The position numbers were made by a program, and so were the translations under genes. Below the pieces are notes generated by a model, which saw only the letters and a program-made list of their open reading frames with translations, was not told the origin of the DNA and did not search any database. From assembly GCA_026874595.1 (NCBI GenBank), contig CM049308.1:14837501-14901500 (forward strand): a stretch of 64,000 nucleotides of DNA, in the 5' to 3' direction. Origin of the DNA: Sipunculus nudus. Its lineage: Eukaryota; Annelida; Sipuncula; Golfingiida; Sipunculidae. The number at the start of each line of letters is the position of its first letter. The first letter of the stretch is position 1. This document shows, piece after piece, positions 1 through 64,000 of the stretch.

Positions 1-381
1 CGACACACTTTCCTGACTTTTCAAAATCAAAATTGTATATTTTCGAGGAATTGCATGACAACGGTAAAGTGCCATCACCGTCAATTATGATATAGAAACC
101 AGTTGAAGTAAAGTTGATTTAACCTCTATGGTCACTGATTGAAGGTTCAGATGTATGGATGGTGTAGAATTTGTCACGATACAATTTTCCGAAAATAGTT
201 TTATGAACCAATAAAATAGCCTCACCTCGTGGTATACAGTTTTACCTTTCAGTTTGAAGTCCTCGGGAACCCAAAGGAATAAAAATGTTTAAACTAAAAG
301 TAGTATTAGTAGTTGCTTTAATGACGGACGATTGGGCGATGTGTTAGTATTTATAGTATTAGTAGTGGTAGTAACAGGAGC

Positions 382-439
<58 letters not shown>
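382..439. repeat. (AAT)19 microsatellite
   Basis: Uninterrupted AAT repeats, followed by short GAA and AAC runs to about 478. The poly-isoleucine reading frames across it are artefacts. Confidence 0.98.
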
Positions 440-441
<2 letters not shown>

Positions 442-2273
442 AAGAAGAAGAACAACAACAACAAAAACAAAAACAACAAGAATCATAATACATAAAAACA
501 CAGAGGCCATAAATTTGTGGATTATTTTATCGAATGGAGGGATTTTGTTTATGGATGATTGGCTACTCTGAATCAACAATCGATATTAATGTTTCAGCCT
601 GTAGCCCGCTCTAATAAATAGATCACGTGGTTATCTCCATCCTCATGGAATATATCTAAAGACAGTTATCCGAACTAGTAAACAATCATCCATATGTTTT
701 ATTGAGTAAGTTAATATTTTGAACTTAATATCGGACAGACGATACCCTGATCGACATTCGGGGACATGTTAAATTCATAAAGCCAATTACGGTCATAATA
801 TGCCCAGTCCTCAAAGATCTCGGCATCTAATTAGTCAATCGACGTCTACAGTCACGAAATAAGAAGAAAGAACGTCATAAAGATGTCATCGTGACGCCAC
901 CATACCGGGAAAAACGGCTTGTTGCAACATTTCATGCTTGTATAACTGTGTTCTTTTTAAACAATCTAATTGTGAAACTTACGGATCAACCGTACAAAAA
1001 TGAGATAAATAAATAAAGGTTTAGTATCCTTAAAAAAATGTGAACAATACTTCTTTGAAATAAAACTCATTCTCAATAATAATACGAAAGTAATAATACA
1101 TAGAACACATTAACACATAATTATCCGTATCTATATTCATATATTCCATTAGGAAATATAAACACTTTTGTCTATTCTGTTTGACCGAAAGTTATATCAA
1201 TTATATATGTATATGTCTGGTTTAAATATGTCGGGCTTTTCGAAGAAGTTATCTCCCATAAATATTTATAATATCAATCAGACGCATGTTTAAAAAGTCC
1301 AGACGACCTCTTAGTGGGAAAAAGAGCCTCGTCATTAACACACCCACAAAAACTTAATTAGGCTGATCTTTCACAACTGACTTTAGGTCGGAATAATGGG
1401 AACCGGCGTCAGATACTAAACACCTCATGTTTATTTTTCATTCTGTCCTAATTTTCAAGGTGGTTACCTGGTAGAGGCATCCCTAACGAAATTGTATGCA
1501 TATGTACTTTTCAAGTATGGGTCAAGCCCTTTCCCGTTTATATATGCAAATCGGAATGAGCAAAATGAGTAAATCCATAAAAAAATATTGTTCCACGGAA
1601 TTCAATGCTCTCATTCTTCCTCGATCAAATTTTAAAATGAAGTCCGGGTCTTTGGTAATGTTACTACTTTTCGTTATGGTACAAATTCCCTAAAAGAATT
1701 CTAAAAGTGTGGAAAATGGACCATATTTTGTGTTGATCATATACTAAATTGGAAGATCTGGAACAACATTTCATATTTCCTAGGGAAATGCAAAGTTCTT
1801 TGCATATCGGGCCTGGACTGGTGAGGAAAAAGGCGTCCTCTCGTATCATGTGTTTTGGTCCAAGATTCCGCCAAACAATATTTTTGTTTGTTTGGCCTAA
1901 AGAATTGTCATGTTGAATCTAAAGAATTCTTACTTAAATACCTCTGATTCCTTAAAACTAAAAGAATGTTTGTAATGTAGTTTTTTTCGGATTAATATAA
2001 AAAAGTGGGACTTTCATGCCCTGGTTATTAGTCTCCTGACAAGGGTTAGGATAAAAATGTTGACAAATAAATAACGGAATAATATACTTGGTTCTTCATC
2101 CAGAAAGCTTTGTGAAATTTTCAATGTAAACCGGAAACAAATCTCAATAGTTCATAAGCCACCACTACCGAAGGAAGGATCGAGTTATTTCAAGTGTCTG
2201 TTCGAGTAGATTATATAGTATAAGCTTATTTAGCTCCCCCTGTGTTGACTTGTGAAAATGCTCATATGAATTA
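440..2273. other. No gene seen
   Basis: AT-rich sequence without convincing exons, RNA genes or repeats, apart from the tail of the trinucleotide tract. Short open frames here have no coding character. Confidence 0.6.
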
Positions 2274-2614
2274 GGCCAAAATAAAAAAGAGGTATGGTTC
2301 TCAAGCACTTTTTTTTCAGAAATCAATGCGGGCGGGCGGTTTTTTTATTTTTATTTTTTTTTGGTATGTTTCGATATAAATGTCAAATGATAAGAGAAAA
2401 GCATGATAATAACAGATTTATTTTGCTAAACAAGTAAAAGCACTACATAACAAAGGAAATTGTGTGATTTTATCTTCTTGAAAGAAATGTCCGAGCGGCT
2501 GCAGCTCAAAATAGGTAAGTTTCTATTGAAAATCAAAATCAAAATGTTTGATGCGGGGGTTTAAATTTGATGCGGGCGGTTCCCTGAGAACCATACCTTT
2601 TATTTTTTATGGCC
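2274..2614 (+). mobile_element. Harbinger-like MITE, copy 1
   Basis: The element begins GGCCAAAATAAAAAAGAGG and ends with the near-complement of this, ...CCTTTTATTTTTTATGGCC, giving imperfect terminal inverted repeats of about 35 bases that share GGTATGGTTCTCA. It is flanked on both sides by TTA, the 3-bp TWA target duplication expected of PIF/Harbinger transposons. A second copy lies inverted at 42741-43072. No transposase frame is present, so it would be non-autonomous. Confidence 0.8.
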
Positions 2615-3336
2615 TTATGTAGGCGTTTTATGCTGAAATGGTCAAAGAACATGGAAAAAATACGACTCTGAAAAAGTCATTGTTCATAGGAGTCAAAGTT
2701 TATAAACACCGTTTGAATAAATAGGGTTTTAAAATAAAAATTATTTGATTGAGTCAAGGGCCCGTATTGAGTCAAGCTCGTATTAGTCTAGATTTGTAAT
2801 TTGAAACTTTAATTGCCGTATTTTGGACAACAATATCTAACCGATAAACTTCTCTGGCGTAGGATATAAAAAACAGCGATTGACCTGTGCGTGGCCGATA
2901 TCTGAGGCAGGTGATTGTTACTACATCTAGGGTACGTTTGAGTAGTTTGTATGAGCACCAGCCTTACCACATGACATAACATTGCCAGACTATCATACAT
3001 CTGTTGAATTTTTCAACAAGCAAATATACCTAATGGTATAGCTTCTGTAAGGTCCAGGTGGAAATCCTGGCTGATTTTCCCCCAGCTCAATGTTCCAGTT
3101 TTATGATGAAAGTTTTCAACAAAACATAGTGGTCCATTAGTCTCATCTCCCTCTCTGTCTCAAAGAATCGGTGGATATTCAAAACGAACGCCGGTCGGTA
3201 TAGTGGCGGAAAGTTTCCGTTTTGACATAAGATTGTTTTAATAGGTGTGGGAGTAGAAGACCTTGTATTAATCAAATATGCACTGGAAATCTCAATGTTG
3301 ACCATTTTTTTAAACAGAAAGCTCCTCACTCAAACA

Positions 3337-3674
3337 GGTTATACTATGTAGTCGTTCCAGACATAATTTCGTGTAACCGCTGCTTTCTATGGCGAATTTC
3401 TCGCGACAGGGCCACCAGGGTGCGCACAGAGCAAGGCATAGTTATCAAACCACTGAGAGCGTGGTATTGCATTGTGCAAATAGCCCAAATTTTTAAACAT
3501 GCGACACCCACTTTCGTTGGTCTGATAACATCCGTTCCGATATTTTCAGGCCAAAAAAAAATCAGTGTTCCAATTACAATCCTTTGGTCTCTGCACACCC
3601 TGGTGTTCCTGCCCATAGAACTTTGCCATAGAAAGCAACAGTTACACGAAACGGGACGACTGCAGTGTATAACC
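3337..3674. mobile_element. Fold-back (hairpin) element with long inverted repeats
   Basis: The left arm begins GGTTATACTATGTAGTCGTT and runs through TTTCGTGTAACCGCTGC and CACCAGGGTG. The right arm carries the reverse complement of these blocks in the opposite order, ending GTATAACC. The arms are about 100 bases each, diverged, around a loop of about 130 bases. A fragment sharing AAACA[CT]GCGACACCC lies at 25.2 kb. Overlapping open frames on both strands reflect the inverted repeat, not a gene. Confidence 0.7.
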
Positions 3675-4418
3675 GCTGCGTTAGGAGCGCAGGCAACGCC
3701 TAATGGCCTAAAATTTTGTTGTAAGTAGAGCATGCTATAACTCATCAATAACTCATCAAACCCCCCCCCCCATGTGTGTGTCATGTCTAACAACATACAA
3801 AAATATCCCCTTTGTGTTATGTGATTGACAGATGTCGTTCGAGTTCGTGGAAAAGAAAATTACATTACAAGTGAGATTTAAACCTTGCTGTGTACATTTA
3901 CATTTATTCATTTGTGTTAATTCCTTTTGTGTATTTTCCATATGAATGACGCCATGACTCGCAGTAGGGCCTGTCAGTCCAATGTAAATGCCCAGTTTAA
4001 AGTGTATTCCAGTTTATAATACAACAGACTCGTGTACAAATATATATCAAATCTTTTCATTTTTATAGGTTCATCGGGGAGCAATAACGGTAAAACTCAT
4101 GTGAAATTAAATACAGGTAATCTCCTTATCATGAGAATAATACGATATATCAAGAACCTATAATTTAGAAGATTGTCATTCAACCAGGTTATTGAAAACT
4201 ATTAATGTAACATCGGAAACCAAACCAAAAAGCTAGATTAAATATATATATGTTAATCTTTTAGGAATGTAAATGTAAGCTAGACCCATGTCTAGACACG
4301 TGTGAGTACATGACGTCAAGCTCTCATTAACATCATGAAAATAAAAATTCATAGCATGGCGACATATATATACACATAATATAATGATATTATATGTGAC
4401 AGAGCTTTCCTTTTGTTA

Positions 4419-4612
4419 GACTCGAGATGGACTCGACCTGATTTCTCGAGTCCTTACCTCCGAGTACAAGTCCTATTCCAGAGCGCTCGAGTCAAAATCC
4501 GAGTCCCTACTAAAGTGGACCCGATTCAAGAGCGCTCAGTCCAAGTCCGAGTCCCTAAAAAATGATCTCGAGTCCGAAATCGAATCCTGACTTGGACTCG
4601 ATTCCTCCATCA
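4419..4612. repeat. CTCGAGTCC-rich dispersed repeat, copy 1
   Basis: Dense in GAGTCC, AAGTCC and CTCGAG blocks. The stretch ATTTCTCGAGTCCTTACCTC followed by CGAGTACAAGTCC recurs, reverse-complemented, at 19.68-19.77 kb. Likely a small transposon derivative or internally repetitive dispersed repeat; class unknown. Confidence 0.55.
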
Positions 4613-4923
4613 CAGAACCAAAAACAAACACTACAAATAAGTCCAAAACTATATACATGTCTGGATTCTAAGAAGTTCATGAAGTCTATGGTTGGATCCC
4701 AGGTGAGCTCTGCTTGCTAGAGCAAAGGTAGTACCTAATACCAGGGAATGGGTCAAACAAGATTAACTCAATGGTCTGTTACCTTGGTGTTTCCCTTTCC
4801 CTCCAGTAAATTTCATCAAATCCCGTTTATAACTTTTTCAATATAATGTTGCTGAAAGTCAATCAACTATATAGAGCACATAGCTTATAAACGGGGATAA
4901 AATCATAATACCTCTTAGCTCGC

Positions 4924-5682
4924 AGGAGATATAAAATAACAAAACGATACACCATATGTTGTTAGGAGATATAAAACAACAAAACGATACACCATATGTT
5001 GTTAGTAGATATAAAACAAAAAACGATACACCATATGTTGTTAGTAGATATAAAACAAAAAACGATACACCATATGTTGGTAGGAGATATAAAACAACAA
5101 AACGATACACCATATGTAGTTAGATGATATAAAACAACAAAACGATACACCATATGTACTTAGGAGATATAAAACAACAAAACGATACACCATATGTAGT
5201 TAGGAGATATAAAACAACAAAACGATACATCACATGTAGTAAGGAGTTATAAAACAACAAAACGATACACCACATGTAGTTAGGAGATATAAAACAACAA
5301 AACGATACACCATATGTAGTTAGGAGATATAAAACAACAAAACGATACACCATATGTTGTTAGGAGATATAAAACAACAAAACGATACACCATATGTAGT
5401 TAGGAGATAATAAACAACAAAACGATACACCATATGTAGTTAGGAGATAAAAAACAACAAAACGATACACCATATGTAGTTAGAAGATATAAAACAACAA
5501 ACGATACACCATATGTTGTTAGTAGATATAAAACAACAAAACGATACACCATATGTTGTTAGGAGATATAAAACAACAAAACGATACACCATATGTAGTT
5601 AGGAGATATAAAACAACAAAACGATACACCATATGTATAGTTAGGAGATAAAAAACAACAAAACGATACACCATATGTTGTT
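4924..5682. repeat. Satellite of nineteen 40-bp units
   Basis: Unit about GGAGATATAAAACAACAAAA followed by CGATACACCATATGTAGTTA. The copies differ mainly at a TTG/TAG position after CATATG, at GGAGAT versus GTAGAT, and by occasional one-base indels. Adjacent copies abut with no unique spacers. Because 40 is not a multiple of three, the repeated frames on the minus strand drift and are not a gene. Confidence 0.97.
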
Positions 5683-5974
5683 ATCATATAAAGACTTGAC
5701 CTATAAACCGATACCAATGCAAACCTTACTCTGATACAATTGTAATGTCTTCTCGTGGAGACTAATAATACTAGACATATCTTGTCTTGTCAGATTATAC
5801 GCCATTAACACAAGGATACCCGAGCAGATAAGAACCAAAATAAAAAAAAGGTGTACGATTTCGCAAAACTGAAAAATGTATAAAAACATGGAAATGATGC
5901 AGTGGTACGTAATATTGTCATTTCATAAATTTCTGATCCTGTTGTAATGTAACCACTTCTTATAATTAACAAGA

Positions 5975-6250
5975 TACTGTGCTTGTCTTGCAATTCGCGA
6001 GGGTTTCAAATTCGCAATATTCTCGAAAGGGGTATTGTCACGGAAATAAAACCGTTGCCTTAACCAAACAATAATTTGTTGTCAAGATATTGTGAACACA
6101 ATATTTGATATATTTAATTCACATAATAATTGTTATACTCTGTGTATAGTGCTTTTGTATTTTGAGATCGCGAAAATGGAACCCTCGTGAATCACTTGAA
6201 AAGTGTTGATAGCGAAAATGAATACCACAGAATATCTAACTCTGCGTGCC
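5975..6250 (+). mobile_element. GCGAAAATAAAACC inverted-repeat element, copy A (short)
   Basis: Begins near ATTCGCGAGGGTTTCAAATT and ends with GCGAAAATGGAACCCTCGTG and TAGCGAAAATG blocks. Shares the middle block GAACACAATATTTGATAT... and TTGTTATACTCTGTG with copy B. Same family as 6833-7235 and 61869-62303. Confidence 0.65.
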
Positions 6251-6832
6251 TTTATTCATGAAAATAGCGCATAGGAAATGTCTAGAATATCGCCAATACT
6301 TATCGCTAAGAGTGTATTTAATCAATGTTGAAGCTAAACATAAAGATAATAACAGTTTGGCAACGTCACTCAAGTGTATAAATACAGCACCTTCAGTGGT
6401 CTTGAGTCAAGAGGGGGAAAAGAAACTGACAGTTTAAATCTTCTCCCTCAAACACATAACACACACAATAGTTGTGTATATCTATGGTATATCCTCATTA
6501 AGGTCTCTAAAAAGGCGATTAGTACGATTTCCAAACACTCGATCACGCAGTATGCCCAGAACTGTCACCCTGACTGCTATCTCATCAATAAAGGAATAAT
6601 CAAATACACAGTATCACGTTTCCTGCATGTATACAATTCATATGGCCGGACGTGGCATGTTCGCCTCGCTGGAATATAACGCCTTTGGCCAATCCAACTT
6701 GTTTTCAACCTGACATGCTCAGTACTTCGCTCATAGCTCTTGGAGTCACTGAACCATACATATCCTTTGATGAAGCAAGGGTCACATCTCTGACTATATA
6801 TGGCATTACAAAACACTGCGGTAACAATGATA

Positions 6833-7235
6833 CAGTGGTTTGCATTTTTTCGCGAGGATTTAAAATTCGCGGTATTAGCGAGATGGGAATTGTCGCGAAA
6901 ATAAAACCTTCGTGAAAAATAAGTCCCATCGTCGGAGGCAAAGTTTAAAAATGAAAGCTATATTGACATTATGAATAAAAATAGATCGTGTAGGTTCAAA
7001 GATTGATATTTCGAATGATATCAGATCCATCAATTTGTCTGCTATTAAAAAACAATATTATTTTTAATCAGATTTTGTGCACACAATATTTAATATTATT
7101 AGTTCACACAAAAATTGTTATACTCTTTGTTTAGGGCATTTGTTTAGTGAGTTCGCGAAAACGGAACCATCGCGAAACAATGAATAGTGAAAACCCCGAG
7201 ATTTTAACCTCGCAAATATGAAGTCAACAACAGTT
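6833..7235 (+). mobile_element. GCGAAAATAAAACC inverted-repeat element, copy B
   Basis: The left end reads CAGTGGTTTGCA...TTCGCGAGG and the right end is its approximate reverse complement, CCTCGCAAATATGAAGTC then AACAACAGTT. Subterminal GCGAAAATAAAACCTTCG and GCGAAAACGGAACCATCGCG motifs point outward from both sides. No coding potential; looks like a non-autonomous DNA transposon. Confidence 0.7.
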
Positions 7236-7439
7236 TACTGACAAGCGGTAAAACCCTCAGATAAACTGTAACCTTTTTTTTATTGAACTGACACTTAGCA
7301 CATTTGACATCAGAGAGTCTATGGACTTGTCAGAGTACCACGCTTAGTAATATTGAGAACCGCATGCTGTCAGATAAAATATACCAGACATGTCTATATA
7401 CTTCCTAACAACACCTACCATGTGCGAAAACCATTCCGT

Positions 7440-7715
7440 TATCCATCAACATATTGGTAAATCACTCTGCATGTTTGTTGAATATTTAATGTGTGCCAAC
7501 TTGTACGCGGCACAATAAATGACTTTTTACCATTGAGATACAGGAAATACATTTCGGTTTGTGTGTCCACGTGTATTCTTTGTGCTGATTCATCACCTGT
7601 ACTGTGACCTAGTGTTAAGATAACCGGCTGTTTATTACGATATTGATGCAGTTCAATGGACGGCCGTTGCAGTGCGTTCCCCCTTATGACTTGTGTCACG
7701 ACTCAAATACAATAA
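7440..7715. repeat. Dispersed repeat, copy 1 (related to 17.48-17.77 kb)
   Basis: ACATATTGGTAAATCACTC and GCATGTTTGTTGAAT match ACATTGGTAAATCCCTC and GCATGTTCGTTGAAT at 17.48 kb, and both copies end near TATCACGACTC / TGTCACGACTC. The match is patchy between these ends. The 86-codon minus-strand frame here is likely a frame within the repeat. Confidence 0.5.
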
Positions 7716-8906
7716 ACAGTCTATTTTGTCAGCTGGACTAAATGCGGAAGCTACATATTTATGATGAAATCAATATAAGTTCGCACCTTAAAAAGCGTAA
7801 GGAAAAAAGGGTTCTAATATTTTTTTAACTGAGACCTGAATTTCTGCGCAACATAAAGTAATTCACTACAAACACCAAACTTTTAAACATAAATTCCGAC
7901 CCTGAAATTTTATCAGAATAAAGAAAGTCAGTGTTTGTATTTTTAAACGGACTACCGTAAAAAAGGATTGAGGGTCTGTATTTATTTACTTTTAAACTTT
8001 CTACCGACCAAAAAGCCCTTTTTTTTCTCAGAAATTTTATAGTAGAAGCCGCAGGTGGTAATAATAAAGAACCCGGATGTTGTCTTAGCTAATAGCTCTG
8101 CTCCCCTGCCATACCTCCAGTGAATCTCATTCGTCTCCTACTACTGAAGACGTCCTACAAAGCTTTAATTAGTTTTCCTTCCTCTCAGACCGTCTGGACT
8201 ACTTCGCGCGGTCCACAGGGTGTCACTCTAACGGCGGTGGGCTTTGCAGTATGCCGTAAGTTTACATCATGACTGAGATCAGCTCTGTTTTTCGACTTTA
8301 ACATATATAGGCTCTTGTAATGTATTTATCCATTATATGCTCCAGCTGGAGGTTGTTAGGCAGCCTATTTCCCTCAATTAAACTTCAACTAATCCCATAT
8401 CTAAAATATTTAGCATTAACATCTGTTCCATGTCATCGAAGTATCTGTCTCTTGACGTGAGTTCCTTGCCAGTTGTCTCGACGGTCTATCACCAACTAAC
8501 AACTTTCTTTTTTTTTTTAATGTGTATCTTCAAAATGCAGTAATTTTGGACCATTGATACTATAAAATTAGACTGGTACCAAGAGTTTACATTGCCATGG
8601 TACAGACTGGTAAACGTCAGACATCTAAATCTGGTTGTTTTAATTATAACAAATGAGTAGCCTAGTCCATCTCTCACTTCCGCTGACGTGGCTTAATTAT
8701 ACTAAGACGTATAGCGTATTATCACATATTACATTACGTAGAAATAGTTTAGACAATGACATCAGAAGATTGTTTTGCAGTTGCACAAGCTCGACTGAAA
8801 TGAGACCAGTCTCTCCGAAATCCGTGAATTGCTATTTGAATACGTAACCTTTGTTCGCCAGTCGAGACGGTTGACCGGGAGCAGCGGGACACACGAGCCA
8901 AATTTG
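7716..8906. other. No gene recognised; one isolated donor-like site
   Basis: Mostly AT-rich. A GC-richer stretch at 8.16-8.26 kb ends GCAGTATGCC|GTAAGTTT, a good plus-strand donor at 8256 with an ATG just before it. It could be a first exon of an unseen gene, but nothing downstream supports that. Confidence 0.4.
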
Positions 8907-10190
8907 TCAAGTCAAGTCAAATGAAGTCAACTCAAGTCAACTCAAGTCAAGTCAAGTCAAGAAAAGAAAAGAAAAGAAAAGAAAAGAAAAGAAAAGTCAA
9001 GAAAAGAAAAGAAAAGAAAAGTCAAGAAAAGAAAAGAAAAGAAAAGACAAGACAATACAAGACAAGACAAGAAAAGACAAGAAAAGACAAGAAAAGAAAA
9101 GAAAAGACAAGAAAAGAAAAGAAAAGAAAAGAAAAGACAAGACAAGAAAGAAAAGACAAGACAAGACAAGACAAGAAAAGACAAGACAAGACAAGACAAG
9201 AAAAGACAAGAAAAGAAAAGACAAGACAAGAAAAGAAAAGAAAAGAAAAGACAAGACAAGAAAAGAAAAGACAAGAAAAGACAAGACAAGACAAGACGAG
9301 AAAAGTCAAGAAAAGACAAGACAAGACAAGAAAAGACAAGACAAGAAAAGACAAGAAAAGAAAAGAAAAGACAAGAAAAGAAAAGACAAGACAAGAAAAG
9401 AAAAGACAAGAAAAGACAAGACAAGACAAGACGAGAAAAGACAAGAAAAGAAAAGAAAAGAAAAGACAAGAAAAGAAAAGACAAGACAAGAAAAGAAAAG
9501 AAAAGAAAAGACAAGAAAAGAAAAGTCAAGACAATAAAAGAAAAGAAAAGACAAGAAAAGACAAGACAAGAAAAGACAAGACAAGACAAGAAAAGACAAG
9601 ACAAGACAAGTCAAGTCAAATCAAGGCAAGGCAAGGCAAGTCAAGTCAAGTCAGGTCAAGTCAAGTCAAGAAAAGAAAAGAAAAGAAAAGAAAAGAAAAG
9701 TCAAGTCAAGAAAGGAAAAGAAAAGAAAAGTCAAGAAAAGACAAGACAAGACAAGAAAAGACAAGACAAGAAAAGACAAGAAAAGACAAGAAAAGGCAAG
9801 ATAAGAAAAGACAAGAAAAGAAAAGACAAGACAAGAAAAGAAAAGAAAAGAAAAGACAAGACAAGAAAAGAAAAGACAAGAAAAGACAAGACAAGACAAG
9901 ACGAGAAAAGACAAGAAAAGAAAAGAAAAGAAAAGACAAGAAAAGAAAAGACAAGACAAGAAAAGAAAAGAAAAGAAAAGACAAGAAAAGAAAAGACAAG
10001 ACAATAAAAGAAAAGAAAAGACAAGAAAAGACAAGACAAGAAAAGACAAGAAAAGACAAGACAAGACAAGACTAGACAAGACAAGACAAGAAAAGACAAG
10101 AAAAGACAAGACAAAACAAGAAAAGACAAGACAAGACAAGAAGGGTGAAGTCAAGTCAAGTCAAGAAAAAAAAGAAAAGAAAAGAAAAGA
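8907..10190 (+). repeat. Pentanucleotide satellite (AAGAA/AAGAC/AAGTC)n, about 1.28 kb
   Basis: About 255 pentamers of the form AAGNN. AAGTC dominates at both ends and in a central island (about 9603-9670); AAGAA and AAGAC fill the rest. Rare variants mark higher-order duplication: ACGAG-containing blocks at 9296, 9431 and 9901, and ACAATAAAAG at 9531 and 10001. The latter two pairs give a constant offset of 470 bases. The 384-codon plus-strand frame rich in Lys, Arg and Glu is a by-product. Confidence 0.97.
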
Positions 10191-10634
10191 TTTCTTAGCC
10201 TTCATTTCCAGGAATTTGTCGTTGACTTGCAAAGTAGTATATAAACTGTCAACCCTCTACCCAATTTGTCCGTTTGTTATAATTATACATGTTTTAAACT
10301 TTAATCTAGAGTAATAAATACATCTGATTGGACAATCAACATTTCTGACCGAAGGTGCAAACTGCCATTTGCACCAATAAGTCACGCCCACCCATGCACT
10401 ATTATGCGTCATTTGCTATTTGAAAACAATTTTTTACAAATATGTAATTAGATTTAACCGTGTAAGTAATGAAATGGGCATTATTCGTATTGATTAGGAC
10501 GAAACCGACACCAACAATAACCGAGATTTTGAGTAAAACAATTAATTCAGTGTTTGATAATTTTTTTCATTTTTTTCATGACATGTTTTAGTGAAGCTAC
10601 TGGGTAAAGGAGATACATTAATGCACAAACAATT

Positions 10635-10732
10635 AATCACGTGCATTTGACAGACGAATATTAACATCCCTAAAACAGCGCGTAATCACGTGCATGTGAC
10701 AGACGATGATTAACACGCCTAAAACAGCGCGT
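10635..10732. repeat. Tandem duplication, 2 x 49 bp, containing CACGTG
   Basis: Two adjacent copies of AATCACGTGCAT[TG]TGACAG...AAAACAGCGCGT, differing at about seven positions. Each keeps an intact CACGTG E-box and an AACAGCGCGT end. No gene is adjacent. Confidence 0.9.
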
Positions 10733-11064
10733 CTCATTGTTATCTAGACAAACCATTCAGTCGGCTGCGCCGCTTTTTTTAGAAAGTTGTAAAGAATAAA
10801 ATAAAATATCATCGGAATGATAATTTGTATTTCTATTTCAGTGTTAACTATTTAGCAGAAACAGACCACCAGTTTGCATCTGATTGTAGTATTTGCTCAC
10901 CATGACATTTGTCAGAATCCTGAATTATGTGTTTTTAAATGTCGATATTTAATAACATGATACTGATGGTTTTGGTGATCTGAAGCACCATTTCACAGTC
11001 TTCCTGAAATCGGCAGACTTTACGCCATATCACTTATTGCTTCATCCACTGCTTGCTTTGCACA

Positions 11065-11235
11065 GTTTGCCGATGTTAACCACCAGATGCTGGGAGAGAG
11101 CCAAGAGTTGTAACCAAATCAAAAAGAGCGAGCTATGACGGATACAAAACTTGGAATTAGATGCACAATACGATATTTCACTCTTATTACAATTCTTTGC
11201 CCTGTGCCAGCGCCTGGTGGTAAAATTAGGCAAAC
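11065..11235. mobile_element. Short hairpin element, about 170 bp
   Basis: The left arm GTTTGCC..TTAACCACCAG, GCTGG...AAGAGTTGTAA is repeated inverted on the right as TTACAATTCTTTG...CCAGC, CTGGTGGTAA...GGCAAAC. Arms of about 48 bases and 75-80% identity enclose a 70-base loop. Looks like a small MITE; no coding content. Confidence 0.65.
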
Positions 11236-14200
11236 CCTACTAAAACAAAAAGTAGTTGAAGCGAATAAGATAAAGAACGAACAAACGTAGTGTATGTAGT
11301 CTATATATATCAAATTAAGAATAAATTTAATATAAAAAATATATATTTATGGTCGCAGGCTCTGTCTCCTTTGAGCCTTCCAGTGTTTAAAATTCCGGAT
11401 CTGCCAGAAAAATATTCATGTTTCTACCATTTACTAACATGGAACATTGACTGTTTAATGTTACCTTGTTAACGAACACAACATGCAGTTGATTATTTAG
11501 CTGACCAAATCTTTAAGTGCCAAGAAACACGATTAGAGTTAGTGTATTGTCTGAAACTAATGGGTGTTATATTGTTTATTCATGTCGCCAGACTAATTAT
11601 AAAGGAAATACATTGACACCTTTCTTAATAAAAGATAATTTTGATGTTTATATTTTACGTTTTACAGTATACCATATAGGTTTTTTAGGAGTTGGGATTC
11701 TGCCGCGACAAAAATAAGTCCTCTATGTGTAATTGATATTTATATTCATTATGTTCAATCATAATTACATTATCAGAGGCAAGTATATGGACTTATTCAA
11801 ACACAATACGCATTACAGTGCCCTGAGCTGCCCTCAGCTCTACGCACTGTTATACCAGCGCCACGCATTTCGGACCTCTGATATTAAAGAGTCTACGGCC
11901 AGGGTACTAGCGTCAAGTTAGGCTTACCAGCTCAATGTAAATGCCTATTTATGGCTACTGCTATAACGGCACAGTTAGTTCATCTTGTATAAGTCTTACT
12001 ATATACACTGATAGGTTTGTTTGTGTGTATTTTAGCATATTTGCTCAACAGTTACGCCATTTTGATGATTTGTGGAGGGAAAGGGGAAATCAAGGAACAA
12101 CGCATAGATATTTGGAGGTTAATTGGATCACCGTCATAATATAAACCCTTTAAAGAACGGTTGATAAAATATTTTTGTTGGAGTGAACCGCCTCCATTTT
12201 ACGTATGCTGGCTTAACTAAGTACTATATACAACTGCAGAATTTGATTTCGGTTTGCAATTACGTGACAGGGCGGTAGCAAAGGATCATCCTGACATCAA
12301 CCATGCAGGCTCGGTGTGTATAATCACCCCATGCAGGGGTTAAAAACCGAGGAAACCCGTAAAGCGCACTCTTTCGTGATTTGAATTAAGCCTGCAAAGA
12401 GCCTGAACTGGGTGATAATTCTTACGCCCCGCTCCTCGTCTAACATATACGAACACACGATATCCCGGCTTTGAGCCCTGTGTACTATCCGTAGACCACG
12501 GCCGGTCATTGAGTGATAATAAATAATTCATAAAATTTGCAGTAATTTTCTTACTTGCGTTATTTGAAGAGCAACCTACTTTTTAGTGGCCCCATTAAAA
12601 TCAACATGACAATATCTCAAAACTTGTTTCCTTATTTTTTGCCCTCCCAAATCTCATTCTTGCTTATAATTGAAATTCTGTTTCTTTTTCTATCAAAACA
12701 AAATTAAGATTTATTTATGTGTGTGAATTCCGTCGTATGTTTCCACGTAATCTCAAACCGTCTCTCGGAAGAACAGATGTTATTCTGAACAGGCTATTTT
12801 ATTTTAAATAAATTGAAATAAAAAAGATTTTATAACCTTGATTAATTATGCCTTGGCATCAAAGATTTCAAAAACTTGATTGTATATTCATCTAAAGAAT
12901 ATTAAAAGAAAAGAACACCTAAACAAACTGTGCTGATAACGAACCGAAGGTGGCCTTTGCATAAACTCAAGTAAAACATTAACAGTATACTTCTGATGTT
13001 GATTTAATTTAAATTTAAGCCCGAATATAAGGTTTTATACGTCGTCACTGGCTTTAAGGCAAACACCAATTGCTAAACTAATTCCCTAGAATCTCTTTTT
13101 TAATATTTTTTTTACCAATGGTAACATTTTTATGTGGAGGTTAGACTTGCAGATTATCCTCCAGCCCCCCTCGAGCACACTAAACATGCCCAGAACCGCT
13201 GAGTCAGCGCTTTCTTGTAAAACCAAGTTTCCTCTTCACAAGACAGTACTCTCATCAAACGCCGGGCCTACAAAGGCTGGTTTTATCATACTTTCAAATG
13301 ACGTGAACACATGATTTACCATCTGTGGGCGAGTAACCAAATTTATTATCTGTGGTAAATTTATTATTTGTTATAAAATATTTTTTCCAGCGCGGATTCC
13401 TTTTTTTTCTATGATTTAACGTCTGATGTATGTGTTACGTATATAGGTTGAATAAGTTTTTTTTGTCTATCATGTTACTATAAACAGGCTATTCGCACAG
13501 CAGTCATGCCGATAATAAGTACTATTCGCAAGTTTTCAAGGCCGCCTTTCCAATAGTATATGTAAAATCAGCGCTACTTAATAGCACGTATTGTTGCAGA
13601 ATCGTTTTCATCAAACTTATAATAGGCTCTAGTTGTAAACAATTTAAAAAAGTCAAAATACGCGACTATTGCGTGGCCGCCGGTTAGCTGTCACGACCGG
13701 ATTCCGACCGCTCAGGACTGGAAAATATAATATTCTTTTATAATGTACATGAACCAATTTTCATAATTAGCATACGACATATTGAAAATGAATGTCATGC
13801 AAAAAAAAGGCAATACAACCGTCGTGCGGATAGACACTTCCATGTTTGTGCGTGCGTGCGTGTGTGTGACTTCTTAGTGGTAACATCGGATGATAAAAAA
13901 TGTTAAAATCCCTCTTAATATATAGATTTTTTAAATCATGAGAAGAGAACCCCACAACCAGTGACAGCTGAAAAAAAAACTTGCCCAAATGTCAGAAACA
14001 GCAGGGAATTGGTAACGACAGCCTGTTGATAAGCTTCCAAACCAGCCCCATCCGTAAGCTGATCCAGGGCTTGAAACCCAAATAAGCTGTAAATGTCTGG
14101 ATTCTCAACTGATATGCCATCCGATCTCGTAGCGGCCAGACGATGGCGGAGGCAGCTGCACTGTAGTCATTGGTTTGCTGGTAGATAGACCGTCAGCCCT

Positions 14201-14680
14201 GAGTTCTGATGCCTGCTCTTTTTGCGGCCAAAATACCCAATACATATGCAGTGACTTTTGAAGCACTTAAAGCCATTTGAAGGAAAACCAATAATTGGCA
14301 CCTTTTCATGACCTATTCAAGGTTCCAAATGAGGCTTTCTGATGTAAATAGATCAATTCCTGCTGTTATCTGCAGATTCTAAGTCAAAGGTTGGGTTTTA
14401 TCCGCGTTCTTAATGTTTTCCCCCTCGGTTACGCAATAAAAGTTACACAAATTGATCCTGGTATCAGGCAAAACGAGTATCAACGGCACGTTCCGTCCAA
14501 AATCCTCGCTTTCCGGGACTTTTTCCTTTCGATTTAAGGTTCATGGTGGAGAAATAGGATGAAAGGAGATTGGCTGGTTGATTGAAGGAGATTCCCTCAC
14601 AAATTTAGTTTTTTTATCACACTAAGGGTACACTGTACACCCGTGATACAAATTACAAAAAAAATCAAATGCTCAGTGGA
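11236..14680. other. No gene recognised
   Basis: AT-rich, with a tRNA-like head on the minus strand at 12.45-12.51 kb (listed separately). Minus-strand frames around 13.14-13.31 kb are interrupted by a stop and have no recognisable content. Confidence 0.5.
12445..12507 (-). repeat. tRNA-like SINE head (weak)
   Basis: The minus strand reads TGGTCTACGGATAG (A-box-like) followed about 44 bases later by GTGTTCGTATA (a worn B box). The spacing is tRNA-like, but the arms do not pair well. Probably the promoter part of an old tRNA-derived SINE. Confidence 0.3.
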
Positions 14681-14690
14681 TCTTGAAAAT

Positions 14691-14880
14691 AATACTACTA
14701 CTAATAGTAGTAATAATAATAATAGTAATTAAAATAAAAATAACAATAATAATTATAATAATAATAATCTTTAAAACAATAAAACTAATAATAATAATAA
14801 TAATAATGATAAAATTTAAAAAAATACTAATTCTACTACTACTACTGCTTATAGTAATAATCTTTAAATAATAATAATAA
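14691..14880. repeat. Compound AAT/ACT trinucleotide-rich tract
   Basis: Degenerate AAT, ACT and AGT triplets with short AT-rich gaps. The isoleucine-rich frame here is an artefact. Confidence 0.9.
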
Positions 14881-16727
14881 TAAGTGTTTTACTATTACTT
14901 TATCGATTACCACAACTTCTTTTTTATATACCACTACTTTATGTTATTAAGCAATATAAACTTGTATTACGTAATAAATATTAACAAATAATCAACGAAA
15001 AACGTGTCATTTACGCCAATAAAAACATATAAGAAACACAAACAACACATTATTGTCCTTATCACGTGTCTGGAGCTTGCCGGTTGGTCAGTTAAAACAT
15101 CTAATGGTAAGTAAGTATAAAATCAGGCCACAGGTGTAATGCAACCGAGTGGCATAGACAGGGATTCTGTGAGACGGATACGCATTGAAAACACCCTAAC
15201 GAGAAGGTACCTTAGATATCTATATTAAACAACTCTGCTAACTACTGTCCACGTGAAAGATATCTGACAGTTATACAAGATGTACCGTGGACGTGAAAGT
15301 CCCTATAGATAAATAACAACGAATATATCTTGGGTTGGTGTTTACGGTATTTAATGTTCCATTACTGCAGAAAATTGTCCCATTTTTTCTGTGCTTTCCG
15401 AAGTTTGTTCAGGAATAAAATATTACATGACTTTCCAATACAGATATGATTGGATTGTCATTCAATAGATAGGAAGGTTAATTAATCACGTCTCAAAACA
15501 GTTTTTGAGAAAACCATAACTAGTGCATGAGTATAATGAAACGACGACAAAATTAAAACGCAGCAATTTTAATTTCTTATATCAGCTCAGCGTTTCTGCG
15601 TTGATTAGTTGAATGAAGTAACAGTGTGTCACGGATAAAAAAAGTTTAGGTTGCATTGTACACCGGAAATTAAGGTATACACTTTTTTGTGATTAACAAT
15701 TCAGAATTCTACCTCTCTTTAAAATTAATAAATAACAACAAAAAACTTGCATAAATGAATGATATTTGGCCAGTTTCAGACTAATGAGTTCAATTGTTAA
15801 CTACTGGTTTACGAGGTCAACAGAGGAGAAGACGTTACAGTTAAACAGTTAACGATCTGATAGTGAAAGATAATTAACCTTAAACATTGATTGTCTTGTC
15901 GCTACCAAAAAATATATTTAGCTCGTTGATAATTTATGTCTCCCTGACTGGATACAGTCGGAAAACCACAACTGATTGGGATTTTGTTTAGGACCTTTTC
16001 CGAGGCGTGCAGTCGTGCTGATTAAATTACGGAACCCAGACGACAAAGTGCTGAATGAAAGCTCTAACATGTTCAAATAATCAGTGTTAATTAGTTAAAA
16101 CACAATGGTCTTTAAAAAGACGAAGACATTTTTCTTCGCCCTAGGAAACAATTGCGGCAAATTTTCTATTGAATAAAATTTAAGCCGGAACATTACACCT
16201 TATAAATGTATAAAGTTTCAGTAGGACCGAATCAAGTCAGGATTCAGATATTAACAGTCAAGAAAAAAACAATCAAGCTTTAAATATAATTAAACCAAAA
16301 TATTTTTAATGTTTAATAAGCCTTAATGAAGCAGTAGTTTTAAATATAACGAAATCAAACTGGAGTTTAATATGCTGTTCGCTTGCACTCCGGAATTGTA
16401 AACAGGTCATGTATTTTATAGTTCATAGAAATCCACGAATACCGTATCACTGTCTTATAGTGACAACAGTGCAACTTATTTCAAATGTTTGAACAGTTTT
16501 TATATAATCATATTGCCCTTCCATTTTCCAGAATAAACTAACCATATTTTAATATATGATAATATTCATATCACAGTCTGCATGAAGCTTTTTGATTGAC
16601 ACATTTTAAATTGTCGCCTCGTCATGGTTGTCACCTTGGTCATTGATACTGAGTCTAATTAGGCTTTCGGTCCTATGACTGAAGCCGTATAACATAAGGC
16701 TATAAAGTATAAGTAAGTATACGGCAG
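14881..16727. other. No gene seen
   Basis: AT-rich sequence without recognisable exons or repeats. Confidence 0.6.
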
Positions 16728-17240
16728 TGCCACGGATAGGTCCGGGGTGATCCGGGCTGTAAGCCGTAGCGCTGCCGGGATGGTCCGGGACAGTCCGGGA
16801 TGGTCCGGGAGGGCGAGCCGGGGCGATTCTTGGTGATCGGGGGCGGAATGTAATCCGTGGTGATCCGGGGTCATCCGTAGCTCTGACGGGGCTATGCCGT
16901 GGGTGTCCTTGCCACTGCCGTGGAAGTCCGGGGCACTACCGTGACAGTCCTTGGAGGTCCGGGACGTTGAAAAACCACCCCAACTACCCCGGGAGAGCGA
17001 CAGACCATCAACGCAGAGCCCAGGACTTCCACGGCAGTGCCCCGTCGGAGCTAAGAATCACCCCGGACTATACCGGGACACACCGTGGCGTTGCCGGGAC
17101 GGTCTGGGGCTCTGCCGGGACGGTCCGGGGTGATCTGGGGTGCTGCCGTGGTGGTCCGAGGCTCTGCCGGGGTTATTTCCGGTGCATCGGAGGTGCTGCC
17201 GGGATGGTCCTTTTTCGCTGCCGAGACGACCGGGGGCTAG
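16728..17240. repeat. GC-rich degenerate minisatellite
   Basis: About 500 bases of strikingly GC- and CpG-rich sequence in an AT-rich setting. It is built from short variants of GGTCCGGGG, GTGATCCGGGG and GCTGCCGGGA, with units of about 11-15 bases. Frames are open on both strands because of the repetition. No domain or signal is readable in any of them. Confidence 0.75.
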
Positions 17241-17477
17241 CGTCAAATTGACCCTCTGGCATTACGACCAGATTACTGGGGCCAGAGTGTCAAGACACCT
17301 ACGTCTGAGGACCGCATTATAAGGCCTTATGAAGATGCAAATATTTTCGTCATTTCTGACAACGCTTCATGGGCTACTGGTACACTGTCAATCAACATAA
17401 ATCAGACCATTCGTTAGCATTTTTGTGTACTTTCTAATAATAACAAATATGAACGAGAAAAGTTCCTGTTTAACCCA

Positions 17478-17765
17478 GCACATTGGTAAATCCCTCGGCA
17501 TGTTCGTTGAATTTATGACCGCATGAACACAAGCATGGCTCGCACGGGTTACAGGACGCAGGCTACTTGCAGGCGACACAGGAAATGCCCCTCGTCCATG
17601 GAGACGGTGTTTCAGTTTGGGTTCCGAGCTCACATATACACTATTGTGTTTATTCACCATTCTAAGCATAATATTGAGAATATGGGCCGTTTACCACATA
17701 TGAATGCAACCAGATGCAAGACCACTGCGATACATTCCTCCACATTACTAGTATCACGACTCGAG
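17478..17765. repeat. Dispersed repeat, copy 2 (related to 7.44-7.71 kb)
   Basis: See the matching blocks ACATTGGTAAATCCCTC, GCATGTTCGTTGAATTT and ATCACGACTCGAGCA. Probably a SINE or MITE relic; class not determined. Confidence 0.45.
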
Positions 17766-17811
17766 CAGGCTTACCAGCCCGATTGCCTACTGAGTCGGGT
17801 TGTCACGGCTA

Positions 17812-17915
17812 ACCCGGGGCTCAACCGTAGTGCTGCTGTGTGAAATGGCGATTTCTGCCGAAAGACACCCCGGATCACCACGGACCACCCCGGACCATAT
17901 TCGGGATGATCCGTG
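17812..17915. repeat. Satellite-like GC-rich block related to 16.7-17.2 kb
   Basis: Repeats of CACCCCGGATCACCACGG and ACCACCCCGGACC, the reverse complement of motifs in the minisatellite 600 bases upstream. It is a detached, inverted piece of the same repeat. Confidence 0.6.
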
Positions 17916-18329
17916 GTAATCTTTGTCTATTCAGTGGGACTGTAGCTTTTAGCAAAATCTCTGACATTTTAAAATTGAATTAATTTAAAGCTCTCGGGTC
18001 TCCCTTCCCTTCAGTTTTGTAGTTTTTTAATACTTCCGGTTTACTTTCCGACTTCTAATCCCCAGTACCAGTTCGATTAAGTATATCTGGCATCAGTGAT
18101 GTACCCAACGTAGCACCATCTCTCTTGAAACCCACTAATTTAAGTTACCAATACTGTCACAAGCTCATGTGTAATTTATTCCATCTTAAAAAAAATTTGT
18201 CGAGGCAGTTTATGTTAAATGCGAAACTTCAGGGACTTACAGGTGCGGGCTTCCTCTCTTTGTATCACTTAAAACCATATGGAAATAGAATAATACCTTT
18301 TTACCGGCGTGGATTGTGTGTCTTCTAAA

Positions 18330-18334
<5 letters not shown>

Positions 18335-18396
<62 letters not shown>
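18335..18396. repeat. (TA)31 microsatellite
   Basis: Uninterrupted TA dinucleotides. Confidence 0.98.
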
Positions 18397-18399
<3 letters not shown>

Positions 18400-19675
18400 T
18401 TTAGAGTCTATTCGCATTCCGTCACACTTTCTTTACCAGGGTAAGCCCCACATTTTCTAAAATCCTCTATCCGTCATTAAATGATATATCATTCAGATGA
18501 TCAACTCGCAGAGTGGACGATTGTTTTTCTAAGGAAAAGCTCATAACCCCAGAGGGCGCTCTGTTATGAATGACAATGAAGGTTTTGAACTGTCTGCTCC
18601 CGAGAATTCTCCTGAGCGTCATTTCCTGATTGAGTTGGAGGACATTTAGGTCATTCACAGGTAATTAGGGCAATCAGTTGGATTTCTTTCTGTTAAAGCA
18701 GGTCCATATTATAGATTTGGCGATATGCCACAAAATATTTACCACGTTACGTCGCTTACTTTAGATGATATTATACACTAGTAATGTATCATTGCTCTAT
18801 TAGCGGGATTCTAAGCTGATACACAGAAATTTTAGGAAAATGATCTTTTAAACGTTAATCCGTTTTTTTATGCTATCGAAATCTTTTGGAAATACGACGA
18901 TGTATTTATATATAGGATATAACGGAATATAAATAAATGCTTAACAAAAATAAAAATGAGGCTGGATTAACATCCCATTTCCATTATAACAATGCCCAAA
19001 ACATGAAATCCCCAAACATCGCTCACAGTACTTATTTTCCTTAGCTAAATCCAATTCTCGGTATACGATGGCGGACTTATGGGCACCTTGGTTCACTTAG
19101 AGAATTATTTAGCAAAACATTTTGTTTAATTACAAAAACACACACTAACTAACAAAACATCAGCTTATCTGAAGTGAAGTTCAAACATATATAATGCCTC
19201 AATACTAGTATTCTCATATTCCTTATAATTTATATATTGGAGCCCTTACCATCTATGTGGAAAAGTAGTGATAGTAATTTTTTTTCAATCAAAAGAATTT
19301 TAGAGTTTTTTTGCAACATATATAATTACTCTTTAGTAAAAGGTGTATGGTAACATTGAATTCAAATCAATGAGGTATTTTTGATGACAAAGTGGATGAT
19401 CTAAGGCTGGAAAAGTTATTTATGTCTCAATAAAAAAAATCAGTTTGTCTGAATACACAAATCATTAGGATACCAAAGGAATAACCTATTACTAGCAACT
19501 ACTAAAATCGGTTATTTGGCCAAGCTCATCTGCAGATGGGCCGGTAATTTCATGGCACTGCATCCGTTTTACTGCATCGGCAGATGGGCCAGGTCGGGAA
19601 AAAGGGCTCAAACATATACATTAAGACAAAACTTAAGATACAGATATTTGGTATAACATCGGCAGGGATGTAGAA

Positions 19676-19769
19676 CTCGAGCCAACTTTTAACGTGACTC
19701 GAGGATTCCAAATCGGACTTGTACTCGAACTCGGAGGTAAGCACTCGAGAAATTGGACTTGGACTTGGA
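19676..19769. repeat. CTCGAGTCC-rich dispersed repeat, copy 2 (inverted)
   Basis: Reverse complement of part of the 4.4-kb copy. It contains GGACTTGTACTCGAACTCGG and GAGGTAAGCACTCGAGAAAT, and runs directly into a 12-bp tandem repeat. Confidence 0.55.
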
Positions 19770-19834
19770 CATCATTGACTACATCATTGACTACATCATT
19801 GACTACATCATTGACTACAGCGACTACATCATTG
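19770..19834 (+). repeat. 12-bp tandem repeat CATCATTGACTA
   Basis: Four exact copies, a shortened unit CAGCGACTA, then a partial fifth copy. Being a multiple of three it gives an open frame in several readings, without sign of coding. Confidence 0.9.
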
Positions 19835-22103
19835 AACCTAGGTATATCATCCATATATGATATACCTATAAGAGTGAGTTCACCAGTTCTGTCAAAGCAG
19901 ACCGACATTAAATTCAAAAGGATATGATTTGGAGATAATTATGAAATAGGTGAGGGGGTGGCAACCGGACGTGAAGTCATGTCGCAAATTTTGTTATTTC
20001 AAAGGATATGACCAGAAAAGGGCGCCGTGTAATCAAGGAAGATTAGGACAATTACAGGTAATATGACGGCATTTAATTTGTTACAATGAAGGCCCCATGG
20101 GCCCAAGTTTTTATACAAGCACAGCGATGTCATCATTAGTCGCCTTTGAGCGAGGCCAGGTTCAAGTTGTACCATCCACCTCGGCAGGAAACTGGGTAGT
20201 GCTATAAAATTAGACACTCTATAGCATGCAGTCCCATGGTTCACAAAAACGACGACTGTACCGTGCCAGGTCCCTTTTATCGGGCATCACTTCATGCATA
20301 CAATTCCAAGTTATTTTCTGCATAAGGCATTTTTATACCTTATTTTACACCTATGAATATTTAACCGTCAATATTCTAACCTCTTTCAAAATCATATATA
20401 TATACCTTTAGTATTGAAATGTTCGGCTTTTTGCACTGGAATTTGAATAAAAATTAAGGGTTGAATATTATACGCACATCAAAACTAGTTTTACGCAACT
20501 GTGAATCGACCACAGGAAGCCGCCCCCTCCCGGGCCCGCCACTGGTGATATGGAATAATCCTCTACGAAGTGTAAACCATGGGAGCAAGGTCAAGGTCAA
20601 ATAAACATCAGATGAAAATTGTCACCTAGGATCAATAATGTGCCCAAATGTCAGCTTAATAAAATCAGCCAAACAAATCGGAAACTATGACAGAAATAAA
20701 AAAAAATGAAATATATGGTTTTCCACTTGGGGGGGGGGGGGGGGTTAAACAATTTGAAGGAGAATAAAAAACCTGTAAACAGAGGTTATTAAGAGTGTTT
20801 TTCAGAGTCTAAAACTCTCCAAAGCTTATAAACGGGACATTCTGACTTTAAGAAATTCATGGCATTGCTTGGATTATCCATCGTAGGGATGTATGATGTA
20901 TCTGAATGATGTTTTTGTATGATATATTCGTACCATGTAATTATATTTTTATATTACTTTTTGTATTATTTTATTATGTTTTGTATTTGAATTATGCTAT
21001 GTTTTGTTTTATGTATTCATATTATGTAATTTTGTTTTTGTATCTGGTTTTTGCCTGGGAAAGCTGGTAGTCCTTTTAGAACTATTCTAAAAAAGTTATG
21101 AACTAATTTCAAAGATATATTTAGCAGGTTAGCTCAATAGCCGAGGAAAATTTCTAATCATTTTAAGGTAATCTGGTTCACCAATATATGTTTTGTTTGA
21201 GGATTCTTTAATCTTGCGAAATAGGTCTTTTTTCAAGGTAGCAGGGATACTGTAGTTACTCTTTTGTATTAGAGGAAACCTTAGGGTTGTATTTTTCGAA
21301 CAAGGTGAATTCCCATGTGTTTTTAATGTTAGTTTCAACTGCTTTTTAATTTAGCTCCCGATGCAGGGCGGAAGTTTGCTATATATAATTATTCTTAAAT
21401 GTTGTTTTAATACTTCATGCATGTAAACCAGTCTTTATAGTGGGCGACAAAAGTACTCTACTGGACAAAATGGACACTAACTCTGAGTCAGAGTAATTAC
21501 TGGAGTTCCGGAAACGAACGAATGGTTCCGAAGGGCGGTCATCCACGGTCCTCGAGTCTTAGCAGCGGCATCTCTTTGTGCCACTGATTAACTAGGTTTA
21601 TGGCCCGTCAGGCACATGGGGCACAGACCGGGTATTGACGTGTGACTCCAGTCCTAAAAACTTCTTGCTTTAACCTTATTTAAGTATAATGGTGTTTGTT
21701 CTATTCACCATTCAGCTGGGTTCACCCGAACGTGGACTTGTCAACCGGGTCACTGTTCAGGAAACCAGGAGAGGAACGTGATTGTCATAAGAGCCTAATT
21801 ATACGAACGCCGAGAATGGACTTTCAGTAATCAAACGCCTTAATTACTTAATTGCCCTCCTCGGCAAGTTACCGTTTCAGTGTCTCACGGTGTCAATCAA
21901 TTGGCTCATCGTTGTCTTTCCTCGCTCAGTCGAATGTCAAACCTCATATTTGGCCAGCATATTCGTTATGCATTGAAGAAAAGAATAATTTTCCTATGGG
22001 CATATTTTTTTTCGAGAAAGAGGCATCTATATGTTAATATCAAAGGGTATAGTCAATGATTAGATAATTTAATCGGACTGAACAAATAACCAGTACACGA
22101 AAA

Positions 22104-22132
22104 ACACACACACGCACACACACACACACACA
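22104..22132. repeat. (CA)n microsatellite
   Basis: About 14 CA units with one CG interruption. Confidence 0.95.
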
Positions 22133-22928
22133 ATGAACTGTTTCATCCCAGTGTATAGATTCGCGCGCATAAATCGAAACGCTGGCATCCCTAATTGAAT
22201 ACTGTAGCTATTTCTAAGTAAACCAAGAGCGACAATTTTCTCAACACAGAATCTGATTCTGAGGTCATTCTTTTTTTTTCAGATATATAATCCTAGTACC
22301 TACTTCATGCTCCCACCATTTTCTTTTTATTACCGCAAACACTCTTGAGTTAATACCAGCCATTATCTTTAATACCCTTAACACCCCGTTATTACCGTAC
22401 TTTATCGCAATGCACTACTTCACTCATACATTTGCACCAAAACATAGAAAGTATCAGCACCACCCTTGTTTATTGCTTTTAGCTTCATTATAAAAATCAT
22501 GCCGTATACACGGGAATAAACTGAAACAATACTCCGTAGAAGGGCACTTTTAATAGGTCAAATAGGGATTATACAATAAATATCAATAAGAAAATAAATA
22601 TTATCTTCTTGAAATGTTACGTATAATTTTTGTTTTCCATACATATCTAAGGGTTTCTTAATAATAAATGTACATATCTCTCTATATAAATTATATATTC
22701 TGCTTAAATTAATATCATTACATTGTTTGTTAAATACATTACGTGGTCAGTTAGCAAGCAGTGATGTTATCCTGGGAACCATCGGTACTACATGGTATTC
22801 CCGGAACTCCCCACGGGCAATATTAAATGATAAGACACAAGTATAACAGGATATGTAAGTTACTATTTACTTCATCAATTTACAGGATACTTCAAGCGTA
22901 AATAAGCATTCTTACATATTGACAGACT

Positions 22929-23254
22929 GACATAGTAAATGCTACTAATACATAAGTGTTATACCTGTCTAAGCAATATTGAAATATCCTACATTCCTTT
23001 TATTCGTACGATCTTTTATCCGAAAATGTATTTTTTTCCTGCAGTTGTCAGGTTAATGTGAACTTTATTCCGTGTGTGTTTTTATATCAGTGTCTTGAAT
23101 GACATAGTAAATGCTAATTGTGCATTAGTGTAACCGGTGTAAGCAATGTTTAAATATCCTACATGCTTTTTTGTACGTTCTTTTACTCGAAAACGTAATT
23201 TCCCTATAACTGTTGTGTTAATGTGAACTTTACTGCGTGTGTGTTTTTATACTA
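22929..23254. repeat. Tandem duplication, 2 x about 172 bp
   Basis: GACATAGTAAATGCT starts both copies (22929 and 23101). Both continue with AAGCAAT, AAATATCCTACAT, TTAATGTGAACTTTA and GTGTGTGTTTTTATA in the same order. Identity is roughly 75-80%, so the duplication is not recent. It lies downstream of GPA2. Confidence 0.85.
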
Positions 23255-24785
23255 CTTTTTTTTATAATAGTATCGCCATTCTATGGGCATTTTAGATATT
23301 CTCTGAAATTTTCTAACACTGAAGAGGAACGATTAAATAAAAATAATGAACGATGATAGCCTGAATTTTTTAAATAATTGCTAGCAGCTAGTTATACCAA
23401 AAATAATGAGAAATCCGCCATGAAGCTCTGCCCTGTGCGAGAAATCCGATAAGGAACTTTGACACGTAACGAGGATATACATCTTGCTGGGAGATTTAAC
23501 TTTTTTTTGCAAAGTTCTGTCAGAAATTATCTAAGATCCATTATTCACGAAGAAGATGAACCCTAGACATCTGGAACTGAAATATTGGACAGGAGCAGGC
23601 TTAGTTTAAAATTTTAAATCCGTATTAAATGATGAGTATTTGATTTGTTTCGAACTTAATAATTTCTTATTCAATCCTAGAATTTTGAAATTCATCAACA
23701 TCGCTACCTGATGTCTTAATCATATGTTCTACTTATAATGAATGTTTCACCATCTTGATCACTATACTCGTAATGGAAGCGAGGTGAAAAGTATGACACT
23801 AACTAAGCATTTTATGAGTTTGCTAAATTGGCATTAATGGCCACTTTTAATACTGCGCTGCTGTGGACCAGGTGTTTAAAACACCGGTAGCTCTTTAAGT
23901 CACGCAAGTTTCGTATCATCACCGGAACCTTTGATAAGCTTCCGTGTCTTTTCAAATTATTCTTGTTCGTCCTAGGGTTACCAGGGAGCAAATCTGAGAT
24001 ATGTTTGACAAAATATAAGCGAGGCTTTAATTAAGGACCCTAAACGAAACTTTTTGACAGAAGTATCTCTTTGTATTATTATTATTATTATTTTTATTAT
24101 ATTATAATTATTATTATTGTATTTTCTAAATCTATTGTCAGACATGGCAACATTCATTACAACACAGGAAGTGTTTACTTAATAGATTGGCAGAAAATGT
24201 GTGGGGACTTTAATACAGAAGATCTTATGCCTTCAAAAGAGTGGTTATTTTATATAAATTAAGCCATGTTGTTGGCATGGTAACTGTGAAAAATATATTA
24301 ACACTAAACAAGTAAAGTTCATATGGAAAAAAAAAGTTCTGGTTTTTGTGAGAATTATTTCTGCTTATCCATCGAAATTGCCACAGTATAAGGCCAGAGG
24401 CGATGCAGCCATGTTGGATAATCCGGGCATTGAACTAACGAGTTACATTCAGTGGACAGACCGGCTTGCCATTCTTGTCTTAAGTTGGCATTTCCGGTGA
24501 GAATTTTCTCGTGTAATATTTTTAGTAATAATTGAATCACCAAGCAAAGCAGCTTATGCAGATACAGCTAGCCAAGCTTATTCAAGACAAGACTATTTCA
24601 ATTGGTTAATTAACTCATCCAAAGTTCTGTTAAAAAGAGTTTATCTTATTGTAAGATCAGTCCAAAGAAGCCGATGTCTTAACTCATTTTTTTTACATCT
24701 AAACGTATTGAAATCGGTGGTGTAAATGCAAATGGCGCCGACAAGGCGTGTGTTCCCAGTTCGCTGACAGGGAGACGGTCGGTGG
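23255..24785. other. GPA2 3' flank; no other gene seen
   Basis: The GPA2 3' untranslated region must extend into the upper part of this stretch. An (ATT)n tract lies at 24077-24120. On the minus strand AATAAA occurs within that tract near 24.09 kb, which is too ambiguous to call as the polyadenylation signal. Confidence 0.4.
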
Positions 24786-24878
24786 CTAAGTCTTCCGGCA
24801 TACGGAACATGAACAGGTCTTGGCTGATCCAAAGGAGAATTCTTGAAAGCCGTTCAAACAGCGCACACGGACTTTAAC
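24786..24878 (-). CDS. GPA2: Glycoprotein hormone alpha-2, last coding exon: C-terminal knot cysteines and stop
   Basis: The exon opens at 24878, directly after an acceptor reading TTTTTTTGTATTTCAG, in phase 0, which matches the donor of exon 2. It encodes residues 97-126 and ends with TAG at 24786. The peptide starts V-K-V-R-V-R-C, continues with S-F-G-S-A-K-T, and ends C-S-C-S-V-C-R-K-T. Cysteines 103, 118, 120 and 123 complete a set of ten in the mature chain. The C-x-C-x-x-C ending is the conserved C-terminus of GPA2. Total length is 126 residues, normal for the family. In all six sequence positions that could carry it, no Asn-X-Ser/Thr sequon is present anywhere in the protein. The 3' untranslated region runs below 24786, but its polyadenylation site could not be fixed. 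Confidence 0.93.
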   Translation of the reverse strand, partial: VKVRVRCLNGFQEFSFGSAKTCSCSVCRKT

Positions 24879-25211
24879 CTGAAATACAAAAAAAGATACT
24901 ATCAGTAAATGTATGTGTTATGATATGTGTTTATTAAAAAATTAACCTGTAATATGCATTTTACTTCACCAGGGGATTGCAATGTATATGTTTGCAATCG
25001 GACCCAGCAGGGATAGTATATGACCCTGGATCCACAGTCTAAATACAGTTCTTGATCCGGAAGCAGTGTAATCTGGGATACACTTCCGGATCAAAATGGA
25101 TCCGCGTACTTATATTTGACAGGAATACGATCAAATGCTGGCCCGTACTGGATCTCTTACTGCAGTCGTCCCAGATTATGTTGAACGCTGTTTTGTATAT
25201 CATGGTTCTCT

Positions 25212-25330
25212 GAGTTACACCACCAGGGTAAACAGAGAGCACAGAAACGTAATCAGACCAATTTCGCTTTGTGGAGATAACTCAAAATTTTAAACACGCG
25301 ACACCCGCATCTGTGCAGGTGGACTATTAG
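25212..25330 (+). mobile_element. Fragment of the fold-back element seen at 3.3 kb
   Basis: Shares ACACCACCAGGGT..., GTAATCAGACCA and AAATTTTAAACACGCGACACCC-like blocks (AAACACGCGACACCC) in the same order as 3418-3520, with many differences. It lies inside GPA2 intron 2, and only about a third of the element is recognisable. Confidence 0.5.
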
Positions 25331-25414
25331 CTCAAAGCTACGTTTCCACTTATTACGCGGTTCGGACACTTATATGTTCGCCGCACGGTGGCTGTGGCCT
25401 CGGTCCGGAACCAA

Positions 25415-25443
25415 CCCCCCCCCCCCCCCACACACACACACAC
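25415..25443. repeat. C15-(CA)8 tract
   Basis: Homopolymer C followed directly by CA dinucleotides, within GPA2 intron 2. Confidence 0.97.
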
Positions 25444-26418
25444 AAAACGACGTCCTTTTTTGAATGAGGACGGAGCTGTATACGGTGCCGGATTAGGAAT
25501 CGCACTAGCACAGTTGTGAAATCATGGTGTCAGTACAAATGGAAGCATTCCCTCTATTTAATCATATTTTAGTTCCGATTGTATCCGTGTCCGGATAAGT
25601 AGAAACGCAACTTAACCCTTTTTTGCAGACAGCAAATCAAAGTTAACACCTACAAGTTCGCGTGAACAAGCAATCACACGCAAGAGCTCAATAATTTGGC
25701 CACATGTCACTTTTTAAACTATCTGACAAATAACTAAAATAGAACGCGAAGAAACGTGCAGATGGTCACTGTTACAGTAAAAACGACCACATAGAGAAAA
25801 GTGTATTTACATCGAGGATCTATGTTTAAGGAAAGCAAGTTTCAAAGTTTTCTTTTGCGGATTAATTAAAATTCCCGTGATTAGAAAAGATGAACACCAA
25901 CACACGCGCAAGCACACACAACTCCCTGTTCCCTTTTTATTTACATTACGAAAAAATATAATTATATATATATATATAAATATATATATATTTATATATA
26001 TTTTCGCATGTTGATATACTATATAACTACATGACAGGTGACATTTTAACAGTATACCCATCAGCTGCTCAACGACCATACAGTCTACCTTACTGTACAG
26101 TTTACAAGAACACCTCAACATGTTTTTTTTATTGCATATGGCAGTGAACCAGGCAATACTTATATTCCAATCAGCTCGGATTTTGTAACTGGAAACTTTA
26201 ATACATTTATAATGGTGTTCTAAAACGGCTGCTTTTTCCATTAGACGGTCTTATCCTAGAAGTGAAAGTGTCAGTTTGATTTTGAACCAAAGATCCGTTT
26301 CGTAATATGGATTTACGTATGTGACTCGACTACTGCGCAAAAAGGCTCCCTTACTGCAAAGATTAAAGATTTTTTTAATGAAGAATTGAACATTGTTTAA
26401 GTATATGGGATCAAATTC

Positions 26419-26420
<2 letters not shown>

Positions 26421-26479
<59 letters not shown>

Positions 26480-26483
26480 TATT
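26421..26483. repeat. (AT)n microsatellite
   Basis: AT dinucleotides with one ACAT interruption. A shorter (TA)n cluster lies at about 25958-26002. Confidence 0.97.
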
Positions 26484-27959
26484 ATCCATGAAAATACAAT
26501 ATTTATGATTAAACTAATTCAAGGTAAATGAAAAAAATATGTTTGCAATATTTCGGTGAAGAAAAGAGGTTTCTGACAACCGAAAAGCAAGTGTAAGATG
26601 AATATTGTTTCCCTAATTGACCTAACCACCACAGCCCATATGCTCCACCCTTTTAACCTAATTATGAGGATGAGCCCCCTAAAACGCTCCTACACAGAAG
26701 GCTTATCATGCCCATGGTTGCGAGAGTTGTTTACAAGACAATAGTGACGTCAAAAAGGTCGATGACGCATGACGTCGCATTGACTTACGTCATTAGCTTA
26801 ATTGCTATATCTGTGTTCTCCAATGTTGAATATATAGCAGTCATTGTGAAGTGTCTTGCTATATTTTGGATTATTTGTCTCATACGAATAACGTGCCAAG
26901 TAAGACATTATAAACTATTTACTCGGTAGTCGGCGGAATGGCTCCTGTAACCTTCGGCCCAAAACGTTTTATACTGTCTGCATTGTATAAGAAATATCCC
27001 GGAAAACATGTCCACACGGGTACTCATACAGACTACACGCTTTCTGTTTGGAAGAAGCGCCCAAATTATGCAAATTTTGCGCTTGTCAGGTGATAGACTG
27101 TTTACTTTGCCAACGGTTATTTGACTGGTAGCTCGAACAAGCTCTGCTCATGATTATTCATTGAATGAATATGCAACTAATTTCACATAGAGTTCATGAA
27201 TAGGTCAATACCGATAAATCATATGGTATCGATCGACCGAAAATGAAAAGTAATATACGCCGTGTTGGCGATAGCGATCACATGGCATCTTCATGGGCCC
27301 TTTTCTCAAGGAAAAAAATCCAAAATTTTATCTGATTGAAACCATGGAAATGGTACAAACACTAATTACCATAGCCACTGATACAGGTTTTGGTCGTGTA
27401 CCTTTGCCACCACAGCTCTTAATAATTTACTTTCCCCTCCGCTTATTTGTACTCAGTATACGCCGTTTAATGAGTGTATGCAACGGTACCTAGTTTTCGG
27501 ATTACTTTTACATACTTGATTAAAAACATAATTTTCGGGTCATAGTAATTATTCTGGGAACCGCTCTGACAAGTTTTGCAATATCTGGACCAGAATCAAG
27601 GTGAAGTAAAACAAATCCAAATCTATTGTCTGTTATGACTCCTAACAATTGACCCATGGGTAATGAGGCTCAGCTGACAAGCATGAGATAACGGGCTAAT
27701 TTTTACAACTGTTGTCTAATTTAGAAATAAATGATTGCAAATGTTTTAAAATTTTTGATAAGGGCAGGAATATTTGTACGCATAAAGCAAAGTAATTGAT
27801 GGTTCAGGACAAAATAGTGATACTATGCATGACTGAACATTTGCTACTGGTTCAAACAGTAAAACTGATGTTTCTAGAACACATCTTGCAGAATATAGAT
27901 CACCAAGATCTCATTTAAGGTTTGCAAGGATTTTTTTTCAGCTGAGCTAAAGAGTACAT

Positions 27960-28950
27960 TCTTGGTCCAGTGGTTACGATTTGTGCCCTGCTTTCGTATC
28001 AAATTTTCAATTATTCTGGGCGTATTATAAGCCCCATGGCTCGGAACATATGGGCAAAAGAGACCTAATTTCAGGTTTCCAAGGAGACTTTTCACGGACC
28101 TCGAAAGGATGTCAAGATAGAAGATTCTAGTTCCAGTGGGTATGAATAGTGCCCTTTTAATGGACGACTGCGTCTTTAAAGGTCTCAAAAATTGAGAAAA
28201 AATGCTTAAATATTCGAAAAAAATCCAGGTGGCGCCACCAGTCTGCAAGAACTGTTGAAACACTCCTTTATCAATATACATGCAAAGAATCATGGTGATC
28301 AATACATAAGTTATTTAGATATTGGAGGTTTTGTATCAATTTTTTTATGATCCTGGGCCCCAAAGCTCTGCGGATATGGGCAATTTCAGCTTTCAGAAGA
28401 GAACTTTTGAGGAACTCTTAGGATTCCAAGGTAGAAGATTCTAAGTCCAATGGTTATAATTTGTGCCCTGCTTTGGTATCAAATCTTCAATTATTCTCGG
28501 GGGTAATTTTAAGCCCCATAGCTCGGGGAATATGGACAACAGAGAACTAATTTCAGGTTTCTAAGTAGACATTTCATTTACCTCCCAGTATGTAAAGTTA
28601 GAAGATTCTAGGTCCAGTGGTTGCGAGATTTTAAAAGGTCTTAAAATAGAGAAAGAATGCTTAGAAATTCGAAAAAAAATCCAGGTGGTCAAACTAGTCT
28701 GCAGGAACTGATGAAACACTCCATGACCAATATGCATGCAAAGAATCATGGTGATCAATGCATTTCTTGTTCAGATACTGGAGCTTTTGTATCAATTTTT
28801 TTATTATCCTGGGGGTACCTCTAAGCACCATAGGTCTGAGGATATGGGTAACAGAGACCTAATTTCAGGTTTCCAAGGAGATTTTTCATGGACCTCTAAG
28901 ACTGCCCAGGGTTCATGATCCCAGCCTTTACGGTTACGATTTATGCCCTG
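27960..28950. repeat. Nested tandem repeat with a unit of about 455-475 bp
   Basis: GTGCCCTGCTT[TG]GTATCAAA, AATTTCAGGTTTCCAAGGAG, TCGAAAAAAATCCAGGTGG and AAGAATCATGGTGATCAAT each recur two or three times in the same order, offset by about 455-475 bases. Within a unit a shorter module (ATGGGCAACAG...TTTCAGGTTTC) is itself repeated. The array ends at about 28.95 kb in GGACGGCCGGACGAAAGGAC. It lies in GPA2 intron 2. Confidence 0.8.
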
Positions 28951-29554
28951 CTAACGGACGGCCGGACGAAAGGACGACGGACAGTAGCCCATCGCTATAG
29001 CTCGGCATGACTGAAAGTCAGCTAAGCTAATAAAACCGATATTTTGTATATCGGCTAATTTTTTATCACAATTCATCGTATGAAATCAACTACTAGACTT
29101 GCCTAGCTCATAAATAAAAATCTGATGTATTTTCATGCATTCCCAAATGCTTTCTAATTAGACCTTTCCTCTATATACCCCTGACAGGCATTCATTTGAA
29201 GACACTTTGAAGAATACCCCCATTAAATGTAATTAAATTTGGTCATATTTGGCATGAGTCACATAATATGTAAACAGAAGGTCGGTTTTTGTGCTTTTTT
29301 CCAAAGAGTCTTAAATTTTTCATTTCTTTAATTGCCTGATGGCTTTGTTTGATAGATTAAGTCGAGGCAGGGATAAAAAAATGATATCACCTTCATAATT
29401 ACCCTATCTGACACACCTGCTAAACTTGATCAAATTTCAACGACACTTAAAAAAAGAAACAAATTAAAACTGTAACAGTATAGTCTGGATAAAATGAAAT
29501 AAAAAAGCAATCTTTTTAATTTGCAAGAAAAATGTAAAAATAAACCTCGCTTAC

Positions 29555-29730
29555 CGTATGGGTCTCTGAAATACTGCAACATTCGGCATGTGACGTCACA
29601 ACATGGCGCGGGTTCATGCTAATGGTTTTACCCGACGATGGCACGGCGTATGATTCACAGTATCCCCGGCATGCGTTAGTCGTCACTCGAAATGCCACAC
29701 ATCCTGGGATCGTAACCGTTCTTGTGTGAC
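29555..29730 (-). CDS. GPA2: Glycoprotein hormone alpha-2, coding exon 2: core of the cystine knot
   Basis: This exon of 176 bases encodes the rest of Gly38 and residues 39-96. The acceptor is a long pyrimidine tract ending TTCTTCAG at 29731, and the donor is ACG|GTAAGC at 29554 (phase 0). Its protein carries the family signature: V-T-I-P-G-C, then T-T-N-A-C-R-G-Y-C-E-S-Y-A-V-P-S, then H-V-V-T-S-H-A-E-C-C-S-I-S-E-T. The cysteines fall at residues 48, 58, 62, 88 and 89. The N-A-C-R-G-[FY]-C-E-S and adjacent C-C motifs are characteristic of GPA2 and not of GPB5, bursicon or other cystine-knot proteins. The loop between Cys62 and Cys88 has the usual length. Codon use is more GC-rich than the surrounding intron. 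Confidence 0.95.
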
Positions 29731-30966
29731 CTGAAGAAAATAAAAAAAAAAATAGGGGAAACCTTCAAAGGAAAGCACTGAAAGAGCGCAGATATCCGCC
29801 AAAATATTTATGATATAAAAGATAACCTGACGGATAAAAATATTTTAATTCATTATGCCCATCCTTATTAAAAAAGAATCTGTACAATCTGTCAGTTACA
29901 TATTAAGGCATATTTTACACAAACAGATAGACATAATACAGACTAAAACATAATAATTTTACTGTAATTAGACAGCTGTGTCTCAAAGTGCTTTTGAGAT
30001 ATCTTGTGTATAAAAACACTCACACAGACAGACAGCCTAAACAGAAGGGGTGACCGCGTAGTCTTATCCAAAGTTTGTTCTTTAATGATATACTATTAAA
30101 TATGATCACAAAGACAAGTAAAGATATAGGTGCCAGTGCTTGATTTACTTATGTGCAGAACGTGCTGCAGCTCAGGGCCTCATAGTCAAGATAAAAATAA
30201 TCAAGGTTAATAAAAAAATATTTTATTTCAGTCTTAATGTAAAATCATTGGAGCAACTAGACCAAATTCTACCAAATTTAGGAACATTTTGCGGCAAGTG
30301 TTGGACGCTCTTGATTTAATAATATGTTCTATTTTATTTATTGGTAGTAAACAATACGTACAGTTATCAATTTACAGCGGCCCAGGTGGTTTACATTTAC
30401 TTTTAATTGTCATTGATCTTTTACTTTTATTATATAATAAAAAGGGCCAAGGATTTGTTTCTTATTATTAAGCTTTATTAAATTTTACTTTCAAAGATCA
30501 TCCTAGCAAAGTGCAGACAGTAGCATCAACCCTGCAACGAACTGGCTCAGTATAATCATCAGCCTGCAATATTTGATATTCCAATGTAAACCGACGTCCC
30601 ACATCTACACTTGTCTTTGGGTGAACCGAAAGCAACGACATTGGTTATAACTGATCTGTCTAATAAGACCACCGGTGAATTAAGACCACTATTGGCCAGT
30701 CCCACTGGTGGTCTTATAATGAAGGTTTCACTGTAATTGTATCGCATGGGGACAATGTCTTTTGGAAATTGTGTCGAGCATTGTCATAAAAAACTGCTAG
30801 TACAAAATAGACGGACCTTAATGATTAAACAAGAGGACAACGACGGACGAAGTAACATAACACGTCTTTCATCTTAAGTTATTTAAAGTATATTGTAGGG
30901 TTTTTAAAAAATCACACGTGTACATATCTATAGTATAAAACAGACGGTTAACATCTCTTACTGTAG

Positions 30967-31042
30967 GACAAGAAAATACATCGACAATTTTCAAATCGAG
31001 GAAAAGAAAATTCATCAAAGTCTAAGAGCTGATATCCATATG
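30967..31042 (+). other. Candidate 76-bp exon, opposite strand inside GPA2 intron 1
   Basis: Flanked by ATCTCTTACTGTAG and ATG|GTAAGTTT, both good plus-strand splice sites. One frame is open throughout and encodes a charged peptide (Y-I-D-N-F-Q-I-E-E-K-K-I-H-Q-S-L). No partner exon was found and the peptide is not recognised. It could be a nested gene or a chance match. Confidence 0.25.
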
Positions 31043-31640
31043 GTAAGTTTAATCTACACTACGTTACAACTCAAGTTGCATATTTGTAACTCTGTGACGT
31101 GAACAGAGTTAACACGGCACAAGTTGTATAATGTGATTGATGTCTAATAAAAACTGGAAATACCAAATTCGAAAGACAAATTTGTATGAGGCAAGAAGGG
31201 ATACCTTACATTTCTTTGATGATCTTATGCAGGATTAATTACCGCTGTTGGCGGAAGGAAGAACTTCTTTATATAAAATCCTTGTCAGAATTCTAAAAGA
31301 GGCGTGATAGTACATCAATAGTATTACAACGTAGCTCAGTCGCTCGGTTCTTTAATCACTGATATTGATTTTTTTTTATTAAAGTTTACACAGTTTACAG
31401 ATTAATACCTACGCTGATTTACCTATGACACGTAGACTAACCTATCCTAAACTAAAACGGGCTTCAGTATCTCATTGATTTATTCTAAGCACTAGATTCC
31501 TTCACAACTATTTCTTATTTATGAGGTAAGATTAAAACCTAAGAGTTTTATTAATTTATGCAGGAACGCCCTTGCGGGTGTTATCTTTTAACATCAATAT
31601 ATACTTTCATAACCGGTGTAAAGACTTGGGGTTTCCACCT

Positions 31641-32110
31641 TCCATTTCAGGTTACCGCCCCCCCCCCCCCCCCCCCACCCGTCAGCCTCAAACCGATTTC
31701 AGAATACCTCTTATGGTAGTCTGGACGTAAGTTATCGAACCCGCTCTGTTCAGATTACCCGCCCGTTGAGTTAACGTATTATAAATTTTTATGCCGCATG
31801 ATATATTAGTTCAATAAAACGCGTGAAAGATACGAGATTATAAAGCTGGAATCAATCTATGAAAATTAAAAATGTCGCAAAATGTTAATCATATTTTTAA
31901 TTATGTTTATATTTACTCCTACCCTTCACCAAAGCGTATGACACATAACATGTAAACAAAAGCTATACATAGATTCAGATTAATTTGGATAATCAAGAAG
32001 AAAGAAATATGAGTTTTAAGTATGGAATCAAAGACCGCTGTTTTAAAGGGGTAACCTGAAGTCGTGGGGGGTAATCTACAATTCTGATACGGGGGTAATC
32101 TGAAATCGCT
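31641..32110 (+). mobile_element. GGTAATCTGAAATCG element, copy 1
   Basis: The left side has CATTTCAGGTTACCGCCC, CGATTTCAGAATACC and TTCAGATTACCCGCCC. The right side has the inverse motifs GGGGTAACCTGAAGTCG, GGGGGTAATCTACA and GGGGTAATCTGAAATCG. The middle aligns with 58.3-58.6 kb (TATGAAAATTA, CTTCACCAAA, AATC(A/G)AGAAGAAAGAAAT). A C19 run interrupts the left end. Non-autonomous element with iterated inverted subterminal motifs. Confidence 0.65.
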
Positions 32111-35100
32111 ACATCTGGAGGTCAGCGGTTGTTTTCTACTACAACACCAGCAAGGTTTTTGGCTTCAGGTGGTTTAATGAATTGGGTTAAGACGGAAAAG
32201 GAAAATTAAAATCATTATTGGAATATTTTTCAATGCATATGTAGCATTTACGACTGAAACCATTCTAAATAATTACTTTTGATGAAAATAATGTTTACTT
32301 AGCGGGGTGCAATGAAGGACAAAACTTGTTGCACCTATATGTTGTCCGCATGTAAATGTATTTATTTGGTGGGCGTTATGTCGAATGTTATATGGTGTAT
32401 TATATTTATACGTTAAAAAATTCATCTATACTGAGAAAAATATTATAAAGTTAAAATTTTAGTTTGGGTTACTATCACGATCCAGGGTGTTATTTTAAAT
32501 AGATTTATGATGGACGCTTATCTTCGATATCTTATCTCCCCAACAACTTACCACACATCATATAATCCATCCAGTGACGTTACAGTTGACCCCCCGGCAT
32601 GACTGATGAAAATGTATAGGTGGGGGGTTTTAGTCTGATATTACCGACAATATCAGTCTCCTCTGACAAAAAGTCTCGTTCTGACATGGCGGTCAGAAAG
32701 AGACGCGAACCGAAAATAATGCGGTCAGAAGTCAAGCGCCCTGACCATTACGTCTCCACACTCCCGTTACTTGAACAACCGATACCACAAAATTTACAAG
32801 AACCTAAAGAGACGGGACGATTTTGCCAGTTCAATTTTTGTTTCTTGTTTTGCTTTTGAACAAATAGTGTGAGATAATGCGTATATTATAGCAAATTTAT
32901 ATACAATTTTAGAGTAACAGATCTTGCAATAACTCCTTCATTTAAAATATCAATAAAAACTTTTTATAAATAAATAATCTACCCCATATAGTATATATAA
33001 TATATAATTTTATACCTAGTTCACCGTCTTATATAGTATATGTAGCAATAAAATGTCGCTAGAATTTTTCATTTTATCTGAACGTTTGTGAGAATTATAA
33101 AAAAAAATTGAGCTGTCCTAGGTTCTTGGGAGTCAAATTATATTTAGCTCGTATTAATGCAACCATATAACGACTTCAGATAAAAACCCGAAAAACGTAA
33201 GTACTCCGGAAAATAAGAACTAATGTCTTTGAAATAAAGAGTGGAAAAAGAGTACAATTAGAGTCACTTCTCCAATTTTTATCACAGACCGAATAAGATT
33301 TGTTTTATATACCACAATTTGAGGATATATATCATTCCTGACGGCAGAAACATTCATGATGCACATCCCCTACATTCAAGATAAGGGCATTTTAACTGCA
33401 TGTTCTGACACATGCTCGAAATTCGGAGACAAAAAATTGTGTTATTTCCCATTCATGGTTTTACTAGACTGTTAAAGCAAGATAGAAATAGTATATATTG
33501 GATTTCTTTCACTGTGAAAGTGGGAAAACAGGAATGTTGCTGAAAAAACGAATGAAAACAGAATAAGTATTGTCATTTTCCGGAAATCCTCAAAAGAAGA
33601 GTGACTTTTTAAAGAGAGGGTATTGGCAGGCCTGGGCGTGACCACGGGAGGAGTAGAGTTCGAAGCGAGTTTGGTCCGGTCGCCGCCGGACACATAAAAA
33701 CCCCGTAATATAATGCTGACGTCGGATCCATTGGTAACTCAAAGCACTAATCAATATAAGATAAGCAGCAGGAAATGGCTGATTGGCTAAATTGGTTTTG
33801 GTATATGTTCCAGATTCAATCACAAGTGCGTGACAACAGTTAATCTTATCGACCCAACCGGATAGCTTTTGGGATCCAGGTAACTTGGTCAATAGATTAA
33901 GGTATCCATTAGGTCATAAAGTACGCGTGAAAGTGCTCATGTGTGACAGAATGGGTCGATATATTGGTGTCACAAGAGTTCATTAGTTGTCAATCCCGTT
34001 AAATATCAGAGCCGACGCAAATGCGAGAACGAAATGGTTTTGAATATTTTATGTAAGTTCATTTATATGTTAACATTAGGGTCAGATCATCTAAATAATC
34101 TTGGTGATTATAACATATGGTAGATCCGCGGCCCCCGTTAGTTCCCTGTTACGATACCCTAGAGGAACACCGACTTTAATAAATGATTGTATAGTAGGTG
34201 GACAGAACAGCGAATCGGAGTAGTTTGGTTAATGTTAAGGTACCATAGATGATGTTTAAGTGGTATTGCCCCTATATCCTTCTTGACTTAGTGATGGCGA
34301 AGCACTCAGCATGGTACATAATGGACTTTACGCTCACTTTAAAGTGTTGGTGATCAACATATCATTACTGTAAAATCACACTCTCTCACCGGGCATCAGT
34401 GTTCTGGAGAGAGTATTTGGGACGAGCTTACGACTTAAAAAATCAACTGGTTCCAGCCTTGTTAAATACCATGCGGGTGGCCTTGACCTTACAAGAATTA
34501 TCCAGGTCTTTATGGTAACCTCATTCTGAGTTATATTGGGCGACGATATAAAAGTCTCTTTCACGCTCTAGGTCCTTTTAAAGCTTTTAATAGGGACTCG
34601 GCCCTGTGTAAACAATTTGCAAATTGACCACACTGTCTCGTTTAAACCTAGCAGTTTATTTCAAATAAGCTCTTCTCGGTAGATATAATTATCGTAAAGA
34701 GTTAAGTAGTTCAGCAGACGGACTAAATGCGTGACACCCTCGGTTCTGTCTCTTTATTAATGTATTTATCAATACGGACGTTTGAAACCGATTCGGAACT
34801 GGGGACTCCAAATATACTGCACAACAAATGTGGTTAAAAGTCCCTTTACTGATCTACAGGGACAACTAAAGTACATGGATTTTGAAAGAATAGTAACTGG
34901 TCTTTGATTCGGGTTCCATGTTGAAATAATCGTAGAATTGCAAGGACTAATAATCTATAAGTAAATACATGTCATTACTTCTGGAATATCCCTTGCTATG
35001 TGAACATTTAAAATCTGTACTCCATAGAAGTCTGAATAAGGATATATATACCTATCATAGTATTCCTTTCATCCTCATTCAAAAGACAACAGTGCCACCT

Positions 35101-35209
35101 GTACACCCTGGATCAATGATTGCATATATACTTTATTAGGAATTTTATGATTTGATGTGAAGCTGTTGGTAAGATGACACCGAGTATCCGACACCATGCA
35201 TTTACCTTC

Positions 35210-35211
<2 letters not shown>

Positions 35212-35284
<73 letters not shown>

Positions 35285-35386
35285 CTGACGGTGGGAACCG
35301 ACTTTTCTGTGTATACCATTTCCATCTATAAACAATGAACCAGCATGGCTATTCCTACATCTCTCTCTCCCTCTCTCTCTCTTTAA

Positions 35387-35456
<70 letters not shown>

Positions 35457-35470
35457 ATATATATATAGGT
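35212..35470. repeat. Paired (TC)n-(TA)n microsatellites
   Basis: (TC)n at 35212-35269 runs into (TA)n to 35284. A second (TC)n at about 35361-35382 is followed by (TA)n at 35394-35468. The long minus-strand frame across this region is spurious. Confidence 0.95.
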
Positions 35471-38121
35471 AGTTAGCATATAGCTCATTAACGGCACAGA
35501 GTGTAAAATGCAAACATACCTAATAACTATGTGTCCACTTTCTCGAAACGTATTACAGTACATCTGCAGTATCATATCTATCGGAAACAAAAAAGGAAAT
35601 CTGAATATCCCCTTTGGCGAAAAGCTCAGTTAATGACGTCTCCAATGAAGAGAGATACTAAATTATGATAAACACACTTGAAAAGGCGACTTGTCAACAG
35701 ACAAGTGACATTATTTCAAATGTTGGCATGAATGCCCAAAGTAATAAGAAACTGCTCCCTGTAGATCGATCACCGTTAAATAAGGGACAGACTTAAAACC
35801 CTTGATATTGTGGTAAAAGGTCTCAAACTTCAACAAACCGTCCGCTTTATTATGGCAGTACGGCTCGGGCAATATATTGCAGGGTGCAACGATTTAGAAA
35901 ATTTACCTGTTAGCAAGAGTTCAATGGAGACAATGGAGCAGATGTTCAGATAATGTACAAGCAATGTACAAAAAAAGTAGGATATTAAAAAAAACTAAAT
36001 ATCAAATAAACTTGTTTATTCATCAGCCAAACCTATGTTCCGATGTGCGTTTTAATGTCAGTACAAGTAAATCTAGGATGAATGTACAGGTGGACCATTG
36101 TTTTGTCGGTAGCAGCTCTATTGTGTTGAGGTAACAGATCTCAAGTTTCTCAAGATGAATGAGATGAATGGAAATCAAAGCGAGATCATATTTAATAGAA
36201 AATAAGACGGTGAAGGCTGAACATATGAAACAGTTTAAACGAACCATATTATCTGTAACTGAAAACTGGCAACCTTTAAGATTTGTTTATTTTTATTATC
36301 ACATGGACATTAAGATGTCTTATTGATCCAACAAAGTTCACCAAACGCGAAACATTGTACGATTGTACGATTTCGACGTAACATCTTAGGTCGTTCTTTA
36401 TCTAATGCTCATTATCGCAAAAAGCTAATTTCATGAATTTGGATCAGATCTCGAGTATATATACACGTACCACATTTTCCTGACCCAAATACACAACTGC
36501 TAGCGATTAAATGGGAAAAACTAACCTTACTGATGCATTTAAATCGCCAGAATCCATTTCATACACAATATAGTTGCTTATTTATCCTCAGATGTACTCC
36601 TTGAACTTAATCCAAGTAAAAGAAGCACTTGGTGCGCGTCACAGCTAATTGATACTTTTTTTTTCTAAACTTAAACAGATTTGGTGCTTAAGCAACAGAG
36701 GGTCTGCTTTTGAATACACAAACGTCTTGTTGGACAGGTTTAATTGGAGAGGCTTTCTAACAGAGCTAGACTTGTCTGGCGATAGATCTAATACATATAA
36801 CCTGCCAAATAAGTTGCATACGAGACATTAGTCGGCCTCTCATATTAGTCGCTGGAGAAATTGAAAAGGTGTTTTTATCATACTTGTGCTTGGACGGACA
36901 CATCTATAGAAATGACGTGAGGGTGTTAAATTAACAGTAAATAGAGATTCTATTACACGGGCCCTAGGTTTAATTTCATCACACGAAGACACTCAGTTTT
37001 GTGATACCTGAGGAGATTTCATTTTTATTTATTCGGAACAGCAGCAGAATACTAAAAGAATAAACTCTGCAGTTTAAGGGGAAATTACCAATATGTAATA
37101 TGGCATTTGAAAAGCCTCTTACCTTTTTAATTTTCATATGAGGTAAGTCTGATTATCAGATCGATTCTTAGCTAGGCTGTGTACCTTTTATTCCATTGTT
37201 TCACACAGGAAGTAGGGATGAAGCGCGGCGACTGCTGAGTAAAGCCGGTTTTATCAGGAAGCTTCCATTTATTTGACAGGAATTGCAAACCATTCATGTG
37301 CCGATGTCTCGATTCCCTGGGAAGACATGACTTTTCGGTAGACTAAGGTTAAGTGCGGGTCGGCAAAAGTGAATAATGTAACAACCGAATGAACGAATGG
37401 TTACTTCCGTTATGGTTAAGGTCAAACCGGGATAAGAAAACGACCGTGGACTGCGATAAAATCTAAGTAATGGCTGCATCTTCCTGCGCAAGATCACACT
37501 CACCGCCTTCCGTCCAAGGTTTGTCACCTTGCCTGCTACATGCTGCGCTATAAAGCCTGTGTAGTATCGGATGCTGATGTTTAAAATGATGGGGTGCTGG
37601 AAGAACGTGTCTCGATAATACATGTTTCCCTGAATAGGGGGTTTTTTTTAAAAATTTTTCATGATGTTTTTAAGGTGTTTAATTTTAAGAATTTTATATT
37701 TTTTATAAATCCTGATTTAACATTTAATTTTAAAATGTTTAAGTTTAAAAACTGAATATCCTTTGGAAAGTTTTCGTTATATGAAAATTATTCTTGGATG
37801 ATAACTGTAGAAAAAATAATTTTTAAAATGATTTGTTGAGTGCCAACCTGATTTCCCGAAAACCATTGTTCTAAGAATTACTAAGATAAGTGGACGGTAA
37901 TGGAGGCGTTTTACAAACACCACTCTGCCTATTTCTTGACGGAAAGCAATAAAAAAATTTAAAAAATGTTAAAGGGGAGCTCTCCGCTTAGGCGTCTGAC
38001 TGCAGGTCTGTGCGTTTTGAAAGACCTTTTTTAGGACACGCGGATATATCGAGAAGTTATTAAAGTATTTGATTTCAAAGGCGACGGTTATCGGAGGAAA
38101 CTTTACATATTACTTTGCAAA

Positions 38122-38125
<4 letters not shown>

Positions 38126-38177
<52 letters not shown>
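38126..38177. repeat. (TA)n microsatellite
   Basis: About 26 TA units in GPA2 intron 1. Confidence 0.97.
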
Positions 38178-38179
<2 letters not shown>

Positions 38180-38924
38180 TTTTACTGATCTTTAAAGATT
38201 CACTGTAATATCTAATAAACAGACAATGGGTTATTTCCGGTCACAAAATACAAGAGTGATAATACGCACGTCGTAAAATGTCACACTCTGATGACCTTTG
38301 ACCTAATTAAATATGCAGCGATGTTTCTGAATATAAACTGAGATGAGATATCGTGGATGTTAATATTCATAGCAAGTTCATAGCAACAGTGGACACTGTG
38401 TCCATTTATAAATCCTTCTTCCTTTATATCCGGTAATCTTCAGCTTCATTTAGTAACCACTGACAACCTGAGATACATTCATTACCTTCGCGATTTTATA
38501 AGCGCTCTGGGTATCGCCTTAGGCTCTCGGGACAGGGTTTAACATTTTTAGGTCAGATAATGAGATTTATTGACCTAAGATGAATTTTTGTTGTTGTTGC
38601 CAAAATGTGTCATTATAAAAAGGTTATTGATGGGCTTGTGTTTTCTTAACGGGTTAATAGGATGTACATACTGACATTTTAAATAAAGGCATCTTTGTTT
38701 TCCAACATTATTTGGTATAATCAGTCTTTTCTGGATCACCTTTCAGCATGTTAATCCCCCTGTCGTTTTCGTATTTGGTATGAAGAATTTAGCGGGATAC
38801 TTCAGTAAAGAAGCGATCTGTGTGGAAGAAGTTTAACGTGTGTTCAGGTTGTGCAGAGCGAATGGACAGATGGAAATACAGTGATTAAAGTTAATCAAAC
38901 AACTAGAAAAGAACTTGGAGACCG

Positions 38925-39156
38925 CATACTCCCGCCAAGGCAACTCATCACCTCCATATGGCATTATCAGAAATGCAAATTCCTGGATCCTTATGGTGAT
39001 CCGAATAACCCCCAAAAATTTAATCAATTGTTCCTTGTCAGAGCTTTCTTGAAAATTTCATAAAAATCGTATATAACTTTTGAGGAATGCTGCATACAGA
39101 CAAACAGACAAACAACGCCGACAAAAGCATAACTCACTCCCTTAGGCGGGGGTAAT
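38925..39156. mobile_element. Short element with TAC(C)CCCGCC inverted ends
   Basis: Left end TACTCCCGCCAAGGCAACTC and right end AGTCACTCCC-like ...CCTTAGGCGGGGGTA are inverted relative to each other. The right half carries TTGAAAATTTCATAAAAATC and ACAGACAAACAGACAAACAA then CGCCGAC, a layout common in molluscan dispersed repeats. Related sequence ends appear at 54.34-54.48 kb and 58.7-58.8 kb. Confidence 0.55.
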
Positions 39157-39894
39157 TACAGGAACTTTGACACATGGTGCTGAAATCAGAGCTGCTCTTG
39201 CGGAGAGACAAGACAAACAATTCTTCAAAATATGATATTTGAAGTATGAGGATCAATGAAAATGATGCAAGACAAATCATATCTCTCCTTTTATATGGTG
39301 ACATGTGAAGAAAAGTAAGTCGTATACTTACGAAACCCTCGATACATCGATATGGGGAGATCAAGCAATTAGCTGTTTCCTTTTACTAAACTTGATAAAT
39401 TTTATGATCTAAAAGGATCTTATCTTATTTTTGCAATACCTATTCTGTAGTCGGATACCGATTGTTTTAGGTGTAACCGTAACCTTCAATGCGTAACAGG
39501 TCGCCGGATATCTTTTACCTATGTGGATACCAATCATTTTTAAAGCTGAAGAGAGGTAGTCGGAGACTTTCGTAGAGTTTCAGTTTCTTTCTTATGTCCA
39601 AAAAACGCAGTTTACGTTGTTCTTCATCCAACACTTTCATTATCAGCTTTCGCTAGTTAAATCTATCCCGGTAGGTATTGTAGGCTTATAGAGATGACTG
39701 GGTCTATATCAATATTTGTATCAAATTTTTTTGTTGGTGGATTTTCTTAAGTCTCCCATTGATTTAAAAAAAGCTGACCTTTGCAAACAATATTCGTCAC
39801 AGGTGACAAATTTGCACCTGATACTTATTTTGACCTTGACCTAATTTCAAAGCACTTCCTGGCCGATTCCCCATCACCGCTCAGTTGCGTGCGT

Positions 39895-39939
39895 CGGGGG
39901 TGGGGGGTGGGGGGGGGGTGGGGGGGGGGGAGGGTGGGG
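39895..39939 (+). repeat. G-rich tract with quadruplex potential
   Basis: Five or more runs of at least four G separated by single T or A residues. In GPA2 intron 1, so the template strand for GPA2 transcription is the G-rich one. Confidence 0.9.
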
Positions 39940-41222
39940 CTTCCACTGTTCGATTACAAACGTCTTGTTGAGCTTAATGGACTGATACTCCAAACACTCA
40001 GTAATAGTAGCATTACTCTTTTGTTATTTGACGGTGTTAGATTATGCGAGATTATTCGAAAGAAAATGATTAATTCTCACGATATCTTATTACTGGCCGT
40101 GTAATTGTTTGGAGGATCGTGACAGGTTGTTCCACCTCCTCACGACCGGTTGTTTAATATCATTAATCTGCTCCGGTGTCACGGACCTGAGCTTAATTCA
40201 TTATTAATATTGACGGGACACTTCTTGTCTGTCATGAATACATGAATCTTATTATTAAACAAGCATGCGTGCATAACATATTAAAGAGATCATGCTTGAT
40301 TCGTTATTGGAAAGTATAAGTATGTGAAATGAACGTGGACACTACGTGATTATTAGATTGTGATACCTGTAGGCGTCATATTTTTAACTGAGAATAAAAT
40401 ATGGTTATGATATTATCACTGGATCTTTACTGTTAAAATGACCCGCAAATAAATTGATAGACCGATCTAATTTCTTGTTAATTTTGCACGCAATATACCT
40501 TAAACCGCCCACGTTGACCGATTTGTTTCAAGCTAGTGTCGAAAGTTCAGATGCGTGAATTAAGCATTTTTAGCAAAAAAATACCTTGAACAAAAAATCA
40601 TAGGATGAACCTAGGTTATTAAATGATAACTGTTTGTTCTCTTTCCTTTAAAAAAAAGAATAAAATGACAAGTATTAAACAGAAAAAAAGATGATTAATT
40701 ATCTTTTCTGTTTAACATACAAAAACGTAGTTGCTCTTTAGATATGTGACACTTGTTTTGTATAACAGTTACACAATTGTAGCCGACAATCGGACTAAGT
40801 CCAGGCCACCGTTACATGGCATGCATAACGTATTTGAGACAGTTCTAAACGTTTTAGTATTAATCCACGCTTTCCCAACTGGTTACACCAAAACCTGTAC
40901 AGTTCGAAGATTTTCTTATCCGCTAGAGGGTTTTACCATGTTCTGAATGTACTTGTGAACGATACTCAAGCTTGTTGTGTAAGTCTAAAACCTTCTCGAA
41001 AAAAAAGCCGAACAGTTCGGTGTGTGCAAGTTGTTTTTTGTTTCAGTGTGAGTGGACCGCCAAGGCCCCCTCCGCAATTCGAAAACTTTTTTGTGACTGT
41101 TTTTTTTTTAATCGTATTGATTTATCCGCCTTTAAAAAGGTGTTTAAACGGTTTGACTATTTGCATTAATGGGATGTAAATGATTTAAAGAACCCTTCCT
41201 TTCTTGGAAAATGACCACTTAC

Positions 41223-41334
41223 CCAATCTGTGACAGCCAGGCCGGTCCCATGCATTCTGTGCATTTACTATGGCGAGGCCCGTGCACAACCATAGCAACA
41301 AAGTCCTGATTACAACATAGCGCCAAAATCGCAT
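41223..41334 (-). CDS. GPA2: Glycoprotein hormone alpha-2 (thyrostimulin alpha), coding exon 1: start codon, signal peptide, first knot cysteine
   Basis: GPA2 is the alpha subunit of thyrostimulin, a secreted cystine-knot hormone that pairs with GPB5 and acts on an LGR-type receptor. This exon encodes residues 1-37 plus the first base of Gly38. The ATG at 41334 sits in AAAATGC with A at -3. Residues 7-25 are hydrophobic (V-V-I, T-L-L-L-W-L, G-L-A-I-V) and end in V-N-A, a good cleavage site after Ala25. The mature start then reads Q-N-A-W-D-R-P-G-C-H-R-L-G, matching the W..PGC..G start typical of invertebrate GPA2. The donor is G|GTAAGTGG at 41222 (phase 1), which completes a Gly codon with the GT that opens exon 2. 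An upstream stop and a strong acceptor at 41480 make this ATG the natural start. The identification is firm because all three exons agree. Confidence 0.9.
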
Positions 41335-41479
41335 TTTCCTTGCCGTTAACAGACGCAGGAAACTTTCAAGAACTTCACAGAAGTGTTCTCAAACCGGAAG
41401 TACACTAAGGTTGAAGTGTTGGTATCTTAGGGTAATAAAAACTTGTCCTTTCTTGAACTTTACCAGTCAGAAACGTTTC
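41335..41479 (-). other. GPA2: GPA2 5' untranslated part of the start-codon exon
   Basis: Reading the minus strand, a strong acceptor (TTTGTATTTCTGTTATTTCAG, split here as a pyrimidine-rich run ending in TTTCAG at 41480) precedes GAAACGTTTCTGACTGG. The 145 bases from there to the ATG contain in-frame stops and no better start. This suggests the start-codon exon is not the first exon and that transcription begins further upstream. It is inference from splice consensus only; transcription could also start within this segment. Confidence 0.5.
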
Positions 41480-41767
41480 CTGAAATAACAGAAATACAAA
41501 ATATTAGACCTTCACATGGTTCATGGGTGCCCCTTTTATGATTCACGTTTTTCAGTTCACACATCAGCAGACGACAGAAATTAACGGCTCATTTTAAAAC
41601 GAACAATAAATATATAACTTTTTTATAGGTTACTCTGAAAGGACTAGGTTAAGACAATAGACGTACAGAATAGACCGACCAATGGCTGTCAAGCGGGCTC
41701 GACGTGTAAAGTCCCAAGATGTCCAAAGATGGCGCCTATCGAGCACAGCCCATGCAACGCCACTTAC

Positions 41768-41830
41768 TGGTCGATCTACTCTTAGTCTGTCTTTGGTTAA
41801 GACACTTTTTATCTGTAACTCAAGGAACAT
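41768..41830 (-). promoter_or_regulatory. Possible upstream non-coding first exon and promoter zone of GPA2
   Basis: On the minus strand a donor ACCA|GTAAGTGG lies at 41767, about 290 bases above the acceptor at 41480. Such a donor could end a short non-coding first exon. A TATA-like AGATAAAAAG lies just upstream at about 41807-41820. Between donor and acceptor, at about 41723, the plus strand reads AAGATGGCGCC, close to a YY1 site. The far boundary of the exon is not known, and the end coordinate given is only indicative. Transcript evidence would decide. Confidence 0.25.
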
Positions 41831-41839
41831 CTCAAAATG

Positions 41840-42740
41840 GTTGCAACTTTGTGTTCCGTCATCTGTATTATCTGAAATAATTTCACGATTTTTGCTTGAC
41901 AAACATGAGTGAACGGAATGGTGTTGATTTGGACCTGTCTGTATTTTGTGACATAATCCGTCCTTGTTAATGTCGTCATTGATTATTGAGTACATTCTGA
42001 TACCATTATGCGAGCAGATTAATGTAACCAGTGTAGGGTTCGTAAATCATATACATGTAGTCCGTTCCGGTAACAGCGGGAACGAACCGGTTCCAATGTG
42101 GCGGTCACGCGCAGTGTGAAAGTGGTGAAGTTAAAGTAATCTTTGTTAATGTATTATACATTGATCCTGATTTCATCGAGTATTATGAAATCGTGGCCAC
42201 AAGAACTGCCACCAAATGAAGTGCCGGTTATGAATTGCATTTTTTCTAAAAGCAGGATGTTATGTAAAAGGTGAATTCTTGGTAGATAACCTCTGTCAGT
42301 ATGTACATTAACTATTTATTCACAATGTTAGAGAGGCCACCATGATCAGATAAAGAATTAAAAGCCCTCTATGACACGTGGGGACCTAGCTGATACATAA
42401 CCAGTCTATAGACCAGTGTGAAATTGTTCCCAAATGTGTAGGTCCTTTGAATTCACGGGTTTAACGCCTGTATTACGTGGCCATCATATCACAGTAATGG
42501 ACCCGCGTCTTCCGCTGGGGACGCTTCCTGATTTCCCATGTTGTTCTAATTACAGTTAAATATCTGCTCCGAGTATCACGAAAGCCACGCCCATAACATA
42601 TAGCCGGTCACCATCAAGAGAACTGAAGTGGACCCCCTCCCTTCCAGCTGCCGTAACATTTTAAAGGGTTTAGACCCAATTTTTCTGGCATTACCATCCC
42701 CTTTTTCTGACCACGGACAATTTTTTATCTTAGGTCATTA
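41840..42740. other. Upstream flank of GPA2; nothing else recognised
   Basis: No exon or repeat stands out. This is where distal regulatory sequence of GPA2 would lie. Confidence 0.4.
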
Positions 42741-43072
42741 GGCCAAAAGGTATGGTTCTCAGGCACCGTCTGCATCAATTATAAACCCCCGCATCAAAAA
42801 TTTTTATTTTGATTTTCAATAAAAACTTTCTAATTTTGAGCTGCTGCAGCTCCGGCATTTCTTTCAAGAAGATAAAACCATACAACTTCCTTTGTTTTGG
42901 AGTGCTTTTACTTATTTAGCAAAATAAAACTGTTATTTTCATACTTTTCCCTTATTATTTGATATTTTTGTCGAAACATACCAAAAAAATTAAAATAAAA
43001 AAAGCGCCCGCCCGCATTGATTTCTGAAAAAAAAGTGCCTGAGAACCAAACCTTTTTTTTTTTATTTTGGCC
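42741..43072 (-). mobile_element. Harbinger-like MITE, copy 2 (inverted)
   Basis: Reverse-complement relative of 2274-2614, about 80% identical by eye. Termini GGCCAAAAGGTATGGTTCTC and GAGAACCAAACC...TTTTGGCC, again with TTA on both flanks. The interior shares CTGCAGCT, TTTCAAGAAGATAAAA and GCCCGCATTGATTTCTGAAA. Confidence 0.8.
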
Positions 43073-43220
43073 TTAGTCTTCCTAGGATGGACTCCCTTTT
43101 CCTAAATCCTGGATCTGCCACTGCAGAATATACAGATTCAGAAAATATCGCGAGTTTATTGTATTTGCAATGGTCATACGGTTCACACAGGGGCGGGCTT
43201 ACCCTTTCCCGGCAGGGTCC

Positions 43221-43234
43221 GGGGGGGGGGGGGG
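43221..43234 (+). repeat. G14 homopolymer
   Basis: Uninterrupted G run following GGCAGGGTCC. Confidence 0.95.
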
Positions 43235-43569
43235 CGTAACCATTATTTTGATGCCTGCGGATTGATGGTATAAACAAAATATTGAAATCGGTGTGGTGCT
43301 GAACGCGAATTTGGGCGGTTTCACTTACATTTACTTTCCAGGGCCTTTTCCTCACCCCAGTCCGCCCCTCGTTACCCAAGACATGTCCATTTATTGTGTT
43401 ATTTGAATAGACAAACAACAACCGCGATTGTCCCCTGAGTCAATGCTACCCCCCTGACATTGCCTTAGAAGAAACCAATGGTTTCATAGTTTCTGACTGT
43501 ATCAATGCGACTAAGGATTTTGCTTCAGACGTTATCATTTGGGACAATATTTTGCGCCTTCCACGGATG

Positions 43570-43742
43570 AATATATATATTATTATAAACATAATTATTA
43601 TTATTACAACAACAACAATAATAAGAATAATAATATTATTATTATAATCATAATAATGATAATAAAAATAATAATAATGATAATTGTTATAATAATGTGC
43701 GAATTCTTCTTCTGGAATTGTTATTACTATTATTATTATTCC
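43570..43742. repeat. Compound ATT/AAT tract
   Basis: Trinucleotide-rich sequence with interruptions; produces Ile/Asn/Tyr-rich frames on both strands that are not genes. Confidence 0.9.
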
Positions 43743-44252
43743 AGAATTATTATCGCAAACTCTTATCAGGATATAAAGACTGGTCTTGGGCAAATGAAAG
43801 ATTAGACAAAGTAAGGTCGCTGGAGAACCCGGATGACGAGTGAATGCCGGCGCCTGTAATTAGTCGGCCCCAGTTCCGCGTTTACTCCACCATCATGTAG
43901 ACAGAAACAGCGACGGGCTCCAGAGGAAAAACTCGCACTGTAACAGTAAACCCTCTTTCATAATAATGAGCGAAAGCCAGTGAATGCGATGTGCTGAAAA
44001 ACTGAGATGATAGTGTCTTTTCTTATTCAGTATTTTATCCCTACAGAAATAATTAAGAACTATTTTTACAAGTAAAGCCAGAAAGACGAGAGTTCAAACA
44101 ACCTTGCCATAGTCCGTAATAGTTTTAAATCAAATATATTTCATTCTCACTTCTTTTTTATTTTCAACTTATTTAGTTTTAATCTATTAGATTTAAATCA
44201 AATGAGATGTAAAAAAAAATCTATGCTGGTTATAATTCAGGCTCTTTTTGTG

Positions 44253-44253
<1 letters not shown>

Positions 44254-44304
<51 letters not shown>
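44254..44304. repeat. (TA)n microsatellite
   Basis: About 25 TA units. Confidence 0.97.
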
Positions 44305-44307
<3 letters not shown>

Positions 44308-44887
44308 ACGCAGCAGCATAAAATCATTACTTTAACAAAGTCTGTTTATGTGGAACTTTTTTTCCTACAAAGACAGAGGAAATACATGCTTACATTGTGT
44401 ACATGTGCTGGCGTGCGTACAATCTCCTATTTCACTTTGTTTTGTATTGTCAAACCAAAGCTATGCCTATAATTAACATACACGATTTACAAGAAATAGC
44501 GCATAAAACCATTTTAACAGCATAAATGGCCATATCCCAGTTCTACTTTAATACAGGTATTAACGTTAGCCATCTGCTTCTAAATGGTTTCGTTCAATAT
44601 CAACTAATATTGTCTGATTTTATTCTCATTGTTCTGCAGATTCGTGACGTCAGTCATTAATTTATGTGTCATTAGCACTAAGATCCCATTCTTGTATAAG
44701 CACCAATTAAGGACTTAGTATGAAGTTTCTTATTCAAAGGATGACCTGCTAAGACAATGAGGAGGTGAATCTTATATCTACGAGAAGTTAATTAACTGTT
44801 ATTGAGTGAACACAAATTGACATTTATTTGTAAGGGTGCGAGTACAAATTCTATTCGTGTAACAATATAGAAAGCGCTTAATCAGTC

Positions 44888-44962
44888 CCGGTGGTCGAGT
44901 GGTAAGCATGTCTGACTAATCTACTGAATCGGAGCACTGGGAGGAGGGGTGATACTCGTGGG
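44888..44962 (+). repeat. tRNA-like SINE head
   Basis: GGTGGTCGAGTGGTAAGCAT matches an A box (TGGTCGAGTGG) and GGGGTGATACTC, about 50 bases on, resembles a B box. The arms are worn, so this is more likely the promoter of a tRNA-derived SINE than a functional tRNA. The body of the SINE may continue towards 45.2 kb. Confidence 0.4.
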
Positions 44963-45017
44963 TGTCTCAAGTAGTTTTATATACACAATATACATTTAGG
45001 GTAAATATAATAAAAAT

Positions 45018-45212
45018 ATGTCTAAAATGTTGGGATTTTCAGAGAGTGAAGCTTTCGGATATCACTCATGCCCCAGCCTGGTTGGGGACATTGATGGTGA
45101 CCCTACTAGAAGACTTGCGATGACAGGCTGTGTGACAGGCACGGCCGGTACCTCCGTGAGGAATCAGTGGTGTACCAGTGTTTTTAACCAGGGTGTGAAG
45201 GATCAATACTAA
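45018..45212 (+). other. Unassigned open frame with acceptor-like start
   Basis: A 64-codon frame preceded internally by GGGATTTTCAG at 45042. Composition is protein-like (G-D-I-D-G-D-P-T-R-R and Q-W-C-T-S-V) but no family is recognised. It directly follows a tRNA-like head, so it may be part of a SINE. Confidence 0.2.
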
Positions 45213-46818
45213 GAAGCTCTATATATGTTGTGCATATACAAAAATGAAGGCAGTTATCTCCATATAACATTAAGTTTTATTTCAGCAAAAGCAAAACCAA
45301 AAGACCGATCAGCTGAAAGGTTTGATTATTCCTTTATATACAACTCTGTGTTGGATTTTACTGAAACCTTAATTCTTCTTTTTATTCATTCAGACAAAGA
45401 TAATCAAAAATCTTTATATGATCCACTCAGTGTATCGCATACCCCCGCCCAGGTATAACAATCATACTGGTCCCCCCTCCCCCCCCCCCCTCCCCCCTAG
45501 ATCAACACAGATATATAATGGGGTCTACCCTGGCCTATGTTCCGCCCTCCTCAGTGTTTCTTTGCATTTGTTTAATCAATTTAATTATAATAGTTTGCAC
45601 ATAAGCTTGGTATCAGAAAAAAATACAATACACAGACATAACAGAGGTAAAAACTAACCCCTGCCTCAGGGTACACCACCCCTCAGAAATTTAATCGATA
45701 ACATTCTAAATCTTTCAGATAAATCCGATACATATATAGGCAGAAAACATACAAAAAGACTACAGAAAAACACAAACATGGATCAATTTTAAGATTCATT
45801 GGTGGAGGTGATTACCTTCTACCCATGCAGACAAACAAAAACATAGTCACAAACACGGAAGATAACATAACCTCCTGTAACCGTTCATGGCGGATGTTAT
45901 TATTGATTTTGAAATAAAAAAATAGTCAGCAGTAATTAACACGTTTAGACATGTATCATTGTCTTTCGGCGTTCACGGGACCCACCCCGCATTGTTTAAC
46001 AACCCGCAGAGTGATTCCAGTATTTACGGTAAACAATTTTTTGGCACGTATGTGAATAACGTGTTGAAAGTGTAAGTAGCACGCCCACAGATGTGGTGAT
46101 TTAACCGAGATGAGGTTTTGTCTTTACAATGCTATTGTCAGAGTTACAGCTTGGAAAGCCCATAAAAGTTGTTTTTGTTAAATGGGCTCCACCTGCTGGC
46201 GTCATCACTGTCGTCTGCTGTTTGGAAAGTTTTCTTTTTTTGGCGGGATATAGACCACTGGTGTATCGTGTAATCTCGACTCTTCTGTCAACGAGAGAAT
46301 TCATCACAAAATAATGGGTGTTCCTCTTATAGTGTCCACGTAATTTAGGGGATCGAAATATAAAGCACCTAGAAGTGAAAAATAATTACGCATTTCAACG
46401 GGACGTCATCATTTATGAATAAAAGAAATTTTGCCAAGTAAAGATGAAAAACAAGACAACTTCAAAGCAAATATTAGGGAATACTGAACCTTGATTCGTT
46501 CTTAAACGGAATACATATGAAAACTGCATTTATTTAATTTCCGGGCTCACATGTATTACAGAAAATTAAAATGAAACAGTTTACAGATAAGATATAATTA
46601 TATAAACCTTATACATTGTATCTTATATATATTCAAATCTGCCCATATCCAGGGGCGTAGCCAGAGGGCATGCCGCTGCCATTGCCGCATGTAATCCCGA
46701 GGATAATTTTACTAGACACTAAATATCTGACAGGAATATAAAGAGTATAAAAGTAATTTTCAAAGAATGGAAATATTAGTCATATTTCCATTTTTTTTAA
46801 ACAGTGCATATTCATCTG

Positions 46819-46864
<46 letters not shown>

Positions 46865-49030
46865 GATCTATCCCGGGAGTGTATTTTTTAATTTATCATG
46901 AGATAGCTAAGAAACTGTAGATAATGAACCATGAATATCAAACAATTGAGTCAGTTGAAATAATAAACACTTTTTTTCGCTTCTCAATGTTCATTTTCTT
47001 GTGGCAACTTGTTTGTTTTGAGTATAGAACATGTATACAAGATTAATTATATAAGTTCTAGGCTGACTCTCGGCAGAATCTAAAATATTCTTGGATTCAA
47101 ATCTCAACTGTATCCACCCTCTACCCATCCCCACCCAAACGCCCCTGATATCTTAACGTTACATATTTCAAACCGCCAAAACAAGAAGTGAATCTTGAAA
47201 CCACAGGACCCTTTTAATAAAAAAAAAATCACGACAGTAATGCGATGATACGGTTTATTTTATTTAAACTGATACCATGCCGTGTATTATTCTATACTTA
47301 AATAAAACAATGTACGGCATAATTGAATTTATCACCGAGATATCGCTTTCCATTGACTGCAGCTTGTATATCAAACTCAGCCATTGTCTGGTTAACGACA
47401 TATTGCATGGTCTTTATGACTCGAGCACCGGAAGTTGCCAGCTGGGACCGTCGTTGGGTAGCAGAGCTCCCTTTGAGGGAACATCAAGAACCACTTGAGA
47501 TGTGTACAGTCTCCTTTACGTGGACGGCCCCTCGGAGGACCCCTATTTGTACCTTTTGAGGATGAATTAAGTACCAGACGTTTCTCGGAAGTCTTAATAC
47601 GTGTTAAAAATAATTAACCGATACATATGGACTTGGACAAATAATGAAAATGGTATGTATTCAATGGGCATCCTCAAGAGAAGAACACTCGTTCGGTTAC
47701 TGTTTTCTTAATGATTTCCGCCTCGTCTATCAGTGACTGCCTAGTGAGTGGCCACCCTTCCGCCAAAGGTCGTTAATTTTCAAAATCAACCTCTTCCCGT
47801 TTTAGGCACTATACGACGACCCGGGCTACGTGTTTCACCTGTCAAACTTTATAATCAAAATTGATTACATTTCCAAGAAACACCTTCTGTTAACAAATAC
47901 ATGTACCATGCACATGCTCACAAAATCTTTAAAACAAACACACCCACATTTATGTAATTTGCCCAGAAACAAAATTCATCCAGCATGCCTCTCAATAGAC
48001 ATTGTAAAAACTATGAACATTTTAACTATATATATTTATATATAGTTATGATTCTTTGCTTGCAAACAAATTAACTGTTGTATACATATATATAAAACTA
48101 TACCTAATTATTATACATTAATTAACTTCATTCTAAAATGTTCAATATAAGATACTGGGCAACCATTTAACGTATACTCTTAGTAAACTGGCGTCTGATG
48201 AGTATAAGGAGCTCCTCACAAACCAGTCCATTTAACAATTATTACAGGTCTTCAGTCTGCCTGTCCATCCTGTATAGTATACATTCTCTGAAACCAGTGT
48301 CATTAATTGTGTGTAACGTAGTCAGTAGTTTCTTTAACAGATCTCTGAAGCGGAAGATGGTCATTTATACGCGGTGTGATATTTTTTAATGAATCCTTAA
48401 ATCATTATAAAATTATCAAGGTAATAAATTTAATTAAAACAGAAAGAAATTTTGTACTTTATATGAAACATGTCTGTTGATGTCATCAACAACCAGCTAA
48501 TCGGAGTTTGATTTGCACAGAGGATATTACAAGTACTTCTCTGTCTTGAAAATTATTCAGAATTCAATTTATCAATGATACAAAAACCTTTATTACTGAA
48601 ATATTTTAAATAACTATGTTGCCATAAAACACTGAATGTTAAAATGGATATACCTTACAATAAATAACATTTAATACGTCAAGTAGTGTTATTGCATATT
48701 TTGAGTTGTGGGAAAACTAACTTAGGTCCAATTGACCTTGAGCATGCGTATTGCGCGTGTGGATAGTCAGCTGTGCTTTGGTTATATATCCAGACATGGA
48801 TGGATTTTGTCACGTGACACAGGCCAATAGATCCAGCATGAACCGTACCGTTAAAAGTAAAACAGGGTTCTACAGTTACGATTGAATATTTATCTACATG
48901 TGATTTTACCATTATCTTACACCTAACCCAAACACTTAGTGTCTGTTGTCGCCGACAGGAGGGACCAGTGTGGGGGATTAGAATTAACGGACGAAAACGG
49001 TTGCCTTAGGACGATACCCTTGTTGTCCTA
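45213..49030. other. No gene recognised
   Basis: Contains C-rich sequence at 45471-45497, (TA)n at 46821-46860 and a 24-base AT palindrome near 48.03 kb. Around 47.3-47.55 kb several frames on both strands are open over about 200 GC-richer bases, but no product is recognised. Confidence 0.45.
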
Positions 49031-49043
49031 GACCAATATTGAT

Positions 49044-49300
49044 GAATCTCTCTGGAATCTTTGGTGCAAGTCTTTTTGGATTATCCTCTCTGACATGTGG
49101 CTTCCTTATCTTTCATTTGATACTGAATGGGTCTTCCTCGTGTGTCAAGATGGGATTGCCATTTTTTCAATCATTTCCCCTTGCTGCGTGCGGGCAAAAA
49201 GGCAAACGTCAATAGATCAAACTCTTTGAGGTGTTGCAGCAACAAACAAATAACAGTAGCTCATGTAAAACGGAGGTAAAATTAGCAAGCCCTCAGATGA
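49044..49300 (+). repeat. Direct repeat flanking the tRNA-like array, left copy
   Basis: The core GGCAAACGTCAATAGATCAA continuing ACTCTTTGA is identical to 51052-51081, followed by shared GTAAAATTAGCAAGCC. Weaker homology extends about 150 bases upstream (AATCT...GGTG.AAG.C.TT...GGAT.ATTCTCT). Confidence 0.65.
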
Positions 49301-49699
49301 CAAACCGTATTCAGAACCCATTCGAGGAACTGCTTCAATCTTAACTTTGGTTTTCATTTTCACGTTCCCAAAGCATATAGTCATTATTGTTCAGCTTCAA
49401 AGAATTTTTTTTCTAATCAGCGTATGGCTGACGGTTAAGTCAAGTACAAGGGGCCTGTACTTGAGTACAACTACCTCTGATTTCGACAACTTTAAGTCCA
49501 GTGACAAGGAAAAGTACAGGGGTTCTCTACTTGAGTTTAAATACAATATTTTTATTTTTAAATTAATTGAATAAATTTTACTTTTTAAGGGAACAAATCG
49601 TAATATTCATTTATTTATGTGATATTTACGTCTGCGTTATAATCATATTTATTCATGTGTTAACACATAAATATTGAAGTACGGCACTAGTGCCAAATT

Positions 49700-49982
49700 T
49701 TACGGGGTCGCATAAAAGCGGACCGAACTGTCTCGCGAGTGAAGCTTGCTTTTCTAGCGAAGTGGTTGGTACCCGGACTTGTGCGCCACCGACATGGGTT
49801 AGAATCCCGGATCGGCCCAAATATTTACCCCTAAGCAATTTGTCTTCGTAACAAAAATGGAGGCTCGTCCGGGATGACGGCAAAACTTTAAACTCTGTAG
49901 CCCAGGGAATAAGCTCACCAAAGTGTGACTCCTGGGATAATTAGTCTTGTTCTGATAGCAGAACGCTCTTAAGAGGGGGTGT
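49700..49982 (+). repeat. tRNA-like tandem array, unit 1
   Basis: Unit of about 283 bases. TAGCGAAGTGG (49755) fits an A box and GGTTAGAATCC (49797) a B box with one change, spaced as in a tRNA. GGACCGA upstream can pair with TCGGCCC after the B box (six of seven pairs), with about 27 extra bases before the A box. The rest of the unit includes AATTTGTCTTCGTAACAAAA and GTGTGACTCCTGGGATAATT. Confidence 0.75.
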
Positions 49983-50258
49983 GTTACGGGTCGGCATAAA
50001 ATCGGACCGAACTGTCTCGCGAGTGCAGGTTGCTTTTCTAGCGAAGCGGTTCGAACGCCGGACACGTGCGCCACTGCCATGGGTTCAAATCCCAGATCGG
50101 CCTAGTATTTTCCCCTGAGCAATTTGTCTTCGTAACAAAATGGGGGCTCGTTCAACGTGACAGAAAACTTTGTGGCCCAGGGAATAAGCTCACAAAAGTG
50201 TGACTCCTGCGATAATTAGTCTTGTTATGTTAGCAGAACGCTCTAAAGAGGGGGTGTG
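49983..50258 (+). repeat. tRNA-like tandem array, unit 2
   Basis: Unit of about 276 bases, roughly 85% identical to unit 1. A box TAGCGAAGCGG at 50039 and a perfect B box GGTTCAAATCC at 50082, 43 bases apart as in real tRNAs. A D stem GCG/CGC can form, but the 7-base acceptor directly before the A box does not pair with the 3' end. Confidence 0.75.
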
Positions 50259-50372
50259 TTACGGTTTGAGATAAAAGTGGACCGAACTCTCTCGCTAGAG
50301 AAGCTTGCTTTGCTAGCGACTCCCGGATCGGTCCAGTTATTTCCCCCTCAACAATTTCTCTTCGTAACACAA
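50259..50372 (+). repeat. tRNA-like tandem array, unit 3 (truncated, internal deletion)
   Basis: Keeps GGACCGAACT and TCGGTCC, which are perfectly complementary over seven bases, but has lost the sequence between the A box and the B box. It ends within the CTTCGTAAC block. Confidence 0.75.
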
Positions 50373-50475
50373 AGTACAACCAATTATCACCAGTTGGTGT
50401 GTACATTATATTTTATGTATTAAATTGTAGTCTAATCACATTAAATATGCTTCAAATGTGCTCAATTGATATAAA

Positions 50476-50640
50476 CATATTAGGTGTTGCAAGTAGTCAT
50501 TCAACTAATCAAGCCTCAAGTTTCAAATTTATGTATGAAATTCTAATCATTATAAACCCATTTAGTATACATCATACTTAATAAATAAAAGCACATTAGG
50601 TGTTACAAGTAGTCATTTAACTAATCAAACCCCAAGATTT
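50476..50640 (+). repeat. Direct repeat pair of about 45 bp
   Basis: CATTAGGTGTT[AG]CAAGTAGTCATT and ACTAATCAA occur at 50476 and again 116 bases later. An inverted CCTAATGTG follows at about 50.66 kb. Confidence 0.8.
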
Positions 50641-50905
50641 GCTGCTATTTAGTATATTACCTAATGTGATTTTACGAGATCGGAGGGGATGTTATAGGCG
50701 CGGATAGTGTAGAAAATATTCGAAATTTAGGCTGCAATGGTATGATATGTGTGAGAAAACAGTGCGAAACTCAGATTCCCGCTGTTTATGGTTATTAAGC
50801 GTGTTACGCTCTATTACCCAGATTTTTCAGCTAAAAAAAAATGGGGTACCTTGCTCTCCTTAAAGCCGCCCCTGGCTACCTTATTTGCCCTTGATAACGA
50901 CTGGT

Positions 50906-51143
50906 TGATCTCTAAATCTTCCGGGGTGAAAGCCTTTATGGATCATTCTCTAACAAGCGCGTCCTATAAATCTTTGATTTTCAAGAAGCTGGTCTTAATC
51001 CCGCGTCAAGGAGAGCTTGTAGTTTTTTTAATCGTGCATTCTTGCAGTTAAGGCAAACGTCAATAGATCAAACTCTTTGAAGTGTTCTAGCAAAACACAG
51101 CTTATGTAAATTTGGGTAAAATTAGCAAGCCTTCCGAGGATGA
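50906..51143 (+). repeat. Direct repeat flanking the tRNA-like array, right copy
   Basis: Counterpart of 49044-49300, about 1.85 kb away in the same orientation. Overall identity outside the 29-base core is perhaps 60-65%. Confidence 0.65.
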
Positions 51144-51239
51144 TTAAAGTTCATTCGCCAGAGGGACTTTATTCAGTTATTACTTTGGTTGGTATTTTTA
51201 AGGTCATCGGAAAGTTCTTTTTTTTCTTGCTCGGTTAGA

Positions 51240-53200
51240 CAGAAGTTGACTGTTGATTGTTTGCTTATCAAGGGATGCACGAATAGAGATATAAAACCTC
51301 ATGACTTCAATGAAAAGCACGAAGGGTTTTCTTCATTGATAATGAATATATGGAATTCTGGTAGGAACAGCCAGGGGTGTTCACTTTCAATCATATTTAT
51401 TAATATTGTTATTAGGTGATTTTAGTTCCCTCACCGATCATGAGGGATAATAGTATAAATGATATTAAAAAATCGTAATTCAGAATATGGATACGACATT
51501 CCAGCGAACTTGTTTGATTCTTCATACAGGAATACACTAATTAGAAGGTGTCAAGCTCCCTCATGCGAATGGAAAGATAAAAACAATATAGGCACGATCA
51601 GTTAAAAGTTAGTTTTTAATAAAAAGCGGCAGATAGTCGTCGGTCAGAAGTTATACTTGGTCAGGTTACGGCTTCCCTCAAGACAAAACACAGATTGCAC
51701 ATTAATTCCAGGAACAACAAATTAAGCCTAGCATTGAATTGTCGAAGACTACGCTATCATTCCACCTCACACGCCACAATGATTGCTTTCCCAAGGTCTG
51801 GAAGTATATTAAAGAAATGAGTAGTGTTGCTCTGCGGAATGAGTTCGCTAGTTCAGACTCTCGAGTGTCCTGGACGTTTGTGATATTTACTGTTTCTTCT
51901 CAGGAAGGTGTTCTGTTTTCACCGTGTGGTAGCTTGATTGTCCTTGTATCCTACTATAACTTGAAGAGCTGGGCGAAATCAGAAAAAAACATTATCCGAA
52001 TCTAACTTGGCCAATATGCATCCCCTGGCCACTACACTCTTTCTGCATAGAGTGTTGCCTGGGCGTTGACCTCGCTCCTCCCGCCCTTATCGAGCCCGGA
52101 CAGGCTTAATTTCTTCCAGTTTCTGTTAATCGCTCATGAACACAGTAATACTTGCATGTCACAGGCCGCATGTCCTAATTATGGGTATAATGGAACTTAA
52201 GTTAATAGTCGCCCAACTTAAATTATATTTATCTTTTATAATATTTTTAGCTGATATCTTCTCCTAGAATATACTTACAGCTGGCACGGCTCATTGAACA
52301 TACATAAAGCATAGTCAGAATAATTACTTCTTATTTAACCAAGATATATATCTTGACAGTGAAAAGGATAGACACCCGCTAGAACTAGAACTAGAACAGG
52401 GTTCCAATCCCTGAACAAAAGGAATAATTTAGTAACAACAATTTTATGGTCCTATTTACAGTATTGTTCCTACATTGATGCTCTTTGTCTAATGCCAAAT
52501 ACACTGTGCAGATTCGGACTCGCAAGAGAACGATTCTGCTGTTCAGGGTTTGTGGGCGTCAAAATCTGCCACCCACAATGCACCGGGGCTTCTAACTACG
52601 CCTAGGTATAAGTAGAGTGAAGAGGATAATGTAGTTAGTCACATATACTGGACAAGTATTGTTTAAAGGATAGTCACATAAATAGAGTTTTTTTTTTGGG
52701 GGGGGGGGGGGGGTAAGGATTTCGTGGAATAAGTAATATTTTTTAAGAGTGGGCATATGAAATGTAACCAGAAGGTGTTTTCTTGAAATGTTACACATTT
52801 GATTTTGAATTTTGACAGTTGGAACAAGTAGTCTCGCCAGTCCCAAACTGCCAAACTGAAAAAGGTTTGTTCTAAGTAGAAAGGATCTCTGGCGGAAGGG
52901 GAATGCCTTCACGTGTTAAGATTACAGGATATGGTCAGTTAACAATACAAATCATAATTAGATGATACAGTAGTAGTTGACATGTTTGATTACTTTACTT
53001 TGTTTAATTAGAGATATTATATCACTTTTCTTCATAATATTTTATATATAACCTTAAAGAATGATACATGGCTTATAGAGGCTTGTAGCTGCTGGTCCAG
53101 CCCGTGTCATGGATCTAAGATACCAGGTGGATCCATGAATCTAAGACACTAGGTCAGTTAATAAGATGTTATATCTTTTGTTATCATATTCGTTTTCCAC
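51240..53200. other. No gene recognised
   Basis: Contains a T10G16 tract at 52688-52713. An 88-codon plus-strand frame at 51739-52005 has no recognisable motif and no convincing splice sites. Confidence 0.4.
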
Positions 53201-53202
53201 AG

Positions 53203-54025
53203 TCCCAGATGTTCTTTCCAGGTGCCACCAAAATCTTAATTCTGGTAATGCAATTCCAAATCCTGATGAGAGTGATGCATTCTTCCCTTATGTTACTGAT
53301 GACCCGTGGAATGTTGTGTTGCCAGGAGGGGTCAAATTAAAGATATAATTAATAAGTCCGATGAACATCAGGAAATGAATAATGGACTAAAGTTAAGGAA
53401 CCTGATGTTATCAATCATTCCTCTAATATCGTGTATACCTTCCTAACTAGAAATAGCTAAACTGCATTAGAAGATCAAATGTACGATGCAGATGTAGGTG
53501 ATTGTGGTGACAGTATAAAGAGAATCATGTTAAGAAGGATAAGGCACCTCTAAATGTGAATGTAGCAAAGAGGTCAAATTTGCCACCATGGGTTTGTGTA
53601 GCACAGTCTGGCATTTGTATGACTGTCAGTCTTTTAGGGGATAGCAAATTACCAGTACTAGGCTAAAATCTTGTTTCAGCAAAGTGCAGCAATAAATAGC
53701 ATTTAGTCTTGTAATCTATCCCTAGCTTATTAACAGATGCGCATGGTAAGTTGTCAGAATTGATAACAATGTCATTTGTTATTTCATAAGTCTTGATTAA
53801 GTTTACTGTCTGGTAATTATGTTAAGATATTCAGATGTATGTTAGCAAGTTTCACTTTTATTTTTATTTAAAGATGCTCTGATGAACTTTAATGATAAAC
53901 TTTATTGTATTGATCATCAGAATAAATCTTCAGTTTTACCATCAAATTGGACTTTCAATTGGACATGTGTGAACAGGAATGTGGAATGGAAGAAATCCCG
54001 AGTGCATTTTTTCCCATCCCATTAG
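53203..54025 (+). pseudogene. Decayed coding-like stretch, unrecognised
   Basis: After a good acceptor-like TTCGTTTTCCACAG, short protein-like frames succeed each other with frameshifts. The first is open to 53348 (D-E-S-D-A-F-F-P-Y-V-T-D-D-P-W). Further pieces lie at about 53342-53400, 53529-53666 (N-L-P-P-W-V-C-V-A-Q-S-G-I-C) and 53873-54025 (P-S-N-W-T-F-N-W-T-C-V). Interrupting stops between them suggest a dead gene or transposon remnant. No family could be named. Confidence 0.35.
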
Positions 54026-54329
54026 GATCCTGAGGTGATGAAAGAGAGGAAGAAAGGTAACACACCTTTGTCTAGAGCCATTTTGACATCATAGTACCGG
54101 CATTTTTCACCTCCACAGCTAGAGAGTCAACAGAAAATAAAGTCAGCCAAAACTCGATCCTACCTTTCATTAGTTTTTTTTTTAATTTCTAGCGGCACCT
54201 GTCATGTTTTCGGCAGATTCCAAAATAATTGAATAAATTGGAAAATTTGCATTTGTTAAATTTGTGCTAGGTGCAAGCAGAGCTTACCTACTTCCGTTAT
54301 CCCTTAGTTAGCTATTACAATGACCTATT

Positions 54330-54490
54330 ATTGCACCCACCCCCAGGAGGTTATGTTTTTTTCCATGTTTGTTCGTTTTTATTATGCATTAAAATAGATA
54401 AAAAAAACTCAGTCGATTTCCACGGAACTTGTAGGATGTTGCACGGGCATGGCAACTGTAAATTTTGAAGCAGATTGGAATATAAAGTAG
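54330..54490 (+). mobile_element. Dispersed repeat fragment (GGAGGTTATGTTTTT type)
   Basis: CCCCAGGAGGTTATGTTTTT, then GTTTGTTCGTTTTT and TCGATTTCCACGGAACTTGT match the general layout of a widespread invertebrate dispersed repeat, opposite in orientation to 38.9-39.2 kb. Confidence 0.45.
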
Positions 54491-56659
54491 TATCAAGAAG
54501 ATTTTGTGCCTTGAGCTGAACTATGTCATTATATTTCCAAAGACAAATGCAAACATTAGTTTATTCTCGCTTGTCGGGAATAAATCAGTTACTGAGATTA
54601 ACTTGTTGTAGGCGGTGAAAAAGTAGGAAGTACATGAAATGTCGTCAAAAAAAAATTTCCTCACGGACTCATAATGTGTTTTATCTGTCTAAGTCCTCGC
54701 CTTTGCCAGGTGTTATCTCACAACAGGAATGATCCGTTAACTGGGTGAAATATTTACTGTGGTGGATGACGTTTTTTAACTACTTTGTCAAGTTCAAGTT
54801 TCTTTGCAGAGAAGGAACGACCTGGGGCCAGTTTGGATAGACTTTTTCTTTCCGGAAGCTTGTGAAGTATTACAGACTTTCACCGACGGAAAATTAAGGC
54901 CCAAACAGGAGACAGCCTTTCCCTATGTCTGTGGCGTATTATATCTTGGATCGTTGTTAGAACAGAGACGCAAATGTCATATTAGCCCTTCGGGGATTAA
55001 GAGGCGGCTGTGTAATTGTATTCTCTCAGGCCTTGATTGTACATGAGGCAGGTGACCGCGGAGCAAGAGGGCCAAGGGCTGTTAATAAAAGCTATACAAC
55101 AGACAGGCGCTGACTCTGGCATAGCTGGAGCACTGTCTACTAGTCCTGACAGCAAATTCTGTGTAACAAACGTTCTTGATCTGTCCATTTAATGATGCCC
55201 TCTGTAATTTGTTCCATTATGCTAATTTGTGCGATAAGGTTAAACTATTAAACTAACTAAACTAATATAGGACAGAACAGAAATGACAATATAGATACCC
55301 GGATCGAACCTTGATATGGAGCTGTTTATATAAAAAATTACATGTTCGTGAAATTGTGAAAAGATTAAATAAATTATTGGAATAATTGTTTTTTAATTGC
55401 ATAACGCTGTCGTTGGATATATGAACTGAACGAACAAGGTTGTCTCGGCCAGAGAATTAAAGAAAACTGGTTAACATAAACATAACCTCTGCCATCAATT
55501 AATGACAAAAGATTAATTCACGGTCACAATGATAAAAATAAAGAAAGGATTCGTCATGCTTAAAATAGAGTTCGAAAATAGGTAAGGGTGCGAGGCATTA
55601 TAAAAGGGGATAATGCCCATATAAATTAACAGTTTGTAAATAAACTGTACATGCGGTGAAGCTATGAGAGCTGGAATATTGGCATATGGGCGCCAAACAT
55701 TCCAACAGTTTATAAACCACATATAGTCCAGTAGGATTAAAGGGGAGTCCTAGAAGAAAAGGGTCCCTTGTTTATGGAGATGAACTTTCAAATATGGTAT
55801 ATAGTATCAAGAAAAAAGTATAAGATCTTGCAAATATTATGCATTGGTCTTTAATATTGTAAACGTAAATAATTGCCTACCTTCACTTGACAGCCCTAAT
55901 GATAATATTTAAATATTTAGCCTGACCTGCATGGGAAAATCCTTGAAAGTCCTAAAAGCTTAATGTTGTTGCAACGTTACGTTGTTGTTGCGTATTTTGA
56001 ATGCACTACACAAGCACTTAGCTCCGTCTTAATTGAGAGCATATAATTTCTACACACATAATAACCAAACTGGTAATGGGACACTGATTATGGCGTGTGA
56101 ATAGGAGAATAACGATTCATTTTTAAAGCCAGATCAATGATCATTTGGACTTCTATCGAGTTTTTTCTGTTCCATACATCCTCAGTTTTTGCTCGTGCTG
56201 TACATGCTCCTATTTCACCCGCGTGACCCTGGTTAAACCAATCCGGTGGTACCTTTAGCTCAGGGTTTTGATCCGGTAATGTACCAGTCTAAGAAATAAT
56301 CAGCGCGAATATCAAAATATATATGGATCAATTAAATATGGATTGGTCGTATACAAGAATCATGTTCTTTCCGTGCTAATCCCTAATCAAGACAAGGATT
56401 ACAGGATTAATTCTGCGCTAATGTGCAGATAGAAGTTCTTATAATTACTGCCGCATCGATCACTGACACAGCCAAATCTGATATCCTGGTCGGATTAATT
56501 GTAACTTTAAGCCTATTTTGCTATTAAGGTCTTTTACGCCCGGTTTAAATATCATTTATGCCTGTACATAAGAGAATACCTCCGACTTAAATGTTATATC
56601 TTACTCTTACATTACTTCAAAGGTTTCTTTGATTATATATATATACCTTTGATTATACA

Positions 56660-56709
<50 letters not shown>

Positions 56710-57700
56710 GATACCTTTAAAGTAATCTGTAATTCATTCATTTAAATATATGTCAGTATGTCTGACTGTCAAACTTGTTATTGGACTCTTTCGGGTGTAA
56801 TACTGAGAGATGTGTAACATACAGTACGTGATTTCAGGTTCATGAAATGTCAATACAGAAGATTCTCTATAAACAATATACATGCCGATCAGTATATAAC
56901 AATCCTCCGAGAACGAATATTCTAAATATAAACAACCTAACATTAATATCGTATATATGAATTTGAAAATAAGAGACTTTTAAGGCTCTTCTGTGTGTGG
57001 GTATTTACGTTGAGATTTATTAATGAACTCACGAACTGTGTATCTGTGGGGGTCCGTGTGTGCAAGGGGATGGCATAGGGAAGAAACCCATTAATTTTTT
57101 GCACATCCTGATAAGCCAAAGGGCGTATCCTGTTGGGTTGGTTTGCCGTGGCGGAGAGTTGCCTCTAGCTATCATGTAATAGTTTCTTTCTCAGTATAAT
57201 AAGCTATCACTGGTTCTAAAGTGCATATCGTTTGTTCAACAGTAAGCTGTAAACTAAAGAATACAGTGACCAAGCGATCACTGGAAGGCCCTCTTCGAAC
57301 AAAACCGCAACTGAGCGATAACGGGGAACGACTTTGCAGAGAACAATCTTATTAATAAGATCGATGTCATGAATAAATATTTGGTGACCGTGTAGATCTG
57401 TAACCAACGACATGTGCCTAAATTTCAGCCATAGTAGAGAACTAACGCAAACAGAAAAATGCAGAAGACAACAAATGAATTTGATGGTTTTGCACACGGG
57501 GGACCTATTTTTTTACCCAAATATGATTACAAAATTATAATTACTCATCAACCCCTAATCCCCCTTCCCCCTGTCCTACGGGGAGAGGCTCTGAGCAAAT
57601 AAGCAGCAGCCATATATGTAACTCTTTGTTCCTTGCTTTGACACAATCAAAGAGAGTCTCATGTAGCATGAGGGCATGTTGCAGTCGCAGCAGATTAATC
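54491..57700. other. No gene recognised
   Basis: An 80-codon frame at 54804-55046 follows TTTCTTTGCAG and looks protein-like, ending L-C-N-C-I-L-S-G-L-D-C-T, but no motif is recognised. The rest is AT-rich with one small hairpin at 56.6 kb. Confidence 0.4.
56606..56732. repeat. Hairpin around an (AT)n tract
   Basis: ACTTCAAAGGTTTCTTTGATT on the left and AATTAAAGATACCTTTAAAG followed by T on the right are inverted repeats with three mismatches, enclosing (AT)n at 56662-56703. Could be a MITE that nucleated a microsatellite. Confidence 0.6.
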
Positions 57701-57724
57701 AAATTACCACGTGACCCGTGTTAC

Positions 57725-57902
57725 TTGGATGTGCACCAGACTGGTAGCAAGGCAGCAACATTCCTGACGACGCCTGGTCGTTTATAACCTGGCGAAATGA
57801 GACTAATTTTGTCTGGCGACTGTGGATGTTGTGAGCTGGTATTGACTCTGTCATTGAATGGTTATAATTACAGTAATCCCTGTTATTGAATTCTCCCGCC
57901 AT
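57725..57902 (-). other. Candidate first coding exon, unassigned
   Basis: The minus strand has ATGGCGGGAG at 57902 and an open frame of 59 codons to a donor-like CCAA|GTAACA at 57724. Codon use looks ordinary for coding sequence and the peptide is hydrophilic. No partner exon or family is recognised. Confidence 0.22.
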
Positions 57903-58221
57903 CGATCTCTAGACTGTAGTCGTTCTAAATCCGAGGTCCAACGTCACGACTGTCTCAAGTCGGAAAGGATTATGTGAGTAGGGATACGTTGACATAATTA
58001 ACGTATGATCTGCGACCAATCAAAAAGTATGAAATGTCACTTTTAATGCTGATACCTTGTGACTTGTTTCACGACAATCATGTAAGTGTAATTAAATAAA
58101 AATAATGCCAACAGTCTAAGAAAAAAGTGAACGCCAGAAGGGAACTGTTGTAGAGGAGCCATTGTGTAGTGATGCTATCTACTCTGTGTGTCCCAATGTA
58201 AAAACTTCAGGTTCCCCCACC

Positions 58222-58672
58222 CCCTCCATTTCAGTTTAGTGAAATCGATTATCGATAACCGAAGGGGGCAGTCTGAACCTTTTTTCAGGTTACCCATGTG
58301 CTGATAAGATTGCCCATTGATTTTAATGAAGGATCAGTCCTCACGCTTTTAACTCGTGGTATATTATTTCAATCGACGATTTAAAAGATATAATCAATTT
58401 ATGAAAATTAGAGCTGTCACGAATTAAATTAATATTGTTATTTATATTTATAATGACACATACACTTCACCAAAACACGTTTAACATTATATGCAAACGT
58501 AAGATATACAAAGATTCAAACTTATTTGAGAAATCGAGAAGAAAGAAATCACATGAGGTGTGAGTAAAATAAACGTGAAGAAACAACTGCCTTGAAGGGG
58601 TTATCTGAAATCGTAGGGGCTAATCTGAAATCGATGTTAAAGTTACACCGCGGGTAATCTGAAATCCAAAAT
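58222..58672 (+). mobile_element. GGTAATCTGAAATCG element, copy 2
   Basis: Same orientation and order of blocks as 31.6-32.1 kb. The right end carries GGGGTTATCTGAAATCG, GGGGCTAATCTGAAATCG and GGGTAATCTGAAATCC. The left end carries CATTTCAG and TTTTCAGGTTACCC. Strongly diverged (about 65-70% by eye). Confidence 0.65.
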
Positions 58673-58689
58673 TTGATCGATTCTTCATT

Positions 58690-58810
58690 GGCCCATTCGC
58701 GAAATGCCCAAAAATTTTCGTGAGATCCCCCAATGATTGCTTGAGTTATTATGTGAAGAAACACAAACACACAAACGGGGATTGACGTATAAACTCCTGG
58801 CGGTGGCAAA
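58690..58810. mobile_element. Tail of a dispersed repeat (CTCCTGGCGGTGG type)
   Basis: TGAGTTATTATGTGAAGAAA, ACACAAACACACAAACGGG and TAAACTCCTGGCGGTGG parallel the right half of the element at 38.9-39.2 kb. Confidence 0.4.
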
Positions 58811-60173
58811 AACGACACGAGTAAAAAAATAACTCCTTCGATTTCATTTATTCCTCCGCATTATCCAAGTTTTTGTCAGGATCAAATCAGCTGAACGTTT
58901 GCTCTTTGTTAACTACACTTGTCAGTTTGGCACTTAGGCTTTCTACTCCACTGTTCCGTTTGTAATTGTCTTCATTCTCAGATCTGTGTCGCCTCAGTCT
59001 TCCTCATTACCCTACATGTGCTGCCCGGAATGGTATAAAGATTCGTTCTTTTCGTCTGTGGTTGTTTAGAGACCTCTTTGACGTTCACTACTCAGCTGTA
59101 AATGTTGTCTCTATGTTTCTTCTATAATTATATCCCCACTGCTATACAGTTTGCCAACGCGTTTACACCGATAGGGAACTAATTAAACCCCACACAACAG
59201 GAGCAGCTGTCCTTAACTATATAACTTTCTCTTACGTCTGGCTGTGAAAATTAAATAGACATTCACCAATGTTTAATTAGCCACCAAAAGACTTTCGCTT
59301 AAAGTTTTAATTAAACTGGGGACTTCTTCAGTTTAATGTAGCCGTGTATTTAAACTCAGCACAAACAGCCATATCGGGTCCATAGCCGCATACCTTGACG
59401 TAGATTCTGAATTAAAATCTAGAAACGGGTTACACTAGGTTTGAATTATATCCAGTTCATCTTCGCAGAATTGATTAACAAATGTTCAAGGTCTCACATG
59501 TAATTTGAATGTCAGCCAAACCCGTTCGTGCGATAATGAGGGATGTAACGTTCTACACCCGCTTATACTCGCTTTATCTTCTTCTTATGCGTTATCCATA
59601 TGAACGTGCATTAAGACGGGATTAACAGAATCAGAGGCATCCAATTTCCATTGTTTTCAACCATGTATACAAGCTACCTGGATAACCTTTCGTGGTGATG
59701 TCAAAATTTTGACGTCGACCATTCCAAACGGTGGCGGAAGCGGCCTTCGCTGACAGGTAAGTGATACTCAGTGGCATGACCTTACGTGACCCATCTGGAA
59801 TGGCCGCCGTCGAAGGTTTTAGCGAGTTGCCTACCTTGTCATATTACAAATGATAACATGGTATTACCATTTTATTATTTGGTTGTTTCGTCGTAGTATC
59901 TCATTGCAGAACATTGGAAATATGACGACTTTATTATAAATAGGGATTCGAGCGCTTGTGATCTAAGCCTTAATATGAACACGGTCTAAATTGACATTTG
60001 CGTTCCACAATTCTGTGTCTTCATTTGCATTTGAATGCAGAATAGCTAATAAATAGCTATTTTACATGTGATCCATTTTATTGTAGAAGGATATGCATTT
60101 GATTTATCCGAATCATTGTATTTAAAAGCTATGCATCGCATTCTAACAACAAGACACACACATTTGTACTCCC

Positions 60174-60252
<79 letters not shown>

Positions 60253-61868
60253 ATGAAACAGCACCTACCTGCCTTGTAGCTCAGTAACCGGGCATGCTAA
60301 GAATTTGCGGGTAACTACTAGTATTTGAAAGCATTAATAAGGTAAAAATAGGTATTATGTAAATTGCTTATAAAAAAAACCTTGCACAGCAATATGGCAA
60401 TTCCACATGCCGCCTATTGAAGTGCTTCAGCTACACTTTGAATTAGCAAAAACTTGCCGAATGGACTCTAAAACTGTTTTACTCCTAATTAAATACGCTT
60501 AAACCTTTTACTTGAAGCCCAGCTCCAATATTGCCATCCAGTAATTTACAAATTTTCTCAACTCTTTATATGGAAATAACCGCACGGCTAATTCCTTAAT
60601 TTATGTTGGCATTCTTAGATTGAAAATATTTCAAGGAAACAAGGCTCCAGGTAGTTACAACGGTATGGCTTTCATAGAATAATTATTAATTGGCTTTCCT
60701 TATAAGCATTACGGTTTATTCAAGTTATTAAACTACATGAGAGAAAGGCAGCCTTTGTAAGCATGGGTGTTATGGAGGTATACGTTAGAGCGAACCTAAT
60801 GGAATCAATACGCAAGGTGTGCATAGATAACCCATTGATGGGGGGGGGGGGTACGATCTTTTTTTGCCAATAAAATACTATTATCATTTGTTTAACATAT
60901 CATTTTTATACTTTATACATCCAGCAATTGTTCTGTGACCCATGTTTTTTTATAATGGTGTCTTGAAGGTACAGCATGTGAATATCCTACTGATCCATTA
61001 GATATTAACTCTTCTATTTGATCATATTCGTCCAAGTAATTGGACTAAATTCCATTTAATGAACATTTACACAGTCTTTCAAGCCTAATTAAACACTGAA
61101 TTAGAAATAAAAATGTGGTAGTGCTCAATTAAGAGATACTAATTAATTGTGCATTTTCAAGTTGTACTATTATCTTTTTATATAAAGAATCATGCTGTGG
61201 GCCTGTCTGTTCCCTAGTGTGTCACATCATGTGGTCAGCCCACTGGACAGTCACCCCCAGTACGTGTGTTTGTTGGACCATAATAATTCTTCCATAAATT
61301 ACTCAGTAAAATACATATTAGCTTCAAATTGAGAACTCTTCTAGATTCCTATAACTTTAATTAACTCTGTTTTCAACCTTGCATCTTATAAAGTGGTGCT
61401 GCAATTATGATTTAAGAAGATTTTCTGTGTCTGTTGATGTTCTAAACTTTGTAATAATCCCTACCGCTATAGCTATATGCTAGTTTGATATATACCATCT
61501 TTTACATGAAATATGTGGGGCACATTTCATGTGGACGTATCGTTTCATTTCAAAATTTCATAAAGTAGTTTTTGTATAATGTGTCAGTAACATGATGAAA
61601 CACAGATTTAATTTTATCGCTGTAATAGAATGTGCACATCATGTTGGCCGGATTGCAGATGGTGCCACCAGTCTCAATACAAGATGAAGGTATCCATGAT
61701 ATATATGGACATGTACAGTTTCAGCCAAACACATCGAACCACTTCTGAGATATGTGCTATTGTCACTAGAAAGAGACGCAATGATAGACACTACGCGAAG
61801 AAGATTGTAGGTTGCGCAATTATCTTTTTAGGCATGTGACCCAATTTGTATGCCGGGTTTCAGAAAGA
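58811..61868. other. No gene recognised
   Basis: Contains (TA)n with TATG interruptions at 60173-60252 and a G12 run at 60840-60851. A donor-like CTGACAG|GTAAGTGA at 59757 follows a frame with a near stop, so no exon is called. Confidence 0.45.
60173..60252. repeat. (TA)n microsatellite with TATG interruptions
   Basis: About 80 bases of TA with three TATGTA interruptions; the repeated I-Y frames are artefacts. Confidence 0.97.
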
Positions 61869-62303
61869 TAGTGGGGTTGCCTTTTTTATTCGCTAGGGTT
61901 TTAATTTCACGATATTCGCGAATGGGAAATAATTGCTAATATGAAACCCTCGGGAATAATGTCCCATCAACTAAGATGACCTCTGGAAACAACCTAATCA
62001 GCAACCAACTCTTTGCATGATATCGAGATTGGCCAATGCATTTAATTATTGTAAAACTTATCCATTAATTTAGAACACGCCATACTCATAGAGGCTATAT
62101 CAACTGTGATACATGTAACAAGTTATTGACTGAACCAGAAATTAGATATGGATATGTAGGATCCTTTCTAACTTAAGAATCATTACAAATACTGCTGAAT
62201 TTAGAGTTTCTGTTGCTATCGCGAAAATTAAACCTTCGAAAAAAGTTCAAAATAAAGAAATCGCAAAATATCAGCCTCGCGAATATCAAGCCAACCCCAG
62301 TTA
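61869..62303 (+). mobile_element. GCGAAAATAAAACC inverted-repeat element, copy C
   Basis: Left end AGTGGGGTTGCC...ATTCGCTAGGG, right end CCTCGCGAATATCAAGCC then AACCCCAGT: an inverted repeat of about 35 bases. The interior contains GCGAAAATTAAACCTTCG. Same orientation as copies A and B; the middle has diverged. Confidence 0.7.
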
Positions 62304-64000
62304 TCGAAGGGTGTCAAAGGAGTTCGTCGCAGACGGAGGCGGTGGCGTCAGGCCGCGTGAAAACTCTGTTTTGGCCCATACAATTACATAGCATTTCTGC
62401 AAATAATACTTAACAATATAATCCATCCGTTACGTACACGGATCAAACAATGAAAGTATATTGACATCAACTTCCTGGTTCTATGGTTCCTCGGACCGGA
62501 TTATCATCAGATCAATGCAAATATTATCAACCAAAAACCCCCGCACTGACTTAATTTGATTCATCGTATATTATCAACGAATCGTGAAAGCCTATAATTT
62601 TTCTGCGGAGCTGTATGTGATTGCTTCCGGGGAGTCATTCAAGAAATAGTACTTTTTACTTAGATAAATGAAATGTTTATAGGGTCTATAATCAGTTTTG
62701 GCATGACACTAGAGCATATATAATATTTAATGGATCTTTTTTACAGTCATCGTCCGATAAAATCTGTTATATGCTCTCAATTTATTACTCCTAATAAATG
62801 AAGCTCTTATCTCTATGCTTAAAGATCTTGGCGAAACATAGCCCGTGTCATTTCCAATCATCACCCGGAATCAGTGATTGAATGGGTAGCTACGGTAATT
62901 CGATATATAGTTTCCAAAGCTGGTTCTTGGCAATTAGCTAACAAGCATTCAGGCTTCAGATAATATGGAATGTCAAAGAACCCGAGGTCCCATATGGTCA
63001 CGGAATCATTCATTTCATCTTCTTTATCCTCAAAAGTCTTATCTTTTGTCAAAGAATTTTAATGGAATAGGTTTCGTTCGCCTCTTCTTTGGTACTCAGA
63101 GACCCGTCAAACCGGTCTCTGTACTTAGCTTACTTTGTATTAAGCAATTAATTGTATTAAGCAAAGTTTCCTAATGTACAGAATGCGGAATGCTTATTGT
63201 GAGATTACATATTAACCTGCACGGCAGCATGCATGTTTTCTATGGGCTGCTCCTGACTATCATGTGGAACCTTCAGAAGACGATACATGTAAAGCGAATC
63301 CTTTTGCCAGATCCGCATTCCGCAATCCAGACCCACGCATGAGGAATCTCACCTTGTTGTTAGGTCAATACTGAATTTATTCGCATCACGCATGCCGTAT
63401 TGCGTACACAAGGAATCTTAGCTTAACTCCTGCGTTGTAACATCCGCCAAGGAAGTTATTTTGAGTTTTCCCTGGAAGCGGGTCCTCTATAAAATGGCTA
63501 GGAAGAGCGTATTTATAGATAAGCACGTATTTAGAACGCTTCACGCCCTACCAGGTCATGAAAGTTTGTTCCTTTGTCAAAGTCACAAAAAACAAAGAAA
63601 TCAGCCATGCATTTAAACATCAAACAGTCATCTTTTTCCTTGGTTTATTGAATAATCATATCATCCTGGACACTGAAGGAAATATCGATTCATACCTATT
63701 CTCGTTCAGCAAAACTCAATTAAATGTATGCATAAAATAAGTGATGAAACGGGAGGTTACTGGATGTAACCTTGGTCGCATTTTAACGCCCATCCATGCT
63801 TTAAATTCCAAAGATACTCAAGTGAAATGAGCACACAAGTATTTAAAAACAAAGGATGAATTTTCCTCTCCGATTTTACATGCTGACGTTATGATATATC
63901 CGCCTTCAAATGAATTGATCTATAAATTTTATATTACAATCAATATAATAAGTTATATAATTAGTAGAATATTATATATCAATATACAAAAAAGATAAAT
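62304..64000. other. No gene recognised; one weak open frame
   Basis: A minus-strand frame at 63052-62861 has good coding-like composition (V-T-I-W-D-L-G-F-F-D-I-P-Y-Y-L) but no ATG at its start, no clear splice sites and no recognised family. The remainder is AT-rich. Confidence 0.35.

Follow-up and report, generated by a model that had tools for sequence, protein, structure and literature searches.

Gene structure in the window

The window, by which we mean the whole stretch of 64,000 nucleotides analysed here (C3:14837501-14901500), carries on its minus strand a gene of three coding exons, spanning C3:14862286-14878834, that we assign with a probability of about 0.97 to GPA2 (thyrostimulin alpha), apparently intact and the sole copy found in the genome. 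Thyrostimulin is an ancient animal hormone, of which GPA2 forms one half and GPB5 is the partner. Numbered from the first letter of the window, the parts of the gene are as follows.

41223..41334, minus strand: GPA2 coding exon 1, 112 bases; ATG, first mature cysteine (Cys34), end in phase 1
29731..41222, minus strand: intron 1, 11,492 bp, GT-AG, phase 1
29555..29730, minus strand: GPA2 coding exon 2, 176 bases; Cys48 to Cys89, including NACRGYCES and the CC pair
24879..29554, minus strand: intron 2, 4,676 bp, GT-AG, phase 0
24786..24878, minus strand: GPA2 coding exon 3, 93 bases; Cys103 to Cys123, CSCSVC end, stop TAG

The intron donors read GTAAGTGG and GTAAGCGA and the acceptor ends TTTTCTTCAG and GTATTTCAG, and the joined exons translate into 126 aa followed by TAG, with an in-frame TGA that begins 57 bases upstream of the ATG. 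At the N-terminus lies a hydrophobic stretch, read by eye as a putative signal peptide, that holds an extra cysteine (Cys17). The ten mature cysteines (34, 48, 58, 62, 88, 89, 103, 118, 120 and 123) follow the order CxGxC, adjacent CC and CxC, and occupy the same positions as in the GPA of the locust Schistocerca gregaria. A preliminary description of this DNA had placed the exons, with their lengths, phases, GT-AG introns and 126-residue product, correctly to the base, and the ten cysteine positions that it gave all agree with the joined frame. It had also anticipated that a scan for open reading frames would miss the gene, and none of the 21 frames of at least 100 aa in the window overlaps a GPA2 exon. 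Its picture of a gene hidden among repeats holds loosely: 5,753 of the 64,000 window bases are repeated, as measured by comparison with 183.5 kb of local DNA alone at E <= 1e-10, but not one GPA2 exon base is among them.

Ten of these 21 frames were compared with Pfam at E <= 0.1; two gave a single weak match each, below the cut-off, and the remaining eight matched nothing. The Pfam scan left aside the other 11: seven of these, one on the plus strand and six on the minus, are low-complexity frames that cover a pentanucleotide array at 8921-10154, and the last four are those at 3420 and 6374 on the plus strand and at 35075 and 43446 on the minus strand. No tRNA was found in the window by ARAGORN with the bacterial code, and no Rfam family reached its gathering score there.

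Recovery of the exons with outside sequences

Since the exons and splice sites had originally been picked by eye, we tested the GPA2 gene with outside sequences. Used as a tblastn query against 183.5 kb of unspliced DNA that includes the window, the printed S. gregaria GPA sequence (PMC3061863, Table 3) recovered exon 2 (E 6e-21), exon 3 (2e-4) and exon 1 (0.006) in protein order, with the next best match at E 3.8. Against the joined GPA2 protein, the same locust sequence aligns over 98 residues at 53% identity without a gap and spans both exon junctions (E 3e-44, BLAST, five reference rows). In addition, when part of chain A of the PDB entry 8enb was compared with 6,272 six-frame segments of the 183.5 kb, GPA2 exon 2 ranked first (E 7e-4, next 0.6), and in the reversed DNA, cut into 6,217 segments, nothing matched this part at E <= 1. 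As judged from sequence comparison, a chance origin of the exon set is excluded.

The assembly searched comprises 1.43 Gb in 153 contigs. A search of it with the GPA2 protein scored six candidates and gave four matches at E <= 1, namely the three exons (exon 1 at E 2.0e-19) and a frame on C13, which at E 0.143 is the nearest other locus; no second GPA2 copy is among these matches. When the whole genome was searched with two Pfam models, Cys_knot, with 14 candidates scored, and DAN, with 12, neither returned a GPA2 exon at E <= 0.001, because a single exon covers no more than a short part of the domain; the joined protein lies above the cut-offs of both models (DAN 6.4e-7, Cys_knot 2.2e-6). The five matches to DAN lie on C3 at 89.09 Mb, on C12, on C15, on C9 and in the C13 frame; the C3 locus is a gremlin gene (8b7h, Gremlin-1, E 1.1e-32). 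Of the two matches to Cys_knot, one is a GPB5 exon and the other a C5 frame that is presumably CCN-like.

The linked partner GPB5

A complete two-exon GPB5 gene lies on the plus strand of the same contig at C3:14775597-14778275, 59 kb to the left of the window and thus beyond the reach of the preliminary description.

C3:14775597 (ATG) to 14775821, plus strand: GPB5 exon 1, donor GTAGGTAT
C3:14778078 to 14778275 (stop end), plus strand: GPB5 exon 2, acceptor TTTCGTTTCAG

The intron is in phase 0 and the joined product has 140 residues with ten mature cysteines, the join having been chosen by eye from the pyrimidine tract among six possible ones, four of them open. An AATAAA begins 16 bases downstream of the stop. 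The protein matches Pfam Cys_knot at E 2.4e-9, and in its spliced form its best PDB match is chain B of 8enb (E 6.4e-5). In the six-frame test, part of chain B matched the GPB5 exon with E 0.088, close to the 0.29 of the reversed-DNA control, where it gave the sole match at E <= 1 for either 8enb part; the case for GPB5 therefore rests on its gene structure and on the Pfam and PDB evidence. A narrow motif pass for the first GPB5 exon returned GPA2 exon 2 only.

GPA2 and GPB5 stand on opposite strands, tail-to-tail, with 84 kb between their stop codons, a spacing that may go with the large genome. Linkage of the two genes is described as reported for most invertebrate genomes, and a conserved synteny of thyrostimulin, gremlin and sclerostin-domain genes is mentioned in the part of PMC4079206 at hand. 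Here GPA2, GPB5 and gremlin all lie on contig C3, gremlin at a distance of 74 Mb, a weak form of the reported linkage.

Family assignment

The preliminary description had named the gene GPA2 and had called for a search of the joined exons against animal GPA2 proteins. Among the five reference rows used for that search, the nearest is the locust GPA and not a member of another cystine-knot family. A partial shrimp GPA2 (sequence from PMC7212414, consulted in part) follows at 68% identity over 38 residues (E 9e-22), then the 8enb chain A part (E 2e-13) and, as a family-wide cross-match, the chain B part (E 0.002). GPA2 was thus compared with GPA2 in three rows, two of them partial. The locust Burs-beta row, the one bursicon row among the five, gave no match at E <= 10. 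The identity first proposed is borne out by the locust, shrimp and chain A matches.

In the PDB, the best match of the window protein is chain A of 8enb (E 3.4e-7), followed by lutropin beta (E 1.9e-4). We take 8enb to be the crystal structure of C. elegans GPA2/GPB5, with GPA2 as chain A; the depositor name of that chain is 'Bursicon'. The window GPA2 and its linked GPB5 accordingly find their best PDB counterparts within a single entry, as chain A and chain B respectively, and the match of GPB5 to chain B fits the assignment of its neighbour. A crystal structure of C. elegans GPA2/GPB5 is described in the consulted part of PMC10319355. Pfam DAN and Cys_knot are broad models that leave the subfamily undecided. 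A seven-row tree had very long branches, with none of its four inner branches starred, and is not used as evidence.

The fact that DAN is the top Pfam model for the window protein, together with the name of the best PDB chain, could be taken to mean that the gene encodes a bursicon subunit or a BMP antagonist (DAN, gremlin) and not GPA2. The C13 frame, which we take to be bursicon-like from its CMCC motif, adds to this, as it aligns with the window protein at 31% identity over 71 aa (E 1.3e-8 pairwise). The window protein was nearest to that frame among the proteins compared, before locust GPA (4.9e-6) and locust Burs-beta (1.6e-4), and in the PDB the frame matches a DAN protein best; its bursicon label is therefore provisional. 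What speaks for GPA2 is the cysteine pattern: the window protein has ten mature cysteines and an adjacent CC, whereas an extra cysteine precedes the pair in locust Burs-beta (CYCC) and in the C13 frame. The 53% identity to locust GPA likewise contrasts with the lack of any match to locust Burs-beta at E <= 10, and the genome holds a separate gremlin on C3 as well as bursicon-like frames on C9 and C13. GPA2 typically has ten cysteines according to the sections seen of PMC6586643 and PMC3224965, and the shrimp bursicon subunits have eleven in the corresponding section of PMC7212414. Membership of bursicon goes with eleven mature cysteines and CxCC, and the window protein has ten and CC only. After comparison with the same-genome relatives and the printed locust sequences, we rejected the bursicon, DAN and gremlin readings, which we regard as very improbable.

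The gene could also be imagined to be a GPA2 pseudogene, or a relic that is not expressed, as the introns are large and set amid many simple repeats, and neither AATAAA nor ATTAAA occurs within 570 bases of the GPA2 stop. We consider this more improbable still: the frame is free of stops and frameshifts, each of the ten cysteines is kept, both pairs of splice sites are canonical, the identity to an insect protein is 53%, and the linked partner GPB5 is intact.

N-glycosylation and proposed signalling

No N-x-S/T sequon is present in GPA2 (126 aa) or in GPB5. For protostomes, the part of PMC4341566 at hand gives one N-glycosylation site in GPA2 and none in GPB5, and at least one sequon is reported for vertebrate and protostome GPA2 in the passages available from PMC4341566 and PMC3896475, the latter of which also describes recombinant mosquito GPA2 as glycosylated. 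The locust GPA as printed in PMC3061863 is also free of sequons; the missing sequon is therefore better seen as variation within the family, and a sequon is no strict GPA2 criterion. We think it somewhat probable that neither thyrostimulin subunit receives N-linked sugar, the two being made from genes that have stayed tail-to-tail on one chromosome although 84 kb apart.

The GPA2 precursor would be secreted with removal of about 25 residues as its signal peptide, and would fold into a cystine knot with an eight-residue ring, formed by C58-x-G-x-C62 with C118-x-C120. By analogy with the family, GPA2 and GPB5 may then pair non-covalently; pairing without a covalent seat-belt is described in the consulted part of PMC3224965. 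The pair might signal through a type A leucine-rich-repeat GPCR of the LGR1/TSHR family and raise cAMP, and receptor cAMP signalling by both subunits is reported for C. elegans in the portion seen of PMC10319355. In mosquitoes, GPA2/GPB5 acts on hindgut ion transport (PMC3896475, in part), and the function of molluscan thyrostimulin is described as unknown in the excerpts of PMC4200219 and PMC5996578.

Significance and comparison with known systems

The GPA2/GPB5 pair is real but ordinary, because many invertebrates are already known to have such pairs, and we expect the find to hold no surprise for specialists. The record of the ancestral glycoprotein hormone gains one well-supported gene pair, and both subunit genes are placed together with gremlin on one chromosome in the Sipunculus nudus genome. 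In addition, the sequon-free subunits offer a small test of the need for N-glycans in thyrostimulin.

GPA2 is described in molluscs, arthropods, nematodes and others; for molluscs, the available parts of PMC4200219 and PMC5996578 also include Pinctada fucata. The closest counterpart is the GPA of S. gregaria, which in the printed record (PMC3061863) shares all ten cysteines, NACRG[FY]CES, the CC pair and the ungapped 98-residue alignment, whereas its signal region differs and its printed sequence stops at the last cysteine. The scallop Patinopecten yessoensis, compared by the description available from PMC5996578, likewise has ten conserved cysteines in GPA2, but nine in GPB5 against ten here. 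In the oyster Crassostrea gigas GPA2 is linked to GPB5 as well, the two genes lying in tandem, according to the section seen of PMC4200219. The GPA2 of Caenorhabditis elegans (GPA2/GPB5, GPLA-1/GPLB-1) is more distant, with 27% identity and gaps between Cys62 and Cys88. As far as the extract of PMC3896475 describes it, Aedes aegypti GPA2 resembles the present gene in that it encodes ten cysteines, is interrupted by a very long intron (14,378 bp) and has its partner on the opposite strand; it differs in that at least two exons are reported, as against three here, in that less than 9.9 kb separates the two genes, as against 84 kb between stops, and in that two N-glycosylation sites are predicted for the mosquito protein, as against none in the Sipunculus nudus subunit.

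Genes on the GPA2 chromosome

The gene for GPB5, the thyrostimulin beta partner of GPA2, is complete and lies outside the window, 59 kb to its left, on the same contig (CM049308.1, here C3). The same chromosome also carries a gremlin gene, likewise outside the window, so that gremlin, GPA2 and GPB5 are all found on C3.

C3:14775597-14778275, plus strand, GPB5, two exons (loci L006, L007 and L002)
C3:89087802-89088122, plus strand, gremlin gene (locus L019)

Repeats and candidate mobile elements

Tandem and inverted repeats were found in the window, and a further fragment elsewhere on the contig.

4924-5683, minisatellite, 40-bp unit, 19 copies, 94% matches
8959-10190, AAGAA-type pentanucleotide array, 1.2 kb
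49700-50319, tandem, 275-bp unit, 2.2 copies
2273-2601 and 42745-43073, roughly 330-bp element present twice in opposite orientations, copies 88% alike
about C3:14823441-14823605, plus strand, retroelement-like RNase H frame fragment with a stop (locus L011)

Seven long low-complexity frames (one plus, six minus) cross the pentanucleotide array and stay open because of it. Part of the 275-bp unit resembles a tRNA B box, and ARAGORN (bacterial code) detected no tRNA within the 64-kb window. The inverted pair is perhaps a mobile element. The L011 fragment, which surfaced as a chance match in the six-frame search, resembles a retroelement RNase H frame.
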